Positions 1 to 64,000 of a stretch of DNA of 64,000 nt are shown here, one piece after another. The notes beneath the pieces are model-generated. The model ran no database searches. It was not told where the DNA came from and saw only the letters and a list, made by a program, of their open reading frames with translations. Position numbers and translations under genes: made by a program. The stretch is from NCBI GenBank assembly GCA_017438975.1, contig JAFRUH010000009.1, forward strand, positions 62,001-126,000, in the 5' to 3' direction. Within the stretch, counting starts at the first letter, position 1. Each line of letters opens with the position of its first letter. The DNA comes from Bacteroidales bacterium. GTDB taxonomy: Bacteria; Bacteroidota; Bacteroidia; Bacteroidales; UBA932.

Positions 1-1
1 A

Positions 2-319
2 GGCGTTCCCGGAAAGTTCGCCGGTGACAAGACGATGCAGCCCTTCCTCAGGCTTCTGGCGAAGAATGATATGGTCCGTGATCTCCGTGAGGCTTCTCCC
101 GAGAAGCAGAAAGCGATCGCTGCCATCCGCTGGTACATCGATGTCGGGGATGACGACTATCTGTTCGTCGGCAATACCCACCTCTACCTCCTGATGCGGG
201 AACTGGGGTTCCCTCGGGTCAATTTCCGCGTCCGGGAAGGAACCCACCAGCAGGAATACTGGCGCACCGCCCTTCCCGAGGTCCTTACTTTCGTATCCAT
301 CGGCTTTGCCGGGAATTGA
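2..319 (+). CDS. Secreted esterase (feruloyl/esterase-D-like), C-terminal fragment
   Basis: This reading frame is open from the first bases of the window, so the gene begins upstream; only about the last 105 residues are present. They match the C-terminus of the complete esterase that follows, roughly 80 % by eye, with the last 30 or so residues identical. The fragment carries the probable catalytic Asp (in DVGDDDYLF) and His (in REGTHQQEYW) of the alpha/beta-hydrolase triad. The serine lies outside the window. The short gap to the next gene suggests co-transcription. The substrate cannot be read from the sequence; family members hydrolyse ester side groups on plant polysaccharides. Confidence 0.85.
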   Translation, partial: GVPGKFAGDKTMQPFLRLLAKNDMVRDLREASPEKQKAIAAIRWYIDVGDDDYLFVGNTHLYLLMRELGFPRVNFRVREGTHQQEYWRTALPEVLTFVSIGFAGN

Positions 320-331
320 TCTGAACTGCGT

Positions 332-1195
332 ATGAAAAGAATTGTCTTTCTCTTTGTCCTCCTGTCCCTTGCGTGCCTTCCCGCCCGGGCCCAGAGCAGG
401 GTCGAAAACGGAACCGTCGAGAGCCGGATCCTGGGCGCGGCGAAGGAATACCGAGTCTATCTTCCGGACGGTTACGATGCCAGCCCGGACCGGACCTATC
501 CGGTCCTGTATCTGCTCCATGGAGCGGGCGGATCCTGTGATACCTGGCCCGACAATTACAATATGAAAACAATAACGGATTGGCGGATCAACTCCGGTTT
601 CTGCGTTCCGATGATCATCGTCATGCCGGATGCGAGCGGTATGGGCCCGAATCACCGAGGTCCCCATATGGGCTATTTCAACTATGACGACTGGCGGTAT
701 GAGGATTTCTTCTTCGAAGAGTTCATCCCGACTATCGAAAAGCGCTACCGTATCCGTTCCGAACGGTCTTCAAGGGCCATCGCGGGTCTCTCCATGGGCG
801 GCGGGGGAACGACGATCTTCGCGATGGAGCACCCGGAATACTTCTCCTCGGCCTGCCCGCTCAGCGGCCGGATCGACGGTGAACCCGCCTACCAGAACGA
901 AGCCCGTACGCCCCGTGCCTATATCGACCAGATCCTGGCCCATGACATGGTCCGCTACCTTCGCGAGGCCTCTCCGGAGAAGCAGAAAGCCATCGCCGGG
1001 GTCCGCTGGTACATCGATGTCGGGGATGACGATTACCTGTTCGAGGGAAGCGCCCATCTCATCCTCCTGATGCGGGAACTGAACTTCCCTCACGCTAACT
1101 TCCGTGTCCGGGAAGGGACCCACCAGCAGGAATACTGGAGGACGGCCCTTCCGGAAGTCCTGACCTTCGTCTCCATCGGATTCGCCGGAAACTGA
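332..1195 (+). CDS. Secreted alpha/beta-hydrolase esterase (esterase D / feruloyl-esterase family)
   Basis: This 287-residue protein begins with a signal peptide (MKRIVFLFVLLSLACLPARAQ) and should be periplasmic or exported. The order of motifs is that of the putative esterase family: YLLHGAGG (oxyanion region) near residue 60, the nucleophile GLSMGGG near residue 153, an Asp in DVGDDDYLF near 230 and a His in REGTHQQEYW near 263. It lies 12 nt after its tandem paralogue and 1 nt before a beta-barrel receptor, so the three probably form one transcript. That context suggests release of acyl groups from an imported or surface-bound polymer. The specific substrate is not evident. Confidence 0.85.
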   Translation: MKRIVFLFVLLSLACLPARAQSRVENGTVESRILGAAKEYRVYLPDGYDASPDRTYPVLYLLHGAGGSCDTWPDNYNMKTITDWRINSGFCVPMIIVMPDASGMGPNHRGPHMGYFNYDDWRYEDFFFEEFIPTIEKRYRIRSERSSRAIAGLSMGGGGTTIFAMEHPEYFSSACPLSGRIDGEPAYQNEARTPRAYIDQILAHDMVRYLREASPEKQKAIAGVRWYIDVGDDDYLFEGSAHLILLMRELNFPHANFRVREGTHQQEYWRTALPEVLTFVSIGFAGN

Positions 1196-1196
1196 A

Positions 1197-3995
1197 ATGA
1201 AGAGAATCGGGCTCAGAGTTATCCAGTCTGTTGTATTCATTCTGATGAATGCAATGCCTTCTCTGGCCCAAAACTCCGTCAGACTGACCGGAACCATCCT
1301 TGAAAGCGATACCTCCCTGCCGCTTCTCCAGGCCGCCGTCCAGCTCCTGTCTCCCAAGGACAGTTCGAGCGTCGTGGGATGCACTACCGACAATAACGGC
1401 CGGTTTTCCCTCAGGGCGGCCCCCGGAGACTATGTCGTAAAGGTTTCCAGTCTCGGTTTCGTCCCCCAGTACATCGACCTCCACCTGACAAAAGCCATCG
1501 ATGGAACCGACCTTGACGCCATCCGGCTCGCTCCCGACAATGAACTCCTGGAAGAAGCCGTCGTCGTCGCGAAAGCCCCGATCGTGACGGTCTCCGCCGA
1601 TACCCTCGTCTATAATCCGGAAGCGTTCCGGCTGGAGGATGACGCCATGCTCGAGGACCTGCTCCGGAAGATTCCCGGGCTTGAAATCCACGGAGAGACC
1701 CTCCTTCTCCACGGCCAGCCCATCTCCGAACTTCTGGTTAACGGAGAGCGTTTCTTTTCGGGCAATCTCCGGACCGGTCTCCAGAGCCTCCCGGCTGACA
1801 TGGTGGAAAAAATCAACGCCTATGAACGGGAATCCGACTTCGCCCGGCTCACCGGGGTCGATGACGGCGAACAGGTCCCGGTGCTGGACATCAAGATAAA
1901 GAAGAACACCCTCAAGGGATGGAAAGGGTCCGTCAACACCGGATACGGAACTTCTTCCCGCTATACCGGAAGGCTGAACGCCAACAACATCGGGAAGCAG
2001 AGACAGAACACCGTCATCGCCAGTATCAGGAACACGAGCGACCCCATTTCCCTGAACAACGCCAGCCGGAACCAGCTGGGCGGCGGCGCCAACGGGAACA
2101 ACGACCGGAGGGAAGCCGGTTACACCTTCGCCTTCAGGAAGGAGAAGGTCAAGCTCGAAGGCAACCTGTACTACAGCGGGAACCACAAGAATCTCCTTTC
2201 CGACACGCGGGCGGAGCACATCGTCTCGAGCGGGAGCTACTTCACTTCTTCCGACGCCCTGAACCTTTCCAACAGCAATATGCCGAAAGGGGAACTTGGA
2301 TTGGAATGGAGAATCAATCCGAAGACGACGATCGTCCTCAAACCGTCATTTAGTGCAACCCTTTCGGACAGCTATTCCGCTTCGAAGGGGGGAAACTTCG
2401 CCTCCGACCCCGGTGAAGCGGCAGACTCCGCCGCCCTTCGCGCCATTACGAAAACCACCACCGACAACGAGCAGCACCAATACAGCCGCCGGTTGAATTA
2501 CTCCCTGAATGCCCAGCTCATCCGCCGCTTTGAGAAAAAGGGCAGGACCGTTTCGCTCTCTTTCCTGAGTACGGGGACGTACACAGGAAGCGACCAGGGC
2601 TCCGATTACAGGACCCGCTATTACCGGATCGCATCCAATCCCGATTCCCTCCTCAAACGGAACCAGTACATCCATTCCCAATCGGCCGCCGACCGCTGGT
2701 ATGTCAGCCTTTCCTATAATGAACCCATCGGAAAGAGATTCTATTTCCAGACGATCGTCCTGCCGGATTATCGCCGCAGCCGCTCCGTAAGGGATGTATA
2801 TAACCTGGCGGCGGCGGACCCGGGGTGGGCCGTGACGCAAAGCCCTTCGAGGAAGGCCTTCCTCTCCTCGCTTCCCGGGAACTACCCCTCTTCCCGGCTG
2901 GATGCCATCAGTTCCGACGGACTCTACCAGTTCTATATGGTCTCCATCACGACGAGCCTGCGATATATCTATAAAAAAGTCCGGTTCACCTCAGGTCTCG
3001 TGACCCGACCCCAATGGACCCGCCTGTCTTATGACGAGGAAGGTGAAAACCGTGTCACGAAAGTTTCCCTCTGCACTTTCGCCCCTTATGTGAACCTGAC
3101 CTACACCCCGAAAAAATCGAACAAGCTTTCCCTTCTCTACCGGACGACCTCCGGAATCCCGACCGTCTACGATCTCCTTCCCGTAACCAACGGGACCAAT
3201 CCCTTGTATGTGCACCAGGGCAATCCGAACCTGCGGCCTTCCCTTACCCATACGGTCAACCTGTCCTTCAACAAATCCAATATCAAGAGGCAGAACAGCC
3301 TGATCATCAACTCGGGACTTGTAGCGGTCAAGAACGCCGTGAGCAATTCCACCATCTACGATCCCGAGACGGGCGGGCGGAGCGTCACCCCCAAGAACAT
3401 CGACGGCAGGTGGACGGCGACGGCGTCCCTCGTTTACAACAAGACGTTCGGTGACGGAACTTTCTCCATCAGCGAGCATCTGAGCGGGAACTACAACAAC
3501 AATGTCGCCTATCTCTATAACAGCAAGCTCAAGGCAGATGAGGTTAATGTCGCCAACCGGCTGATGCTCAAGGAGTCGTTCGACTGCAATTTCCGCCGGA
3601 ACTGGCTGGAACTGACGCTCAACCTCTCGGGCGACTGGACCGATGAACGCTCGCTGCTCCGGCCCGAAATGAACCAACGGCCCTATATGCTCCGCGCAGG
3701 GCTCTCCTCCCAGATCGCTTTCCCCTGGAAAATGCGGCTCACGACGACGTTCTACACCATCGCCCAGCGCGGCTATACCTACGCTTCGTTCAACCGGGAT
3801 TATTTCGTGCTGAACGCGACCCTCTCGCAGACGCTGATCAAAAAGAAACTCACCCTCCGCATCGAAGGGAGGGACCTGCTTCGCCAACTGCCGAGCATGA
3901 CCCGGAATTTCTCTTCGGAGAGACGGTCCGTCATTACCTACAACGGGGTCAACAGCTTTGTCATCGCCCGCCTGGTCTACCAGTTCTCACACTGA
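1197..3995 (+). CDS. TonB-dependent-receptor-like outer-membrane beta-barrel protein
   Basis: The 932-residue protein has a signal peptide, then a carboxypeptidase-regulatory-like beta-sandwich (about residues 28-110, with TDNNGRFSL and GDYVVKVSSLGF). A plug-like region follows (about 118-230, including EEAVVVAKAP and KIPGLEIHG), then a long C-terminal barrel rich in alternating aromatic beta-strands. This is the layout of the outer-membrane beta-barrel (OMP_b-brl_3-like) receptors of Bacteroidota. It lacks the full SusC signature and no SusD partner lies beside it. It follows the esterase by 1 nt, so it may import the esterase products. It converges on the GDPD gene with only 2 nt between them. 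Confidence 0.85.
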   Translation: MKRIGLRVIQSVVFILMNAMPSLAQNSVRLTGTILESDTSLPLLQAAVQLLSPKDSSSVVGCTTDNNGRFSLRAAPGDYVVKVSSLGFVPQYIDLHLTKAIDGTDLDAIRLAPDNELLEEAVVVAKAPIVTVSADTLVYNPEAFRLEDDAMLEDLLRKIPGLEIHGETLLLHGQPISELLVNGERFFSGNLRTGLQSLPADMVEKINAYERESDFARLTGVDDGEQVPVLDIKIKKNTLKGWKGSVNTGYGTSSRYTGRLNANNIGKQRQNTVIASIRNTSDPISLNNASRNQLGGGANGNNDRREAGYTFAFRKEKVKLEGNLYYSGNHKNLLSDTRAEHIVSSGSYFTSSDALNLSNSNMPKGELGLEWRINPKTTIVLKPSFSATLSDSYSASKGGNFASDPGEAADSAALRAITKTTTDNEQHQYSRRLNYSLNAQLIRRFEKKGRTVSLSFLSTGTYTGSDQGSDYRTRYYRIASNPDSLLKRNQYIHSQSAADRWYVSLSYNEPIGKRFYFQTIVLPDYRRSRSVRDVYNLAAADPGWAVTQSPSRKAFLSSLPGNYPSSRLDAISSDGLYQFYMVSITTSLRYIYKKVRFTSGLVTRPQWTRLSYDEEGENRVTKVSLCTFAPYVNLTYTPKKSNKLSLLYRTTSGIPTVYDLLPVTNGTNPLYVHQGNPNLRPSLTHTVNLSFNKSNIKRQNSLIINSGLVAVKNAVSNSTIYDPETGGRSVTPKNIDGRWTATASLVYNKTFGDGTFSISEHLSGNYNNNVAYLYNSKLKADEVNVANRLMLKESFDCNFRRNWLELTLNLSGDWTDERSLLRPEMNQRPYMLRAGLSSQIAFPWKMRLTTTFYTIAQRGYTYASFNRDYFVLNATLSQTLIKKKLTLRIEGRDLLRQLPSMTRNFSSERRSVITYNGVNSFVIARLVYQFSH

Positions 3996-3997
3996 TA

Positions 3998-5092
3998 TCA
4001 AATCTCGTACAGCCGGCCATAAGCCGACGAGATCCTGGTGTCGGAGACGGCTTCGACGGTGATGGTTGGAGCGGTCCTGTACATCCTGAGCCCGAACCGT
4101 TCGAGGCCGGGGGTTTCGTGGGTGAGGGGATACTCGCGCCCGTTCAGGGTGACCAGCAGTTCTCCTTCGAAGTCGATGTCGAAGACCATCGCCGCGAATT
4201 CCTTTTCAGAGGGCTGCCAGATAAGCTTTTCCCCGGCTTTCAGCGTAACCTTTCTCTCTTTCCAGGTCTCGACGGGTTTCCGTCCTTCGGTCTGGTACCA
4301 GAAGAAATCGGAGAGTTCGATCGTGACGCCGTCCGTCAGGGCACGCTGCTCGTGCGGGGTCTTGAAAATGGACGCCTGGACTTCGAAGCCGGCATCCTTG
4401 ACGGCGTCGATATAGGCTTTGTCAAGCATCTTGAATTTCATGGTGCTCATGCCGCAGCGTCCTCCGATCGCCTGCAGGCGGGCGACGGTGCTTTCCGCTG
4501 GATCGTTGCCCGGGTCGAGCAGGACCAGGACATCCGACCGGGTCCGGGTATCCCGGAAAAGGGAGTCTCCGTTGGAGCAGAATCCGATCCACCGGTCTCC
4601 CAGGATCTCCTGGGCGAGATGGTGGGATTCTCCGATGGTGCTGTGGAGCATGGCGATGATCCCTTCTTCCTTGCAGGCGGTCAGTTCCTCCTCGAGAGTC
4701 GGGATCGGGAGCCGGAGGGAAGGATCGGTCGAGGCCAGGACGTATTTGGTACGGAGCTCCTCGAAGGTCGTTTCGGAAACTTTGACCGGTTCAGGAATCT
4801 CGCCGTATCCGTCGGCGAGGCGCATCGTCCGGTTGATGGTCTTGTCATGCATGATGACCATCACGCTGTCTGCCGTGTATTTGACATCGCATTCGATGGC
4901 CGGATAGCCGAAACGCCGGGCCATCCGGACGCCGGCCGGACAGTTCTCGTTGATATAGAATTCTTTCCCGTCTTTCAGCCAACAGCCGCGATGGGCGACG
5001 GCCATGACATCGGGAGAATCGGTCCGGTCTGCGGAGGAGCAACCGGCAAGGCAAAGCGTCAGGACGCTGAAAAGGATGAGACGATTTTTCAT
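3998..5092 (-). CDS. Glycerophosphodiester phosphodiesterase lipoprotein
   Basis: The 364-residue protein starts with a lipoprotein signal (MKNRLILFSVLTLCLAGC), so it is probably anchored in the periplasmic face of a membrane. GDPD-family features are visible: AHRGCW near residue 35, then IECDVKYTADS and VIMHDKT near 65-80, which supply the acidic and His residues that bind metal and substrate. The family releases glycerol 3-phosphate from deacylated phospholipids. An upstream ATG (5104) would overlap the gltS stop as ATGA and may be the true coupled start; the inner ATG is chosen because it gives a clean signal peptide. It is the last gene of the glnN-gltS operon. Why a phosphodiesterase sits with nitrogen genes is unclear. 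Confidence 0.85.
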   Translation of the reverse strand: MKNRLILFSVLTLCLAGCSSADRTDSPDVMAVAHRGCWLKDGKEFYINENCPAGVRMARRFGYPAIECDVKYTADSVMVIMHDKTINRTMRLADGYGEIPEPVKVSETTFEELRTKYVLASTDPSLRLPIPTLEEELTACKEEGIIAMLHSTIGESHHLAQEILGDRWIGFCSNGDSLFRDTRTRSDVLVLLDPGNDPAESTVARLQAIGGRCGMSTMKFKMLDKAYIDAVKDAGFEVQASIFKTPHEQRALTDGVTIELSDFFWYQTEGRKPVETWKERKVTLKAGEKLIWQPSEKEFAAMVFDIDFEGELLVTLNGREYPLTHETPGLERFGLRMYRTAPTITVEAVSDTRISSAYGRLYEI

Positions 5093-5100
5093 ATGGATAG

Positions 5101-6423
5101 TCATTTGGTTTTCTTGAACCAGCCTTTCCACCGGGCGAAGAGAAGGATGCCCGTACCCGCCAGCAGGCAGACGAACGTGAACCAGACTCCGTACCCGTTG
5201 ACGAAAAGGACGGGGGAGAGGGTTACGAGGGCGATTTCAACCGGGGCGATATAGAGGTATGCCATCGCGTAATCGTCGAGGCAGCGGCTCTTTCCGTTCG
5301 GGTCCGTGATCCTGAGGAGGGCGATGCCCATCGCCATGGTCCCCGTGAACCATCCCCAGGTGAAGACCGATTTCTCGAACCAGGCTTCCTTGTGGATGCT
5401 CCTTCCGACGAGGAAGACGTAGAGCATCGTGAGGAGAAGTCCGACCGCCAGCAGGATCAGCAGCGGCACGATGAACCGTGCGACGACCTGGAGTTTGATC
5501 GAGGCGACGCCGAAGGCGACGAGGTAGTCCGTGAAGGCCCCGCTGAGGTGGCCGAGGATCGGTGTCGAAAGGTACTCGTCCGCCCGGACCTTCCGGATAA
5601 TCCAGCGGACGAGGATGCCCGCGATGAAAGCACAGCTGAAGACCGGGAGCATCAGGACCGGCCAGATGGCGGAAACGGCCTTGGACAGCCCGTATCCGGC
5701 CAGGGCGATGAGGGCGACGACCCCGAAGTTGAAGGTCATCGAGTCCAGCGAGATGGCCGAAAAAGAGGCTTCCCCCATGCTGGAGCGCCGCTCTTTCGGC
5801 AGGATGCCGGTCCGGAGCTCCTCGGGAAGTTCCGAGAATCTGGACAGGTACCGGGTGTGTCCATGCTCGGCTCCCCAGCTGACCATCCACATTCCGATGA
5901 TGACCGAGGCGACGATGCCGACGGTCGCGGCCGTCATCGCCAGGGACTGCATGTCCCCGTTCCCGTATTTGGAGAAGGCTTCCCCGATCGCGGCGGCCGT
6001 TCCGTGCCCGCCGCAGAATCCGGCGGGCATCGAGAGGCCGAAAGCGGTGTCGACCGGCCAGATGGCACGGAGAAAGAAAATGCCGATGGCTGCTCCGAAT
6101 CCCCACTGCAGAAGCATCCCCGCCTGGGAATAGGCCCACATCCGTCCGATCGTCTCGCCTCCTTCGGATTTCTTTTTCGAGGTCAGGGGAAGGGTGGCGA
6201 AGACCAGGGCGATCAGGATCCCCGCATAGGTCCCGAGGTTCCCCGAGAGGGGAATCCATCCCAGTACTTCAGGACCCAGGATGAGGGCCGTGAAGCCGGC
6301 CAGCAGGCTGGGCGGGATGAACAGGCGCTGGATCCACCGCACTTTGGCGCGGAGGATCTTTCCGACAAGCAGGAGGATCGACAGGATGCCGACATCGACG
6401 AGCAGGGTCCAGGGAGTGAACAT
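5101..6423 (-). CDS. gltS: GltS-like sodium/glutamate symporter
   Basis: This is a 440-residue integral membrane protein with about ten to twelve hydrophobic segments. The N-terminal part (VGKILRAKVRWIQRLFIPPS, then LAGFTALILGPEVLG) is characteristic of the GltS family, and a Gly-rich loop (PAGFCGGHGTAAAIG, about residues 132-146) fits the family's re-entrant substrate/sodium region. E. coli GltS is about 400 residues. It starts 12 nt after glutamine synthetase III, so glutamate uptake and glutamine formation are probably coordinated. Glutamate specificity is inferred from family and neighbour; other GltS-like proteins with broader substrates exist. Confidence 0.82.
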   Translation of the reverse strand: MFTPWTLLVDVGILSILLLVGKILRAKVRWIQRLFIPPSLLAGFTALILGPEVLGWIPLSGNLGTYAGILIALVFATLPLTSKKKSEGGETIGRMWAYSQAGMLLQWGFGAAIGIFFLRAIWPVDTAFGLSMPAGFCGGHGTAAAIGEAFSKYGNGDMQSLAMTAATVGIVASVIIGMWMVSWGAEHGHTRYLSRFSELPEELRTGILPKERRSSMGEASFSAISLDSMTFNFGVVALIALAGYGLSKAVSAIWPVLMLPVFSCAFIAGILVRWIIRKVRADEYLSTPILGHLSGAFTDYLVAFGVASIKLQVVARFIVPLLILLAVGLLLTMLYVFLVGRSIHKEAWFEKSVFTWGWFTGTMAMGIALLRITDPNGKSRCLDDYAMAYLYIAPVEIALVTLSPVLFVNGYGVWFTFVCLLAGTGILLFARWKGWFKKTK

Positions 6424-6435
6424 GGGCTTTTTAGA

Positions 6436-8616
6436 TTAACTGATAAAGAGGAGTTCCCTATATTTCGGGAGGGGCCAGATCTTGTTGTCCACGACTTCTT
6501 CGAGAAGGTCGATCGGCCGCCTGAGGTCATCGAAGCGCAGGGCGATCTCCTGGAAGGCGACGGCGCGGGAATACGCATCTTCGATCTTCTCGGCGGCGAG
6601 GGCGTCCTCCCTCAGGTCGTTGGCCTTCCGGTAGACCTCGGCGACGGAGTCTGTGATGGTCCGGATCAGCGAAAGTTCGGCAGAGCATTCGTCGGCGGAG
6701 CCGTAGATGCTCTTGTGCCGCTCCACCTCTTCCAGGAGGAGGTTCTTGTATGTGAAAGCGGCGGGAATGATATGGTTGACGGCCATCCTGAACATCACGC
6801 TGCTCTCGATCTGGATTTTCTTGCAATAGGTCTCCCACTTGACTTCGTTCCTGGCCTCGAGTTCCTTCTCCGTGAAGACGCCCGTTTCCGTGAACATCCG
6901 GACGCTCTCTTCACGGGTGAACTGCTTGAACATCTCGGGGACGCTGGCTTCGGTATCGAGACCGCGCCGGGCCGCTTCCGCCTTCCAGGCGTCCGTGTAC
7001 CCGTTCCCGTCGAAGCAGATCACGTCGATGATTTCCTTGATGATCGGCTTGAGGACGTCCATGACGGCGATGTCGGTCGGTTTTCCCTTGGCCAGTTCCG
7101 CATCGACTGCCTTCTTGAATTCAGTCAGTTGCTGGGCGACGGCCGCGTTGAGGGTGATCATCGCTCCGGCGCAGTTGGCGGGGGATCCCACAGCACGGAA
7201 CTCGAAGCGGTTGCCCGTGAAGGCGAAGGGGGAGGTCCGGTTCCGGTCGGTATTGTCTATGAAGATTTCCGGGATTTCCACGAGTCCGACGCTCTTTCCC
7301 TTCTTGCCGGCGATTTCGATCGGAGTGCCGGAAGGCAGTTCGACGAGTTTCCTGAGTACGGCCGTCATCGTCCTTCCGAGGAAAGCGGAAACGATGGCGG
7401 GCGGGGCCTCGTTGGCGCCGAGACGGTGGGCGTTCGTCGCGCTGGCGATGGAGGCTTTCAGAAGGCCGTTGTGGCGCTGTACGGCGGCCAGGACGTTGAC
7501 GAAGAAGGTGACGAACTGCAGATTCCCCATGGCGTCCTTGCCCGGAGCCAGGAGCTGGACCCCGGTATCGGTCCCCAGCGACCAGTTGTTGTGCTTGCCG
7601 GATCCGTTGATCCCGGCGAAGGGCTTTTCGTGGAACAGGACGACGAAACCGTGTTTCCGCGCGATCTTGTCCATCAGGTTCATGACGATCTGGTTCTGGT
7701 CGTTGGCAAGGTTCGTTTCCCCGTAGATCGGGGCCAGTTCGAACTGGTTCGGAGCGACTTCGTTGTGCCGGGTCTTGAGGGGAACGCCCAGCCGGTGCGC
7801 CGCGATCTCGAGATCCCGCATGAATGCGGCTACCCGGGAGGGAATGGCACCGAAATAATGGTCGTCAAGCTGCTGGCTTTTCGAGGAGATGTGTCCGAAA
7901 AGGGTCCTTCCGGTAATCATCAGGTCGGTCCGGGCGGCGTACAGGGCCTCGTCGACGAGGAAATACTCCTGCTCCCATCCGAGATAGGAGAGGACCTTTT
8001 TCACGTCCGGATCGAAGAGATGGCAGATCGGAAGGGCGGCGTCGCCGACCGCCTTGAGGGCTTTCTTGAGGGGAGTCTTGTAATCGAGCGCCTCGCCGGT
8101 ATAGGAGATGAATACCGTGGGAATGCAGAGGGTGTCGTCCTGGATGAAAACGGGGGAGGTGGGGTCCCAGGCCGTGTACCCCCGGGCTTCGAAGGTCGCC
8201 CGGATGCCGCCGCTCGGGAAAGAGGATGCGTCCGGCTCCTGCTGGGCGAGCGCCCCTCCGTCGAAGGATTCGATGACGCCGCCCTTCCCGTCATAGTCGA
8301 TCAGGACGTCGTGCTTTTCCGCGGTTCCTTCCGTCAGCGGCTGGAACCAGTGGCAGACGTGGGTTACATGGTGCTCCATGGCCCATTCCTTCATTCCTTC
8401 CGCTACGCCGTCCGCAGTCCTGCGGTCCAGGGGTTTCCCTCCTTCGATGCATTCCAGAAGGGATTTGAGGGTGCTGGAATCCAGATACTTGTGCATCTTC
8501 TTCCGGTCGAAGACGAGCTCCCCGAAGTACTCGGAGATCTTTTTCTCCGGTTTCTCCGCCGGAACGGCTTTCTTGCCGAACGATTCTTTGACAAGGTCAA
8601 ATCTTTCGATACTCAT
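6436..8616 (-). CDS. glnN: Glutamine synthetase type III
   Basis: This 726-residue enzyme makes glutamine from glutamate, ammonia and ATP in the cytoplasm. The length and the N-terminal region (ISEYFGELVFDRKKM, VTHVCHWFQPLT) are typical of the GSIII class of Bacteroidota and differ from the GSI enzymes of about 470 residues. The active-site block around residues 295-345 contains RHNEVAPNQFELAPIYGE and GINGSGKHNNWS. The start is preceded by AAAAAAGGTGTCTT. The gene is first in the operon with gltS. A leader of about 205 nt upstream holds a glutamine-rich small ORF and a GC hairpin, which suggests control by glutamine supply. Confidence 0.96.
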   Translation of the reverse strand: MSIERFDLVKESFGKKAVPAEKPEKKISEYFGELVFDRKKMHKYLDSSTLKSLLECIEGGKPLDRRTADGVAEGMKEWAMEHHVTHVCHWFQPLTEGTAEKHDVLIDYDGKGGVIESFDGGALAQQEPDASSFPSGGIRATFEARGYTAWDPTSPVFIQDDTLCIPTVFISYTGEALDYKTPLKKALKAVGDAALPICHLFDPDVKKVLSYLGWEQEYFLVDEALYAARTDLMITGRTLFGHISSKSQQLDDHYFGAIPSRVAAFMRDLEIAAHRLGVPLKTRHNEVAPNQFELAPIYGETNLANDQNQIVMNLMDKIARKHGFVVLFHEKPFAGINGSGKHNNWSLGTDTGVQLLAPGKDAMGNLQFVTFFVNVLAAVQRHNGLLKASIASATNAHRLGANEAPPAIVSAFLGRTMTAVLRKLVELPSGTPIEIAGKKGKSVGLVEIPEIFIDNTDRNRTSPFAFTGNRFEFRAVGSPANCAGAMITLNAAVAQQLTEFKKAVDAELAKGKPTDIAVMDVLKPIIKEIIDVICFDGNGYTDAWKAEAARRGLDTEASVPEMFKQFTREESVRMFTETGVFTEKELEARNEVKWETYCKKIQIESSVMFRMAVNHIIPAAFTYKNLLLEEVERHKSIYGSADECSAELSLIRTITDSVAEVYRKANDLREDALAAEKIEDAYSRAVAFQEIALRFDDLRRPIDLLEEVVDNKIWPLPKYRELLFIS

Positions 8617-8652
8617 AAGACACCTTTTTTAGTTCGTTTATTATATACGTTG

Positions 8653-8680
8653 AAGGCCGGTCCATGCGGAACCGGCCCTT
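8653..8680. promoter_or_regulatory. GC-rich hairpin in the glnN leader, possible attenuator
   Basis: On the minus strand, AAGGGCCGGT and ACCGGCCTT form a stem of about nine pairs with one bulged G around an 8-9 nt loop. It lies between the small leader ORF and the glnN ribosome-binding site. Its 5' arm (GGCCGG, 8677-8672) can also pair with CCGGCC at 8725-8720 in the leader ORF, so two exclusive folds are possible. Read on the plus strand, the stem is followed by CTTTTT and looks like an intrinsic terminator, although no plus-strand gene ends here. On the minus strand there is no clear U-run, so termination in that direction is uncertain. Confidence 0.55.
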
Positions 8681-8705
8681 TTTATCCTACTGTAATCCAT
8701 CCTGT

Positions 8706-8813
8706 CTATCGTGCCATCCGGCCGGAATCATGACACGCAGCATCTGCCTGCTCCTGCTGGAGCCGGGCCTGGGACTGCTGCTGGTTGAAAGAGTAGATCA
8801 TAAGGGTCATCAT
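8706..8813 (-). CDS. Putative glutamine-rich leader peptide of glnN (35 aa)
   Basis: A small ORF between the glnN promoter and glnN encodes 35 residues, starting MMTLMIYSFN and then containing QQQSQ and QQEQ. Seven of 35 residues are Gln, all CAG, within codons 11-22, and the ORF ends with TAG. The predicted transcription start is only about 10 nt upstream of its ATGATG start. A run of codons for the pathway's own product is the classic mark of an attenuation leader, as in trp and his leaders. No homologue is recalled. Translation is not proven, but the position and the codon cluster make a regulatory role likely. Confidence 0.6.
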   Translation of the reverse strand: MMTLMIYSFNQQQSQARLQQEQADAACHDSGRMAR

Positions 8814-8828
8814 TCCGTGAACTGGATT

Positions 8829-8858
8829 CAAAGATAGCGAAAAAATGTGGGAATCCAA
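8829..8858 (-). promoter_or_regulatory. Promoter of the glnN leader and operon
   Basis: On the minus strand, TTG (8858-8856), 19 nt, then TATCTTTG (8836-8829) matches the Bacteroides housekeeping promoter. Transcription should start near 8822, giving a leader of about 205 nt before glnN. It is divergent from the metY promoter at 8974-9005. Confidence 0.8.
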
Positions 8859-8973
8859 GAATTTTCAAAAGAAGATTTTTTTTCTCCCCGGAGTCCGGGG
8901 AATGCTCGTTTTCGGAATAAACGGTTTGACGACGGATTGGTTATTGGGTGATTTTTCCATTCTTTTTTATTTA

Positions 8974-9005
8974 ATTGGAAAGAATGCCTGTTTCTTCTAT
9001 CTTTG
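8974..9005 (+). promoter_or_regulatory. Promoter of metY-metF-metH
   Basis: ATTG (8974-8977), 20 nt, then TATCTTTG (8998-9005) matches the Bacteroides consensus. The predicted start near 9012 leaves only about 14 nt before the metY ATG, so there is no space for a SAM or cobalamin riboswitch. Confidence 0.8.
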
Positions 9006-9025
9006 CAGAAAGATTAATCAGCGCT

Positions 9026-10309
9026 ATGAAACCGAACGTGAAAAGATCGACCCTGTGTGTCCAGGCCGGATGGGAGCCCAAGAATGGAGAGCCTCGCGTC
9101 CTCCCGATTTATCAGAGTACCACTTTCAAATATGACGATACCGAGCAGATGGCCGACCTGTTCGACCTGAAGGCGGAAGGCTATTTCTATACCCGTCTCC
9201 AGAATCCGACCAACGACGCGGTCGCGAAAAAGATCGCGGCGCTGGAAGGAGGCGTCGGCGCCATGCTCACCTCGAGCGGCCAGGCCGCCAATTTCTACGC
9301 CCTGTTCAATATCTGCCAGGCCGGGGACCATTTTATCACCTCGACCGAAATCTACGGCGGGACCTACAACCTGTTCGGCGTGACTTTCAAGAAGCTTGGG
9401 ATCGAATGTACCTTCATCGACCAGGACGCTTCCGAGGAGGAAATCGACAAGGCCTTCCGCCCGAACACCAAAGCCCTCTTCGGGGAAACCCTCTCCAATC
9501 CGGGCTGCCGGGTCCTGGACATTGAAAAATTCGCCCGGACCGCCCACAGGCACGGTGTTCCCCTGATCGTCGACAATACCTTCCCGACCCCGATCAACTG
9601 CCGTCCCTTCGAGTGGGGCGCCGACATCGTGACCCATTCCACGACCAAATACATGGACGGCCATGCAACCCAGGTCGGCGGTGTCGTCGTGGACAGCGGG
9701 AATTTCGACTGGGATGCCTGCGCGGACAAATTCCCCGGACTGACCACCCCGGACGACTCCTATCACGGACTGACCTATACCAAGGCTTTCGGGAAGATGG
9801 CCTATATGACCAAGCTCGTCGCCCAGCTGATGCGGGACCTCGGGTCCATCCCGTCCCCGCACAACGCCTTCCTGCTGAACCTGGGGCTGGAAACCCTCCA
9901 CCTTCGCGTCCCGCGCCACTGCGAGAACGCCCTGAAAATCGCCCGTTTCCTGCAGGCTGACCCACGGGTCGCATGGGTCCATTACGCCGACCTCCCGGAG
10001 GACAGGGACCATGCTCTCGCGGCCAAATATCTTCCGGACGGGACCTGCGGTGTCATGGCCTTCGGTCTCAAGGGAGACCGCGAGACCGCGATCCGCTTCA
10101 TGGATTCCCTCCGGCTGATCTGCATCGTGACGCACGTCGCCGACGCGAGAAGCTGCGTTCTCCATCCGGCGAGCCATACCCACCGTCAGCTCTCCGACGA
10201 GCAGCTCCGCGAAGCCGGAGTCGCTCCGGACCTGATCCGTCTTTCCGTCGGAATCGAGGATGCGGACGACCTGATCGACGACATCCGGGAGGCGCTGGAC
10301 AAGATTTAA
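9026..10309 (+). CDS. metY: O-acetylhomoserine sulfhydrylase (homocysteine synthase)
   Basis: This 427-residue PLP enzyme of the Cys/Met metabolism family makes homocysteine from O-acetylhomoserine and sulfide. Markers are the N-terminal TLCVQAGWEP and PIYQSTTF, YTRLQNPTN near residue 60, the cofactor loop SSGQAAN near 85, and the Schiff-base lysine in HSTTKYMDGH near 205. The size fits MetY (about 430) better than cystathionine gamma-synthase (about 380). The ATG at 9026 is preferred over an upstream in-frame ATG at 8975 because the latter lies ahead of the predicted transcription start. It is the first gene of metY-metF-metH. Confidence 0.93.
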   Translation: MKPNVKRSTLCVQAGWEPKNGEPRVLPIYQSTTFKYDDTEQMADLFDLKAEGYFYTRLQNPTNDAVAKKIAALEGGVGAMLTSSGQAANFYALFNICQAGDHFITSTEIYGGTYNLFGVTFKKLGIECTFIDQDASEEEIDKAFRPNTKALFGETLSNPGCRVLDIEKFARTAHRHGVPLIVDNTFPTPINCRPFEWGADIVTHSTTKYMDGHATQVGGVVVDSGNFDWDACADKFPGLTTPDDSYHGLTYTKAFGKMAYMTKLVAQLMRDLGSIPSPHNAFLLNLGLETLHLRVPRHCENALKIARFLQADPRVAWVHYADLPEDRDHALAAKYLPDGTCGVMAFGLKGDRETAIRFMDSLRLICIVTHVADARSCVLHPASHTHRQLSDEQLREAGVAPDLIRLSVGIEDADDLIDDIREALDKI

Positions 10310-10320
10310 CTTACCCGGCC

Positions 10321-11244
10321 ATGAGAGTTTCCGACTTGCTTTCCGCTCCGGGACGGGCCTTCCCGTCCCTTGAGATCGTCCCCCCGCCCAAAGGGATGAC
10401 CCGGACGGAGCTTCTGGACGGGATCCGTCCTTTCATGGAGTTCAGTCCCCGTTTCATCAACGTGACCTGCCACCGGGACGAGTTCGAATACCGTCCGGAA
10501 GCGGACGGCAGCTATACCCGGCGGACCGTCCGGCGCCGTATCAGCGAAACGGCCGTCTGCGGAGCGGTCCAGTCGGAGTTCAAGGTCGAGGTCGTACCGC
10601 ACCTGATCTGCGGCGGCGCAACTGCGGAAGTGATTGAAAGTCAGCTATATGATTTCCGGTTCATGGGAATCGGTAACGTCATGGCCCTCCGCGGGGACAG
10701 CCTGGAAGGGGAGAAACGTTTCGTCCCGACGAAAGGCGGCTACGCCCATGCGGACGAACTGGTTTCCGCCATCCGTTCCTTCGAAAGGGAAACCGGAACG
10801 CAAGGGGCCTTTTGTATCGGGGTCGGCGGCTATCCCGAGAAGCATTTCGAAGCGCCGAATCCCGAGACGGACCTCGAGAACCTCAAGCGGAAAGTCGACG
10901 CAGGGGCGGATTACATCATCACCCAGATGTTTTTCGACAACCGGGTCTATTATGACTTTGTCGCCCGGTGCCGTGCGGCCGGCATCACCGTTCCGGTCAT
11001 CCCCGGCCTCAAGCCGATCTCATCCCTCCGTCAGGTCGCGCTGCTGCCGGAAACCTTTTCGATCGACATCCCCGTCGAACTGACCGACGAACTGTCCGCC
11101 TCCCCTGAAAGGGCCTATGAGATCGGCCGTGAGTGGTGCGGGAACCAGTGCCGGGACCTGCTTGCCCACGGCGTCCCCGCTGTCCATTTCTTCACGATGG
11201 GACGGCCGGACAACATCCTTGAAATCCTCCGCGCCTGTTTCTGA
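10321..11244 (+). CDS. metF: 5,10-methylenetetrahydrofolate reductase
   Basis: This 307-residue flavoprotein reduces methylene-THF to methyl-THF, the methyl donor used by MetH. The family pattern is visible: FPSLEIVPPPKGM at the N-terminus, FINVTCHRDEF, the FAD-region GIGNVMALRGDS near residue 115, GADYIITQMFFDN near 195 and PGLKPIS near 225. Conventional MetF is about 290-300 residues. It follows metY by 11 nt, and its TGA shares one base with the metH ATG, which indicates translational coupling. Confidence 0.95.
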   Translation: MRVSDLLSAPGRAFPSLEIVPPPKGMTRTELLDGIRPFMEFSPRFINVTCHRDEFEYRPEADGSYTRRTVRRRISETAVCGAVQSEFKVEVVPHLICGGATAEVIESQLYDFRFMGIGNVMALRGDSLEGEKRFVPTKGGYAHADELVSAIRSFERETGTQGAFCIGVGGYPEKHFEAPNPETDLENLKRKVDAGADYIITQMFFDNRVYYDFVARCRAAGITVPVIPGLKPISSLRQVALLPETFSIDIPVELTDELSASPERAYEIGREWCGNQCRDLLAHGVPAVHFFTMGRPDNILEILRACF

Positions 11245-14200
11245 TGGACCTTTTTTCGCACATCCTCAAGGAACGGATCCTCCTCCTCGACGGTGCCATG
11301 GGAACCCAGCTGCAGGCGAAGGGACTCGTGGGGGACAGCGAAGCGTTCAACCTGAGCCATCCCGACGTGATTCTCGGAATCCATCAGGCTTATATAGAGG
11401 CCGGTGCGGATATCATTGAAACCAATTCTTTCGGTGCGAACCGGCTCTCCCAGGAGGAATACGGAAGGGCCGCCGACGCCCGTGACATGGCCCTTGCCGC
11501 GGCCCGGATCGCCCGGAAAGCGGCCGACGGAGCCCCCCGGAAAATCTGGGTCGCCGGAAGCGTGGGACCGACCGGAAAGTCCCTGACCCTCCCGCAAAGA
11601 CTGGACGATCCGCTCTATCGCCCCTGCGATTTCGACGGGATGGCCGAAGTCTACGGGGAAGAGATCGGAGCCCTTGTCGAAGGGGGCGTGGACCTGATCC
11701 TCCTCGAGACCTGTTTCGACGCCCTGAATGTCAAGGCCGCCCTGTACGCCCTCGGGGATTATCCGGGTGTTCCCGTCATCATTTCCGTCTCCCCGGCCGA
11801 CCGGAGCGGCAGGACGCTGACGGGCCAGACCCTCGAAGCCTTTTTCCATTCCGTCCGCCACGGCCGTCCGGTCGCCTTCGGTCTCAACTGTTCCCTGGGC
11901 GCCACCGATATGCTGCCCCTTCTGGAAGACGTCGCCTCCTGGTGCGACTGCCCGGTCTGCTGCTATCCGAACGCCGGCCTGCCGAACGAGATGGGAACTT
12001 ATGACGAAACGCCCTCCCAGATGGCGGAAGCAATCCGCTCGATGGCCGGAAAGGGCCTTGTCAATATCGTCGGGGGATGCTGCGGAACGACGCCCGACCA
12101 CATCCGGGCTCTCAAGGAAGCGGTCCGGGGTCTCCCGCCCCGTCCGATGCCGGAACCGGACGTCCGCCTTCATGTCAGCGGCCTGGAAGCCGTGACGGTT
12201 GACCGGGAGAAGAACCTGTTCACGAATATCGGGGAGCGGACCAATGTCGCCGGCTCCCGGAAATTCGCCCGCCTGATCGCCTCCGGGGCGTACGAAGAGG
12301 CCCTCGAAGTCGCTGCCGGCCAGATCGAGGGAGGGGCGTCGGTCATCGATATCAACATGGACGATGCGATGCTGGATCCGGCGGCTGAGATGCAGAAATT
12401 CCTGCGCTATGTTTCCGGAGACCCTGCGGTCGCCCGGGCAGCCGTCATGATCGATTCCTCCCACTGGGACGCGGTGACGGCCGGCTTGAAGAACGCACAG
12501 GGGAAGTGCATCGTCAATTCCATCTCCCTGAAAGGGGGGGAGGAAGTATTCCTGTCGAGGGCCCGGGAGCTTAGCCGTCTCGGAGCGGCGGCCGTCGTGA
12601 TGGCATTCGACGAAGAAGGCCAGGCGACGGATTACGAGCGGAAGATCCGGATCTGTCAGCGCTCCTGGCGCCTCCTGACGGAAGAGGCCGGCTTCGCTCC
12701 TTCGGACATCATCTTCGATGTCAATGTATTATCGGTCGGAACCGGCCTTCCGGAGCACCGGCGCTACGGGGTCGATTTCATCGAAGCGGTCCGCTGGATC
12801 AAGTCGAACCTCCCCGGTGCGCTGACTTCCGGCGGCATCTCGAACCTTTCTTTCGCATTCCGCGGGAACAACCGCGTCCGGGAAGCGATGCATTCCGTCT
12901 TCCTGTACCACGCCATCGCGGCCGGACTGGATATGGGAATCGTCAACCCCGGGATGCTCCAGGTTTATGACGAGATCGAACCGGACCTGCTGCGGCGGGT
13001 CGAAGATGTGATCCTGGACCGGGATTCAGGGGCTGTGGAGCGCCTGTTGGAAAAAGCCGCCGAAACTGCGGGCGATACTTCAGCTGAAAAGGTTCAATCT
13101 GTTGAAAAAGAAGATATTCCTGTTGAGGAGAAATTGATCCGAGCCCTGCTTTCCGGAGGTTCTCCGACCCTCCGGGAGGATCTGATGGAGGCCCTCTCGA
13201 AGACCGGAAAGGCGGTCGATGTCATCGAGGGACCGCTGATGGAGGGGATGGCCCGTGTCGGGGAGCGCTTCGGGGCCGGGAAGATGTTCCTTCCTCAGGT
13301 CGTCAAATCCGCGAGGGTCATGCGCGATGCCGTGGCCTTCCTGCAGCCTTACCTGGAAGGAAAAACCGGTTCCGGCAGGGAGCGGAAGCCCGTTTTCCTC
13401 CTTGCGACCGTCAAGGGGGACGTCCATGACATCGGGAAGAACATCCTGTCCATCGTCCTGCAGTGCAACGGTTTCGAGGTGGTCGACCTCGGGGTCATGG
13501 TCCCGAAGGAAACGATCCTGGAGAAGGCCGCGGAAACCGGTGCGGACCTGATCGGGGTGAGCGGCCTGATCTCTCCTTCCCTCCGTCAGATGGAGGATCT
13601 GTGCCGGGAAATGGCGCAGCGGGGAATGCAGACCCCGCTTCTCGTCGGAGGGGCGACGACTTCCGCCCTCCATACGGCCGTCAAACTGGCTCCGCTCTAT
13701 GACCATGTATTCTATGGCGCGGATGCGTCCGCAAGCGCCGTCCTTTCCGGCCGCCTGATGTCCGACAGGGTGAAAACGGAAGAGATGGAACATGCTTCCC
13801 AGCAAGAGCTTAGAGATACCTATCTCAAGGCGTCCTCCAGCAGGACCCGTTCCGTCGGTCAAGCGGAACCCTTCGCGAAGGAGTCCTTCCTCCGGGGCAA
13901 GGTTTTCCCGGATTTCCCGGCCCGGAAACTCACAGTAGAGGAGGTCCTTCCTTATTTCGACTGGCGTCTTTTCGATATCGTCTGGGGACTCAAGGGCGAC
14001 GCCGCACGGGAAGAGCGGGCACGCTTGCATTCGGATGCGGAGAAAGTGCTTGAGGAGATGGCTGCCGGCGGCTGCCGGATCGTACTCTGCGCCCGGTTCG
14101 ATCCCTGCCATTCCGAAGGGGATACGATCGTCTCCGAAGCGTGGCGGCTTCCGATGCTCCGCCAGGAAGAGGGGAACGCCCGGTCCCTCGCCGATTTCGT

Positions 14201-14690
14201 CCCTCCGCAATCGTACGGATTCGAATCGCCCGCCGGCCTCTTCGCGATCAGTGTCCACCGGGTTCATCCCAAGGGAGCCTGCGACTGCGCCTCCTGCCGG
14301 ACCGAAAACGGGCCGATGCTGGAGCGTTCCGTCAGGCTGACCCTCGCTGAAGCGGCTTCCGCCTGGCTGGATGCCGAGCTGCGGAAATCGCTGCCGGAAG
14401 GCTCTCCCTCCCGGATCGTCAAGCCTGCGGCCGGCTACGCTTCCTGTCCCGACCACTCCCTCAAGCGCGACATCCTTTCGCTGCTTCCCGGGGGCGAGGC
14501 TCTCGACATCCGGCTGACTGAAACCTGTGCGATGATTCCGGATGCCAGCATCTGCGGCCTTGTCTTCGCCCATCCGGAGGCGTCCTATCCGGAAATCCGG
14601 CATCTGTCCCGCCGGGCTGTCGACGCCTATGCCGGCCTCAGGGGGTTCTCCGAGGCCGAAAAGACATTGTTCCTGGGCGGATTGCTGTAA
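11244..14690 (+). CDS. metH: Cobalamin-dependent methionine synthase
   Basis: The 1148-residue enzyme transfers a methyl group from methyl-THF to homocysteine through cobalamin. All four modules are present. The homocysteine domain (1-300) has zinc cysteines in GLNCSLGA and GGCCGTTP. The pterin domain (about 320-590) begins [11 protein letters not shown]. The cap and B12 domain (about 640-880) holds DVHDIGKNI with the axial His near 727. The activation domain (about 890-1148) has the [15 protein letters not shown] motif near 1058. E. coli MetH is 1227 residues; the shortfall seems spread over linkers. It converges on the next gene with 2 nt between. Confidence 0.96.
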
Positions 14691-14692
14691 TG

Positions 14693-15352
14693 TCAGAACT
14701 GTTTCCGGAGAGCCCGGAGATAGAATTCGGTGCGCTGCTCGGGCAGGATCGGGAAACGCATGATCCTCGTGTCGGGGGAGAGGCCGTCGTCGAGGTTGCA
14801 GACGTACAGGGTGCTCACTTCCGAAAGATAGAGCCGGTTGTAGCGGATATCCTGGTATTTCTGCAGGTCCATGACGTACCGGACGGTCTTCCGGACCTTT
14901 TCGTCGGTCAGGTCATCCTTGCAGAAAACATAGAGGCCGAGACGGTCGAAGACGCCGTAGAAACCGTTTCCGGCTTTGGAGACCTTGCTCTGGAGGATCC
15001 GTTTCAGGGGGAGGGCCATCGACCAGTAGGGAAGTTCCCGCGAACCGATGTATCGTCCCTGCTGCAGACCGAATCCGTACCCGTTTTCGACGATCCGGGC
15101 CATGTCGTCCTCCTCGTCGTCGTTCCTCGGGCGGATGCCGGACATCTCTTTCAGCAGGGAAGCGGCTGCTTCCTTGCTCTGTTCCATGGCGCGCGTAACC
15201 TCGATTCCGAGGGATTTCCGGTCCGCTGACTGCAGGTCTGGACGGTCCCGGTTCTCCAGATCCCCGAAATAGCTTCCCAGGATCTCCGTGAGGGAGATCT
15301 TGGCGTATTGCTCGAAGAAACAGGTCCCGTATTTCCTGAAGGATGCCATCAT
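14693..15352 (-). CDS. Conserved hypothetical protein (219 aa)
   Basis: No family is recognised with confidence. The 219-residue protein is soluble, has no signal peptide and is charged. One stretch (PDLQS, then LGIEVTRA, about residues 37-55) resembles the Asp...Glu-X-beta-strand core of PD-(D/E)XK nucleases, and a second hydrophobic segment FYGVFDRLGLYVF lies near 130. This resemblance is weak. Its ATG overlaps the stop of the upstream acetyltransferase gene (ATGA), so the two are translated together. Confidence 0.7.
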   Translation of the reverse strand: MMASFRKYGTCFFEQYAKISLTEILGSYFGDLENRDRPDLQSADRKSLGIEVTRAMEQSKEAAASLLKEMSGIRPRNDDEEDDMARIVENGYGFGLQQGRYIGSRELPYWSMALPLKRILQSKVSKAGNGFYGVFDRLGLYVFCKDDLTDEKVRKTVRYVMDLQKYQDIRYNRLYLSEVSTLYVCNLDDGLSPDTRIMRFPILPEQRTEFYLRALRKQF

Positions 15353-15879
15353 TCAGTCTTTTCAAGGTTTCGGTCCAGGAGTTTCTGATAGGCCAGGCGC
15401 GGATCGCCGTTCGCGAGCAGGATCGTCCCGCAGAAACGGAAACCGTGTTTGAGGATGTTGTGCTGCATGATGGCGTTGTCCGCGTGGGTGTCGATACGGA
15501 CATTGTCCGTCACGGAAAAGGCATGGTCCATGATGGCGGAGAAGATGCCGTGGGTTCCGGCCCTTCCCGCGATACGGTGGATCACCCGGTAAGGGAGGCT
15601 GTCGTCCAGCCATTCCCCTCCGTAGATGACCGCGTAGGTCGGTTCCGGGGAGGGAATCATCGCGAAATACCCGTCGGCCTGTCCTGAGGGACTGGTGACG
15701 AGGTAACCGACCCCGTTCCGGATGTCGGTGGCGATGGTCTCCCGGGACGGATATCCGTCCGTCCACTGGCGGAGGTTCCCGGAGGCGCGCATGGTCCGGA
15801 CGGCATCGGCGACGATGTCGAGAATGGAGGGGATATCCTCCGGTTTCGCTTTCCTGACGGTCCTTTCCTTCTCGTCCAT
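15349..15879 (-). CDS. GNAT-family N-acetyltransferase
   Basis: The 176-residue protein begins with the GNAT opening (VRKAKPEDIPSILDIVADAV). It carries a beta-strand pair around residues 65-95 (VGYLVTSPSGQADGYFAMIP) and ends with NILKHGFRFCGTI, the usual C-terminal motif where N-x-G-F contacts acetyl-CoA. The substrate is unknown. It lies upstream of and overlaps the hypothetical gene 14693-15352. A degraded promoter (TAACTTTC at 15912-15905) may drive both. Confidence 0.82.
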   Translation of the reverse strand: MDEKERTVRKAKPEDIPSILDIVADAVRTMRASGNLRQWTDGYPSRETIATDIRNGVGYLVTSPSGQADGYFAMIPSPEPTYAVIYGGEWLDDSLPYRVIHRIAGRAGTHGIFSAIMDHAFSVTDNVRIDTHADNAIMQHNILKHGFRFCGTILLANGDPRLAYQKLLDRNLEKTE

Positions 15880-15942
15880 GATTCCGGCTCGGATTACTTC
15901 TCCGGAAAGTTAGGAAAAAACCGCCTATTCTGATAGAAAAGC

Positions 15943-15995
15943 GACAAATTGACATAATATTTTGACAAATTGTCCATTATATATGACAGTTTGTC
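15943..15995 (+). promoter_or_regulatory. Three phased GACA-N3-TGTC palindromes upstream of hsp20
   Basis: GACAAATTGAC (15943-15953), GACAAATTGTC (15964-15974) and GACAGTTTGTC (15985-15995) are spaced exactly 21 nt apart, or two helical turns. The last two are inverted repeats; the first has a degraded right half. The same core occurs once upstream of grpE at 33267-33277. They are best read as sites for a dimeric regulator of heat-shock or stress genes. Confidence 0.72.
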
Positions 15996-16008
15996 TACTT
16001 TTTGATAG

Positions 16009-16023
16009 TGGTCTCGCATTTGC
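16009..16023 (+). promoter_or_regulatory. Probable hsp20 promoter, -24/-12-like element
   Basis: TGG (16009-16011), seven bases, then TTTGC (16019-16023) fits the sigma-54 spacing, with GG and GC 12 nt apart. It lies 13 nt after the last palindrome. A housekeeping alternative, TTTG at 16001 and TAGTTTAA at 16027, fits less well. The grpE upstream region has the same arrangement. Confidence 0.55.
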
Positions 16024-16081
16024 TATAGTTTAATCGTCCCGCTTGAGGGACCTGAAAAAATGAAGTTGAATTTAAAATAAT

Positions 16082-16088
16082 AGGAGGT
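16082..16088 (+). promoter_or_regulatory. Strong Shine-Dalgarno sequence of hsp20
   Basis: AGGAGGT ends 7 nt before the ATG. Such a perfect site is unusual here: nearly all other genes in the window have AT-rich starts without one. It fits a gene that must be translated strongly on induction. Confidence 0.8.
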
Positions 16089-16095
16089 AATTATC

Positions 16096-16527
16096 ATGGT
16101 ACCTGCAAGACGTAGCACACAGAACTGGCTGCCGGATTTCTTCAATGATTTCTTCGACAACGCGTGGATGGACAGGGCTAAGACAACGGCGCCCGCCATC
16201 AATGTATTCGAGACCGAAAAGGCCTATGAGCTGGAGCTCGCCGCTCCGGGCATGACCAAGGAGGATTTCAAGATCCAGCTGGACGAAGAGGGCAACCTCG
16301 TCATCAAGATGGAAAAGAAAGTCAAGGAAAACGAAAAGGACAAGAAGGGCCAGTATCTCCGCCGGGAGTTCAGTTACACCCGCTTCCAGCAGACGATGCT
16401 CCTTCCGGACGATGCTGACCGCGAGGCGATTTCAGCCCGCGTTGAGAACGGAATCCTTTGTGTCGACCTTCCGAAGATCCGCAAGGTGGAAGTCCCGGAA
16501 AACAAGAAAGTGATCGAAATCCAGTAA
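16096..16527 (+). CDS. Small heat-shock protein, Hsp20/alpha-crystallin family
   Basis: This 143-residue holdase chaperone binds unfolding proteins in the cytoplasm. After a variable N-terminal arm (MVPARRSTQNWLPDFFNDFF) comes the alpha-crystallin domain, from about residue 32 (PAINVFETEKAYELELAAPG) to RVENGILCVDLPK near 117, and a short C-terminal tail with VIEIQ. Size and motifs are standard for bacterial class A Hsp20. It is a single-gene unit with its own palindrome-containing promoter and a strong ribosome-binding site, and it converges on the threonine-aldolase-like gene. Confidence 0.95.
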   Translation: MVPARRSTQNWLPDFFNDFFDNAWMDRAKTTAPAINVFETEKAYELELAAPGMTKEDFKIQLDEEGNLVIKMEKKVKENEKDKKGQYLRREFSYTRFQQTMLLPDDADREAISARVENGILCVDLPKIRKVEVPENKKVIEIQ

Positions 16528-16540
16528 GGCGGTTTTCCGC

Positions 16541-17575
16541 TCAGCATTCTGACAGCAGCTCTTCCAGCCGGGAGAGCTGCTGTTCTGTCGTAGCCCAGCT
16601 GGTTGCGAACCGGACGACGAAACGTCCGTCCGGAAGCGGTTCCCAGACTTCGAAGAGCACCTCCTTGCGGAGGTTATCCATCTGCGCGGGGGAGAGGATG
16701 ACGAACTGCTGGTTGGTCGGGGAGTCGATGAAAAGTTCGATCCCGGCCTTCTGGAAGATGGTTTTCAGACGCTCCGCCATATCGATGACGTGACGGCTGA
16801 TCTTGAAATACAGGCCGTCGGTGAACAGCGTATCGAACTGGATGCCGAGGAGCCGCCCCTTCGCGAGGAGGGCGCCGTGCTGCTTGACGGTGGTGAAGAA
16901 ATGGGCGGGAGCGTTTCCGGCGGGGAAGACCACCGCTTCGCCGCAGAGGGCCCCGACCTTCGTCCCGCCGATATAGAAAACGTCGCAGAGGGAGGCCAGT
17001 TCGTGCAGGTCCAAGTCGGAACTCCGGCTCATCAGGCCGTAGCCGAGCCGGGCACCGTCGATGAAGAGGGGCAGGCTGTTCCGGAGGCAGACTTCTCGGA
17101 TCCGGGTCAGTTCCTCCTGGGTATAGATGGTCCCGTATTCCGTAGGGAAGGAGATGTAGACCATGCCGGGAAATACCATGTGGGAGCAGGCCTCGTCGGC
17201 ATAGAAGCGCCGGAGGTACGCGTCCAGTTCTTCCGCGAGGATTTTCCCCTGATGGGAGGGAAGGGGCAGTACCTTGTGCCCTGTGAATTCGACGGCACCG
17301 GCCTCGTGGACCCCTATGTGGCCTGTTTCGGCCGAAATGACCCCTTCGTAGCCTTTCAGCATTGCGGAAATCACCGTGGCGTTGGTCTGGGTGCCGCCCG
17401 TGAGGAAGAAGATCTCTGCGTCCGGGCAGCCGACGGCTTGCCGGATCCGTGCCTTTGCGCTCAGGCAGAAACTGTCTTCCCCGTATCCGGGTTCCTGGAT
17501 CAGGTTGGTTTCGGCGAGACGCCGGAGGATTTCCGGGACGGCTCCGACGTTATAATCGCAAGTGAAAGAGATCAT
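16541..17575 (-). CDS. Threonine aldolase / aromatic beta-eliminating lyase family enzyme
   Basis: The 344-residue PLP enzyme has the fold-type I pattern of low-specificity threonine aldolases: CDYNVGAVPEILRRL at the start, FLTGGTQTN near residue 58 that grips the cofactor, LFIDGARLGYG near 172 with the PLP-binding Asp, and the catalytic lysine in YIGGTKVG near 205. It would split threonine into glycine and acetaldehyde; related enzymes act on other beta-hydroxy amino acids. It is a single gene on the minus strand, divergent from the nuclease gene. Confidence 0.88.
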   Translation of the reverse strand: MISFTCDYNVGAVPEILRRLAETNLIQEPGYGEDSFCLSAKARIRQAVGCPDAEIFFLTGGTQTNATVISAMLKGYEGVISAETGHIGVHEAGAVEFTGHKVLPLPSHQGKILAEELDAYLRRFYADEACSHMVFPGMVYISFPTEYGTIYTQEELTRIREVCLRNSLPLFIDGARLGYGLMSRSSDLDLHELASLCDVFYIGGTKVGALCGEAVVFPAGNAPAHFFTTVKQHGALLAKGRLLGIQFDTLFTDGLYFKISRHVIDMAERLKTIFQKAGIELFIDSPTNQQFVILSPAQMDNLRKEVLFEVWEPLPDGRFVVRFATSWATTEQQLSRLEELLSEC

Positions 17576-17598
17576 GGTCCGTTCGCTTTATATCCTTG

Positions 17599-17606
17599 CA
17601 AAGATA
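17599..17606 (-). promoter_or_regulatory. Promoter -7 element for the threonine-aldolase-like gene
   Basis: On the minus strand TATCTTTG lies 24 nt upstream of the ATG and matches the Bacteroides -7 consensus. No clear TTTG at -33 is present, so it may be a weaker promoter. Confidence 0.6.
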
Positions 17607-17644
17607 GAAAAATCCGGGGAATTGATTAACTTAGCGGCCAGATT

Positions 17645-18409
17645 ATGAAAAGAATGTCTTTTTTATGCGCAGCGCTGCTCTGCGGCTGTGTTTTCCAACA
17701 ATCCCTCCCGGCCCCCGACGGGCTCGAGATTCCCGCTTACGGGGAGAACCAGAATATCCTTTCGTACCAGGGACATACCGTTTCCTACAATACCTCCACC
17801 CTGATTCCCGACTGGGTCGCCTATGAGCTGACCGACGAGGAGACGCGCGGCGGCGCAACCCGCCAGGACAAAAATTTCTCCATGGACCCGTCCTTCCGGA
17901 AACGCCAGGCCATGCGGGAGGATTACCGAGGGTCGGAATGGACACGGGGACACATGGCCCCGGCCGCGGATTTCACCTGGGACGACAGTGCCATGGCGGA
18001 GACTTTCTATTTTACGAACATCTGCCCCCAGCGGGAAGAACTCAACAACAAGGACTGGCAGTATCTCGAGAAGCAGGTCCGGTACTGGGCCCGGTCCCAC
18101 GGAAAGGTCTGGGTCGTCTCCGGCCCGATCGTGGGCGAGAACCGGTACGGCCGCATCGGAGACAGGGGAGTCGTCGTTCCGGACGCATTTTTCAAGGCGC
18201 TCCTGTATGAGAAGGGCGGCAAGTACCATGCGATCGCCTTCGTCATGGGAAATGACGCCAGCCGCTATTATCTGCAGGACTGCTGCCTGACTATCAATGA
18301 GTTGGAAAACATAACCGGGATCGATTTCTTCCCCTCGCTCGACGATGCCTTCGAAGAGGAGGTGGAGGATTCGTACCGCCTTTCCGACTGGGGATTGAGA
18401 AAACGGTAA
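17645..18409 (+). CDS. Secreted DNA/RNA non-specific endonuclease
   Basis: The 254-residue protein starts with a signal peptide that may be lipidated (AALLCGCVFQ). It carries the beta-beta-alpha metal nuclease core: EWTRGHMAPAADF near residue 98-110 holds the catalytic His (RGH), and FTNICPQREELNNKDWQYLE near 120-140 supplies the metal-binding Asn. WVVSGPIVGEN near 158 is the usual third motif. The family cuts DNA and RNA outside the cytoplasm, for nutrition or defence. Its 3' end overlaps the promoter of the citrate lyase operon. Confidence 0.92.
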   Translation: MKRMSFLCAALLCGCVFQQSLPAPDGLEIPAYGENQNILSYQGHTVSYNTSTLIPDWVAYELTDEETRGGATRQDKNFSMDPSFRKRQAMREDYRGSEWTRGHMAPAADFTWDDSAMAETFYFTNICPQREELNNKDWQYLEKQVRYWARSHGKVWVVSGPIVGENRYGRIGDRGVVVPDAFFKALLYEKGGKYHAIAFVMGNDASRYYLQDCCLTINELENITGIDFFPSLDDAFEEEVEDSYRLSDWGLRKR

Positions 18410-18425
18410 AAATGTATTAATTTTG
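18395..18425 (+). promoter_or_regulatory. Promoter of the citrate lyase operon
   Basis: TTG (18395-18397), 20 nt, then TAATTTTG (18418-18425) matches the Bacteroides consensus. The -33 part lies inside the end of the nuclease gene. Transcription should start near 18432, about 20 nt before citD. Confidence 0.75.
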
Positions 18426-18452
18426 TGCGCTATATAATTTGACACTACAGAT

Positions 18453-18725
18453 ATGGAAATGAAAAACGCTGTCGCCGGGACTCTCGAATCCGGCGATATC
18501 ATGATCCAGATTTCCTCCGGAGAGGGACTGGAAATCGACCTCCAGAGTTCTGTCGCCGCCCAGTTCGGTTCTCAGATCAAGGCCGTCATCACCGAGACGC
18601 TCAAGGGCCTCGGAATTGAAAATGCCGCCGTCAAGGCCGTGGACAAGGGTGCCCTCGACTGCACCATCCGCGCACGTGTAACCGCCGCCGCCGTCCGGGC
18701 GACCGGCAAAGATGTCTGGAAATAA
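18453..18725 (+). CDS. citD: Citrate lyase acyl carrier protein (gamma subunit)
   Basis: The 90-residue protein is the carrier for the acetyl and citryl groups of citrate lyase. The serine that receives the phosphoribosyl-dephospho-CoA group is Ser13 in GTLESGDIM, as in characterised CitD proteins, and the length is normal (about 95). Its stop shares one base with the citE start (TAATG). It opens the operon citD-citE-citF-citX. Confidence 0.95.
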   Translation: MEMKNAVAGTLESGDIMIQISSGEGLEIDLQSSVAAQFGSQIKAVITETLKGLGIENAAVKAVDKGALDCTIRARVTAAAVRATGKDVWK

Positions 18726-19615
18726 TGGAAAGATTACGCAGAACGATGATGTTCGTTCCGGGCAACAACCCCGGAATGATGGCCGACGCCCACATCTACG
18801 GTCCGGATTCGATCATGCTCGATCTGGAAGATTCCGTCACCATGGCTGAGAAGGATGCCGCCCGGCTCCTGGTCTACAATGCCCTGAAATCCATCGATTA
18901 CGGTACGACCGAGATGGTCGTCCGGATCAATCCGCTCAATACCCCTTACGGGAAAAAGGACGTCGAAGCCGTCGTCAAGGCCGGCGTCGACGTGATCCGC
19001 ATGCCGAAGACCGAGACGGCGGACGAAGTCCGGGAGCTCGAGGCCGAAATCCTCAAGGTCGAAACCGAGATCGGACGCGTTGGCGAGACCCGCATCATGG
19101 CGGCGATCGAGAGCGCCCTCGGTATCCGGAACGCCTTCGAAATCGCCTCGGCATCGACCCGGATGATGGGCATCGCCCTCGGCGCCGAGGACTATACCGC
19201 AAACCTGAAGACCCAGCGGACCCCGGGCGGAGCTGAACTGCTCCTTGCCCGCGAGACGATCGTCGTGGCGGCCCGCGCCGCCGGCATCGCCTGTTTCGAT
19301 ACGGTCTATTCGAACCTCGACGACATGGACACCTTCCGCAAGGAGGTCGAACTGATCAAGACCCTCGGTTTCGACGGCAAGTCGATCATCAACCCCCGCC
19401 AGATCGAGGTCGTCAACGAAGTTTTCGCCCCGTCACAGAAGGACATCGAGAAAGCGCTCCGCATCACGGCCGCCATCAAGGAGGCCCAGCAGCGCGGTTC
19501 CGGCGTCATCGCCGTGAACGGGAAGATGGTTGACCGGCCGGTCGTCATCCGCGCCGAGCGTACGATCGCGCTCGCTATCGCATCCGGTATCTTAAGCAAG
19601 GAGGAAGCATTATGA
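18725..19615 (+). CDS. citE: Citrate lyase beta subunit (citryl-ACP lyase)
   Basis: The 296-residue subunit cleaves citryl-ACP into oxaloacetate and acetyl-ACP. The HpcH/HpaI aldolase-like pattern is clear: RTMMFVPGNNPGMM at the start, DSIMLDLEDSVT near residue 35, VVRINPLNTPYG near 65, MAAIESALGIRN near 125 and GFDGKSIINPRQ near 220. Usual CitE length is about 290-300. It overlaps both neighbours by a few bases, which fits synthesis of subunits in fixed ratio. Confidence 0.95.
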   Translation: MERLRRTMMFVPGNNPGMMADAHIYGPDSIMLDLEDSVTMAEKDAARLLVYNALKSIDYGTTEMVVRINPLNTPYGKKDVEAVVKAGVDVIRMPKTETADEVRELEAEILKVETEIGRVGETRIMAAIESALGIRNAFEIASASTRMMGIALGAEDYTANLKTQRTPGGAELLLARETIVVAARAAGIACFDTVYSNLDDMDTFRKEVELIKTLGFDGKSIINPRQIEVVNEVFAPSQKDIEKALRITAAIKEAQQRGSGVIAVNGKMVDRPVVIRAERTIALAIASGILSKEEAL

Positions 19616-21033
19616 GAAATACGAAAGTCGTTACCCTCGAAGAGGCCATCCGCCGCAGCGGACTCAAGGATGGCATGACCATCTCTTTCCACCACCATTT
19701 CCGCGGCGGTGACAAGGTCGTCAACCTCGTTGTCGACAAACTGGCCGAAATGGGCTTCAAAGGCCTGCACCTGGCCGCCTCCAGCCTCTCCGACGTCCAC
19801 GCCCCGCTGATCGGCCATATCCGTAACGGGGTCATCACGAAGATCTCGACCTCCGGACTCCGGGGAGAACTCGCCAACGAGATTTCCCACGCCCTGATGG
19901 AAGAACCCGTCGTTTTCCGCTCCCATGGCGGACGCGGCAGCGCCATCGCCTCGGGCGAGCTCCACATCGATGTCGCCTTCCTCGGTGCCTCGTCCTGCGA
20001 CGCCCTCGGAAACGCTTCCGGCTGCCCGCGTTCCGAGAATGCGAAGTCGATCTGCGGTTCCCTGGGCTATGCCCTCCCGGACGCTCAGTATGCGGACCAT
20101 GTCGTCGTGGTCACGGACGATCTCGTCGCGTATCCGAATGTCCCTAAATCCATCTCTGCCTGCCAGGTCGAGTCGGTTGTCGTCGTGGATTCCGTCGGTG
20201 ACAGCTCGAAGATCTCTTCCGGCGCGATCCGCGATTCCAAGAATCCCCGGGACATCCTCCTCGCCAAGCAGGCCGCCAAGGTGATTATCAACAGCGGCTA
20301 TTTCACGGACGGATTCTCGATCCAGACCGGAACGGGCGGCGCCTCCCTCGCGGCGGTCAAATATATCCGCGAGAGCATGATCGAGAAGGGAATCAAAGCG
20401 TCCTTCGCCCTCGGCGGCATCACCGCTCATATGGTCAAGCTCCATGAAGAAGGCCTGATCGGCCGTCTCGTCGACGTCCAGTCCTTCGACAAGGTCGCTG
20501 CCGAGTCGATCGCTTCCGACCAGCTGCACCAGGAAGTTTCCGCCATCGAGTACGCCAGCGCCGACCATGAGGGTTCGGCCGTCCATGCCCTCGATATCGT
20601 CATCCTGTCCGCCCTCGAGGTCGATGTCGACTTCAATGTCAATGTCCTCGTCGGTTCCGACGGCATCATCCGCGGGGCCATCGGCGGCCATCCCGACACG
20701 GCCGAGGACAGCGCTCTCTCGATCATCGTCTGTCCGCTTCTTCGCGGCCGGATCCCCTGTGTCGTCCCGAAGGTGACGACCCTGATCACACCCGGAGCGG
20801 GCGTGGACGTCGTCGTGACCGAATACGGCATCGCCGTGAACCCCCGCAGACCCGAAATCGCCGAGCGTCTGAAAGAGGCCGGCCTTCCGGTCACAGACAT
20901 CCGTGACCTCGCCGCCAAGGCGACCTCGATCATCGGAGTGCCGGACGCCCTCCCGTTCGGGGACAAGGTGGTCGGCATCGTCATGGACCGACACGGAAAA
21001 GTCCTGGACAAGATCCGGAACATCGAAGACTGA
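19612..21033 (+). CDS. citF: Citrate lyase alpha subunit (citrate:ACP transferase)
   Basis: The 473-residue subunit exchanges acetyl for citryl on the carrier protein. It belongs to the CoA-transferase superfamily; the early segment DGMTISFHHHFRGGDKVVN and the late LITPGAGVDVVVTEYGIAVNP, GVPDALPFGDKVVG and IRNIED ending are typical CitF features. Normal length is 470-510 residues. The start overlaps citE as ATGA, and the stop shares one base with the citX ATG. Confidence 0.95.
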   Translation: MRNTKVVTLEEAIRRSGLKDGMTISFHHHFRGGDKVVNLVVDKLAEMGFKGLHLAASSLSDVHAPLIGHIRNGVITKISTSGLRGELANEISHALMEEPVVFRSHGGRGSAIASGELHIDVAFLGASSCDALGNASGCPRSENAKSICGSLGYALPDAQYADHVVVVTDDLVAYPNVPKSISACQVESVVVVDSVGDSSKISSGAIRDSKNPRDILLAKQAAKVIINSGYFTDGFSIQTGTGGASLAAVKYIRESMIEKGIKASFALGGITAHMVKLHEEGLIGRLVDVQSFDKVAAESIASDQLHQEVSAIEYASADHEGSAVHALDIVILSALEVDVDFNVNVLVGSDGIIRGAIGGHPDTAEDSALSIIVCPLLRGRIPCVVPKVTTLITPGAGVDVVVTEYGIAVNPRRPEIAERLKEAGLPVTDIRDLAAKATSIIGVPDALPFGDKVVGIVMDRHGKVLDKIRNIED

Positions 21034-21533
21034 TGGCGGCGGTAACGCTGGACCGTTTGCTGCAAAGCAGGGAAGAGAGACATCTGCACCAGATGTCTCT
21101 CTTGCAGTTGTATCCGGGGAAGACGCTGGTTTCGATGACCGTCATCATGCCGGGTCCTGTCAAGCGCGATTCCCGCTCCCTGACGGTCGCCAGGGCGGGG
21201 GAGGAGGCCCTCAAGGAGGCTTTCCGGGAAAGAATCCTCCGGATGGAGGCCCGGGACCTTGAAACCGGTTACGAGTGCTATCTGGTGACCGATGTCCCGC
21301 GAGGCGATGCCAAGCGGATCTGCTGCGGGATCGAGGATACGGCCCCGCTCGGCCGGCTGTTCGACCTCGATGTCATCGGGGAGGACGGAGTACCTCTCAG
21401 CCGGTCCGGATTCGGTTTTCCGCCCCGCAAATGTCTTCTCTGCGACCGGGAGGCGAGGTACTGCATGCGCAACCATACTCACACTTTGGAAGAATTGCTT
21501 GCAAGAATCGATAAAATGATTGCGGATTATTAA
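21033..21533 (+). CDS. citX: Apo-citrate lyase phosphoribosyl-dephospho-CoA transferase
   Basis: The 166-residue enzyme attaches the prosthetic group to CitD. Recognisable parts are LLQSREERHLHQ near the N-terminus, LGRLFDLDVIGEDG near residue 108 (the DLD motif of CitX-type nucleotidyltransferases) and the Cys-rich RKCLLCDREARYC near 135. The length is close to that of stand-alone CitX (about 180). In some bacteria CitX is fused to CitG; here CitG is instead fused to CitC. Confidence 0.93.
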   Translation: MAAVTLDRLLQSREERHLHQMSLLQLYPGKTLVSMTVIMPGPVKRDSRSLTVARAGEEALKEAFRERILRMEARDLETGYECYLVTDVPRGDAKRICCGIEDTAPLGRLFDLDVIGEDGVPLSRSGFGFPPRKCLLCDREARYCMRNHTHTLEELLARIDKMIADY

Positions 21534-21550
21534 AATATTGTCTATTTTTG
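21520..21550 (+). promoter_or_regulatory. Internal promoter before the citC-citG fusion gene
   Basis: TTG (21520-21522), 20 nt, then TATTTTTG (21543-21550) fits the Bacteroides consensus and lies in the only sizeable gap (68 nt) inside the citrate lyase cluster. It would start transcripts near 21557, allowing the activation enzymes and downstream genes to be made without citDEFX. Confidence 0.65.
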
Positions 21551-21601
21551 TAACATCATATCGCGCGCGGACGTGACCGGGAGTATTGGGAAGTCGGCAG
21601 G

Positions 21602-23395
21602 ATGATGAAAACATACGGAAGATTCGAAATATCGGAGATGCCCCTGGGCTCTCCCCGTTTCCGCAACAAAGTGGAAACGTTTCTGAAAACCAATGGACTG
21701 CGTCTCGATCCGTTGGATTTTTACCTTGCCGTTACAGATTCTGATGAGAATATCGTTGCCGGAGCCGGGCTCCGCGGGGATGTCGTAAAGTGCGTCGCCG
21801 TCTCGGATTCCGTCCGGGAGGAAGGCTTGTCCGGAACGCTGGTTTCTGAAATCATCGCCGTCGCTTCCGCTCGCGGCATCCCGAACCTCAAGGTCTATAC
21901 CAAGCCGGAGAACCGTGCCGTCTTCGAGTCGATGGGTTTCCGCCTGATCGCCCGGGCCCCGCTGGCGATCCTGATGGAAAACGGGAACGGACTCGCTTCC
22001 TATTGTGCATATCTCGGTGGATGCCGGACTCCCGGAAAAAACGGCGTCATCGTAATGAACGCCAATCCCTTCACTTATGGCCATCTCTGCTTGATTGCCG
22101 AGGCTTCTCGGCAGGTGGACCGGCTTTTTGTCATCCCGGTCCGGGAGGAAGGTCCCGACTTCAGTTACGAGGCCAGGAAAGCGATGATCACGTCTGCGGA
22201 CCTTCCCGGGAATGTCACGGTTCTCGAAGGAAGCGCCTATACTGTATCTGCAGCAACCTTCCCGACCTATTTCCTGAAAAATCTGGACGATGCCGCCCGG
22301 ACGCAGATGCGGCTCGATCTCGACTTGTTCTCCCGCCATATCGCGCCGGCGCTCGGCGCGTCCGTGCGGTTCGTCGGGTCGGAGCCGGAAGACGTCCTGA
22401 CCGCTGAATACAACCGGACGATGGAGACCGTTCTTCCCGAGAGCGGGATCGCCGTTTCCGTCATGGACCGTTTTTGCCTGTCCGGACGCCCCGTAAGCGC
22501 TTCCACCGTGCGTTCCGCCCTTCGGGAGGGCTCCTTCCGGAAAGCGGCGGAACCGGTTCCTTCTTCGGGATGGATGTACCTTGCGGCCTTCCTGATGGAA
22601 CGGTCGCTCCTTGCCGAACTCGAAACTCCCCATAAACCGGGACTTGTCGGCCCCGGATCGAAAGGAAGCCATCCGGATATGGACGAAGACCTGATGCGGA
22701 AGAGCATACGGACCCTCCGCTCCTCTTTCGAGCGCCATTTCGACCTCTCCGACCCCGTCTCTACCGGGAAGGCCGTCGAGATGGACGTTCTTTCCGCGAC
22801 CAGCGGCGTCAATACCCACCGGGGTGCGATTTTCAGCCAGATCCTCGTCGCGACCGCCTTCCTCCAGATTCTCTGTGGAGCCTATCCCGCTGATCCTCAG
22901 TCACTTCATGATTTGCCTCTGGTGAAAATCCACCAGAGGAATATCCGTAACTTCCTGGAGGATAGGAACTTAGTCTCCACCCTCAAGGAGCGGATCGGGG
23001 CGCTGGCCTCGGAAGTCGCTCCTTCGACCGGGTCCCACGGCGGCCGTCTCGTCGCCCGGTACGGGGTCAAAGGGGCATTGCCGATGGCGCGCGAAGGGTA
23101 CGGGCCCCTTTTTGAAGGATGGCTGCCCCTCTACCGCTCGCTGGAAGGAGACCCTTTCCGGAACCAGAAGACGCTCCTTCGGATCATGTCCGAACTGGAC
23201 GATACCTGCATCCTGCACCGGACTGGCCCGGCAAGGGCCCTGGAAGTCAAGGCCGAGGCGGAGGAACTCCTGCGACGTTTCGATCCGGAAGAACTGAAAG
23301 GAATGGATGCGCGGTATTCCCTGGAAGGCGTCTCTCCCGGAGGCTCTGCCGACATGCTGGCTTTGACGATACTTATCGATTCCCTGACAAGATAA
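21602..23395 (+). CDS. CitC-CitG fusion: citrate lyase ligase + triphosphoribosyl-dephospho-CoA synthase
   Basis: The 597-residue protein joins two activation enzymes. Residues 1-135 form a GNAT-like domain and about 140-325 a nucleotidyltransferase domain with NANPFTYGHL, together equal to a complete CitC, which acetylates the lyase using ATP. From about 330 to the end the sequence is CitG: TPHKPGLVGPGSKGSHPDMD near 345 and GVNTHRGAIFSQ near 405 are its conserved blocks. CitG makes the prosthetic-group precursor that CitX transfers. Both halves look full length with key motifs intact. Fusion of CitG to CitX is known; this pairing is less familiar. A second ATG at 21605 is an equally good start. 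Confidence 0.92.
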   Translation: MMKTYGRFEISEMPLGSPRFRNKVETFLKTNGLRLDPLDFYLAVTDSDENIVAGAGLRGDVVKCVAVSDSVREEGLSGTLVSEIIAVASARGIPNLKVYTKPENRAVFESMGFRLIARAPLAILMENGNGLASYCAYLGGCRTPGKNGVIVMNANPFTYGHLCLIAEASRQVDRLFVIPVREEGPDFSYEARKAMITSADLPGNVTVLEGSAYTVSAATFPTYFLKNLDDAARTQMRLDLDLFSRHIAPALGASVRFVGSEPEDVLTAEYNRTMETVLPESGIAVSVMDRFCLSGRPVSASTVRSALREGSFRKAAEPVPSSGWMYLAAFLMERSLLAELETPHKPGLVGPGSKGSHPDMDEDLMRKSIRTLRSSFERHFDLSDPVSTGKAVEMDVLSATSGVNTHRGAIFSQILVATAFLQILCGAYPADPQSLHDLPLVKIHQRNIRNFLEDRNLVSTLKERIGALASEVAPSTGSHGGRLVARYGVKGALPMAREGYGPLFEGWLPLYRSLEGDPFRNQKTLLRIMSELDDTCILHRTGPARALEVKAEAEELLRRFDPEELKGMDARYSLEGVSPGGSADMLALTILIDSLTR

Positions 23396-23433
23396 CAACA
23401 CATCATATAATTAACATTAAACCCCAAACAATT

Positions 23434-25674
23434 ATGGTAGAATTGATTCCTCACGGTGTGTACCTTCTCGACGGACAGAAAACAGTGTCCGATCCTTCCG
23501 GACTTCCCGCTCCGGACGAGGCCCGCGAACAGACCATCACCTACGGAATTCTCCGTGCCCATGACGTGGAAGGCGGCAAGGGCAAGAAAATGCGCATCCG
23601 TTTCGATGCGATGGTTTCCCATGACATCACTTATGTCGGCATCATCCAGACCGCCCGCGCGAGCGGACTCGAGGAGTTCCCGATCCCGTATGCCATGACC
23701 AATTGCCACAACTCGCTCTGCGCGGTCGGCGGCACAATCAATGAAGACGACCACGTCTTCGGCCTTTCCGCAGCGAAGAAATACGGCGGTATCTATGTTC
23801 CTGCCAACCAGGCCGTTATCCACCAGTATGCCCGCGAAGCCCTGACCGCCTGCGGCAACATGATCCTCGGATCCGACAGCCATACCCGCTACGGTTCCCT
23901 CGGAAACATGGGTGTCGGCGAAGGCGGCGGCGAACTCGTCAAACAGCTTCTCCGCAATACCTGGGACATCAACGCTCCCGAGGTCGTCCTCGTCTGGCTG
24001 GAAGGCAAGCCGCGTCACGGCATCGGCCCGCACGATGTCGCCATCTCCCTGGTCAAGGCTGTGTTCGAGAGCGGATTCGTCAAGAACAAGGTCCTCGAGT
24101 TCGCCGGCCCCGGCGTCAAGGAACTCCCGATCGATTTCCGGAACGGCATCGATGTCATGACGACCGAGACGACCTGCCTCAGTTCCATCTGGATCACCGA
24201 CGACAAGGTCAAGGAATACTTTGAGATGCACCGCCGTCCCGAGGCGTACAGGACCCTCGCTCCCGGCAAGATCGCCTGGTATGACAGCATGATCCGGATC
24301 GACCTCTCCACCCAGGAGAGCATGATCGCCCTTCCGTTCCATCCGTCCAACGCTGTTTCTATCCACGAACTCCAGGCCGATCCCGTCGGGATCCTCAAGG
24401 CTGTCGAGGAAGATACGAAGAAGCGTTTCGGCGACCGCGTCCAGGTCGACCTCCTTTCCAAGATCAAGGACGGAAAGGTCATGGCGGACCAGGGCATTAT
24501 CGCCGGCTGCTCGGGCGGTACCTATGACAACCTCTCCGAGGCCGCCACGATCCTCAAAGGCAAGTCCATCGGCAACGATTACTTCACGATGAGCGCCTAC
24601 CCCCAGTCGACCCCGGTCTATCTCGCGACCACCCGCGGCCATATCGCCGAGGAACTCCTCGAGGCCGGCGTCGTCATCAAGCCGGCCTTCTGCGGTCCCT
24701 GCTTCGGCGCCGGAGACGTTCCTTCCAACAACGGCCTCTCCATCCGTCACACGACCCGCAACTTCCCGAACCGGGAAGGTTCCAAGCCGGGCCAGGGCCA
24801 GATTTCCCTCGTGTCCCTGATGGACGCCCGTTCCATCGCCGCGACGGCCGCGAACGGCGGCGTCATCACGGCTGCGTCCGACATTGAATACGAAGACACC
24901 CACAAGCCTTATGCTTTCGACGACCGGATCTACAAGAGCCGGATCTACAACGGTTTCGGAAAGGCCGATCCTTCCGTCGAACTCCGCTACGGACCGAACA
25001 TCAAGGACTGGCCGAAGATGTATCCGATGGAGGAGAATATGCTCGTCGAACTGGCGGCGGTGATTCATGACCCCGTCACGACGACCGATGAGCTCATCCC
25101 GTCCGGCGAGACTTCTTCCTACCGTTCCAACCCGCTCAAGCTCAGTGAGTTCGCCCTGAGCCGCCGCGTCCCTGAATATGTCGGCATCTCCAAGCGGATC
25201 CAGTCCCAGGATCTCGAGCGCCGCGCCGGGAACGTTCCGGAGAACGTCGCCGCCGCCCTCAAGGCCGTCGGCGCTTCCGCTGCGGATACCTCCTTCGGTT
25301 CCTGCGTGTTCGCCAACAAGCCCGGTGACGGCTCTGCCCGCGAGCAGGCCGCATCCTGCCAGAAGGTGCTCGGCGGCGACGCAAACATCTGCTATGAGTA
25401 CGCGACCAAGCGCTACCGCTCCAACTGCATCAACTGGGGCATCGTTCCTTTCACCATCGCTCCCGAAACCGCGTTCGAGTATGAACCGGGCGACTTCGTT
25501 TTCGTCCCCGGCATCCGGAAGGCCATCCTCGGCGGCGCCGAAGAGATCGATGCGAAGGTCATTACCGCCAAGGGCGTGACCCCCATCCGCCTGTTCTTCC
25601 AGAACCTGACCGCAGACGAGCGTGAAATCCTCGCCGACGGCTGCCTTATGAACTATTATAAAAACCGCAAATAA
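23434..25674 (+). CDS. Aconitase-family hydratase
   Basis: The 746-residue protein is a complete aconitase-superfamily enzyme. [16 protein letters not shown] near residue 150 is the family active-site block; the three iron-sulfur cysteines are likely those in [12 protein letters not shown] near 357 and [10 protein letters not shown] near 425; the swivelling C-terminal domain has [12 protein letters not shown] near 620. The neighbours point to citrate/isocitrate isomerisation, but it resembles the YbhJ-like or 'hydratase' branch more than classical AcnA/AcnB, so another hydroxyacid is possible. The start at 23434 was chosen over an upstream in-frame ATG that lies inside the citC-citG gene. Confidence 0.88.
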
Positions 25675-25685
25675 TTACAGTAGAA

Positions 25686-26894
25686 ATGGAAAAAATCAAA
25701 ATGACTACCCCGCTCGTCGAGATGGACGGCGATGAAATGACCAGGATCCTTTGGAAGATGATCAAGGACGAACTGATCCTTCCCTTTGTCGACCTGAAGA
25801 CCGAATACTATGACCTCGGACTGGAATACCGCGACAAGACCTCCGACCAGGTGACCGTCGATTCCGCCCTCGCTACGAAGAAATACGGCGTCGCCGTCAA
25901 GTGCGCGACCATCACCCCGAACGTCCAGCGCATGAGCGAGTACAACCTCCACGAGATGTGGAAGAGCCCGAACGGAACCATCCGCGCCATGCTGGACGGT
26001 ACCGTATTCCGCTGCCCGATCACGATCCCTTCGATCCATCCGGCCGTCAAATTCTGGAAGAAACCGATCACTATCGCCCGTCATGCCTATGGCGACGTCT
26101 ACCGTGACGTAGAGATCCAGACCACCGAGCCCGGTGTCGCCAAGCTCGTTTTCGAAGGCGAGAGCGGCAAGAAGGAAGAGCTGGTCATCCACAAATTCGC
26201 AGGCCCCGGCGTCATCGAAGGCATGCACAACACTGACGCTTCGATCCGCAGTTTCGCCCACTCCTGCTTCAAATACGCCCTGGACATCAAGCAGACCATC
26301 TGGTTCGCAACCAAGGATACCATCTCCAAGAAGTATGACGGCCGCTTCAAGGCCATCTTCGAGGAAGTGTTCCAGGAGTACAAGGAAGCTTTCGACGCCG
26401 CCGGTATCGAGTACTTCTATACCCTGATCGACGATGCGGTCGCCCGCGTGATGCGCAGCGAAGGCGGCTTCATCTGGGCCTGCAAGAACTATGACGGCGA
26501 CGTCATGTCCGATATGGTCTCCACCGCCTTCGGTTCCCTCGCCATGATGACTTCCGTCCTCGTCAGCCCGGACGGCAAGTACGAGTACGAGGCCGCCCAC
26601 GGCACCGTGACCCGCCACTACTACAAGTACCTCAAGGGAGAAGAGACTTCCACCAACCCGATTGCGACGATCTTCGCATGGAGCGGCGCTTTCCGCAAGA
26701 GGGGAGAACTCGACAACCTTCCGGAACTGGTCAATTACGCCAATCAGCTTGAGGCTGCCTGCTTCGATACCCTGAACGAGGGCCTGGTCACCAAGGACCT
26801 TGTCAACCTCATGGAGGGGATCACTCCGACCGCTCTCAACTCCGCTGATTTCCTGAAGGCTATCCGGGTCCGTCTCGAGAAACGTCTCAGCTAG
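25686..26894 (+). CDS. icd: NADP-dependent isocitrate dehydrogenase
   Basis: The 402-residue enzyme converts isocitrate to 2-oxoglutarate. It belongs to the dimeric subfamily shared with eukaryotic [22 protein letters not shown] at the N-terminus, [15 protein letters not shown] near residue 75, [16 protein letters not shown] near 95 for substrate binding, and [16 protein letters not shown] near 300 for NADP. It starts 11 nt after the hydratase. Together they route citrate to 2-oxoglutarate, the carbon skeleton that glutamate and glutamine synthesis needs. Confidence 0.95.
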
Positions 26895-26902
26895 AATTAG
26901 TT

Positions 26903-27829
26903 ATGAAAATCGTTTTTCTCGATGCGGCCACGATGGGCGCAACTCCGATGACGGCGATCGCCGCCATCGGAGATTTCGTCTGCTATGACTCCTCCACGGC
27001 CGAAGAGGCCCGGGAAAGGGCCCGTGACGCGGATGTCGTGATCCTGAACAAGATCATCGTGGACGAGGCTTTCCTGGATGCCGCTCCGAAGGTGCGGCTG
27101 ATCTGCGAGGCGGGGACCGGAATCAACAACATCGATACGGACCTTTGCCGGGAGAGGGGAGTGATCGTGCGGAACGTCGCCGGCTACTCCACCGATTCGG
27201 TCGCTCAGCTGACCTGGATGCACATCTTGAACCTTGTCGGAAACGCCTTCCATTATGACCGTTACGTCAAGGACGGGCGCTATTCCGCCGGCAAGATCCA
27301 TACGGACGCCGCCCATCCCTTCACGGAACTGACGGGAAAAACGATTGGAATCGTAGGCATGGGGGCGATCGGGCAGAAAGTCGCTTCGATCGCCCGTGCC
27401 TTCGGAATGGAGGTCATCTACTTCTCCACTTCCGGAACATCCCACTGCAAGGATTATCCTTCCGTCCCTCTGGAGGAACTGCTGCGCCGGAGCGATGTCG
27501 TAAGCATCCATGCCCCGTACAACGCGAGAACCGCAGGATTGATCGGTTATGACCAGCTCCGGCTGATGAAGCCGACGGCCGTCCTTGTCAATACCGGTCG
27601 CGGCGGCATCGCGGTCGAGAAGGATCTGGTCAGGGCCATCGACGAGGAACTGATCGCCGGTATCGGCATCGACGTTTATGAAAAGGAGCCGATTCCGACG
27701 GACAATCCCTTCCTGCACTCCCGTTTCCCGGGGAGGGTCCTGCTTTCCCCGCATGTTGCGTGGACCAGTAACGAGGCCCGGCAGCGTCTTGCCGACGAAA
27801 TGGCGGCAAACATATTGAAAGGCTGGTAA
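26903..27829 (+). CDS. D-2-hydroxyacid dehydrogenase, NAD(P)-dependent
   Basis: The 308-residue protein has the two-domain fold of D-isomer hydroxyacid dehydrogenases. GKTIGIVGMGAIGQKVASIA near residue 145-165 is the Rossmann loop. Catalytic Arg, Glu and His can be placed in NTGRGGI near 232, VYEKEP near 258 and SPHVAW near 285. The substrate could be glycerate, lactate, 2-hydroxyglutarate or similar; the sequence does not decide. It starts 8 nt after icd, so a role in oxo-acid turnover linked to the citrate genes is plausible. Confidence 0.85.
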   Translation: MKIVFLDAATMGATPMTAIAAIGDFVCYDSSTAEEARERARDADVVILNKIIVDEAFLDAAPKVRLICEAGTGINNIDTDLCRERGVIVRNVAGYSTDSVAQLTWMHILNLVGNAFHYDRYVKDGRYSAGKIHTDAAHPFTELTGKTIGIVGMGAIGQKVASIARAFGMEVIYFSTSGTSHCKDYPSVPLEELLRRSDVVSIHAPYNARTAGLIGYDQLRLMKPTAVLVNTGRGGIAVEKDLVRAIDEELIAGIGIDVYEKEPIPTDNPFLHSRFPGRVLLSPHVAWTSNEARQRLADEMAANILKGW

Positions 27830-27841
27830 TCAACTCGAAAC

Positions 27842-29413
27842 ATGAAAAGAGTCTTCGCCGCCATCCTCTCCCTGATCCTCGGAGGGATGGCCTTCGCCCA
27901 GGAATTCGCCCTCCCGGAGGGACCGAAGGAGGAGGGAGAGATCCGGGTCCTCCTGATCGGCAATTCCTTCACGTATTATTGTCATACGGACTCCATGCTT
28001 GTGGACATCGCCCGGAGCCAGGGGGTAAAGATAAAGATCGGGAAGTACCTCCACGGCGGGCGCACCTTCGGGCAGCACCTGAACATCGGGTCATCCCGCC
28101 GCGCGGTGGAGTACGGTGGATATGATTTCGCCTTCCTCCAGGACCAGAGCTGTACGCCGGCGAAGTACTCCCTGACCGGGGATACGTCCCTCGTCAACAA
28201 TTTCATCCGGCTGAAGGACAATGTCCTCAAGTATTCCCCGGACTGTACCGTTTTCCTGGAGCGGACCTGGACCTATCCGAACCTTCCTGCCGGGAATGCG
28301 GAGATATTCGGGACGGCGGATTCGCTGGACTGGCACCTTCGGGAAGGCTGCCGCCTCATGGCCCGGGTTGGCGGAACGCGGGTTTCCCCGATCGGAGATG
28401 CCTTCGCCATGGCTGCCGTCGAAGCGCCTGAAATCAAGCTTCTCGGCAAGGACAACCACCACCAGAATCCCGCCGGCGCATACCTGAAATCCTGCGTCAA
28501 CTACCTGATGATCACCGGGAAACCTTTCACCGGAGAGGTCGCTTCCTGCGGAGTGGATGCCGCGGATGCGGCGCGTCTGAGGGCGGTCGCCGAAAAGACG
28601 GTTCTCGAGACGACCTTCCATACAGTCCCGTCAGGCGGAAAGGCACCGAAGTACCTGGTACAGGGGCCGAAGGGCGGCCTGTCGGTCAAAATGGTCCTTC
28701 CGAAAGGATTCGATCCCGTCCGGGACCGGTGTCCCGTCGTCATCCTGATGCACGGGATCATCGCCTCGAAGAACCATCCGCCCCTTGCCCGGATCGCCCG
28801 GATGCTCGCGAAGAACGGAATCGCTTCCGTACGCTTTGATTTCGACGGCCAGGGCCGCAGCGAGGGGAAGTGCTCCGACATGACGGTCCCGCTCGAAATC
28901 GAGGACGCCGCCGCTGTATGGAATGCCGTTACCAGGCTTCCGTTCGCCGGTGACATAGCCCTTCTGGGCCATTCCCTCGGCGGGGTCGTGGCCGGGATGC
29001 TGGCCGGGCGGCTGGAACAGGAAGGAACCCCTCCCGATGCCGTCGTGCTCCTAGCTCCGGGAGCCGTCGTCAGGGACCTCGCCCGCGAAGGCCATTTCCT
29101 CGGGGTGAAATGCGATCCCTCCGATCCGCCGGAGGTCGTCAATGTCTATTGGTATAAGATCGGAAAGGAATTCATCAAGACCGCACAGGTCCTGCCCGTC
29201 TATGAGGAAACCGCACCTTATACCGGTCCGGTCTGCCTGATCCACGGGGACCGGGACGCCATCGTCGGTTCCTATTACAGCGATATGTACAAGCATGCCC
29301 TGCAGGACAGCCGTCTTATCCTCATCCCCCGCGGGAATCACTGGTTCCTCCGCCACTCCCGCAAGACGGATGCGCAGATCCTTTCCTTCCTTCAGGAAAA
29401 GCTGTCTGAGTAG
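27842..29413 (+). CDS. Secreted two-domain hydrolase: DUF4886 (SGNH-like) + alpha/beta hydrolase
   Basis: The 523-residue protein has a signal peptide ending AFAQ. The first half (about 30-235) is DUF4886-like: RVLLIGNSFTYYCHTDSM carries the SGNH block I serine, and GKDNHHQNPAGAY near 200-212 the C-terminal His. The second half (about 260-523) is a serine hydrolase: VILMHGIIAS near 302, RFDFDGQGRSEG near 330, nucleophile LLGHSLGGVVAG near 375, acid in LIHGDRDAIVG near 465 and His in RGNHWF near 500. Two complete ester-cutting domains in one polypeptide suggest sequential attack on one substrate, which is not identified. Confidence 0.85.
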   Translation: MKRVFAAILSLILGGMAFAQEFALPEGPKEEGEIRVLLIGNSFTYYCHTDSMLVDIARSQGVKIKIGKYLHGGRTFGQHLNIGSSRRAVEYGGYDFAFLQDQSCTPAKYSLTGDTSLVNNFIRLKDNVLKYSPDCTVFLERTWTYPNLPAGNAEIFGTADSLDWHLREGCRLMARVGGTRVSPIGDAFAMAAVEAPEIKLLGKDNHHQNPAGAYLKSCVNYLMITGKPFTGEVASCGVDAADAARLRAVAEKTVLETTFHTVPSGGKAPKYLVQGPKGGLSVKMVLPKGFDPVRDRCPVVILMHGIIASKNHPPLARIARMLAKNGIASVRFDFDGQGRSEGKCSDMTVPLEIEDAAAVWNAVTRLPFAGDIALLGHSLGGVVAGMLAGRLEQEGTPPDAVVLLAPGAVVRDLAREGHFLGVKCDPSDPPEVVNVYWYKIGKEFIKTAQVLPVYEETAPYTGPVCLIHGDRDAIVGSYYSDMYKHALQDSRLILIPRGNHWFLRHSRKTDAQILSFLQEKLSE

Positions 29414-29418
29414 GCAGG

Positions 29419-30723
29419 CTAACCCATAGCGCCTCCAAAGATGCGGATAAACCCGTTGCGAAGGCGGCGGAAGAAGGACCATTTGCGCACTTCTTCCAAA
29501 GGAATTTCTACGCAGTGCCGCTCCAGGTCGTCTTTGAATATTTCAGCATATCGGCGGCAGATCCGCTCGTCATAAAGCACCGCTACGAGTTCGTAGTTGA
29601 GAAAAAGGCTCAGGTTGTCCATGTTGGCCGACCCGATAACCGTGAGGTAGTCGTCACTCAGGTACAGTTTGGCGTGCATCGTATGCTCCTGCCATTCAAA
29701 AATGCGTACCCCGGCGCTCGTCAGTTCCTCATACATGGATTCAGCCATCCCCTTTTCGGGGCCGATATCGTTGATGCCGGGAACGATCCATCGGACGTCC
29801 ACCCCGCGGGCGGCGGCATTCCTCAGCGCCCGGATCGTCGATGCAGGTGGCGGAGAGTAAGGGTTGTAGAACCAGAAATAGTCCTGTGCGTGATCGATGG
29901 CCCATTCCAGGCAGTTCCGGATGGGGAGCCGGTGATCGGCGGGGGTCTCGGGGACTACCTGGACGGGAACTCCGAAAAACTGTGTCTTGCCGGGGAGGCT
30001 GTCCGCCCTCGCCGATGCTTCCTGTTCAGGGGCTGCATACGGGGCTTTCGCCCGGGGGGCGACCAAGGACTGGGAGCGCTGGAAAGCTTCGGTCAGGTCC
30101 GTTACGGCAGGTCCGGTAAGCCGGATATCGACATCGTGCCAGTCGAAGAAGTATTTATCCTGGATGTTGCGGCTTCCCACGTATGCGATGCGGCCGTCCA
30201 GCAGGGTCAGTTTCCGGTGATCCCGGTGCGTTGCCAGGCTGGGCAGATGACGGTCCAGCCAGAAAGCCGGCCTGTGGAACACATTCACCCGGGCTCCGAT
30301 TTCCCGTAGTTTCTTCAGCTCTTCCCTGTCCTTCTTCGTATTGGCAGATTTGTCCAGGATAAGCCGCACATCCACCCCGTCCAGGGCTCTCTGCCGCAGA
30401 ATGTCAGCAAGATAAGTACCGGTCGAGTCCAGACGGAAACGGTACGGCTCGATATAGATGGATACCCGTGCCTTTCCGAGTTCCTCCGCCAGCATATCCA
30501 GATTCTCTTTCCCGTCTTTGATCATGGTCACGGTGTTCCCCCGTGTAAGTCCGAGTTCCGTATCCTTTTCCATCAAGGCGGCCAGCTCCTGGTAATCGGG
30601 CCGGATACCGGCGTACCGGGAGGTATCCGTCACTTGCGGGATATAGGACCGGTGCAGCGGGGCACGGTAACCGCATCCCGCCAGCGCCAGGCAACATATC
30701 AGTGACAAGAGGGCTTTTCTCAT
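29419..30723 (-). CDS. Phospholipase D-family lipoprotein (cardiolipin synthase-like)
   Basis: The 434-residue protein starts with a lipoprotein signal (CCLALAGCGYRAP) and holds two HKD motifs: HRKLTLLDGRIAYVGSRN near residue 170 and HAKLYLSDDYLTVIGSANMD near 350. This is the phospholipase D superfamily layout of cardiolipin synthases and PLD-type phosphodiesterases. Standard cardiolipin synthases carry N-terminal membrane helices; here a lipid anchor replaces them, so the protein probably acts in the periplasm. Promoter TATATTTG lies 33-40 nt upstream. Confidence 0.9.
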   Translation of the reverse strand: MRKALLSLICCLALAGCGYRAPLHRSYIPQVTDTSRYAGIRPDYQELAALMEKDTELGLTRGNTVTMIKDGKENLDMLAEELGKARVSIYIEPYRFRLDSTGTYLADILRQRALDGVDVRLILDKSANTKKDREELKKLREIGARVNVFHRPAFWLDRHLPSLATHRDHRKLTLLDGRIAYVGSRNIQDKYFFDWHDVDIRLTGPAVTDLTEAFQRSQSLVAPRAKAPYAAPEQEASARADSLPGKTQFFGVPVQVVPETPADHRLPIRNCLEWAIDHAQDYFWFYNPYSPPPASTIRALRNAAARGVDVRWIVPGINDIGPEKGMAESMYEELTSAGVRIFEWQEHTMHAKLYLSDDYLTVIGSANMDNLSLFLNYELVAVLYDERICRRYAEIFKDDLERHCVEIPLEEVRKWSFFRRLRNGFIRIFGGAMG

Positions 30724-30755
30724 AATGCTTTCCGGTGGATGCCAATTCCTTTTTG

Positions 30756-30783
30756 CAAATATACTCCTAGTTGATCACAACAA
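30756..30783 (-). promoter_or_regulatory. Promoter of the PLD-family lipoprotein gene
   Basis: On the minus strand TATATTTG (30763-30756) is preceded at 20 nt by TTTG, matching the Bacteroides consensus. The -33 part touches the terminator hairpin of the tRNA transcript. Confidence 0.65.
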
Positions 30784-30823
30784 CAAAAGCGCAACTGATT
30801 ATTCAATCAATTGCGCTTTTGTT
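30784..30823 (-). terminator. Terminator after tRNA-Arg
   Basis: AAAAGCGCAA and TTGCGCTTTT, extended by imperfect pairing of CTGATT with AATCAA, form a long stem with a short loop and A/T runs on both sides. It directly follows the tRNA 3' end in the minus direction and would end the rplS-tRNA transcript. Confidence 0.85.
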
Positions 30824-30827
30824 TCAG

Positions 30828-30901
30828 TGACTCCAACAGGACTCAAACCTGTAACCTTTTGATCCGTAGTCAAATGCTCTATTCAATTGAGCTATGGAGC
30901 C
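30828..30901 (-). tRNA. tRNA-Arg (anticodon ACG)
   Basis: On the minus strand the sequence folds as a cloverleaf of 74 nt. The acceptor arm GGCTCCA pairs with TGGAGTC with one G-U pair. The anticodon stem TTTGA/TCAAA encloses CTACGGA, giving ACG. The T-arm reads ACAGG-TTTGAGT-CCTGT. The discriminator base is A and CCA is not encoded. It lies 29 nt after rplS and is probably cut from the same transcript. Confidence 0.95.
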
Positions 30902-30930
30902 ATTTCGGTGCCGACGTAGCGGCTACCTTA

Positions 30931-31317
30931 TTATTCTGCAGTCTCGGCTTCAGCTTTGCGAACGTACTTTCTCTCCTTGATACGTGCCTTCTTACCGGAG
31001 AGGTCACGGAGGTAGAAGATGCGTGCCCGGCGGACTTTGCCGAACTTGTTCACTTCGATGCTGTCAATGAACGGGGACTGATAGGGGAAGATCCTCTCGA
31101 CACCGATTCCGCCGGAAACCTTGCGTACGGTAAACGTCTTCGTGAAGGCATCCTTGCCCTTCATCTGGATAACGACTCCTCTGAATTTCTGAAGTCTCTC
31201 CTTGTCTCCTTCTTTGATCCGGTAGGTAACGGTGATCGTGTCTCCCGCCTTGAAATCCGGATATTTCGCGACTTTTTCGTTCTCAAAAGCCTGCTCTGCA
31301 ATTTTAATCAAATCCAT
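30931..31317 (-). CDS. rplS: Ribosomal protein L19
   Basis: The 128-residue protein of the large ribosomal subunit is recognised by [55 protein letters not shown] and the basic end [19 protein letters not shown]. Bacterial L19 is usually 115-125 residues; the extra Ala/Glu-rich tail (KAEAETAE) is a modest extension. It has its own strong promoter. Confidence 0.98.
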
Positions 31318-31392
31318 TTCTTTCGTCTTTTAATGCAACTTTACGCTGAAATTTGAAACGATTCGTAAGAGGTTGCTCGTTTTTTGGGACTG

Positions 31393-31422
31393 CAAATATA
31401 CGGATTATTTTTTAAAGTCCAA
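31393..31422 (-). promoter_or_regulatory. Promoter of rplS-tRNA-Arg
   Basis: On the minus strand, TTG (31422-31420), 19 nt, then TATATTTG (31400-31393). The start would be near 31386, leaving a leader of about 69 nt before rplS. Confidence 0.8.
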
Positions 31423-31428
31423 CTTTTT

Positions 31429-32622
31429 TTAGAAAATATTTTTTTCTTTGTCGAAAAGCGCCTTGTCCTCCCGGCTCAGGTCCGGCGTGAACGAGGAGTC
31501 GTTCCGGAGACTCTCGAACATCTCTTTCTCACTGCGGCTGAGCCTTCTCGGAATCCATACCAGGATCTTGACATACAGGTCACCCGTGCCGCTTCCGTAT
31601 CCCTGGACGGCAGGAAGCCCTTTCCCGCGCAGTTTCACCACGGTCCCGGACTGGGTGCCGGGCTCCACCTTGACCTTGTAGTTTCCGTCGAGGCAGGGGA
31701 CGGAGATCTCGGTACCGAGCATCGCGTCCATGACCGAGATGATTGTCGTATAGAAGAGGTTCTTCCCGTTGCGGAGGAGGTTCTTGTGGGGCTCTTCCTT
31801 GACGACGATCAGCAGGTCGCCGTTGACTCCGCCGTGCATGCCGGCATGGCCCTCGCCGGAAACGGTGATCTGCATGCCGTCCTCGACGCCCGCTGGAATC
31901 TTGACTGTAACGGTTTCCTTCTTCCTTTCCAGTCCGGTTCCGTTGCACCTCCGGCAGGGGTTGCTGATGATATGGCCGTCACCTCCGCACTGGGGGCAGA
32001 CGCTCTGGGTGACCGTCTGGCCGAAAAGGGTCGAAGAGACCCGGCGAACATAACCGCTTCCGTTGCACTGCGGGCAGGTTTTGACGTCGGACGCATTCTT
32101 GGTGCCGCGGCCGCCGCATTCGGAACAGGCGCGGTTCCGTTCGATCGTGACCTGCTTGGTACATCCTTTTGCAATCTCCTCCAGGGTCAGCTTGACGCTG
32201 GTCCGGATATCGCGTCCGCGGTAGACCCGCTGCTGCGAAGCCCCGGACGAGCCTGCACCGAAGCCCCGGAAAAAGTCTCCGAAACCGCCTCCGAAGTTGA
32301 ATCCGCCTTCTCCGAAGACGCTCCGCAGGATGTCGTTGAGGTCCATGTCCGTGAATCCGCCTCCGCCGGCGCCCATATTCTCGGTGCCGGCAAAGCCGAA
32401 CTGGTCGTAGCGGGCCTTCTTGTCCGGATCGCTCAGGACGGAGTAAGCCTCCGCGGCTTCCTTGAAGTTCTCCTCGGCGGTCTTCTTCTCGGCGTCGCTT
32501 CCGTTCACCCAACGGTCCGGGTGCCATTTCAGGGCGAGTTTACGGTAGGCCGACTTGATTTCGTCCGCGGTCGCGGACTTCGTCACGCCAAGCACCTCAT
32601 AATAGTCTCTTTTTCCTGCCAT
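31429..32622 (-). CDS. dnaJ: Chaperone DnaJ
   Basis: The 397-residue co-chaperone stimulates DnaK ATPase. The J domain (2-72) has the HPD triad in KWHPDRW. A Gly/Phe-rich segment follows (about 85-125). The zinc-binding region has four CxxCxGxG repeats (CSECGGRG, CPQCNGSG, CPQCGGDG, CRRCNGTG, about 155-225), then the C-terminal substrate-binding domains. This is a complete type I DnaJ. It starts 4 nt after grpE, so the two share the palindrome-containing promoter. dnaK is not in the window. Confidence 0.98.
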   Translation of the reverse strand: MAGKRDYYEVLGVTKSATADEIKSAYRKLALKWHPDRWVNGSDAEKKTAEENFKEAAEAYSVLSDPDKKARYDQFGFAGTENMGAGGGGFTDMDLNDILRSVFGEGGFNFGGGFGDFFRGFGAGSSGASQQRVYRGRDIRTSVKLTLEEIAKGCTKQVTIERNRACSECGGRGTKNASDVKTCPQCNGSGYVRRVSSTLFGQTVTQSVCPQCGGDGHIISNPCRRCNGTGLERKKETVTVKIPAGVEDGMQITVSGEGHAGMHGGVNGDLLIVVKEEPHKNLLRNGKNLFYTTIISVMDAMLGTEISVPCLDGNYKVKVEPGTQSGTVVKLRGKGLPAVQGYGSGTGDLYVKILVWIPRRLSRSEKEMFESLRNDSSFTPDLSREDKALFDKEKNIF

Positions 32623-32626
32623 AACC

Positions 32627-33178
32627 TTATGCTCCTACGATCACTTTCGCATACCGGATGACCTTTCCGTAGAGTGTGTAGCCGTTCTGGACGACGTCGA
32701 TGACCTTGCCCTTCAGGCTCTCATCCGGCGCGGGGAACATCGTGACGGCCTCGTGGAATTCGGTGTCGAATTCCTTCCCCTTGGCGTCGATCGTTTCCAG
32801 TCCGCGGGTCTTCAGGTATGCTTTCAATTTATTGTATATCAGTAGCGTGCCCTCTTTGGCGGCATCGCTGTCCGTGGATTTCTCCAGTTGGGCGAGGGCG
32901 ATCTCGCAGTCGTCCAGGACAGGCAGAAGGCCCTTGATCGTATCCGAAGAAGCGGACTTGACCAGTTCCAGTTTCTCCTCGGCTGTCCTGCGCCGGAAAG
33001 TATCGAATTCCGCATAAAGGCGGTGATAATCGTTTTTGACGGATGACGCTTTCTCCTCGGCGGATTTCAGTTTTTCCTCCATCTCAGCGATCTTCTCCTC
33101 GAGGGGATTCTCTTCGGTCTTCGCTTCTTTCTCAATCTCCGGTGCTTCCTGATTGACTTTTTCTTTCTTCTTGGACAT
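32627..33178 (-). CDS. grpE: Nucleotide exchange factor GrpE
   Basis: The 183-residue protein helps DnaK release ADP. It has an acidic N-terminus, a long coiled coil (about 20-85, EEKIAEMEEKLKSAEEKAS), and the four-helix and beta-domain parts with RRRTAEEKLELVK, LLPVLDDCEIAL and the ending VVQNGYTLYGKVIRYAKVIV, the standard GrpE signature. It is first in the grpE-dnaJ operon. The upstream region carries a GACA-N3-TGTC palindrome with the same spacing as hsp20. Confidence 0.97.
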   Translation of the reverse strand: MSKKKEKVNQEAPEIEKEAKTEENPLEEKIAEMEEKLKSAEEKASSVKNDYHRLYAEFDTFRRRTAEEKLELVKSASSDTIKGLLPVLDDCEIALAQLEKSTDSDAAKEGTLLIYNKLKAYLKTRGLETIDAKGKEFDTEFHEAVTMFPAPDESLKGKVIDVVQNGYTLYGKVIRYAKVIVGA

Positions 33179-33238
33179 ATCTCGTTTGTTTTATTTCACG
33201 GTAAACCCTGCCGGATCGCTCCGGCGTGTCTCATGCCC

Positions 33239-33279
33239 TCAAATAGCTTGCCATGAGAAAGGGGCTGACAGAATGTCAG
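33239..33279 (-). promoter_or_regulatory. grpE-dnaJ control region: palindrome plus -24/-12-like element
   Basis: A perfect 15-bp palindrome CTGACAGAATGTCAG lies at 33265-33279. Reading toward grpE on the minus strand, 13 nt separate its GACA-N3-TGTC core from TGGCAAGCTATTTGA (33253-33239), that is TGG-N7-TTTG. The hsp20 promoter has the same core, the same 13-nt gap and the same TGG-N7-TTTG, which makes chance unlikely. No CIRCE element is present. Confidence 0.65.
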
Positions 33280-33340
33280 TAATTCGTTTCCCTTTTCAAA
33301 AAAATAATGCTAACTTTATCAAATCAAAGAACAGAATGAT

Positions 33341-34282
33341 ATGAAAAAAGTATTGCGCTTTGTTACGCTGGCAGCAGCAATGTTGATGCTGGCCTGTCCG
33401 CTCAGGGCTGGTTTTCCCCTCCATCGTCTTGGCGGGGTCGACCCGGTCGTCTATTATGGTGCATCTCAGGCGCTGGAGAAAGGCTCTGACTCGAGAATGG
33501 CCGTTATCTACATTCATGGATGGGGCGGAGGAACGGCGACGGGAGAGAACCCCTGTAATCTGCAGAACGCGCTCGGGGATGCCATTGTCATAGCACCGCA
33601 GTTCCCCCGCAGGATGGTCATGGAGAGCAAAGGGGTCACGGAAGACGGACGTGCCGTGTGGAACGATTCCTGGTCCAAGGACCTGACCAAGCCCGGTGTC
33701 CCGGACGATGACTGGCGGGGTGGAGGAGATGCCAATGGGACGACGCTGAGTTCCTATGATGTGATCGATGCCATTTTGGCGAAACTTTCCGATAAAAAGC
33801 TATTTCCGAAAATGAAACGGGTTGTGCTGGCCGGATTTTCCGCCGGAGGGCAATTTGTCGGCCGATATGTTGCGGTTGGGAAGGGCGAGGTCCGAAAGGG
33901 CATCAGGATGGTCTATGTGGCGATGTCTCCGTCGACCGATCTCCTGCCCGATGACGATGTCATCTGGCATTATGGCTTGAAAGGCCGTCCGCGCTACAGC
34001 CGCAGCCTCAGCCGGGAACAGATAATGGCCAACCTGCACAGTCGTTTCTGCCTGCACGGATGCGGAGACAAGGATGTGCTGGACAAGTCCCTGGACATGA
34101 CGCCGGCGGCGATGATGCAAGGTCGCAACCGCTACCTGCGCTACCTGCATTTCCAGGAAGTCGTGAATGCAGATCCCAAGTGGAAGAAGAAAGTGACCTT
34201 CTATACCTTTGAGGGCCTTGGACACGATTCTGCCAAAGCCTATGCCACGCCGTTCCTCCTTCGCTATATGAAGAAGAAATAA
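33341..34282 (+). CDS. Secreted alpha/beta hydrolase
   Basis: The 313-residue protein has a signal peptide (to about residue 23). Hydrolase motifs are VIYIHGWGGG near 50 (oxyanion hole), the nucleophile VLAGFSAGGQFVG near 165, and a C-terminal His in FEGLGHDSAK near 298. It contains an unusual Asp/Gly-rich insertion (DDDWRGGGDANG near 125). The substrate is unknown. It sits just upstream of the organophosphate locus but has its own weak promoter (TAACTTTA at 33311), so a link is only suggested. Confidence 0.82.
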   Translation: MKKVLRFVTLAAAMLMLACPLRAGFPLHRLGGVDPVVYYGASQALEKGSDSRMAVIYIHGWGGGTATGENPCNLQNALGDAIVIAPQFPRRMVMESKGVTEDGRAVWNDSWSKDLTKPGVPDDDWRGGGDANGTTLSSYDVIDAILAKLSDKKLFPKMKRVVLAGFSAGGQFVGRYVAVGKGEVRKGIRMVYVAMSPSTDLLPDDDVIWHYGLKGRPRYSRSLSREQIMANLHSRFCLHGCGDKDVLDKSLDMTPAAMMQGRNRYLRYLHFQEVVNADPKWKKKVTFYTFEGLGHDSAKAYATPFLLRYMKKK

Positions 34283-34344
34283 TCGGGTATGATGCGTTTT
34301 CTTCCACAACACCAGGAATAATAGGAAATCATTTAAAAATGACG

Positions 34345-34352
34345 TAACTTTG
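34345..34352 (+). promoter_or_regulatory. Promoter -7 element of the glpT/Sus-like locus
   Basis: TAACTTTG is a perfect -7 match 24 nt before the transporter ATG. No convincing -33 TTTG is present, which would fit a promoter that needs an activator. Confidence 0.6.
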
Positions 34353-34376
34353 AAAAATTCATAAGTAAATTAAACT

Positions 34377-35771
34377 ATGGCACGTTTTCTTGATCCGCCC
34401 AAGCCGAAGGCGCAAATTCCGGCTGAAAAAGTTGACAAGGAATACAAGGCTATGAGAATCAAGGTGTTCCTCGGAGCATTCCTGGGGTATGCCGCTTATT
34501 ACCTGGTTCGCAAGAATCTCTCTCTCGCCGCTCCGGATATGATCAATGACGGAATCCTGGACGCCGGCAAGGTCGGCCTCGCGATGTCCGCCGTCTCGAT
34601 CGCATATGCCTTCAGCAAATTCGTGATGGGCAGTGTCTCTGACCGTTCCGACGCCCGGAAATTCCTCTGTATCGGCCTCATTCTCTCGGCCCTTACGATG
34701 ATGTCCGTCGGCCTCATCCCGTTCGGAACCAATACGGCGGTCAATACCGTCATCATCTTCGTCCTGATGCTCGTCGTCGGATGGCTGAGCGGTTTCGGCT
34801 GGCCTCCCTGCGGGCGGATCATGGCCCACTGGTTCAGCCAGAATGAGCGGAGTTTCAAGATGAGCGTCTGGAACGTTTCCCATACCATCGGCAGCTTCTC
34901 GCTCGGATTCCTCGCCATCGCCGGCGTCTCCCTGGCGGCCGATCTCGGCATCGCCCAGACCTGGCGCGGAAACTTCGTTTTCCCGGCCGTCATCGCGATG
35001 GTCATCGCCCTCTTCTGCTGGTGGGCGATCCGCGACACGCCCGAGTCCTGCGGCCTTCCGTCCGTCGGGGACTGGCGCAATGACCACAGCGGCGTCAAGT
35101 CCAAGGGCGCGGCAGGGGAGAAACTCCCCTTCAAGGTCCTCTTCGTGGACCACGTCCTCAAGAACAAGCTCCTCTGGATCGTCGCCATTTCCAACGTGGC
35201 CGTCTATATGGTCCGTTACGGTATCGGCGACTGGGCGCCTACCTATCTCCAGGCCAAAGGCATCATGACGGCCGCCGAGAGCAAGATCGCTTTCTCCGTC
35301 CATAACATCGTCGGCGCGGTCGGAACCATCGCCTGCGGCTGGGCGACCTCCAAGCTCTTCAAGGGCCGCTGCGCCCCGATGAACGTGATCTGCATGTTCC
35401 TCTGCGCCGTCGGCGTACTCCTCTACTGGATGGTCGGCTCCGGCGTCATCCAGGCGGAACCGGGCGTCCAGAAAGTGCTCATCTATGTCGCCCTGTGCAT
35501 GATCGGATTCTTCATCTACGGGCCTGTCGCCCTGACCGGTGTCCAGGCGCTCAACCTCGTTCCGAAGAACGCGGCCGGCACCGCTGCGGGTTTCGTCGGC
35601 CTCTTCGGATACCTGATGGGTGATGCGATCTGCTCGAAGATTGTCGTCGGCGGCATCGCCAACAGCCTTTCCTGGGATTCGGCCATGCTCTCCGTGGCGA
35701 TCGGCTCCCTGATCGGGGTCGTCCTCTGCGCCCTGCTGATTCCGAGTGAAAAGAAACTGGCGGAAGGATAG
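34377..35771 (+). CDS. Organophosphate:phosphate antiporter, GlpT/UhpT family
   Basis: The 464-residue membrane protein has about 12 transmembrane segments and belongs to the OPA family of the major facilitator superfamily. The first part (GYAAYYLVRKNLSLAAPDMI near 40-60) carries the conserved Arg that binds the phosphate group, and GWLSGFGWPPCGRIMAHWFS near 135-155 is another family hallmark. GlpT imports glycerol 3-phosphate in exchange for phosphate; UhpT and relatives take hexose phosphates. Downstream phosphoesterases and a GDPD favour glycerol 3-phosphate here, by inference. Confidence 0.9.
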   Translation: MARFLDPPKPKAQIPAEKVDKEYKAMRIKVFLGAFLGYAAYYLVRKNLSLAAPDMINDGILDAGKVGLAMSAVSIAYAFSKFVMGSVSDRSDARKFLCIGLILSALTMMSVGLIPFGTNTAVNTVIIFVLMLVVGWLSGFGWPPCGRIMAHWFSQNERSFKMSVWNVSHTIGSFSLGFLAIAGVSLAADLGIAQTWRGNFVFPAVIAMVIALFCWWAIRDTPESCGLPSVGDWRNDHSGVKSKGAAGEKLPFKVLFVDHVLKNKLLWIVAISNVAVYMVRYGIGDWAPTYLQAKGIMTAAESKIAFSVHNIVGAVGTIACGWATSKLFKGRCAPMNVICMFLCAVGVLLYWMVGSGVIQAEPGVQKVLIYVALCMIGFFIYGPVALTGVQALNLVPKNAAGTAAGFVGLFGYLMGDAICSKIVVGGIANSLSWDSAMLSVAIGSLIGVVLCALLIPSEKKLAEG

Positions 35772-35806
35772 CGGACATCCCTGAACTTGCATAATATTTC
35801 CATGAA

Positions 35807-37750
35807 ATGAAGAATTTTCGGCTATTTGTTCTTTTTACCCTTTCTGCGTTCCTGCTCGCCGTTTCCTGCCACGAAAAGGTCGATCCGGTAGAGACGCCGA
35901 AACCCATTCCCGCCAATATCATCCTTCCATCCCTGATCGAAATTGAACAGGGGAAGGGAGGGGAACTCCAGTTCCGGGCCAATCCGGAACTGGAAAAATC
36001 GGACTTCCTGGTATTCAAGTCGGTGGGCGGTTCGGAGTTCCGTTCTTCGATCGTTACGCTCGATCCGAAGACGGGCCTTACATTCTCGCTGGATCCTGCC
36101 ATGACAGCCGGATACTATACCGTCTATGTTCTCCGGGGTGACCAGAAGTACTTCGTCGGGAAGACCGAGATCGTCATCCTCTCCGGTATCAACATAGATC
36201 CGGATGACGGCGTGACCGTCTTCGGAATCGTTTCCTGCGAAGGAAAGGGAGTCCCCGGGGTGGTCGTCTCCGACGGCGCCCTCGTGACGGTTACGGACCA
36301 GAACGGGATGTACCAGCTGAAGTCGGAGAAGAAGTGGAGTTATGTGTTCATGTCGGTTCCGAGCGGCTATGAACCCAAGTGCGACGGGGTCCTCCCCGAG
36401 TTCCATGCGACGCTCAGGCAGTCCGCGAACGTCAGGGAACGGAAGGACTTCGAACTGAAGGCGGTCCCGAACGACAAGTTCACCCTTTTCGTCCTCGGGG
36501 ACATGCACCTGGCCAACCGGACGGAGGATATCAAGCAGTTCCGGCAGGTCTGTGACGACCTGAACCGAAGCATCGACGCGACCTCGGGGCCGAAGTATGT
36601 CCTGACCCTCGGCGACATGACCTGGGACCTTTACTGGTACGACAATAACTTCTGTTTCCCGGAGTATATCGCCGAGGTGAACTACAATTTCAAGAATATC
36701 CCGTTCTATCACACGATGGGCAATCATGACAACGACATGAATTCCACCGGTGATTACAACAAGGCATTCCGCTATACGCGCGACGTGGCCCCGACCTTCT
36801 ACTCCTACAATATAGGAAAGATCCATTTCATCGTTCTCGACGATATCGACTACAACAATGTCGGGACCGGTTCCGCCGCCCGCGGAGACTATGTCAGGGA
36901 TATCACGGCCGAGCAGATGGACTGGCTCCGCAAGGATCTCGCCTACGTCGACAAGTCGACGCCGGTCTACGTCTCTTCCCACGCACCGGTCTTCATGCCC
37001 AGCGGCGCGACCGGCTGGCGCAACAACCTGACGGGCGCCAACGCCACCGGGGAAGCCAATACGGACGATCTCCTGAATGTCCTGAAAGACTATAAAGTCC
37101 ATTTCCTGTCCGGCCATACCCACAACGTCTTCAATTACCTGAAGTCCGACAAGTGGATCGAGCACAACGTGGGAGCCGTCTGCGCTTCCTGGTGGTGGAG
37201 CGGCCATCTGACGCCCGGGGTCCATCTCTCTCAGGACGGCGCTCCCGGCGGGTACGGCGTCTTCTCCTTCGACGGGAAGTCGATGACTCACTATTACAAG
37301 GCTTCCGGATGGGGCAAGAATTATCAGTTCCGGGCCTACGACATGGCCGAGGTGAAAAAGGTCATCACGATGGCCTCCGGCGGCAACCGGGAGAAATTCA
37401 AGGCACATGTCGAAGATATCCAGTCCTATGACGACCGCGACATCCTGATCAATGTCTGGGACTATGATCCCGATTGGAAGATCTCCGTTACGGAAAATGG
37501 AACGGAACTGTCGCTGACCCCGGTTCTCGGACGGGACCCTGCCCATGAGGCGGCCTTGACCGCGAAACGGTTCAAATCAGCAGACAATCCGAGTTTTGTG
37601 ACCTCCCAGTGGAACCATTTCTTCAAGGTGAGGACTTCCAGCATCCGCTCCTCCGTCGTCATCAAGGTTACGGACCGTAACGGGAATGTCTACACGGAGA
37701 CGATGCAGCGGCCCAAACCGTTCGACCTGAGTGATTATACCGCAAAATAA
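35807..37750 (+). CDS. Calcineurin-like phosphoesterase lipoprotein
   Basis: The 647-residue protein starts with a lipoprotein signal (LAVSCHEK). An N-terminal beta-rich part (25-215) includes a regulatory-like domain (GVPGVVVSDGALVTVTD). The metallophosphoesterase domain (about 220-470) shows all metal motifs: LGDMHLAN, TLGDMTWD, MGNHDND, SSHAPVF and SGHTHNVF. A beta C-terminal domain ends the protein. It would cut phosphomono- or diesters in the periplasm or at the surface. It lies 35 nt after the transporter and 32 nt before susC. It is a paralogue of the fusion protein at 45792. Confidence 0.92.
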   Translation: MKNFRLFVLFTLSAFLLAVSCHEKVDPVETPKPIPANIILPSLIEIEQGKGGELQFRANPELEKSDFLVFKSVGGSEFRSSIVTLDPKTGLTFSLDPAMTAGYYTVYVLRGDQKYFVGKTEIVILSGINIDPDDGVTVFGIVSCEGKGVPGVVVSDGALVTVTDQNGMYQLKSEKKWSYVFMSVPSGYEPKCDGVLPEFHATLRQSANVRERKDFELKAVPNDKFTLFVLGDMHLANRTEDIKQFRQVCDDLNRSIDATSGPKYVLTLGDMTWDLYWYDNNFCFPEYIAEVNYNFKNIPFYHTMGNHDNDMNSTGDYNKAFRYTRDVAPTFYSYNIGKIHFIVLDDIDYNNVGTGSAARGDYVRDITAEQMDWLRKDLAYVDKSTPVYVSSHAPVFMPSGATGWRNNLTGANATGEANTDDLLNVLKDYKVHFLSGHTHNVFNYLKSDKWIEHNVGAVCASWWWSGHLTPGVHLSQDGAPGGYGVFSFDGKSMTHYYKASGWGKNYQFRAYDMAEVKKVITMASGGNREKFKAHVEDIQSYDDRDILINVWDYDPDWKISVTENGTELSLTPVLGRDPAHEAALTAKRFKSADNPSFVTSQWNHFFKVRTSSIRSSVVIKVTDRNGNVYTETMQRPKPFDLSDYTAK

Positions 37751-37782
37751 TATCGTTTTTATCAACTAAATCCAACAGGCTT

Positions 37783-40700
37783 ATGAGATTTCTCAAACCG
37801 CTCACACTGCTTGCTGCGGCTCTTTTCGTCCCGGGCATCCTTTTTGCCCAGACGAGGACCCTCACCGGCAAGGTGACTGACACAGGCCAGGAACCTTTGG
37901 TCGGTGTCGGCGTTATTCTCAAGGGCACGACGAACGGAACGATGACCGGTACGGACGGTACATACCGTCTTTCGGTCCCTTCCGGCCCCGTCGTCCTCAC
38001 TGTCTCCTGCATGGGATACGAGACCCAGGAGGTTACCGTCCCCGCAGGGCAAACGCAGATGGACGTCATCCTGAAAGAAGATGACATGCTCCTGGAAGAA
38101 ACGGTTGTCGTCGGTTATGGTACCCAGAAGAAGGTGAACCTGACCGGTGCCGTCACGGCCGTCGAGGCCAAGGAACTTGAGAACCGTTCCGCCCACTCCC
38201 TGTCCACCATGCTCCAGGGTTCCGTTCCGGGTCTGAACATCACGACCTCTTCCGGTAATCCGGGAAGCACGGGCTCCCTGAACATCCGTGGTTATACCTC
38301 GATCAACGGTGCATCTCCTCTGATCATCGTCGACGGTGCGGTCGGTGACATCAACCGGGTCAATCCGAACGACGTCGAGTCGATTTCCGTCATCAAGGAT
38401 GCTGCCGCGGCCGCCGTGTACGGCGCCCGTGCCGCATTCGGTGTCATCCTCGTAACCACGAAGTCCGGTGCGAACACGACCGGGAAGGCAACGGTCCGCT
38501 ACAGCGGCCGTTACGGCTGGGAGGAACCGACGACTTCGACCGACTACGAGACCTCGGGCTACTGGTCGGTCTATACGATCAACAAGTTCCGTATGGCTTC
38601 GGAAGGCTCCAACTATATCCTCTATAACGACGAGGACATGATGGAACTCCTGGCCCGTGTGAACGACAAGGTGGAGAATCCCGAGCGCCCCTGGATGGTC
38701 CGCAAGACGATCAACGGAAAAGACCAGTGGCGCTATTATGCCAACACCGACTGGTGGCATTCCCTTTTCAATGACCGCCACCCGGTCCAGCAGCACAACC
38801 TCTCGCTCTCGGGCGGAAACAAGAGTGTCCATTATTTCGTTTCCGCCGGTTTCGACCGCCAGACGGGTATCATCAAGCAGCGTCCCGACGTCTTCAGCAA
38901 GGTGAATCTCCGTTCGAAGATCGATTTCGACATCAACAAGTACATGCGCCTGAGCAACAATACGGCTTTCTACAGCTCCGTATATGATTACATCGGCGTC
39001 GACAATACCGAAAATGCCATCGCCTACAGTGCGGCGCACGCCATTCCGATCTTCCCGCTCCAGAACCCGGACGGAAGCTGGATCTATCTTCCTGCGGATG
39101 GCGTCCTCAACGGTTCCTACGCTGTCGGCAACGGCCGTCATATCGTTTTCGGCGAAGCGAAGGATACCAATCTGGACCGCAAGGCAGAATTCCTGAATAC
39201 GACGGAACTGAAGATCACCCCGGTCAAGCAGTTTACCCTGACCGGCAATTTCACATACCGCCTCCGTGTCAACCGGGAGACGAACCGCCGTATCAAGTTC
39301 CCGTACCGGAAGTATCCCGAATCCCCGATCGAATACTATGATCAGGGAGCCGGACTCGACCAGCTCGTGGAAACCATCGATGCTTCCAACTACTACAACG
39401 CCAACCTGTTCGGTACCTTCGAAGATACTTTCGGCGGTGCCCACCACGTTACCGTGATGGCCGGTGCGAACTACGAGACCCAGAATTCCAAGACGGTCGC
39501 CGGGACCGGCCAGCACTTGCTGAGCGAGACCCTGAGCGACTTCGATCTCATCGGCGCCGCGGAAGACGGCTCGACCCTGATGACCGTTTCCGGAGGCCAG
39601 AGCGAATATGCCCTGCTCGGTTTCTTCGGACGTGCCAACTACGACTATATGGGCCGTTATCTCTTTGAAGTTTCAGGCCGTTATGACGGAACCTCCCGCT
39701 TCGCCCGCGGTCACCGCTGGGGTTTCTTCCCTTCCGCTTCCGCCGGCTGGCGCATTTCCGAGGAGCCTTTCTTCAAGTCTCTGAAGCCAACGGTCAGCAA
39801 TCTCAAACTTCGAGCCTCCTTCGGTACCCTCGGCAACCAGGCTGTCAGCAACTACCTGTATATCCGTACGATCAACGTCAACGACTTCGCCCACTACAGT
39901 TTCGGTGAGTCGACGACCGTTGCCAAGTACTCCAACGTTTCCGCTCCGAATGCCGGTGACCTGACCTGGGAAATCTCCGAGCAGTACAACCTCGGTCTCG
40001 ATGCGGCCTTCTTCAACAGCCGCCTCGACTTTACGGCCGAAGCTTATATCCGCGACACCAAGCGCATGCTTACCGACGGCGTCGCTCTCCCGAATGTTTA
40101 CGGTGCCGATCCGCCGAAGCAGAACACGGCGGACCTCCGTACCAAGGGATATGAGTTCTCGCTGACCTGGAAGGACCAGTTCAACCTTGGAAGCCGTCCG
40201 TTCGGTTACAGCATCCGCGGGACGCTCAGCAACTATGATTCCGTCATCACCAAGTATGACAATCCCGAAAAGTCCTTTGCAAAGGATTTCTATGTCGGGC
40301 AGCATCTCGGCGAGATTTGGGGCTTCGTCGCCGACGACCTGTTCCAGTCCGACGACGAGGCGGCGGCATATGCCCGCGAGATCAACCTCGCCTATGTCGG
40401 CGGTAAGCTTCCCGGCGGACAATGGAAAGCCGGTGACCTGAAATACATCGATCTCGATGAGGACGGCATCATCGGCATCGGCGGCAACTCCGTCGACGAT
40501 CCGGGTGACCGGAAGATCCTCGGGAACAGTCTCCCGCGCCTTTCCTACGGCATCACCCTCGGTGCGGACTATGCCGGATTCGACTTTTCCATCTTCTTCC
40601 AGGGTACCGGCGACCACTGGTGGCACCCGTCCCCGTATTCCTTCGCGTTCTGGGGTCCGTTCTCGCAGCCGATGACCTCGTATCTTCCGAAGAATTTCCT

Positions 40701-41064
40701 CGACCAGTGCTGGGATTATGACAATACGGACGCATACTTCCCGCGCGCCGTGGCCTACTATGCTTACAACGGGAAGGGTCAGCTCCATTTCGCCAATACC
40801 CGCTACCTGCAGAATATCCGCTATCTCCGCCTGAAGAACCTCTCGGTCGGCTATACCGTTCCGAAGAAGGCCACCCGCTTGATCGGCATCGACAAGGCCC
40901 GCATCTATTTCAGCGGAGAAAATCTCGAATACTGGTCCCCGATCAAAAAGCACTCCCTCCATGTCGATCCTGAAGGCGCATACAACCGTAGCAGCAGCAG
41001 CTACAACCGCGTCTTCTATCCCTGGCAGAAGTCGTTCATGTTCGGTATCGACATTACTTTCTGA
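37783..41064 (+). CDS. SusC/RagA-family TonB-linked outer-membrane protein
   Basis: The 1093-residue transporter has a signal peptide ending FAQ, a carboxypeptidase-regulatory-like domain (about 25-110), the SusC signature EETVVVGYGTQKKVNLTGAV near residue 105-125, a plug with GSLNIRGYTSINGASPLIIVDG near 165-187, and a C-terminal 22-strand barrel. It imports large ligands across the outer membrane with a SusD lid. It precedes susD by 16-28 nt. The neighbours are phosphoesterases, not glycoside hydrolases. Confidence 0.97.
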   Translation: MRFLKPLTLLAAALFVPGILFAQTRTLTGKVTDTGQEPLVGVGVILKGTTNGTMTGTDGTYRLSVPSGPVVLTVSCMGYETQEVTVPAGQTQMDVILKEDDMLLEETVVVGYGTQKKVNLTGAVTAVEAKELENRSAHSLSTMLQGSVPGLNITTSSGNPGSTGSLNIRGYTSINGASPLIIVDGAVGDINRVNPNDVESISVIKDAAAAAVYGARAAFGVILVTTKSGANTTGKATVRYSGRYGWEEPTTSTDYETSGYWSVYTINKFRMASEGSNYILYNDEDMMELLARVNDKVENPERPWMVRKTINGKDQWRYYANTDWWHSLFNDRHPVQQHNLSLSGGNKSVHYFVSAGFDRQTGIIKQRPDVFSKVNLRSKIDFDINKYMRLSNNTAFYSSVYDYIGVDNTENAIAYSAAHAIPIFPLQNPDGSWIYLPADGVLNGSYAVGNGRHIVFGEAKDTNLDRKAEFLNTTELKITPVKQFTLTGNFTYRLRVNRETNRRIKFPYRKYPESPIEYYDQGAGLDQLVETIDASNYYNANLFGTFEDTFGGAHHVTVMAGANYETQNSKTVAGTGQHLLSETLSDFDLIGAAEDGSTLMTVSGGQSEYALLGFFGRANYDYMGRYLFEVSGRYDGTSRFARGHRWGFFPSASAGWRISEEPFFKSLKPTVSNLKLRASFGTLGNQAVSNYLYIRTINVNDFAHYSFGESTTVAKYSNVSAPNAGDLTWEISEQYNLGLDAAFFNSRLDFTAEAYIRDTKRMLTDGVALPNVYGADPPKQNTADLRTKGYEFSLTWKDQFNLGSRPFGYSIRGTLSNYDSVITKYDNPEKSFAKDFYVGQHLGEIWGFVADDLFQSDDEAAAYAREINLAYVGGKLPGGQWKAGDLKYIDLDEDGIIGIGGNSVDDPGDRKILGNSLPRLSYGITLGADYAGFDFSIFFQGTGDHWWHPSPYSFAFWGPFSQPMTSYLPKNFLDQCWDYDNTDAYFPRAVAYYAYNGKGQLHFANTRYLQNIRYLRLKNLSVGYTVPKKATRLIGIDKARIYFSGENLEYWSPIKKHSLHVDPEGAYNRSSSSYNRVFYPWQKSFMFGIDITF

Positions 41065-41092
41065 TGCGTGAAACGGATAAATGATAATGCAT

Positions 41093-42925
41093 ATGAAAAA
41101 ATATATCGTACTGCTTGCCGTGGCTCTCGTGGGACTCTGTTCCTGCGACGATCTGCTTGAGAAGTATCCGAAGTCCAAGATGACCCCGGAGACCTATTTC
41201 AAGTCGGCCACCGAACTGCAACTGTTCACCAACTCGTTGTACAACAATCTTTTGCCGAAGGAGCCGTTCAATGAGCAGAGTGACCATTATATCAAGACGA
41301 CCCCTTCCGACCTGATCCGTGGCGGATCGAACCGTCAGGTTCCCCGTTCCGGCGGCGGATGGAGCTGGGGCGATCTCCGGAAACTCAACCTCGCCCTGGC
41401 CTACATGGAGACCAACTGCGAAGACGAGGCGGCCAAGGAACAATATGCCGCCGTCTGCCGGTTCTTCCGCGCCTATATCTATTTCGACAAGGTCGTCCGT
41501 TTCGGAGATGTCCCGTGGATCGACCATGAACTCCAGTCGGACGATCCGCTTCTCTATGCCCCCCGTGATTCCCGCGAGGTCATTCTCGGCCATATGCTGG
41601 AAGACATCGACTATGCCTGCGAGCATCTGCCGGAATCCTATCCTTCCGGCCTGCATTTCCGTGCCACCAAGTGGGCAGCCTACGCCCTGAAGTCCCAGTT
41701 CTGCCTTTTCGAGGGCACGTTCCGGAAATACCATGGACTCCAGCTTGAGGGACGTACCTGGCAGGATTATCTCAAGCTCGCGTATGAGGCTGCGGATGTC
41801 GTGATTACCCGGAGCCCTCACAAACTCTATTCTACCGGCAACCCGAATCTGGACTATACCGTGCTCTTCTCCGAGTATGAAGCCAGCGACGATGAATTCA
41901 TCCTGTCCATCAATTTCGACAACCCGCTCGAGCAGTGGCACAACGGGACAGCGATGGCTGTGATGAACTCCCAGGGACGTATCAGCATGACCCGCAAGCT
42001 GGCCTGTTCCTATCTGATGAAGGACGGTACCCGCTTCACGGACAAACCCGGTTGGGAGACGATGTCCTTCGTCGACGAAGTGAAAGACCGGGATCCCCGT
42101 CTGGGCCAGACCATCCGTCTCCCCGGCCATCACCGGGTAGTCGAGAGCGCCGGCAAGTACAGTTATTCCAGCAACACGCTGAACGTCGATCCGGGCATAA
42201 CCCTGACCGGATACCATACGGCGAAGTGGCTGATGCCGGAGGGCAATCCCTCCAATGACAAGTTCGACCGTTCTTTCAACGACATTCCCGTCTTCAGGCT
42301 TGCGGAGATCTACCTCGAATATGCCGAGGCGAAGGCCGAGCTCGGAGTCATCGACCAGAACGACCTCGACAAGACCGTGAACAAGATCCGCAAGCGTGCC
42401 GGCATGCCGGACCTGAACCTGGCTGCCGCCAATGCGAATCCGGACCCCTTCCTTTCCTCCGCGCAATGGGGGTATACCAATGTTTCCGGAACCAACAAGG
42501 GCATCATCCTTGAGATCCGCCGTGAACGTGCGGTTGAACTGGCCCAGGAGAGCTACCGGTACCATGACCTCATCCGCTGGAAATGCGGTAAATGCCTGGA
42601 ACAGCCGATTTACGGCATCTATTTCCCGGGCAAGGGCGTGTATGACATCGACGGTGACGGAAAGGCGGACGTGGCTATCTATGGCGCCTCCGACGTGCCC
42701 CCGGCAAAGACGGTCGCGACCTATCTGTTCAAGATCGGAACCGACATCTATCTCTCCGACGGCGAGAACGGCGGTTATATAACTCCGTACAAGCCGTACA
42801 CGGACCGGGGCGAGATCAAATTCGACGAGGGACGCGATTATTTCTATCCGATTCCGCTCGACGACCGTTCCCTGAACCATAACCTGACCCAGAATCCGGG
42901 TTGGGACGACGGCCTTAACTTTTAA
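41093..42925 (+). CDS. SusD/RagB-family nutrient-binding lipoprotein
   Basis: The 610-residue outer-membrane lipoprotein has the signal MKKYIVLLAVALVGLCSC and the SusD start DLLEKYPKSKMTPETYFK. TPR-like helices (AVCRFFRAYIYFDKVVRFGDVPWID near 120-145) and the C-terminal FRLAEIYLEYAEAKAEL and ELAQESYRYHDLIRWK are family hallmarks. It binds the ligand and closes SusC. An in-frame ATG at 41081 lies just upstream; 41093 gives the better lipoprotein signal. Confidence 0.96.
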   Translation: MKKYIVLLAVALVGLCSCDDLLEKYPKSKMTPETYFKSATELQLFTNSLYNNLLPKEPFNEQSDHYIKTTPSDLIRGGSNRQVPRSGGGWSWGDLRKLNLALAYMETNCEDEAAKEQYAAVCRFFRAYIYFDKVVRFGDVPWIDHELQSDDPLLYAPRDSREVILGHMLEDIDYACEHLPESYPSGLHFRATKWAAYALKSQFCLFEGTFRKYHGLQLEGRTWQDYLKLAYEAADVVITRSPHKLYSTGNPNLDYTVLFSEYEASDDEFILSINFDNPLEQWHNGTAMAVMNSQGRISMTRKLACSYLMKDGTRFTDKPGWETMSFVDEVKDRDPRLGQTIRLPGHHRVVESAGKYSYSSNTLNVDPGITLTGYHTAKWLMPEGNPSNDKFDRSFNDIPVFRLAEIYLEYAEAKAELGVIDQNDLDKTVNKIRKRAGMPDLNLAAANANPDPFLSSAQWGYTNVSGTNKGIILEIRRERAVELAQESYRYHDLIRWKCGKCLEQPIYGIYFPGKGVYDIDGDGKADVAIYGASDVPPAKTVATYLFKIGTDIYLSDGENGGYITPYKPYTDRGEIKFDEGRDYFYPIPLDDRSLNHNLTQNPGWDDGLNF

Positions 42926-42945
42926 AGATGACAAGAATTATGGAT

Positions 42946-45213
42946 ATGAAAAGAATCTTATCTCTTGGAGCGCTCGCTCTGATGATCGGCGCCGGACTGG
43001 CCGCCTGCACCCCTGTTGAGAAAGACACGGTTGCCAAGGCTGTCATTCCCAGTGCTTCCGTCATGCAGTTCGAGGCGGTCGGCGCCGCTCCCCAGACGAT
43101 CACCGTCTATTCCGACGGCGACTGGGTCGCGGATTCGCCTTCCTGGATCACGCTCTCGCAGACCAGCGGCTCCGGTACCGTCGAAGGCGTGTCCGTTTCC
43201 GTCGCTGACAACAAGGACGGGCAGGGCTTGCTGGCCCCCCGCCGGGATACGATTGCCATCCACGGCAACCGTCTGATCAGCTACTCCTATATCATCGTCG
43301 TCCAGAACGGCGACAAGTACCGCGGCGCCGCGGATGCTACCGTCTCGACGCTCGCTTCCGTCAAGGATGGGCAGTTCGTCAATTTCGGTGGTGCGCAGGT
43401 CGTCGCTTATGACGGTACCAACGCCGTCCTCTCCGACGGAAAGGCCCTTCTGGTCATGGCTCTCAAGCAGGATATCACCGTGGGTGACGTCATCAGCTTC
43501 AAGGGCGTCAAGGAGACCAAGAACAATGTGCCTGTCGTGAGCGATTTGGAAGGCTTCTCCGTCGATTCTCATTCGGCGGTGAACTATCCGGATGCGACGG
43601 ACATCACCGCTCTCATCGACGGTGTGACCTATACCGATCCGGCATTTGTCACGGTTTCCGGCGTATATGACGGCTCCGCCCTCAGTGTCGAAGGTGCGAC
43701 GAAGAGCGTCGCCCCGACGGCGCTCGCGGAGATGGGCCTTGCCGGACTCGTCGGCAACAAGCTGGTCCTGACCGGATACCTGATCGGTGAAAAAGGCAAC
43801 AACCTCAATATGGTCCTGACGGCCATCAAGGACAACGGTCCCGCCGTGGTTCCCCGTCCGGACAAGCTCCTTCGCGCCAAGTGGCGGTTCACGACGGGCC
43901 TGATGAGCGGCTATGCTGATCTGTTCGGCGGTACTTCCGGTGCCGTGAGCCAGGCGGAAGGGTTCAGTGATCTGTATGTTCCTGCCAATGTGGAAGGAAG
44001 CGGAAAGATCACTTACTACCAGGTCGACAAGAACGGTTATTCCCCGACCTCCGGCAATCCGAAGCGTATCGTCGGCGGTACGGGCCATCCTTATGTGACG
44101 GGTGCCTGGCCGGGTGACTACTGGCTCTTCTCCGCTACCGACAATTATGAGTATCCTGCCGGAACCAACCTGCACATCAAGTTCCTGACCCGCATCTCGG
44201 CCACCGGCCAGAAATACTGGATGCTCGAGTACTTCGACGGCGCCGAATGGAAGCCTGCCGAGGAGTATCCCGTCGAGACGGAAAGCGAGACCGGCCTGAA
44301 CGTCAAGTACAATTTCATCGAGCCGACTTCGAATGTCGTGGTCGAGAGTTCATGGACGCTGGCCGCCCCTTGCCGCGAACCGATGTTCCGGATGCGCTGC
44401 GTTGCCAACTGGCAGTCCAACGGTAAGGGTGCTCTCGCCAATCCGAACGGAGGCACCTGCCGCATCGCCGACAACGATGATGACGGTGAGGATGCGGGTC
44501 CTGTCCTCGAAGTGACGGACGCTCCCGAGGGCGGCGGACCCGGACCTGGCGGAGACGTCAAACCCGGGACCGTCCTCTTTGAGGATGATTTCGAGTGGAT
44601 CGCCCCTTGGGCCACGGCCGCTTCAGCCGGAGATGCCGTCAAGGACAATGATCCTTCCACGACCGCTCCCAATGTCTTTACTTCCGCTGCTTGCGACGGC
44701 TTCCTGGTTGAGTTTGTCACCCGCGGGTACGGATATTTCGAAGGGAAAAAGGATTTGCCTTGGACGGAAGTCACGGCCGAGAATATTCCCGGAAAGGTCC
44801 TCTATCTCCAGAAGAATTACCTCAAGTTCGGAAAGAGCGACTGGAACTCAGGCATTACGCTTCCGGCCATGTCTTCCATCAAGGGTACCGTGAATGCAGC
44901 CATTACCTTCGACTGGTGCTGGCAGGTCACGGGCGCCTATAAGGCCGACCTCATGACCCTGACGGTCGAGATTGTCGGCAATGGCACTTGCGCCGAAAGC
45001 AGCGACGCCCTCAGTCCTGCGATCGAATCCGCCCAGATCCGGACGGACGGGGAGAGCAAGATCGAGTGGCAGCATGCTTCGGTTACGTTGAACGGAATAG
45101 ACAAGGATACCCGGATCAAGATCCGTCCGACGAATAACAATCCGTATGTCGAAAATCCGGAACGGGGCCAGAACCGCTGGTATCTCGACAATATCAAGGT
45201 GACTGCCATGTAA
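42946..45213 (+). CDS. BACON-domain surface lipoprotein of the Sus-like locus
   Basis: The 755-residue lipoprotein (signal to LAACTPVE) starts with a BACON-type beta-sandwich (about 30-110: FEAVGAAPQTITVYSDGDWVA, SWITLSQTSGSGTV). It is followed by an OB-like DUF5689-type region (about 130-290), two further beta-sandwich regions, a Gly/Pro linker (GGGPGPGGD near 525), and a C-terminal jelly-roll-like domain. Such third genes of SusCD loci are usually surface ligand-binding proteins. No catalytic motif is seen. A start at 42928 is possible; 42946 gives the cleaner signal peptide. A terminator follows. Confidence 0.82.
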   Translation: MKRILSLGALALMIGAGLAACTPVEKDTVAKAVIPSASVMQFEAVGAAPQTITVYSDGDWVADSPSWITLSQTSGSGTVEGVSVSVADNKDGQGLLAPRRDTIAIHGNRLISYSYIIVVQNGDKYRGAADATVSTLASVKDGQFVNFGGAQVVAYDGTNAVLSDGKALLVMALKQDITVGDVISFKGVKETKNNVPVVSDLEGFSVDSHSAVNYPDATDITALIDGVTYTDPAFVTVSGVYDGSALSVEGATKSVAPTALAEMGLAGLVGNKLVLTGYLIGEKGNNLNMVLTAIKDNGPAVVPRPDKLLRAKWRFTTGLMSGYADLFGGTSGAVSQAEGFSDLYVPANVEGSGKITYYQVDKNGYSPTSGNPKRIVGGTGHPYVTGAWPGDYWLFSATDNYEYPAGTNLHIKFLTRISATGQKYWMLEYFDGAEWKPAEEYPVETESETGLNVKYNFIEPTSNVVVESSWTLAAPCREPMFRMRCVANWQSNGKGALANPNGGTCRIADNDDDGEDAGPVLEVTDAPEGGGPGPGGDVKPGTVLFEDDFEWIAPWATAASAGDAVKDNDPSTTAPNVFTSAACDGFLVEFVTRGYGYFEGKKDLPWTEVTAENIPGKVLYLQKNYLKFGKSDWNSGITLPAMSSIKGTVNAAITFDWCWQVTGAYKADLMTLTVEIVGNGTCAESSDALSPAIESAQIRTDGESKIEWQHASVTLNGIDKDTRIKIRPTNNNPYVENPERGQNRWYLDNIKVTAM

Positions 45214-45237
45214 ACCTGACACCCGGAATGCTTTTCA

Positions 45238-45268
45238 GGGACCGGTCCGTCTGGGCCGGTCCCTTTTT
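45238..45268 (+). terminator. Intrinsic terminator of the Sus-like operon
   Basis: GGGACCGG and CCGGTCCC form a perfect 8-bp stem around a 10-nt loop, followed by TTTTT. It stands 25 nt after the BACON-lipoprotein gene. Confidence 0.92.
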
Positions 45269-45341
45269 GCTCCCCCGTATGGCAATAGTATGGTTTTTGC
45301 AGACAGAAGGGGAGCGTCCACCAGCGGACGCGTACGAAGCC

Positions 45342-45746
45342 ATGGACGAAAACGATATCAAGTATGAACTGGAAACAGTTCCCGAAAAGTACGAAAATAA
45401 TTATTCCGAGGACCGGTTCTGGGACAAGCTGAGCGCCGTCGCCAAGGTGGCCGGCATCAAGGTCGTCTATGCGGCCCTGCTGCTTTATTATGTCCTGAAG
45501 AATCCGATGACCCCGAGAAAGGACCGGAACAAGATCCTGGGCGCCCTCGGTTACCTGATCCTGCCGCTCGATCTGATTCCGGACTGGATCCCCCTTGCCG
45601 GATTTACGGATGACCTAGCAGCCCTGACGTGGGCGATCTATACGGTCGCCAAATGCATCACGCCCGAAGTCAAGGATCAGGCCGCCGCTAAATGCCATGA
45701 ATGGTTCGGAGATTTCGATCCTTCCGTTCTGGAGGGCCTGTTTTAG
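45342..45746 (+). CDS. DUF1232 (YkvA-like) membrane protein
   Basis: The 134-residue protein contains the DUF1232 signature (LGYLILPLDLIPDWIPLAGF, then TDDLAALTWA near residue 70-100), preceded by one hydrophobic helix (VVYAALLLYYVL). The biochemical role of the family is unknown. Upstream in-frame ATGs extend back to 45228 but fall in the terminator, so 45342 is chosen. It lies between two parts of the organophosphate locus, but no functional tie is evident. Confidence 0.85.
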   Translation: MDENDIKYELETVPEKYENNYSEDRFWDKLSAVAKVAGIKVVYAALLLYYVLKNPMTPRKDRNKILGALGYLILPLDLIPDWIPLAGFTDDLAALTWAIYTVAKCITPEVKDQAAAKCHEWFGDFDPSVLEGLF

Positions 45747-45757
45747 GTTTTTTTTGC

Positions 45758-45765
45758 TAACTTTG
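45758..45765 (+). promoter_or_regulatory. Promoter -7 element of the phosphoesterase-GDPD gene
   Basis: TAACTTTG matches the -7 consensus 26 nt before the ATG. A T-rich stretch stands at the -33 position. Confidence 0.6.
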
Positions 45766-45791
45766 GGTAACCAATTGTCAAAACCTTTCAT

Positions 45792-48062
45792 ATGAAAAGA
45801 ATCCTGATTGTCCTGTCGGTTCTGCTGGCGGTATCGCTCTCGGCCGACGCACGCAAAATCCGCGGTACGGTCCGCGGGGAAGGCGAGGCCCTTTCCGGTG
45901 TCATCGTAACGGACGGCGTCCATTTCACCGTGACGGACGCCCGGGGAGCGTACAAGCTGAACGTGGCGAAAGACGCCCGTTTCGTCTCGGTCGTTACCCC
46001 TTCAGGCTATACCGCGGACTTCTCTTCCGGAACCGTAGAATTCTACCGGGAACTCACGAAGGAAAAAGTCTATGACTTTACCCTCCGGCCGGTTGCGCCC
46101 GTTTCGGACTATACCATATTCTCGGTATCGGATCCGCAGATGAAACCGCAGCACGTGTCTCAGTTCCTCGCCGAACCGCTCCAGGACCTCATCGCCCGGG
46201 CGAAAGAGTACAGCGCGAAGAACCCGACTGTCATCATCGCCCTCGGTGACATCGCCTGGAATATCCTGGACATTTACCCGGATTACAAAGCGGCGATGGC
46301 CCGTACCGGCGTTCCCTGCTATGCGGTGATCGGCAACCATGACCACAATCAGGACCGCGCCGGAAAGGCGGCCGTCGAAGGATATGAGAGTGCTTTCGGA
46401 CCGGTCAACTACGCCTTCTTCCTGGGGAACGACCTCGTCATCGGCCTAGATAACCTGCTCTTTACGGGAGGGACCGACGATCCGACCAAGAGCGGCAAAT
46501 ACAGGGAAGGCTACTCGGAAGAGACCCTTGCCTTCGTACGGAACCTTCTCTCCTATGTCCCGAAGGAGACGCACCTTTTCATCGCCCAGCACAGCCCTCT
46601 CTACCGGTGGTTCAATGACAAGCACCCCGACGTCGTCAACGGACAGGAGATGCTCGACATTCTGGAAGGCCGGCAGGTCGATTTCCTCTGCGGTCATACC
46701 CATATCCAGAACAACCTGATCTACAGCGACGATATCATCGAACACAATGCGGCGAGCATCTGCGGCGCCTGGTGGTCTACCAAGGTCTGCAACGACGGAA
46801 CGCCCCGCGGCTACGAGATCTTCAACAACAACAGGGGAGTCCTGAGCTGGTACTGGCACAACATCGACTTTCCCGACGACTATCAGGTCGAGTTCATCGA
46901 TCCGGGTCAGTCCACCCGCCATCCCAACTCCCTCGTGGCCAATGTCTGGGATTACGATCCTTCCTGGTCGGTTTCCTGGACCCAGGACGGAGTGGAAATG
47001 GGCGAGCTTTATGAGACCCTGGACGTTTCTCCGACCTATATCCGAGAGATCCAGGGGGTCTATCCGAATACTATCTCCAGTTACAAGCGGCCCCGGCTGA
47101 ACCTCCATTATTTCGCGGCGACTCCGAGCCAGTATGCCCGGACCGTCGGCATCAAGGTCGTCAATCCTGCCGGAAAGACCTGGAAATATGAGTTCGACAT
47201 GCGCAACTACGTTGATATCCAGGGCCACCGCGGGGGAGCGGGCCTGATGCCCGAGAATACCGTTCCGGCCATGATCAACGCCATCCGTCTCGGTGAGAAT
47301 ACCCTGGAGATGGACCTGCAGATCTCGAAGGACCGTCAGGTCGTCGTGTCCCATGAGAACTATTTCCATCCCCGCTATTCCATGCGTCCCGACAGTTCCC
47401 TCGTACAGCAGGACGATCCGAAGACATATCTCTATCACCTTGACTACGAGGATATTGCGAAATGGGATGTGGGTCTCCGCCCGAATGAACTGTGGCCGAC
47501 CCAGGCGAATGTCCCTGCGGTCAAGCCGCTCGCATCCGAACTGATCGACATCGTGGAGCAGTATACCGCCGAGCACGGTTTCTCACCGGTCCGCTACAAC
47601 ATCGAGATCAAGTCGACGACCCGGAAGGACGAAGGAACCTATTGTCCCGTGTACACGGAATTCGTCGACCTCTGCATCCCGCTGCTGGAAAGCAAGGATC
47701 TGGGCGACCGTCTCGTCATCCAGAGTTTCGATCTCCGGGCCCTCAATTACATGCATGAAAAGTATCCGTCCATCTTCCTCTCTTACCTTACGTCGAAAGA
47801 ATCCTCGGTCGAGACCCTTCTGGACAAACTGGGATTCATCCCCGACTGGTGGAGTCCGAATTATCACGATGTGACGGCGGAGAATGTGGCCTACTGCCAC
47901 GAGCACGGGATCAAGGTCGTTCCATGGACGGTGGATGAACCGGAGGACATTGCGAGGATGATCAGCTACGGCGTCGATGCGATCATCTCCAATTATCCGG
48001 ACCGCATCATGAAGCAGACGAGAGGTTATACGACCGTCCAGTTCTCCCGGGAAGATCTATAG
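45792..48062 (+). CDS. Metallophosphoesterase-GDPD fusion protein, secreted
   Basis: The 756-residue protein has a signal peptide (to about residue 20), a regulatory-like beta domain (22-100), and a calcineurin-type phosphoesterase domain (about 105-345) with SVSDPQMK, ALGDIAWN, IGNHDHNQ, AQHSPLY and CGHTHIQ. The first motif is D-P-Q rather than D-x-H, as in some family branches. After a beta domain, residues 476-750 are a complete GDPD: GHRGGAGLMPENT, LEMDLQIS, VSHENYF, YNIEIKS and PWTVDEPED. One polypeptide could thus free glycerol phosphate and dephosphorylate it. The stop overlaps the convergent ABC-F gene by 6 nt. Confidence 0.93.
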   Translation: MKRILIVLSVLLAVSLSADARKIRGTVRGEGEALSGVIVTDGVHFTVTDARGAYKLNVAKDARFVSVVTPSGYTADFSSGTVEFYRELTKEKVYDFTLRPVAPVSDYTIFSVSDPQMKPQHVSQFLAEPLQDLIARAKEYSAKNPTVIIALGDIAWNILDIYPDYKAAMARTGVPCYAVIGNHDHNQDRAGKAAVEGYESAFGPVNYAFFLGNDLVIGLDNLLFTGGTDDPTKSGKYREGYSEETLAFVRNLLSYVPKETHLFIAQHSPLYRWFNDKHPDVVNGQEMLDILEGRQVDFLCGHTHIQNNLIYSDDIIEHNAASICGAWWSTKVCNDGTPRGYEIFNNNRGVLSWYWHNIDFPDDYQVEFIDPGQSTRHPNSLVANVWDYDPSWSVSWTQDGVEMGELYETLDVSPTYIREIQGVYPNTISSYKRPRLNLHYFAATPSQYARTVGIKVVNPAGKTWKYEFDMRNYVDIQGHRGGAGLMPENTVPAMINAIRLGENTLEMDLQISKDRQVVVSHENYFHPRYSMRPDSSLVQQDDPKTYLYHLDYEDIAKWDVGLRPNELWPTQANVPAVKPLASELIDIVEQYTAEHGFSPVRYNIEIKSTTRKDEGTYCPVYTEFVDLCIPLLESKDLGDRLVIQSFDLRALNYMHEKYPSIFLSYLTSKESSVETLLDKLGFIPDWWSPNYHDVTAENVAYCHEHGIKVVPWTVDEPEDIARMISYGVDAIISNYPDRIMKQTRGYTTVQFSREDL

Positions 48063-49841
48063 CTGAAGTTCCAGCCAGCGGGTCTCCTTCTCATCCAGGA
48101 GGGCCTGCACCTCGGAGTAGCGTCCCGACAGTTTCCGGACCTCGTCCGGATCCAGGAGACCTCCCGACAGCTTCTCTTCGATCGAAGCCTTCTCCGATTC
48201 CAGTTCGGGGAGGGCTTTTTCCAATTCCTCCAGTTCCCGGCTTTCTTTCCAGGAGAGTTTCCGCTTCCTTTCAGGCGCCTCGGCCTGCTTGGGAGCCGTT
48301 TCCCGGGTCCGCGCCGCCTTTTCCCGGGCGGCCTTCTCTTTCTCGTACTCCTTGAGGTAGTCGTGGTACTGGGAATAGCTGCCGATGAAGTCCTTGACGA
48401 CGCCGTCCCCGCAGAATACGAAGAGATGGTCGACGAGGCGGTCCAAAAAATGCCGGTCATGGGAAACGATGATCAGGCTCCCCTTGAATTCCTTGAGATA
48501 CTCTTCCAGAATGTTGAGGGTCACGATGTCCAGGTCGTTCGTGGGCTCGTCCAGAATCAGGAGATTCGGCTGCTGCATGAGGACGGTCAGGAGATAGAGC
48601 CTCCGCTTTTCCCCGCCGGAAAGGCGGGCAACCTTGCTCGAGAGCATGTCGTGGGTGAACAGGAAGCGCCCGAGAAGATGGGTGTCGTTGACCGTTTCGA
48701 GGACGGTCTGGTCCTCGTCGAAGGTCATTCCGGACTGGTTGTAGCAACCGATCCGGAGGGATTCTCCCCGGTCGATCGTCCCGCTCATCTCCCCGCCGAG
48801 CGAAGGATCCCAGCCTCCGGTCAGGAGATTCAGGAAGGTCGTTTTCCCGGCCGCGTTCCGGCCGACGATCCCGACCCGTTCGTAGCGCTGGAAGTTATAG
48901 GTGAACCGGTCCAGATAGCATTTCCCGTTCCACCAGAAGGACAGGTCCCGGCAATTGATGACCTTGTTGCCGAGATAGGTCGTCCCGGCGGGCATCTCCT
49001 TGAGGTCGACGCTCTTTTCACGGTAGACTTCGCCTGCCCGCTCCTTCAGCCCGTAAAAGGCGTTTTTCCGGGCTTTCGCCTTTCCCGTCCGGGCGCAGGG
49101 GGAACTGTGCATCCACTCGAGTTCCCGCCGGAGGATATTCCGGACCTTGTCCGTTTCGGCGTTGTACTGGTCGATCCGTTCGGCCCTCTTTTCCAGGAAA
49201 TTCCGGTAGTTCCCGCGGTAGGTATAGAGGTTTCCGCGGTCCAGTTCCATGACGATGTTGCAGATGCTGTCCAGGAAGTACCGGTCGTGCGTTACCATCA
49301 GCAGGGTGCAGCGCGAGCGGGTCAGTTCCTCCTCCAGGAATTCGATGGCGTCGATGTCGAGGTGGTTTGTGGGCTCGTCCATGATGAAAAAGTCCGCCTC
49401 CGAGGCGAGCATTTCCGTGATGGCGACCCGCTTGACCTCGCCGCCGGAGAGTTCCGACATGGGCTTGTCCCGGTCCGTCAGCCCGAATCCCGTCAGCAGT
49501 TCGATCACCCGGCGTTCATAGGCGTACCAGTGCTCGGTATCGAGATGCCGGGTCCATTCCTCGGAACCGTCCATGATCTGCCGCATGATGGTTTTATCGG
49601 GGTCATAGGCGTATTCCTGTTCGAGAAACGCGATCCGGATGTCTTTCAGGAACAGGATCTTTCCGCCGCTGTCCGACTTGTCTTTCCCGGCGAGTATCCT
49701 CAGGAGGGAGGTCTTGCCGGTCCCGTTCGGAGCGATCAGGGCGATCTTGTCCCCTTCATTGACATTCAGGGAAATGTTTTCGAACAGGACTTTGGGTCCG
49801 TAGGACTTGGATATGTTCTCGATCTGAAGGTAACTTGCCAT
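48057..49841 (-). CDS. ABC-F family ATPase
   Basis: The 594-residue cytoplasmic protein has two ABC ATPase domains and no membrane segments. Walker A motifs are PNGTGKTS near residue 40 and RNAAGKTT near 335; signature motifs are LSGGEVKR near 153 and LSGGEKRR near 438; Walker B motifs end in DEPTNHLD and DEPTNDLD. The inter-domain linker is followed at the end by a charged coiled coil (about 510-594), as in Uup-like members. ABC-F proteins act on the ribosome. Promoter TATTTTTG lies at 49857-49850, overlapping the divergent trkA promoter. Confidence 0.94.
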   Translation of the reverse strand: MASYLQIENISKSYGPKVLFENISLNVNEGDKIALIAPNGTGKTSLLRILAGKDKSDSGGKILFLKDIRIAFLEQEYAYDPDKTIMRQIMDGSEEWTRHLDTEHWYAYERRVIELLTGFGLTDRDKPMSELSGGEVKRVAITEMLASEADFFIMDEPTNHLDIDAIEFLEEELTRSRCTLLMVTHDRYFLDSICNIVMELDRGNLYTYRGNYRNFLEKRAERIDQYNAETDKVRNILRRELEWMHSSPCARTGKAKARKNAFYGLKERAGEVYREKSVDLKEMPAGTTYLGNKVINCRDLSFWWNGKCYLDRFTYNFQRYERVGIVGRNAAGKTTFLNLLTGGWDPSLGGEMSGTIDRGESLRIGCYNQSGMTFDEDQTVLETVNDTHLLGRFLFTHDMLSSKVARLSGGEKRRLYLLTVLMQQPNLLILDEPTNDLDIVTLNILEEYLKEFKGSLIIVSHDRHFLDRLVDHLFVFCGDGVVKDFIGSYSQYHDYLKEYEKEKAAREKAARTRETAPKQAEAPERKRKLSWKESRELEELEKALPELESEKASIEEKLSGGLLDPDEVRKLSGRYSEVQALLDEKETRWLELQL

Positions 49842-49846
49842 AACGG

Positions 49847-49878
49847 TTGCAAAAATAATAATTAATTGTTTAAATTTG
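49847..49878 (+). promoter_or_regulatory. Promoter of trkA
   Basis: TTG (49847-49849), 21 nt, then TAAATTTG (49871-49878). It overlaps the minus-strand TATTTTTG (49857-49850) of the ABC-F gene, so the two divergent promoters may compete. Confidence 0.7.
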
Positions 49879-49900
49879 CAGGATAAGCAAGTACACGGAT

Positions 49901-51265
49901 ATGAGAATCATAATTGTAGGAGCGGGAGAAGTGGGGTCGCATCTGGCCAAGATGCTCAGCCACGAGTCCAACGACATCACCGTCATCGACGAGGACAACG
50001 GCCGGCTGACCCGGCTGCTCGGCGTCGCCGATGTCGTGACGGTCCACGGGGATCCGACGTCGATTTCCATCCTGGAAGAGGCCGGGGCTGCGTCTGCCGA
50101 CCTGCTGGTCGCCGTATGTCCGCATGTCCCCCAGTCCGTCAATATCGTCAGCGCCCTCCTGGCCAAGAAGCTGGGAACCGCCAAGGTAACCGCCCGGGTC
50201 GATGACCCGGATTATCTCGATGCTGAGAACCGGTTGATTTTCAAGGATATGGGTCTTGATCTCCTCTTTTGTCCCGAGAAGATCGCCTGTGATGAGATCA
50301 TCGATCTCCTCCGTCATACCGCTTCGACGGACTCCATGGACTTCGCCCGCGGGAAACTGCAGCTGGCCGTTTTCAAGATCGACGAGGATTCCCCGATCCT
50401 GGACATGAAGGTCGCCGAATTCGTCAAGTCCGTCTCTGCCGTGAATTCGGAGGTCCAGTTCCGGATCATCGCCATCGCCCGCCGCGATGAGACCATCATC
50501 CCGAAGTTCGATACGAAGTTCAGGTACATGGACCATATCTATATCATTTCCAAGCGGGAAGGGATGGCATCGCTGATGCATTTCCTCGGAAAGGACAACT
50601 TCGACGTCGACAGCGTCATGATCCTCGGGGGAAGCCGGATCGGCGAACTGGTCGCGGAACAGCTCAGCCGCCAGGCCGGCAACGTCAAGATCATCGATTC
50701 CGACCGGAACCGCTGCCGGGAACTTTCCGAACGCCTGCCAGAATCCGTTACCGTGGTCAACGGGGACGGAAGGAATTCGGATTTCCTCGTGGAAGAGTCC
50801 ATCAAGACCTTCGACGCTTTCGTCGCCGTTACGGACAATGACGAGGCCAACATCCTCGCCTGCGTGGTCGCCAAGAAATTCGGGGTCGAACGCGTGATCG
50901 CCGAGGTGGAAAACATCGAGTACCTGAAACTGGCCGACGAGATGGGCGTCGATGCCGTCATCAACAAGAAACTGATTACGGCGGGCCGTATCTTCAAGTT
51001 CACCCTCAGCGACAAGGTCCGTTTCGTCAAGTATATGAGCGGCACCGATGCGGAGGCCCTCGAGTATACGGTCGCCCCCGGGAGCAAGATTACCCGGGCG
51101 CCGCTCAAGGAGACCGATTTCCCGAAGAATGCCATCATCGGTGGTGTCATCCGGGGAGGGGACTCTTTCATCGCGGTCGGCGATACGCACATCGAACCCT
51201 ATGACCGCGTCGCCGTGTTCGCCCTTCCGGACGCCGTCAAGGAGGTGGACAAGTTCTTCCGGTAG
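49901..51265 (+). CDS. trkA: Trk potassium uptake protein TrkA
   Basis: The 454-residue cytoplasmic regulatory subunit of the Trk K+ system has two RCK units. Each starts with a Rossmann nucleotide loop: IIIVGAGEVGSHLAKML at residue 3 and VMILGGSRIGELVAEQL near 234, with acidic ends VIDED and IIDSD. Each is followed by an RCK_C domain (about 140-220 and 370-450). The length matches TrkA (458 in E. coli). The channel gene trkH, often next to it, is not in this window; the next gene is on the other strand. Confidence 0.95.
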   Translation: MRIIIVGAGEVGSHLAKMLSHESNDITVIDEDNGRLTRLLGVADVVTVHGDPTSISILEEAGAASADLLVAVCPHVPQSVNIVSALLAKKLGTAKVTARVDDPDYLDAENRLIFKDMGLDLLFCPEKIACDEIIDLLRHTASTDSMDFARGKLQLAVFKIDEDSPILDMKVAEFVKSVSAVNSEVQFRIIAIARRDETIIPKFDTKFRYMDHIYIISKREGMASLMHFLGKDNFDVDSVMILGGSRIGELVAEQLSRQAGNVKIIDSDRNRCRELSERLPESVTVVNGDGRNSDFLVEESIKTFDAFVAVTDNDEANILACVVAKKFGVERVIAEVENIEYLKLADEMGVDAVINKKLITAGRIFKFTLSDKVRFVKYMSGTDAEALEYTVAPGSKITRAPLKETDFPKNAIIGGVIRGGDSFIAVGDTHIEPYDRVAVFALPDAVKEVDKFFR

Positions 51266-51269
51266 GGAA

Positions 51270-52289
51270 TCAGAGTTTTCCGAGAATCGCCCTCGGAATC
51301 ATCCAGAAGTCGCAGAAGCCGTCCAGCCGGACGGCTTTTTGTTTCCGTACGGTTTCCGGATCCGGGCGTCTCCGGAGGGAGCGGAATTCGCGGTGGGCGG
51401 CGAGAACCGCCTTGAAATAGGGGATATTCCCGGTCAGGAGATAGACAAGGGCGGAGCACCCGTCCAGGATCCGCCTCAGGAAAAGGGTTCGGGCGGCCCG
51501 GCCGAAAGGATGGCGGCACCCCCGGGAGGCGTAGGTCCGCACCAGATTGTTCTCCATCATGAGAAGGTCGTTCCTGAAATTGAGCTTGAGTTTCCAGGGA
51601 GAAGTGGAAGGAAGGGTTCCTCCGCCGATATGGTAGACCCGGGATTCCGGCACGACGGTGACGCGAAAGTCCTCCAGCTGGACCCGCCAGCAGAAATCAA
51701 TCTCTTCCATATGGGCGAAAAAGCGGTCGTCCAGGCCGCCCAGGGCCTTCCAAAGGCGGCTCCGGACCATCAGGCATGCTCCCGAGACCCACATCACGTC
51801 GGCGGGGGAGTCGTACTGGCCGGTATCTTTTTCGACCTTGCCCATGACCCGCCCCCGGCAGAACGGATAGCCGAGCTTGTCCAGCAGTCCGCCGGCCGCT
51901 CCCGCATACTCGAAGGTATCCCTCCGGTACCAGGACAGGAGTTTCGGCCCGCATACGCCGCATTCGGGATGGGTGTCCATCCAGTCGACGAGGGGGCCCA
52001 GCCAGCCGGAAGGGACCTCGATGTCCGAGTTGATGAGGACAAAGTATTCAGCGTCCACCTGGGCGAGTGCGCGGTTGTAGCCGCCCGTGAATCCGTAGTT
52101 CTCCGGAAGGAGGATCCGCCGGATATCCGGGAACTCTTCCGCCATCATCTGCATGGACCCGTCCGTGGAGGCGCTGTCCGCCACGATGACTTCCGCGTCC
52201 AGCCCCGAGACCGAGGACAGGAGCGGCGGAAGGAACTGCCGCAGGTAGTCCTTCGTATTCCAGTTCAGTATGACGACGGCGGTTTTCAC
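51270..52289 (-). CDS. Glycosyltransferase family 2, rhamnosyltransferase-like
   Basis: The 339-residue enzyme has the GT-A fold: AVVILNWNTKDYLRQFLPPL at the start, VIVADSASTDGS near residue 35, LPENYGFTGGYNRAL near 62, and the metal-binding LINSDIEVP near 85. GGLDDRFFAHMEEIDFCWR near 185-205 is the acceptor/catalytic region typical of the rhamnosyltransferase-like subgroup. The sugar cannot be told. It is the last gene of the operon that begins with the POT transporters, 3 nt after slyD. Confidence 0.9.
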   Translation of the reverse strand: MKTAVVILNWNTKDYLRQFLPPLLSSVSGLDAEVIVADSASTDGSMQMMAEEFPDIRRILLPENYGFTGGYNRALAQVDAEYFVLINSDIEVPSGWLGPLVDWMDTHPECGVCGPKLLSWYRRDTFEYAGAAGGLLDKLGYPFCRGRVMGKVEKDTGQYDSPADVMWVSGACLMVRSRLWKALGGLDDRFFAHMEEIDFCWRVQLEDFRVTVVPESRVYHIGGGTLPSTSPWKLKLNFRNDLLMMENNLVRTYASRGCRHPFGRAARTLFLRRILDGCSALVYLLTGNIPYFKAVLAAHREFRSLRRRPDPETVRKQKAVRLDGFCDFWMIPRAILGKL

Positions 52290-52292
52290 GAC

Positions 52293-52946
52293 TTATTCTT
52301 CGTGGTGGCAATGGCCCTTTCCGTGGCAGCATTCGCCGTCGCCGTGGTGACCTTCTCCGTGACAGCATTCGCCGTCCCCGTGGTGATGGCCGTCCCCGTG
52401 GTGATGGCCCTCCCCGTGACAATGGCCCTTGCCATGGCAGCAATGGTGCCCTTCTTCCGGGGGAAGGTACTCACCGTGAAGGCCTTCCGTGAGCTCTTTC
52501 TCCGTCGCATCCCTTACGCTCAGGACTTTTCCGGTGAAATGCAGCTCCTTTCCGGCCATCGGATGGTTGAAATCGAGGGTGACCCCGTCAGGCTTGACCG
52601 CGACGATGACGGCCTGGAGGACATTCCCGTCCCGGCCCATCATCGGCACCGTGCGGCCGACCTGCATCAGGTCCTCCCGGATTTCTCCGTTGATCGTGAA
52701 GGCGGAGCGGGGTACGTCGAAACACATCTTCTCGTCGTATTCGCCGTATCCTTCCTCCGGAGTGACGGCAAAGGTGAATTCGGCCCCTTCTTCCAGCCCT
52801 TCGACCTCGGCTTCGAATCTGGGAATCAGCATATGGGTCCCGTGGATGTAGTCCAGGGGACGATCTTCCGTGGCCCGGTCGGCGAGCTTCCCGTCGACGG
52901 TCAGGTCGTATGTGACGGCCACGACTTTATTCTTTTCAATCTTCAT
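52293..52946 (-). CDS. slyD: FKBP-type peptidyl-prolyl isomerase, SlyD-like, with metal-binding tail
   Basis: The 217-residue protein has the SlyD arrangement: an FKBP part (NKVVAVTYDLTVDGKLADRA, PLDYIHGTHMLIPRFEAEVEG), an inserted chaperone flap (about 70-125) and the return strand DFNHPMAGKELHFTGKV near 130. The last 50 residues are almost only His, Cys, Gly, Glu, Asp and Lys, in repeats such as GHCHGEGHHHGDG and GECCHG. In E. coli SlyD the similar tail binds nickel. It lies 2 nt after tldE. Confidence 0.92.
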   Translation of the reverse strand: MKIEKNKVVAVTYDLTVDGKLADRATEDRPLDYIHGTHMLIPRFEAEVEGLEEGAEFTFAVTPEEGYGEYDEKMCFDVPRSAFTINGEIREDLMQVGRTVPMMGRDGNVLQAVIVAVKPDGVTLDFNHPMAGKELHFTGKVLSVRDATEKELTEGLHGEYLPPEEGHHCCHGKGHCHGEGHHHGDGHHHGDGECCHGEGHHGDGECCHGKGHCHHEE

Positions 52947-52948
52947 GG

Positions 52949-54289
52949 TTATCCGCTGAAATCAACGTTTGAGAACGCTAAGGTAGGAATAAAATTCGAC
53001 ATGCACGGCCTGACATCCTCCGCGGCTGCGAAAAGGTTGTTCCAGAGCGTGATGAAATTGCCCGTGATGAGCATCTCCCGGACCGGGTGGACGATCTTTC
53101 CGTTCTTGAACCGGAAGCCTTCGATGCCGAACGAGAAGTCGCCGGTCGTCGAGCTGCTGTTCCCGCCGTTGAATCCGGTGACGAGAATCCCTTCCCCGGC
53201 CTTCGCGAGGACGTCCTCCCGGGTCTTGCACCCTCCGACGGGGAGGAGGACGGCGCGGGTGAAGTCTTCCACGGTCGGGTCCATGCCCAGCTTGCCAGCG
53301 ATGTAGGAACTGATGAAATAAGTCTTGACGACGCCTTTTTCAATGATGGCTCTCGGACGGGTGGCTACTCCCTCGCTGTCATAGAGGCGGGAGCCGCTCC
53401 GTCCCTTCACATGCGGCTGGTCGAGAATCGTCAGGTTCTCCGGGAAAACCTTCTCCCCGAGTTTGTCCATGAGGAACGAGTTCTTCTGCTGGATGGCGTG
53501 GCCGCCGAGCGCACCGAGAATCGGTTTGACGAGCCTCGAGGCGCATTCGGAATCGATGACGAGGTTCATCTTTCCGCCACTGTGCGGGCGGGGGCCGATC
53601 TGGGCGGCAGCCCGCTCGACCGCCTTCCCGGAGCAGCCGGAGATGGCCCCGAGCACTTCTTCCAGACGCGGGGCGCAGTCCCACCAGTAGGCGCTGAACC
53701 TTTCCCCCGCGGGGGTCTCGACCGTCGTTTCATATCCGATGTCGAAGGTGGTCTCCCTGTGACGGGCGAACAGTCCTTCCGAGTCCATGATGACGCTGTC
53801 GAAGATGCTGTCCGAGTACTCTCCCTCTTCGGAAATCAGGGTGAATCCCTTCTCCCACTGCTCTTTCCGGGTCCATATGGAACTCCCGAGGGCCAGTTCC
53901 AGCCTCCGTTCCGTCCCCAGTTCCGGGTAGGATGGGTCATAGAGTCCGAGTTCGGTCCCGGTCACCGCATCCTTTACCTTCCGGTCCGGATCGGGAAGCA
54001 CCCTGAAAGGGTCTTTTGCGAGCATCCTGACGGTCTCGATGGACTGCAGGATGAAGTGCTCCAACCCTGTTTCTTCAAGCCGGTTCGTGGAAAAGACGCC
54101 GAATTTACCGTCTGCGAAAATGGCCAGGCTGAGACTCCGGTCCAGGGCGCTGGAAACCTTGTCCACCTCCCCGTCGAGGATTCCGATCAGGTTCGTCAGG
54201 TTCCTCGTCAGATTGACCCTGACCTTGTCCGCCCCGTGCTCCAGGGCGAAACGGATGCTTCTCCGTGCGATTTCGATTTCTTTCTCCAT
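52949..54289 (-). CDS. TldE/PmbA-family protein
   Basis: The 446-residue protein is the non-catalytic partner of TldD in the TldD-TldE protease. Visible landmarks are EHGADKVRVNLTRN near residue 15, LDRSLSLAIFADGKFGVFST near 45-65, ETTVETPAGERFSAYW near 180, and the C-terminal LPVGGCKTREDVLAKAGEGILVTGFNGGN with FSFGIEGFRFKNGKIVHPV. The His-rich catalytic motif of TldD is absent, as expected. The true start at 54289 shares a base with the tldD stop (TAATG); upstream in-frame ATGs would run into tldD. Confidence 0.92.
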   Translation of the reverse strand: MEKEIEIARRSIRFALEHGADKVRVNLTRNLTNLIGILDGEVDKVSSALDRSLSLAIFADGKFGVFSTNRLEETGLEHFILQSIETVRMLAKDPFRVLPDPDRKVKDAVTGTELGLYDPSYPELGTERRLELALGSSIWTRKEQWEKGFTLISEEGEYSDSIFDSVIMDSEGLFARHRETTFDIGYETTVETPAGERFSAYWWDCAPRLEEVLGAISGCSGKAVERAAAQIGPRPHSGGKMNLVIDSECASRLVKPILGALGGHAIQQKNSFLMDKLGEKVFPENLTILDQPHVKGRSGSRLYDSEGVATRPRAIIEKGVVKTYFISSYIAGKLGMDPTVEDFTRAVLLPVGGCKTREDVLAKAGEGILVTGFNGGNSSSTTGDFSFGIEGFRFKNGKIVHPVREMLITGNFITLWNNLFAAAEDVRPCMSNFIPTLAFSNVDFSG

Positions 54290-55725
54290 TATTCTCCTCC
54301 TACCGTCAGGTTTTTCACGAGTACCGTCGGAATCCCGCAGGAGACGGGGACGCTCTGTCCTTTCCCGCAGGTCCATGCCCCTTCGTCGACAATCAGGTCG
54401 TTCCCGACGGCGACGATGTCCGCGAGGGCGGCCGGGCCGTTCCCGATGATGTTGATATCCTTTACCGGCCTGGTCAGACGGCCGTCTTCGATAAGGTAGC
54501 CGCTCCTGACATAGAACGTGAAGTCGCCTTCCCCGATCTTGACCTGCCCGTTGGAAAACTCGTCGACGAAAATGCCCTTCTTCACTTCCGAGACGATGTC
54601 TTCGGGAGCGGCATCTCCATTTTCCATATAAGTCGCCCGCATCCGCGGAATGGGAGCATAGCGGAACGATTCCCTCCGGCCGTTCCCGGTCGGGGAGACC
54701 CCGAAATGTCTGGCGCTGATCCGGTCGTGGAGATAGGAGGTCAGGATGCCGTTTTCGACCATGCAGGTCCGCTGTCCCGGAACTCCCTCGTCGTCGAAAT
54801 TCAGGGATCCCCGGTTCCCCCGGAGCGTCGCATCGTCCACGATGCTGATGTTTTCCGCGCAGACCTTTTGGCCGATCTTTCCGGTAAAGATGGACTGTCC
54901 CTTGCGGTTGAAATCCGCTTCGAAGGCATGGCCCATGGCTTCGTGGAGGAGGATTCCGGAGGCTCCGGCACCCATCACGACGTCCATCTTCCCGCCTTTC
55001 GGGCGCTGCGCTTCGAACCGGTCGTCGATCCCCTTGACGACGAGACCGGCGAGTTCCCGGATCAGTTCTCCGGTCAGCATTTCGACGCCTGTGCGCCAGC
55101 TCCTTGAAGTCGTTTTGTTCTCGGTCTTTCCGTCCTTCTGGAAAATGGCGGAGACGGAGACGGTCCCCATGGGGCGGGTGTCGTATTTCAGCTCCGAGAG
55201 GGAATTGAACATCAGGACATCGCTTACCTCCCAGGAAAGCATGGCGATGACCTTGACGATTCTCGCGTCACGGCTCCGTACTTCTTTTTCGAGGTCGCGG
55301 AGGAAAGGCAGGAATTCCCCGACGGGGGTGCTCCGCCAGTGCTTCCCGACCGGATAGCGGTCGGCCGCGGGATTCGGACTGCCCCGGAAGGGAGCGGCGG
55401 TGCCGTAGTCCGTCACGGAAGGGTTGCCGGAGGAGATGGCCGAAGCGGCCTTGCAGGCTGAGAGCATGTCGGGAAGGGCCGTGCTTTCCGAGTAGGCATA
55501 TCCCGTCTTTTCCCCGCTGAGGACGCGGATGCCGACACCGTAGTCGATATGTTGTCCGCCGGAGGTGACCTCCGAATCCCGGAGCATCAGGTTGCCGTAG
55601 GTCGTATTCTCAAAAAACAGGTCGACATAGTCTCCTCCCCGGGAAATCCCTTCGCCGGTGAGCCGGTGAAGGTCCTGTTCGGTCACGCCGAAGATATCGA
55701 GGTACTGCTGCTTGTCTTTGATCAT
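54289..55725 (-). CDS. tldD: TldD-family metalloprotease
   Basis: The 478-residue protein carries the zinc motif LLHEAMGHAFEADF near residue 255 (HExxxH) and the other family parts: FFENTTYGNLMLRDSEV near 40, GVGIRVLSGEKTGYAYSE near 67, NFDDEGVPGQRTCMVENGILTSYLHDR near 315, and the C-terminal IGEGDFTFYVRSGYLIEDGRLT. With TldE it forms a protease that in E. coli processes microcin B17 and degrades CcdA. It overlaps the upstream kinase gene as ATGA. Confidence 0.94.
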   Translation of the reverse strand: MIKDKQQYLDIFGVTEQDLHRLTGEGISRGGDYVDLFFENTTYGNLMLRDSEVTSGGQHIDYGVGIRVLSGEKTGYAYSESTALPDMLSACKAASAISSGNPSVTDYGTAAPFRGSPNPAADRYPVGKHWRSTPVGEFLPFLRDLEKEVRSRDARIVKVIAMLSWEVSDVLMFNSLSELKYDTRPMGTVSVSAIFQKDGKTENKTTSRSWRTGVEMLTGELIRELAGLVVKGIDDRFEAQRPKGGKMDVVMGAGASGILLHEAMGHAFEADFNRKGQSIFTGKIGQKVCAENISIVDDATLRGNRGSLNFDDEGVPGQRTCMVENGILTSYLHDRISARHFGVSPTGNGRRESFRYAPIPRMRATYMENGDAAPEDIVSEVKKGIFVDEFSNGQVKIGEGDFTFYVRSGYLIEDGRLTRPVKDINIIGNGPAALADIVAVGNDLIVDEGAWTCGKGQSVPVSCGIPTVLVKNLTVGGE

Positions 55726-56291
55726 TGATAGCTGTTTCTTATTTTTTCATAAAGGTCGGGATCGTGGAGGGTGATCCCTTTCCGGCCTCCTTCCGCGATA
55801 AGGCGGAACGGCGGCTCGGAATTGTCCGCCAGCATCCAGCTGTCGCATTCCGGAAGATAGATTTCGAAAAAGTTCTTCAGGCCGGCGTCATAGCGGCGCT
55901 GGATGGTCTCGTCCTTGACGTTGTGTCCTCCGGCTGCAACCCGCGCCCGGACCCGTTCCCGGGCCAGTTCGGGCGAGGAAACCCAGAGATACAGGATGGA
56001 CACGGTATAGCCCATCTCCTTGGACGTCCGGACCATCTGGAGAAGCGACCGGGTCGCGAGGGTGCTTTCGATACAGAAATCGACCCGGCGCCCGAGCAGG
56101 CGCTGGATCTTCATCAGCATGTACCGTCCGGCGAGGATCGAGGCGGCGTCGGGATTGGAAGGGGAGAGGCTCTTTGCGAATTCGTCCGAATTGACGAATT
56201 CGGTGCAGTCGAGGAGTTCCGGCAACTGGTTGTAGGAGGCTGTCGTCTTTCCGGAGCCGTTGCATCCGGCTATGATATAGAGCCTGGGCAT
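55722..56291 (-). CDS. Zeta-toxin-like P-loop kinase
   Basis: The 189-residue protein has Walker A GCNGSGKTT near residue 9, NSDEFAKSLSP near 34, ESTLATRSLL near 75 and the Arg-rich ARERVRARVAAGGHNVKDETIQRRY near 110-135, a pattern of the zeta-toxin family. Zeta toxins phosphorylate UDP-N-acetylglucosamine; many chromosomal relatives of this size have no antitoxin and unknown substrates. No epsilon-like antitoxin gene lies beside it. It is coupled to tldD by an ATGA overlap and starts 6 nt after a peptide transporter gene. Confidence 0.85.
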   Translation of the reverse strand: MPRLYIIAGCNGSGKTTASYNQLPELLDCTEFVNSDEFAKSLSPSNPDAASILAGRYMLMKIQRLLGRRVDFCIESTLATRSLLQMVRTSKEMGYTVSILYLWVSSPELARERVRARVAAGGHNVKDETIQRRYDAGLKNFFEIYLPECDSWMLADNSEPPFRLIAEGGRKGITLHDPDLYEKIRNSYQ

Positions 56292-56297
56292 ACTTCT

Positions 56298-57971
56298 TTA
56301 TGCGGTTGCGGTTTCAAGTCGTTTCATCAGGGCGAACATGACGAGTCCGGCGAGGGCGCAGAGTCCGGCGAGGATCGCCCAGATCATCCAGAGGCTCATC
56401 TTGTCCCAGAGCAGGGAAGGGATGGAACTGAGATAGTTCCCGAGGGCCGTCGCGGCGAACCAGCCGCCCATCATCGCCCCCTTGAGCTTGGGCGGGGCTA
56501 CTTTCGTGACGAAAGAGATGCCCATAGGGGACAGGAGCAGTTCCGCGAAGGTCAGGACCAGGTAGGTGGACATGAGCGGCGTCACCCCGACCTTCGGACC
56601 GCCGATGACCTGCGGCATGACCAGGCCTGTCGAGGCGAGGGTCATGATCAGGAAGCCGCAGGCGGCGACGAACATTCCGAGTCCGATCTTCTTCGGGGCG
56701 GAGGGCTCCCGGTTCCGTTTCGCGAGGGCAGCGAAAATAGCCATGGACACCGGGGTCAGGGCGACGACAAAGAAGGGATTGAACTGCTGGAATTCCTGTG
56801 GAAGGACGGGAATCACCGGGTCCATCCTGCGGTACACCGCCAGGACGCCGCCCCAAAGGGCGAGGGTCAGGATCCCGAGGCCGGCCTTGCCCTTGTCGGA
56901 ATCGCTCTGGAAGGCGCCGACCAGGGTATAGACGGAAACGGCGAGCATCATCAGGGCCCAGACATTGAACCCGATCCGGGGCCATCCCGAAACCGTGCTT
57001 TCCGTATAGTCCCGGGCGAAGACCGTCAGGGTCGATCCGTTCTGGTTGAAGGCCATCCAGAAGAAAATCACGACGGCGAACACCAGCAGGAGGGCCACGA
57101 CGCGGCTTCGGGTCTGCTCCCTGCTGAGCGGCTGGACCGTCGTCTCCCCGGAAGAGGATACCTGCTTGGCGTTGACATCGGCGTGGGCGAACCATTTCCG
57201 GCAGCCGAAGTAGATGGCCATGGACACGATCAGGGAGATGCAGGCGACGGCGAAACCGAGGTTGTAAGCGGTGGAGAGCTTGTCCAGGTAGAACCGGCAG
57301 AATCCGGTGATTCCCTGTCCCGGGGCGATGGACATCCCGCTCGCGAGGAGGATCTCATTGAGCGAACCGAACGCTCCCGGGTCGGGAGTCCCGGCCTGGG
57401 CTCCATCGAGGATCCGGTGGGCGAGGGAAGGGAGGTCTCCGTTGTAGACGAGCCCGTATCTGGCGAGATGCCGGCTCGTCAGGGCGGTCGCGGCGGCGGG
57501 AGCGAACATGGCTCCGATGTTGATGGCCATATAGAACAGGCTGAAGGCCGAATCCCGTTTCGCCGCATATTTCGGATCGTCATAGAGGTTGCCGATCAGG
57601 ACCTGGAGATTGCCCTTGAAAAGGCCGGTTCCGATGGCGACCAGAACGAGAGCCCCGATCATCAGGACGAGTCCCGTCGTGCCCGCGGCCGTAGGAACGG
57701 ACATGCAGGCATACCCGGCGAACATGACGGCGATGCCGGCCGTTACGCATTTCCCGTAGCCGATCCGGTCCGCGATGATGCCCCCGACCAGGGGCATGAA
57801 GTACACGGCTGCGAGGAAGATCGCATAGATCTGCCCGGCCGCCGCGGTGGATAATCCGAATTTGGCCTGCAGGAACAGCATGAAGATGGCCAGCATCGTA
57901 TAATAGCCGAAGCGCTCGCCCGTATTGGCGAGGGCGAGCGCATACAGACCTTTCGGTTGTCCTTTGAACAT
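56298..57971 (-). CDS. POT-family peptide transporter (first copy)
   Basis: The 557-residue protein is a proton-driven oligopeptide transporter with 12-14 membrane segments. The N-terminus LALANTGERFGYYTMLAIFML matches the POT ExxERFxYY motif in TM1, followed by GGIIADRIGYGKCV near residue 63 (motif A-like). LLSPMGISFVTKVAPPKLKG near 475 is the other family signature. It is about 35-40 % alike to its neighbour by eye and is separated from it by 6 nt. Confidence 0.93.
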   Translation of the reverse strand: MFKGQPKGLYALALANTGERFGYYTMLAIFMLFLQAKFGLSTAAAGQIYAIFLAAVYFMPLVGGIIADRIGYGKCVTAGIAVMFAGYACMSVPTAAGTTGLVLMIGALVLVAIGTGLFKGNLQVLIGNLYDDPKYAAKRDSAFSLFYMAINIGAMFAPAAATALTSRHLARYGLVYNGDLPSLAHRILDGAQAGTPDPGAFGSLNEILLASGMSIAPGQGITGFCRFYLDKLSTAYNLGFAVACISLIVSMAIYFGCRKWFAHADVNAKQVSSSGETTVQPLSREQTRSRVVALLLVFAVVIFFWMAFNQNGSTLTVFARDYTESTVSGWPRIGFNVWALMMLAVSVYTLVGAFQSDSDKGKAGLGILTLALWGGVLAVYRRMDPVIPVLPQEFQQFNPFFVVALTPVSMAIFAALAKRNREPSAPKKIGLGMFVAACGFLIMTLASTGLVMPQVIGGPKVGVTPLMSTYLVLTFAELLLSPMGISFVTKVAPPKLKGAMMGGWFAATALGNYLSSIPSLLWDKMSLWMIWAILAGLCALAGLVMFALMKRLETATA

Positions 57972-57977
57972 TCCGAT

Positions 57978-59540
57978 TTAAGCGTTGGTTACTCTTTCAA
58001 GCCATTTGACCATGCCGAACATGACGCCCATCGAGATGAGGCAGAGGCAGAAGAATACGCCCCAGCACCATCCGAGCGGCATGACGTTGTACATCTTCGG
58101 ACCGAGGAAGAGGAAGAGGTTGCCGATGGCGGTGGCGCCGAGCCAGAGACCCTGGCAGAGGCCCTGCATGCTCTTCGGGGCGACCTTCGAGACGAAGGAA
58201 AGACCGAGCGGGGAAATGAAAAGCTCCGCGACGGTAAGGAAGAAGTACATGACGATCAGGACCCACGGACCGGCCTTCATCGAAGCCTGGGTGGCGGTAT
58301 CCTGGGCGAGGAAGCTCTGGGCGGAAGGATAGCCCATCTTGAAGGAGAAGATGCTCAGGAAGAGATAGGCGATGGCGGCGATGCCCATACCGTACGCAAT
58401 CTTCCGGGGCGTGGAAATCTGCTTGCCGCGTTTTCCGAGCCATCCGAAGAACCACATGATGAGCGGGGTCAGGACGATGACGAAGAACGGGTTGACGGCC
58501 TGCCAGATTTCAGGGGCGATCTTGCTCGTATTGACGAAGTCACGGGCGAAGAAGGAGAGGGACTGTCCGTTCTGGTGGAACGAGAACCAGAAAAAGATGA
58601 CGACGCCGAGGACGGCGAAGAGAGCGTACATCCGCTGCTTGATCTCCTTCGCCATGGCGATCTTCTCTTCTTCGGTATAGCCGGCTGCGACGGCGGCATC
58701 TTTCTTTCCCGGTGTCGGGAAGATCTTCTTCGTGGACATGAAGATGGCCAGGGAGAGCAGCATCGCGAGGACGGAGGCGATGAAGGAGAAGTGGACGCCG
58801 GTATTGAAGAAGTTGAGGTAGTCGGAGCAGAACCGTCCGACGGCTTCGAGGTTGGCGGGATCCAGGGTCGCACCGGCGTTGGCCGCTTCCGCAAGGAGGT
58901 TATCGGAGACCGTTCCGCTGGCGATGAACTCATGGCAGAGGCGCGGGAGCTGGGCATTGTAGGTGACGTTGTGGAGACCGAGCCACCACTGGCGGATCAA
59001 CGGGGCCACGAACGGGGCGACGAGACCGCCGATATTGATGAAGACATAGAAGATCTGGAAGCCGGAATCGCGCTGTCCCTGGGCCCATTTGAGCTTCTCG
59101 GGGCCTTCCTTGGCCGCATCGGCCTCGAAATTGTCATAGAGCTGGCCGACGATGGCCTGGAGATTCCCCTTGAAAAGGCCGTTGCCGAAGGCGATCAGGA
59201 AGAGCGCCAGGCAGGTCAGGGGCAGGAGCCAGACTTTGTTCTCCGGGGTCGCGAAGATCGGGATGGAGAGGAGCACATAGCCGAGGGCCATGATGATGAG
59301 ACCGCGCTGGATCGTCCCCTTGTAGTTGGAGGTCCGGTCCGCGATGATACCGCCGACCAGGGCGAGGACGTAGATGCCGCAGTAGAAGAAGGAATAGATG
59401 AGTCCCGCCTTGGTATCGGTCAGACCGAACTTGGAGCAGAGGAAAAGGGTCAGGACCGCATTCATGATGTAGTAGCCGAAACGCTCGCCCATGTTGCTGA
59501 GAGCGGCGGCCAGCAGTCCTTTCGGATGATTTTTGAACAT
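57978..59540 (-). CDS. POT-family peptide transporter (second copy)
   Basis: The 520-residue paralogue opens the operon. It shares the TM1 motif (LSNMGERFGYYIMNAVLTLF), GGIIADRTSNYKG near residue 62, RDSGFQIFYVFINIGGLVAP near 155 and FISPLGLSFVSKVAPKSMQG near 428. Both copies keep the proton-coupling glutamate and arginine of TM1, so both should be active. Tandem copies may differ in peptide range. It is transcribed from the strong promoter at 59612-59581. Confidence 0.94.
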   Translation of the reverse strand: MFKNHPKGLLAAALSNMGERFGYYIMNAVLTLFLCSKFGLTDTKAGLIYSFFYCGIYVLALVGGIIADRTSNYKGTIQRGLIIMALGYVLLSIPIFATPENKVWLLPLTCLALFLIAFGNGLFKGNLQAIVGQLYDNFEADAAKEGPEKLKWAQGQRDSGFQIFYVFINIGGLVAPFVAPLIRQWWLGLHNVTYNAQLPRLCHEFIASGTVSDNLLAEAANAGATLDPANLEAVGRFCSDYLNFFNTGVHFSFIASVLAMLLSLAIFMSTKKIFPTPGKKDAAVAAGYTEEEKIAMAKEIKQRMYALFAVLGVVIFFWFSFHQNGQSLSFFARDFVNTSKIAPEIWQAVNPFFVIVLTPLIMWFFGWLGKRGKQISTPRKIAYGMGIAAIAYLFLSIFSFKMGYPSAQSFLAQDTATQASMKAGPWVLIVMYFFLTVAELFISPLGLSFVSKVAPKSMQGLCQGLWLGATAIGNLFLFLGPKMYNVMPLGWCWGVFFCLCLISMGVMFGMVKWLERVTNA

Positions 59541-59580
59541 ATAATTTTAAGTATTTAAAGAATAATCGGGTCTTATTTCA

Positions 59581-59612
59581 CAAATATAGCAAAGTTTTCG
59601 CGATAAGTCAAA
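59581..59612 (-). promoter_or_regulatory. Promoter of the seven-gene peptide operon
   Basis: On the minus strand, TTTG (59612-59609), 20 nt, then TATATTTG (59588-59581), a full match to the Bacteroides consensus. Transcription should start near 59574, about 34 nt before the first POT gene. Confidence 0.82.
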
Positions 59613-59619
59613 GATTTAT

Positions 59620-59627
59620 TATATTTG
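59620..59627 (+). promoter_or_regulatory. Promoter -7 element of the acyltransferase operon
   Basis: TATATTTG lies 8 nt before the ATG of the acyltransferase gene, so the transcript would be nearly leaderless. The -33 region is weak. It is divergent from the peptide operon promoter. Confidence 0.6.
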
Positions 59628-59635
59628 TCCTAATT

Positions 59636-60565
59636 ATGGAAAAGAGAAAAATGAATTTCGGCCAGAAACTCATGGCTTCCCTGGTCCGTCTCCTGGGCCG
59701 GCTTCCCTTGGGTTTCCACCGGGCCTGCGCCGATGCGTTCGCCTGGGTGCTCCGGAACGTGCTCCATTACCGTGAAAAAGTCCTTATCACCAACATCTCG
59801 AGGAGTTTCCCGGACATGAAATACGATGAGATATCGAAGACGGCGAAGCGGTTTTACCGGCATTTCGCGGATATCTATACGGAAGCCGTCTGGAATGCCG
59901 CCAACCATGGGGAAAAGGGCCTGAAACGCCTGCATGACAGTCATATCGTCGAGCTGACCAACGTTTCCGAGATCAACCGGATCTTCGAGAAGGCACCGAG
60001 CGTGATGCTCCTGAGCAGCCATACCGGCAACTGGGAACTTTTCGGGGGACTCTGCGAATTCAACTACACCGACGAGCCGCTGCTGGTCCGGAACGAGAAC
60101 CTGACGGTCGTCTACAAGGAATTGCACAGCAAGCTCTGGGACAGGGTCATCGAAGAGATGAGGCTGGCTCCGCTCGAGGAGTCCGGCTTCTGCGGTTATC
60201 TCGAGACCGGGAACATCCTCCGCTATGCGGTCCGGCACAAGGACGAGAAACTGTTCTATTATTTCATTACCGACCAGCACCCGTACGGGAATTCCGCCCG
60301 TTTCGAGCTGGAGTTCATGCATCAGAATACGAAGGCCATGTTCGGCGGCACGTCGCTTGCATGTAAATTCGGGTTCGCCGTCATGTATCTCCGGTGGGAA
60401 ATCGTGGAACGGGGCAAGTACAAGATGACCTTCGTCCCGATCTGCGAGGACGCCTCCAAGATGACTCCCGAGGAGGTGATGGCCGGGTTCTACCGACTGC
60501 TGGAAGAAGATTTGAACAAACAGCCATGGGACTACCTGTGGACACATAAAAGATGGAAATCCTGA
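59636..60565 (+). CDS. LpxL/HtrB-family lipid A acyltransferase
   Basis: The 309-residue protein belongs to the bacterial lipid A late acyltransferase family, which adds an acyl chain to lipid A or a related lipid at the inner membrane. The catalytic HxxxxE motif is in LLSSHTGNWELFGG near residue 125. VLITNISRSFPDMKYDEISK near 47 and ITDQHPYGNSARFELEFM near 210 are family features. E. coli LpxL is 306 residues. An ATG at 59651 (MNFGQK) is an alternative start that would leave a longer leader. Confidence 0.9.
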   Translation: MEKRKMNFGQKLMASLVRLLGRLPLGFHRACADAFAWVLRNVLHYREKVLITNISRSFPDMKYDEISKTAKRFYRHFADIYTEAVWNAANHGEKGLKRLHDSHIVELTNVSEINRIFEKAPSVMLLSSHTGNWELFGGLCEFNYTDEPLLVRNENLTVVYKELHSKLWDRVIEEMRLAPLEESGFCGYLETGNILRYAVRHKDEKLFYYFITDQHPYGNSARFELEFMHQNTKAMFGGTSLACKFGFAVMYLRWEIVERGKYKMTFVPICEDASKMTPEEVMAGFYRLLEEDLNKQPWDYLWTHKRWKS

Positions 60566-60566
60566 T

Positions 60567-61592
60567 ATGAAGATCCGTTTTATCGCAGCCCTGGGCCTGC
60601 TGATGGCCCTTCCGACAGCCCTTTCCGGGCAGAATTCCCTTACCTATTTCCTCCCCTCGACCCGGATCGGCGTCGACGTTGAAGCCGTCGTGGAGACCTT
60701 CCATCCCGGCCCCTATGCCGGGTATGCCAAGAAGTTCCTCGGCATCGAGGCGAAGCAGGAAGCTTCCGTCCGGACGTATGTCTCCTCCGTTTCGGTCGAA
60801 CCTACCCTCGAGGCGGATCCATCCGCCCGTTACCAGGCCGCTTCTTCCGAAGCGGTCGGGCAGGCCCTGACCCTTTCCACGCAAGGGTTGGTCTCTCTCG
60901 GGACCGGCGGCGGTATGGAATCCCTGAGATGGACATTTCCCGCTCAGGATGCGGCGGATTTCTCCCGTCTCGGAGTGAGCTCCCCCTACCGGACTGAAAA
61001 GAAAGTGACATATAAGAATGTCCAGACGGATACGTCCGTCACGCGCGTCGCCACGACGCGGGATGTAACGGTCGCCCTTACCCCCGAGCAACGCGCCCGG
61101 GAAGCGGCCGACATGGTCCTGAGGGCCCGTCAGGAGCGTTTCAACATCACGATCGGGAATACGGATGCCACCTATAGCGGCGAAGCCCTCGGGAGCGCCA
61201 TCGCGGAGCTCTCCCGGCTGGAGGAAGAGTATCTGACCCTGTTCGTCGGTTACACTACCCGCCAGGTCCAGAACGCATCCTTCTCCGTCATCCCCGTCGA
61301 GGGGAAGGAAGATGCCGCTTATCCCGTCTTCCGGCTCTCTCCGGAAGGGGGACTGACCTCTCCCGAATCCGGGAGCGGTACCCTCTATTTCCTGTCCTTC
61401 AAGGCGGCGCCCATCGCCGCGCCGGCAGCGGACGGTGCCCGCAAGTCCTCCAAGGGCGGACAGGTCCTGTACTATCGGATTCCCGCCGTCTGCGAAACGG
61501 CGCTCACCAACGGCCGGGAGACCCTTCTCAAGACCCGGATCCCGGTTTATCAGTTCGGCGAAACCTCGTCTTATCCAATCAATGTTAAATAA
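60567..61592 (+). CDS. DUF4831-family secreted protein
   Basis: The 341-residue protein has a signal peptide ending ALSGQ and the DUF4831 pattern: SLTYFLPSTRIGVDVEAV at the start of the mature protein, GPYAGYAKKFLGIE near residue 50, and a middle part with REAADMVLRARQERFNITIGN near 175-195. The family is found in Bacteroidota and has no known function. It starts 1 nt after the acyltransferase gene, so an envelope role is likely. Confidence 0.85.
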   Translation: MKIRFIAALGLLMALPTALSGQNSLTYFLPSTRIGVDVEAVVETFHPGPYAGYAKKFLGIEAKQEASVRTYVSSVSVEPTLEADPSARYQAASSEAVGQALTLSTQGLVSLGTGGGMESLRWTFPAQDAADFSRLGVSSPYRTEKKVTYKNVQTDTSVTRVATTRDVTVALTPEQRAREAADMVLRARQERFNITIGNTDATYSGEALGSAIAELSRLEEEYLTLFVGYTTRQVQNASFSVIPVEGKEDAAYPVFRLSPEGGLTSPESGSGTLYFLSFKAAPIAAPAADGARKSSKGGQVLYYRIPAVCETALTNGRETLLKTRIPVYQFGETSSYPINVK

Positions 61593-61603
61593 TAGATCAG
61601 CAA

Positions 61604-63058
61604 ATGACAATCAAAGATTTACAGCCCAAGGTCGTTTGGAATAACTTCTACGGCCTTACCCAGATCCCGAGACCCTCGAAGCACGAAGGAAAGGTAATCG
61701 AATACCTCTATAATTGGGGCGTCAGCCATGGTCTCGAGACCATCAAGGACGAAACCGGCAACATCATCATCCGCAAGCCGGCCACCCCGGGATTCGAGAA
61801 CCGCAAGGGTGTCATCCTCCAGGGACATATGGACATGGTTCCGCAGAAGACGGGCGACAGCAACCATGATTTCCTGAATGACCCGATCACGACCCTCATC
61901 GACGGAGACTGGGTTACGGCGGACCGTACCACCCTCGGCGCGGACAATGGGATCGGAGTCGCGCTCGGACTGGCCGTCCTCGAAGATCCTGCCGTCAAGC
62001 ATGGACCGGTCGAAGTGCTGGTGACCTATGACGAAGAGACCGGCATGACCGGAGCCAACAAGCTGCGCCCCGGCGTCCTGAAAGGGGACATCCTCATCAA
62101 CCTCGATTCCGAGGACGAGGGCGAACTCTGCGTCGGATGCGCCGGCGGACTCGACGCCAAAGCCGATTTCAAATACCGCAAGTACAATACGCCGAAGGGC
62201 TACAAAGGTCTCCGCATCAAGGTCAGCGGCCTGCAGGGCGGCCATTCCGGCATGGACATCTCCCTCTACCGCGCCAATGCCAATAAGGTGATGTGCCGCA
62301 TCCTCCTTCCACTTCTCGAGAATTTCGGGGCGAAGGTCGTGTCCTTCACCGGCGGTTCCCTGCGGAACGCCATCCCGTTCGAAGCCGTTTGCGAAATCGT
62401 ACTTCCGGAAGAGAATGTCAACTCTGTCAAGAAACTGATCGTCAATATCTTCGAGGAGGTCAAGGCGGAATACGTCGAGAGCGATCCTTCCGCTGCGATG
62501 GAACTGACAAGCGTTCCGGCCGCCCCGAAGTTCATCCAGGGGAGCGTCATGCTCAATGCGGTCAAGGCGATGATCGCCTGCCCGTCGAACGTAATCCGGA
62601 TGAGCCAAAGCATGCCCGGCCTTACGGAAACCTCGATCAATATGGCGATCGTCCGTACCGAGCGCGGTCATATCCGGGTCCATTCCCTGATGCGCAGCGC
62701 CATCGATACCGCCAAGGCGGATCTCGCCGAGCGGGTCCGCTGCATCTTCGAACTGGCCGGTGCCGAGATTTCCTTCGCCGGCGGCTACAGCGGCTGGCGC
62801 CCGAAACTCGACACTCCGATGAACAAGGTCATGATGGAGCAGTTCGAGAAGGTTTACGGCTATCCGATGAAGGTCATGGCGACCCACGGCGGTCTTGAAT
62901 GTGCGATCATGGGCGCGAAGTATCCCAACTGGGAGATGGTCTCGATCGGACCCACCATCCGTTATCCGCACTCTCCGGACGAGCGTCTGAAGATCGATAC
63001 GGTCGGACGGACCTGGGACTATCTCAAGGCCGTTCTCGAGAACGTCCCCGAAAAATAA
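61604..63058 (+). CDS. pepD: Aminoacyl-histidine dipeptidase (PepD, M20 family)
   Basis: The 484-residue zinc peptidase splits Xaa-His and other dipeptides. The M20 metal ligands are visible: GHMDMVPQ near residue 73, TLGADNGIGVALG near 107 with the bridging Asp, TYDEETGMTGA near 137 with the general-base and ligand Glu, and the late His in MATHGGLECAIMG near 430. QIPRPSKHEG at the N-terminus is typical of PepD. The length fits (485 in E. coli). Its stop shares a base with the next start (TAATG). Confidence 0.95.
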   Translation: MTIKDLQPKVVWNNFYGLTQIPRPSKHEGKVIEYLYNWGVSHGLETIKDETGNIIIRKPATPGFENRKGVILQGHMDMVPQKTGDSNHDFLNDPITTLIDGDWVTADRTTLGADNGIGVALGLAVLEDPAVKHGPVEVLVTYDEETGMTGANKLRPGVLKGDILINLDSEDEGELCVGCAGGLDAKADFKYRKYNTPKGYKGLRIKVSGLQGGHSGMDISLYRANANKVMCRILLPLLENFGAKVVSFTGGSLRNAIPFEAVCEIVLPEENVNSVKKLIVNIFEEVKAEYVESDPSAAMELTSVPAAPKFIQGSVMLNAVKAMIACPSNVIRMSQSMPGLTETSINMAIVRTERGHIRVHSLMRSAIDTAKADLAERVRCIFELAGAEISFAGGYSGWRPKLDTPMNKVMMEQFEKVYGYPMKVMATHGGLECAIMGAKYPNWEMVSIGPTIRYPHSPDERLKIDTVGRTWDYLKAVLENVPEK

Positions 63059-63933
63059 TGCGTAGGAACCTTATCAGATGGATCTGGGGCATGGCCGTAC
63101 TCGCGGCCATGTCCTTTTCCTGTACCAAGCCGGTCGTCATCGTCCCGCCCGAGGCGGAAGACGAGCAGAGGATCTGGGAGGTAGAAGTCCGTCAGCTGGA
63201 CTCCTCCTGCGACGGGCAGAAGATTTTCGGACAGCTCCATTTCCCGAAGGGAAGAAAGGGGAAGGTGCCCCTTCTGATCTGTTCGCACGGACTCTCCGGG
63301 ACCTATAAGGAATGCCTCGCCTATGCCGATTCCGCCGCGACCCACGGCTACGCCGCCTATGTCTTCGATTTCAGGGGCGGCGGCAGCAAGGCTTCCAAGA
63401 GCGAGGGGGATGTGCTGAATATGTCCATCTTCACGGAGGCGGACGACCTGGAGGCGGTCTGGGCGACCCTGAAACGGGAATCCTTCTATGACGCTTCCCG
63501 GGTCTTCCTCTGCGGAGGCAGCCAGGGAGGACTGGTTTCCGCGCTGGTCGGCGCGCGGCATCCTTCGGAGGTCCGGGGCATGGTCCTGCTTTTCCCGGCG
63601 TTCAACATCCCGGATTATGCGCGTTTGCTGTACAAGGATTACGATTCCGTGCCCGAGAAGGTCAATCTCTTCGGCTTCACTTTCGGGAAGAAGTATGCGG
63701 ACGGCCTGTTGGAATATGACCCCTACAAGGATATGCGTTCGTACCGGAATCCGGTCCTGATCCTGCACGGGACGGCGGATCTCCTGGTCCCGGTCTCCTA
63801 TTCCGAAAAGGCGGCTTCGACCTATCCCGACGCGACGCTGGAGAAGATGAAGGGGCAGCCGCACGGATTTGACAGGGAGGGTGTCGCGTATGCGGCCGGC
63901 CGTGCCCTCGAGTTCCTCCGGGGCGTGAAATAA
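63058..63933 (+). CDS. Alpha/beta hydrolase lipoprotein
   Basis: The 291-residue protein has a lipoprotein signal (VLAAMSFSCTKP). Hydrolase motifs are LLICSHGLSGTYKE near residue 80 (oxyanion), FDFRGGG near 105, the nucleophile LCGGSQGGLVSAL near 155, the acid in LILHGTADLLVP near 240 and the His in GQPHGFDREG near 272. It resembles serine peptidases and esterases of the dienelactone-hydrolase type. Translational coupling to pepD suggests a link with peptide use, but the substrate is unknown. Confidence 0.85.
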   Translation: MRRNLIRWIWGMAVLAAMSFSCTKPVVIVPPEAEDEQRIWEVEVRQLDSSCDGQKIFGQLHFPKGRKGKVPLLICSHGLSGTYKECLAYADSAATHGYAAYVFDFRGGGSKASKSEGDVLNMSIFTEADDLEAVWATLKRESFYDASRVFLCGGSQGGLVSALVGARHPSEVRGMVLLFPAFNIPDYARLLYKDYDSVPEKVNLFGFTFGKKYADGLLEYDPYKDMRSYRNPVLILHGTADLLVPVSYSEKAASTYPDATLEKMKGQPHGFDREGVAYAAGRALEFLRGVK

Positions 63934-63945
63934 TGCCGGAAAGCG

Positions 63946-63976
63946 TTTGTTTTTCCGAAAATAATCCCTATCTTTG
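63946..63976 (+). promoter_or_regulatory. Promoter for a gene beyond the window
   Basis: TTTG (63946-63949), 19 nt, then TATCTTTG (63969-63976) is a full match to the Bacteroides consensus. The transcript would start near 63983 and continue past the right edge. Confidence 0.78.
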
Positions 63977-64000
63977 CAGTCCTTTTCGGGCAAATGCGCC

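Follow-up and report, generated by a model that had tools for sequence, protein, structure and literature searches.

The leader upstream of glnN in the window

The window, the whole 64,000-nucleotide stretch analysed here, comes from the genome of a Cryptobacteroides-like member of the Bacteroidales and carries glnN on its minus strand (6436..8616). The gene encodes a type III glutamine synthetase, with Pfam matches to GSIII_N (1.5e-72) and Gln-synt_C; with TIGR03105, an NCBIfam model also named type III, it scores 36 bits, far under the 470-bit cut-off. Divergent from glnN lies a frame (9014-10183, plus strand) resembling O-acetylhomoserine aminocarboxypropyltransferase (TIGR01326, 528 bits).

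Read along the minus strand, the region contains a promoter-like element, a leader ORF, its stop codon, a G+C-rich hairpin and then glnN, the gene proposed to be under control. The promoter-like element (8829..8858) consists of TTG (8858-8856), 19 nt and TATCTTTG (8836-8829), an arrangement of the type TTG-N19-TAnnTTn[G/C], which we take to be the Bacteroidota promoter consensus. Transcription would start about 10 nt upstream of the leader ORF. This ORF (8706..8813) has 35 codons, from an ATG at 8813 to a TAG ending at 8706, and encodes MMTLMIYSFNQQQSQARLQQEQADAACHDSGRMAR; seven CAG (Gln) codons stand among its codons 11-22 (8748..8783) and form the putative sensor. An earlier note, made from these letters alone, had described this layout with the same positions, and our direct reading confirmed it.

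Within the ORF, the putative antiterminator strand CCGGCC (8720..8725; CCAGYC in most relatives) matches GGCCGG (8677-8672) at six of six pairs. GGCCGG belongs to the 5' arm of a terminator-like hairpin (8653..8679; AGGGCCGGTTCCGCATGGACCGGCCTT), whose U-tract is degenerate. In ribosome-free RNA, a fold predicts a protector hairpin holding the antiterminator strand (8710..8737, minus strand, coordinates read by hand from the dot-bracket string). As local segments, the terminator, antiterminator and protector reach -18.7, -10.7 and -15.2 kcal/mol. In the sister leader (G389, L244) the peptide ends in SINQQQSQRRLQQEQADAACHDSGRMAR. We rejected a second short ORF, which starts at the ATG at 8699 (MDYSRIKRAGSAWTGLQRI, read by eye) and overlaps the hairpin, since it is not kept in the sister G389.

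Gln/Asn codon clusters and the genes behind them

We assembled 110 glnN loci, 30 kept from 61 related genomes and 80 from named contigs. The upstream DNA was read for 109 of them (L045 had too little upstream sequence and was dropped); the set includes loci from the same contigs or from close relatives, such as L008 and L059, whose leader sequence is the same. At 24 of the 109 loci, a short ORF with at least eight Gln/Asn per 14 codons lies no more than 450 nt upstream of glnN. In a typical case CCAGYC is found near the end of the ORF, followed by an AGGCTGG...CCAGCCT hairpin and a T-run just before glnN. As a control for the choice of frame, the same scoring was applied to all 7880 short ORFs (12-75 codons, both strands) of the 80 named loci. 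Twenty reached eight per 14 codons, and all 20 precede glnN or asnB on the sense strand, with close relatives included among the loci; at a threshold of seven, 26 ORFs passed, six being non-leaders. Upstream of glnK (up to 1.5 kb, 30 loci of the order, 29 of these loci being from other families), no leader-like ORF was found, one weak ORF passing at six per 14 codons.

Across 60 distinct leaders, 592 of the 763 cluster residues are Gln or Asn, against 46 of 1003 in the rest of the leader (up to eight codons before the cluster and everything after), a contrast that is partly by construction since Gln/Asn define the cluster. Thus, the cluster persists while the remainder drifts, as the earlier note had proposed to check. 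As a sensor, the cluster is not made of Gln codons alone, as that note had it: Gln and Asn codons occur together in the relatives, and some leader copies before glnN have no cluster. A hairpin without a Gln/Asn cluster precedes glnN in L043, L060, L061, L073 and L076, as well as in L292, L294 and L297. In some loci (L171, L098), asnB lies directly upstream of glnN.

Copies in other genomes were searched with R2, a covariance model of 24 leaders (20 before glnN, three before asnB and one before glnK). It spans the region from antiterminator to terminator; in a few rows one or two codons from the end of the cluster remain, mostly in gapped columns. The rows of alignments A1 (21) and A3 (24) were picked by eye from upstream regions. 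Matches to R1 below about 30 bits were dropped, being mostly ordinary terminators among the 24 read, and the count for the genus uses R2 at E <= 1e-6 alone. At this threshold the 400 genomes of the genus give at least 69 matches, spread over 63 of them, a lower bound because the search filters were stricter; 30 closely copy training rows, and the other 39 do not. A frame with at least six Gln/Asn per 14 codons is present in 68 of the 68 matches with readable upstream DNA, the remaining match (G667) starting at a contig end, with no leader to read. The promoter-like TAnnTTn[G/C] occurs 5' of the cluster in 66 of 68 leaders, and in 15 of 68 when the reverse complement of the same stretch is read.

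The first gene downstream of the 69 matches is glnN in 48 cases, asnB in 10 and glnK in eight; the others are followed by a purF-like gene and then asnB, by a porin-like gene without a Pfam match, and by a contig end. Hence 67 of 69 stand before glnN, asnB, glnK or the purF-like gene with asnB, and with one porin-like exception the genes putatively under control act in the metabolism of the amino acids that would be sensed. Where the earlier note saw a control of glnN, this gene is indeed the commonest partner, but asnB, glnK-amtB, purF-like and glmS genes are found behind the leader too. At L246 (G652:C15:14092-14203, minus strand), a Gln/Asn leader with an attenuator precedes a protein judged porin-like by eye, which has no Pfam match. 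At L107, a further GGCTGG hairpin lies about 100 nt before glnN, after a Gln/Asn leader with its own terminator; these are possibly two attenuators in tandem.

The distribution of the leader is patchy, and outside the genus it is rare. R2 matched in three of 393 genomes of the order, the window's own included, and in one of 198 genomes of the family of L089, namely L089's own. Seven of the nine genomes reached through glnN loci have one match each. The family of L080 has 11 matches in nine of 201 genomes, L080's own included. Three of these precede glnK-amtB, with 12-14 Gln/Asn per 14 codons; two precede glmS, with nine (the protein-family search was made on L301 alone); and six precede glnN, with merely 2-6. 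The leaders of L292, L294 and L297 before glnN are attenuator-like and of the type MKVLIEYGFRYALEVGFNPKRN...LSPAGE (sequence from L294; for L292 and L297 the DNA was read by eye). A similar leader in L293 and L295 contains 5-6 Gln/Asn. The three leaders without a cluster could be decaying, or could encode an arrest peptide.

The composition of the cluster varies with the gene behind it. When the 68 leaders were grouped into 25 lineages (single linkage, alignment score 75%), the mean Gln/(Gln+Asn) was 0.64 before glnN (13 lineages), 0.50 before glnK (five), 0.40 before asnB (four) and 0.09 before the purF-like-asnB operon (one). The glnN lineages differ from the asnB lineages (P = 0.012) and from asnB, glnK and purF-like-asnB lineages pooled (P = 0.005; both one-sided Mann-Whitney). 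The Gln:Asn ratio thus goes with the gene downstream. CAR and AAY codons have little in common, so that a signal at the level of amino acids accounts for this better than a motif in the nucleotides would. Strongly Asn-dominated leaders also stand before asnB at more distant upstream positions in L065 and L080.

Helices, spacing and modelled folding

The terminator and antiterminator helices are mutually exclusive, and the pairing of both is kept across relatives. In 24 sequences, the antiterminator helix is paired in 142 of 142 scored cells. Four of its six pairs are invariant, and it holds one A-U to G-C double change, common to the window and L032. Among 500 shuffles, 86 yield a double change of this kind, and three match the observed percentage paired. 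The antiterminator is paired throughout, with thin covariation. Across 67 leaders (that of G652:C15 was left out of this table), the variable pair is A-U in 58, G.U in five, G-C in four and A.C in none. Matched pairs of other kinds in further lineages include GACCGGTC with GACCGGTC (L035) and GCCGGTC with GACCGGT (L176). Among 13 leaders without a GGCTGG arm, nine are more complementary to their own arm than to GGCTGG arms, the others being L055, L065, L080 and L179. Owing to the strong conservation of the core, a crude complementarity score (17.2 for own and 16.5 for cross pairs) separated poorly. In the terminator, 98.4% of cells are paired and 13 are changed on both sides, and none of 500 shuffles reach as high. 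The protector hairpin was unsupported as a conserved element of the family (mean z of -0.42 against shuffles).

The spacing of the parts was also examined. The last Gln/Asn codon lies 21-34 nt from the antiterminator in 66 of 68 leaders. Relative to the start of the antiterminator strand, the stop codon lies between -10 and +23 nt in 61 of 68 leaders and outside this range in seven, limits that we set after the counts were seen. With these author-set limits, the distance from sensor to antiterminator is compatible with both a stalled ribosome and one that terminates.

We then modelled the folding with a ribosome footprint assumed to reach 12 nt past the stalled codon, leaving out G436:C109:11412, so that 67 leaders remained. 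For the window copy, the modelled antiterminator has a probability of 0.97-0.98 with the ribosome stalled in the cluster and of 4e-5 without a ribosome; a ribosome placed at the stop codon brings it to 0 by construction, because the assumed footprint hides the strand. Over the 67 leaders the mean is 0.57 with a stall at the last codon, 0.24 with a stall in mid-cluster, 0.32 in free RNA and 0.02 at the stop codon, this last value being largely a consequence of the assumed footprint. The antiterminator reaches at least 0.5 in 35 leaders with the last-codon stall, in 15 with the mid-cluster stall and in 21 without a ribosome. The modelled switch goes in the expected direction but is clean in only part of the set. 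Upstream pairing of the terminator 5' arm averages 0.76 against 0.65 in shuffled sequences, and lies above the shuffled mean in only 44 of 67.

A predicted attenuator, its alternatives and its context

We infer that the leader is translated, and that stalling and termination would respond to the supply of Gln and Asn. A shortage of charged tRNA-Gln or tRNA-Asn would make the ribosome stall in the codon cluster. This would leave CCGGCC (or CCAGYC) free to pair with the terminator 5' arm GGCCGG (or GGCTGG). With the antiterminator formed, glnN would be transcribed, as would the asnB, glnK-amtB, purF-like or glmS genes that follow the leader in relatives. An ample supply of the amides would instead let the ribosome reach the stop codon and cover CCGGCC (or CCAGYC); the terminator would then form and transcription would stop. 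The window's genome encodes a glutaminyl-tRNA synthetase (711 bits; cut-off 426), so tRNA-Gln can be charged directly from glutamine. AsnB makes Asn from glutamine; therefore, a shortage of glutamine should slow ribosomes on both Gln and Asn codons.

We consider it likely (probability about 0.8) that the leader works as a ribosome-mediated transcription attenuator like those of his and trp, in which Gln codons, joined by Asn codons in relatives, act as the sensor. As a property of the family, attenuation appears well supported by the parts and their placement, their conservation, the pair changes and the gene context. Against it stand the degenerate U-tract of the window copy, the patchy distribution, the glnN leaders devoid of a cluster, the thin covariation of the antiterminator, the unconserved protector hairpin, the leaders whose stop codon falls outside the range and the modelled switch that is clean in only part of the set. 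Codon evolution also weighs against it: in 65 overlapping pairs of close leaders, single changes number 83, 93 and 104 at positions 1, 2 and 3, with no third-position excess, and the changes of Gln codons are all non-synonymous (CAG/CAA exchange in 0 of 30), although 34 of the 48 involving Asn are AAC/AAT. The attenuation reading of the earlier note has accordingly gained support from the persistence of the cluster and from the antiterminator and terminator, both kept with some compensatory changes.

The window copy may stand apart from its relatives. Because its hairpin lacks a U-tract, this copy could act on the translation of glnN or be decaying, which we regard as unlikely and which would be compatible with attenuation in the family. 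The missing U-run, named as the weak point in the earlier note, is real in the window: three of the 9 nt past the stem are T, which puts this copy among the lowest two of the 67 leaders scored (the sister G389 has five), and no T-run follows the hairpin, with no terminator-like site between 8000 and 9500. Relatives do have a U-run, with at least four T in these 9 nt in 65 of the 67 leaders. Between the end of the hairpin and the glnN start lie 36 nt, so that this start is left uncovered, which speaks against translational control, and the antiterminator pair kept as G-C in both the window and its sister argues against decay.

A second alternative, which we hold to be improbable, is that an RNA-binding protein or a glutamine-binding aptamer reads the leader RNA through the CCAGYC/GGCTGG stem, the Gln/Asn frame being incidental. 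The invariant pairs would suit it, as the CCAG/GGCTGG core is conserved well beyond the needs of pairing, and so would the few copies with a hairpin and no cluster. However, the cluster draws on two unrelated families of codons, CAR and AAY, in a ratio that follows the downstream gene. Moreover, these codons number 592 in the leader frame and three and 39 in the other frames, counts that are partly by construction since the leader frame is the richest in Gln/Asn among the frames open across the site. At gathering scores, the leader of the window and those of 20 relatives matched no Rfam family, and none matched the leader on the minus strand of the window at 8400-9100 up to E = 5. Glutamine riboswitches (RF01739, RF01704) and the T-box leader, a family that is part of Rfam, were rejected on these covariance-model searches of the window and 20 relatives.

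We find it very unlikely that the leader peptide itself is the product, whether as a functional Gln/Asn-rich small protein or as an arrest peptide sensing a ligand. The leader peptide shared without a cluster by L292, L294 and L297 would fit such a role, but elsewhere the peptides differ between lineages outside the cluster, and their length and stop position vary. In addition, the 65 overlapping pairs of close leaders contain 182 non-synonymous and 98 synonymous single changes.

Chance, in the form of a CAG-repeat tract beside a common terminator, is barely credible: short triplet repeats expand easily and CAG as such is ordinary usage, making up 93% of Gln codons (429 of 462 in 32 long ORFs of the window), so that the signal is the clustering, yet the clusters mix Gln, Asn and Ser codons instead of forming pure repeats, and both the place of the 20 strongest ORFs and the glnK control stand against it.

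The proposed attenuator can be set beside known systems. Leader-peptide transcription attenuators of the his, trp and thr type are known from Proteobacteria. The Gln/Asn leaders share with them a short 5' ORF rich in codons for the end product, competing antiterminator and terminator, and downstream genes of the same pathway; they differ in their Gln and Asn codons, in their occurrence in Bacteroidota, in the set of nitrogen-assimilation genes and in a protector (1:2) hairpin that is not conserved across the family. The Bacteroid-trp motif (RF01692), which we take to be a Trp-codon leader, was unmatched in the window and in the 20 relatives searched. The part of PMC2864571 available to us gives it as a cis-regulatory motif in Bacteroidetes, a feature shared with the leader described here. 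As far as the available text of PMC2965389 goes, leader peptides are discussed there, and its authors knew of no such system outside Proteobacteria and Actinobacteria, ermC excepted, before their finding in a bacillus. In the portion of PMC8632094 at hand, uORFC-8-2 is a cysteine-codon leader before cysS in Rhodobacterales, where stalling is proposed to allow transcriptional read-through; our leader would likewise convert a stall at specific codons into read-through, with another amino acid, phylum and gene. According to the accessible sections of PMC2864571, cyanobacterial glnA RNAs (RF01739) precede genes for PII, glutamine synthetase, glutamate synthase and ammonium transporters, which are the same kind of downstream genes. 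Unlike these and the Downstream-peptide RNAs (RF01704), which the same sections describe as cyanobacterial aptamers, the Gln/Asn leader has no Rfam match.

Among the literature matches listed, with most subscription journals outside their scope and sources seen in part, no Gln- or Asn-codon leader is described, in line with the statement of the earlier note that none was known before a type III glutamine synthetase. Within this literature, Gln and Asn would be two additions to the amino acids sensed by leader codons, and the leader would extend amino-acid leader peptides to nitrogen genes of Bacteroidota. Bacteroidales dominate in gut and rumen, and to our knowledge the way in which they sense nitrogen is poorly known. 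Ammonium changes the glnK-amtB-PRU_1977-asnB cluster of Prevotella ruminicola 23 by 38- to 69-fold, and the parts of the report at hand name no regulator of it beyond PII (PMC5552732). A leader reading Gln and Asn codons would offer a concrete and easily tested mechanism in related genomes.

More tentatively, we hypothesize that separate attenuators form a regulon that could be a main nitrogen sensor in part of the Bacteroidales. It would act through the speed of the ribosome over amide codons, with each Gln:Asn mix tuned to its operon (glnN, asnB, glnK-amtB, purF-like or glmS), and might replace P-II in the window's genome. No P-II protein was found in this genome (98% complete) at E <= 1e-10, unlike in relatives that have glnK-amtB behind a Gln/Asn leader.

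A leader specific for another codon was also encountered. L179 (G022:C79:3068-3176, minus strand) carries the leader MTKVNTIQRTNWWWRLNDNTGQALRV with three adjacent Trp codons, a hairpin and a T-run, followed by a TrpB-like gene; it was picked up by R1, and its antiterminator pairing score is low. Its sequence suggests that codon-specific leaders may exist more widely in the genus. In a control for His runs in the window's genome, one place was found, which lies inside a protein with a signal-like start and is not a leader. A Salinivirgaceae contig (L092:1890-1935) matches the Rfam family Acido-Lenti-1 (RF01687) at 46.3 bits, a motif listed for Acidobacteria and Lentisphaerae in the available part of PMC2864571. 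Finally, the glnN match at G050:C4:307738-309782 is in two pieces, the first of which contains three internal stop codons.
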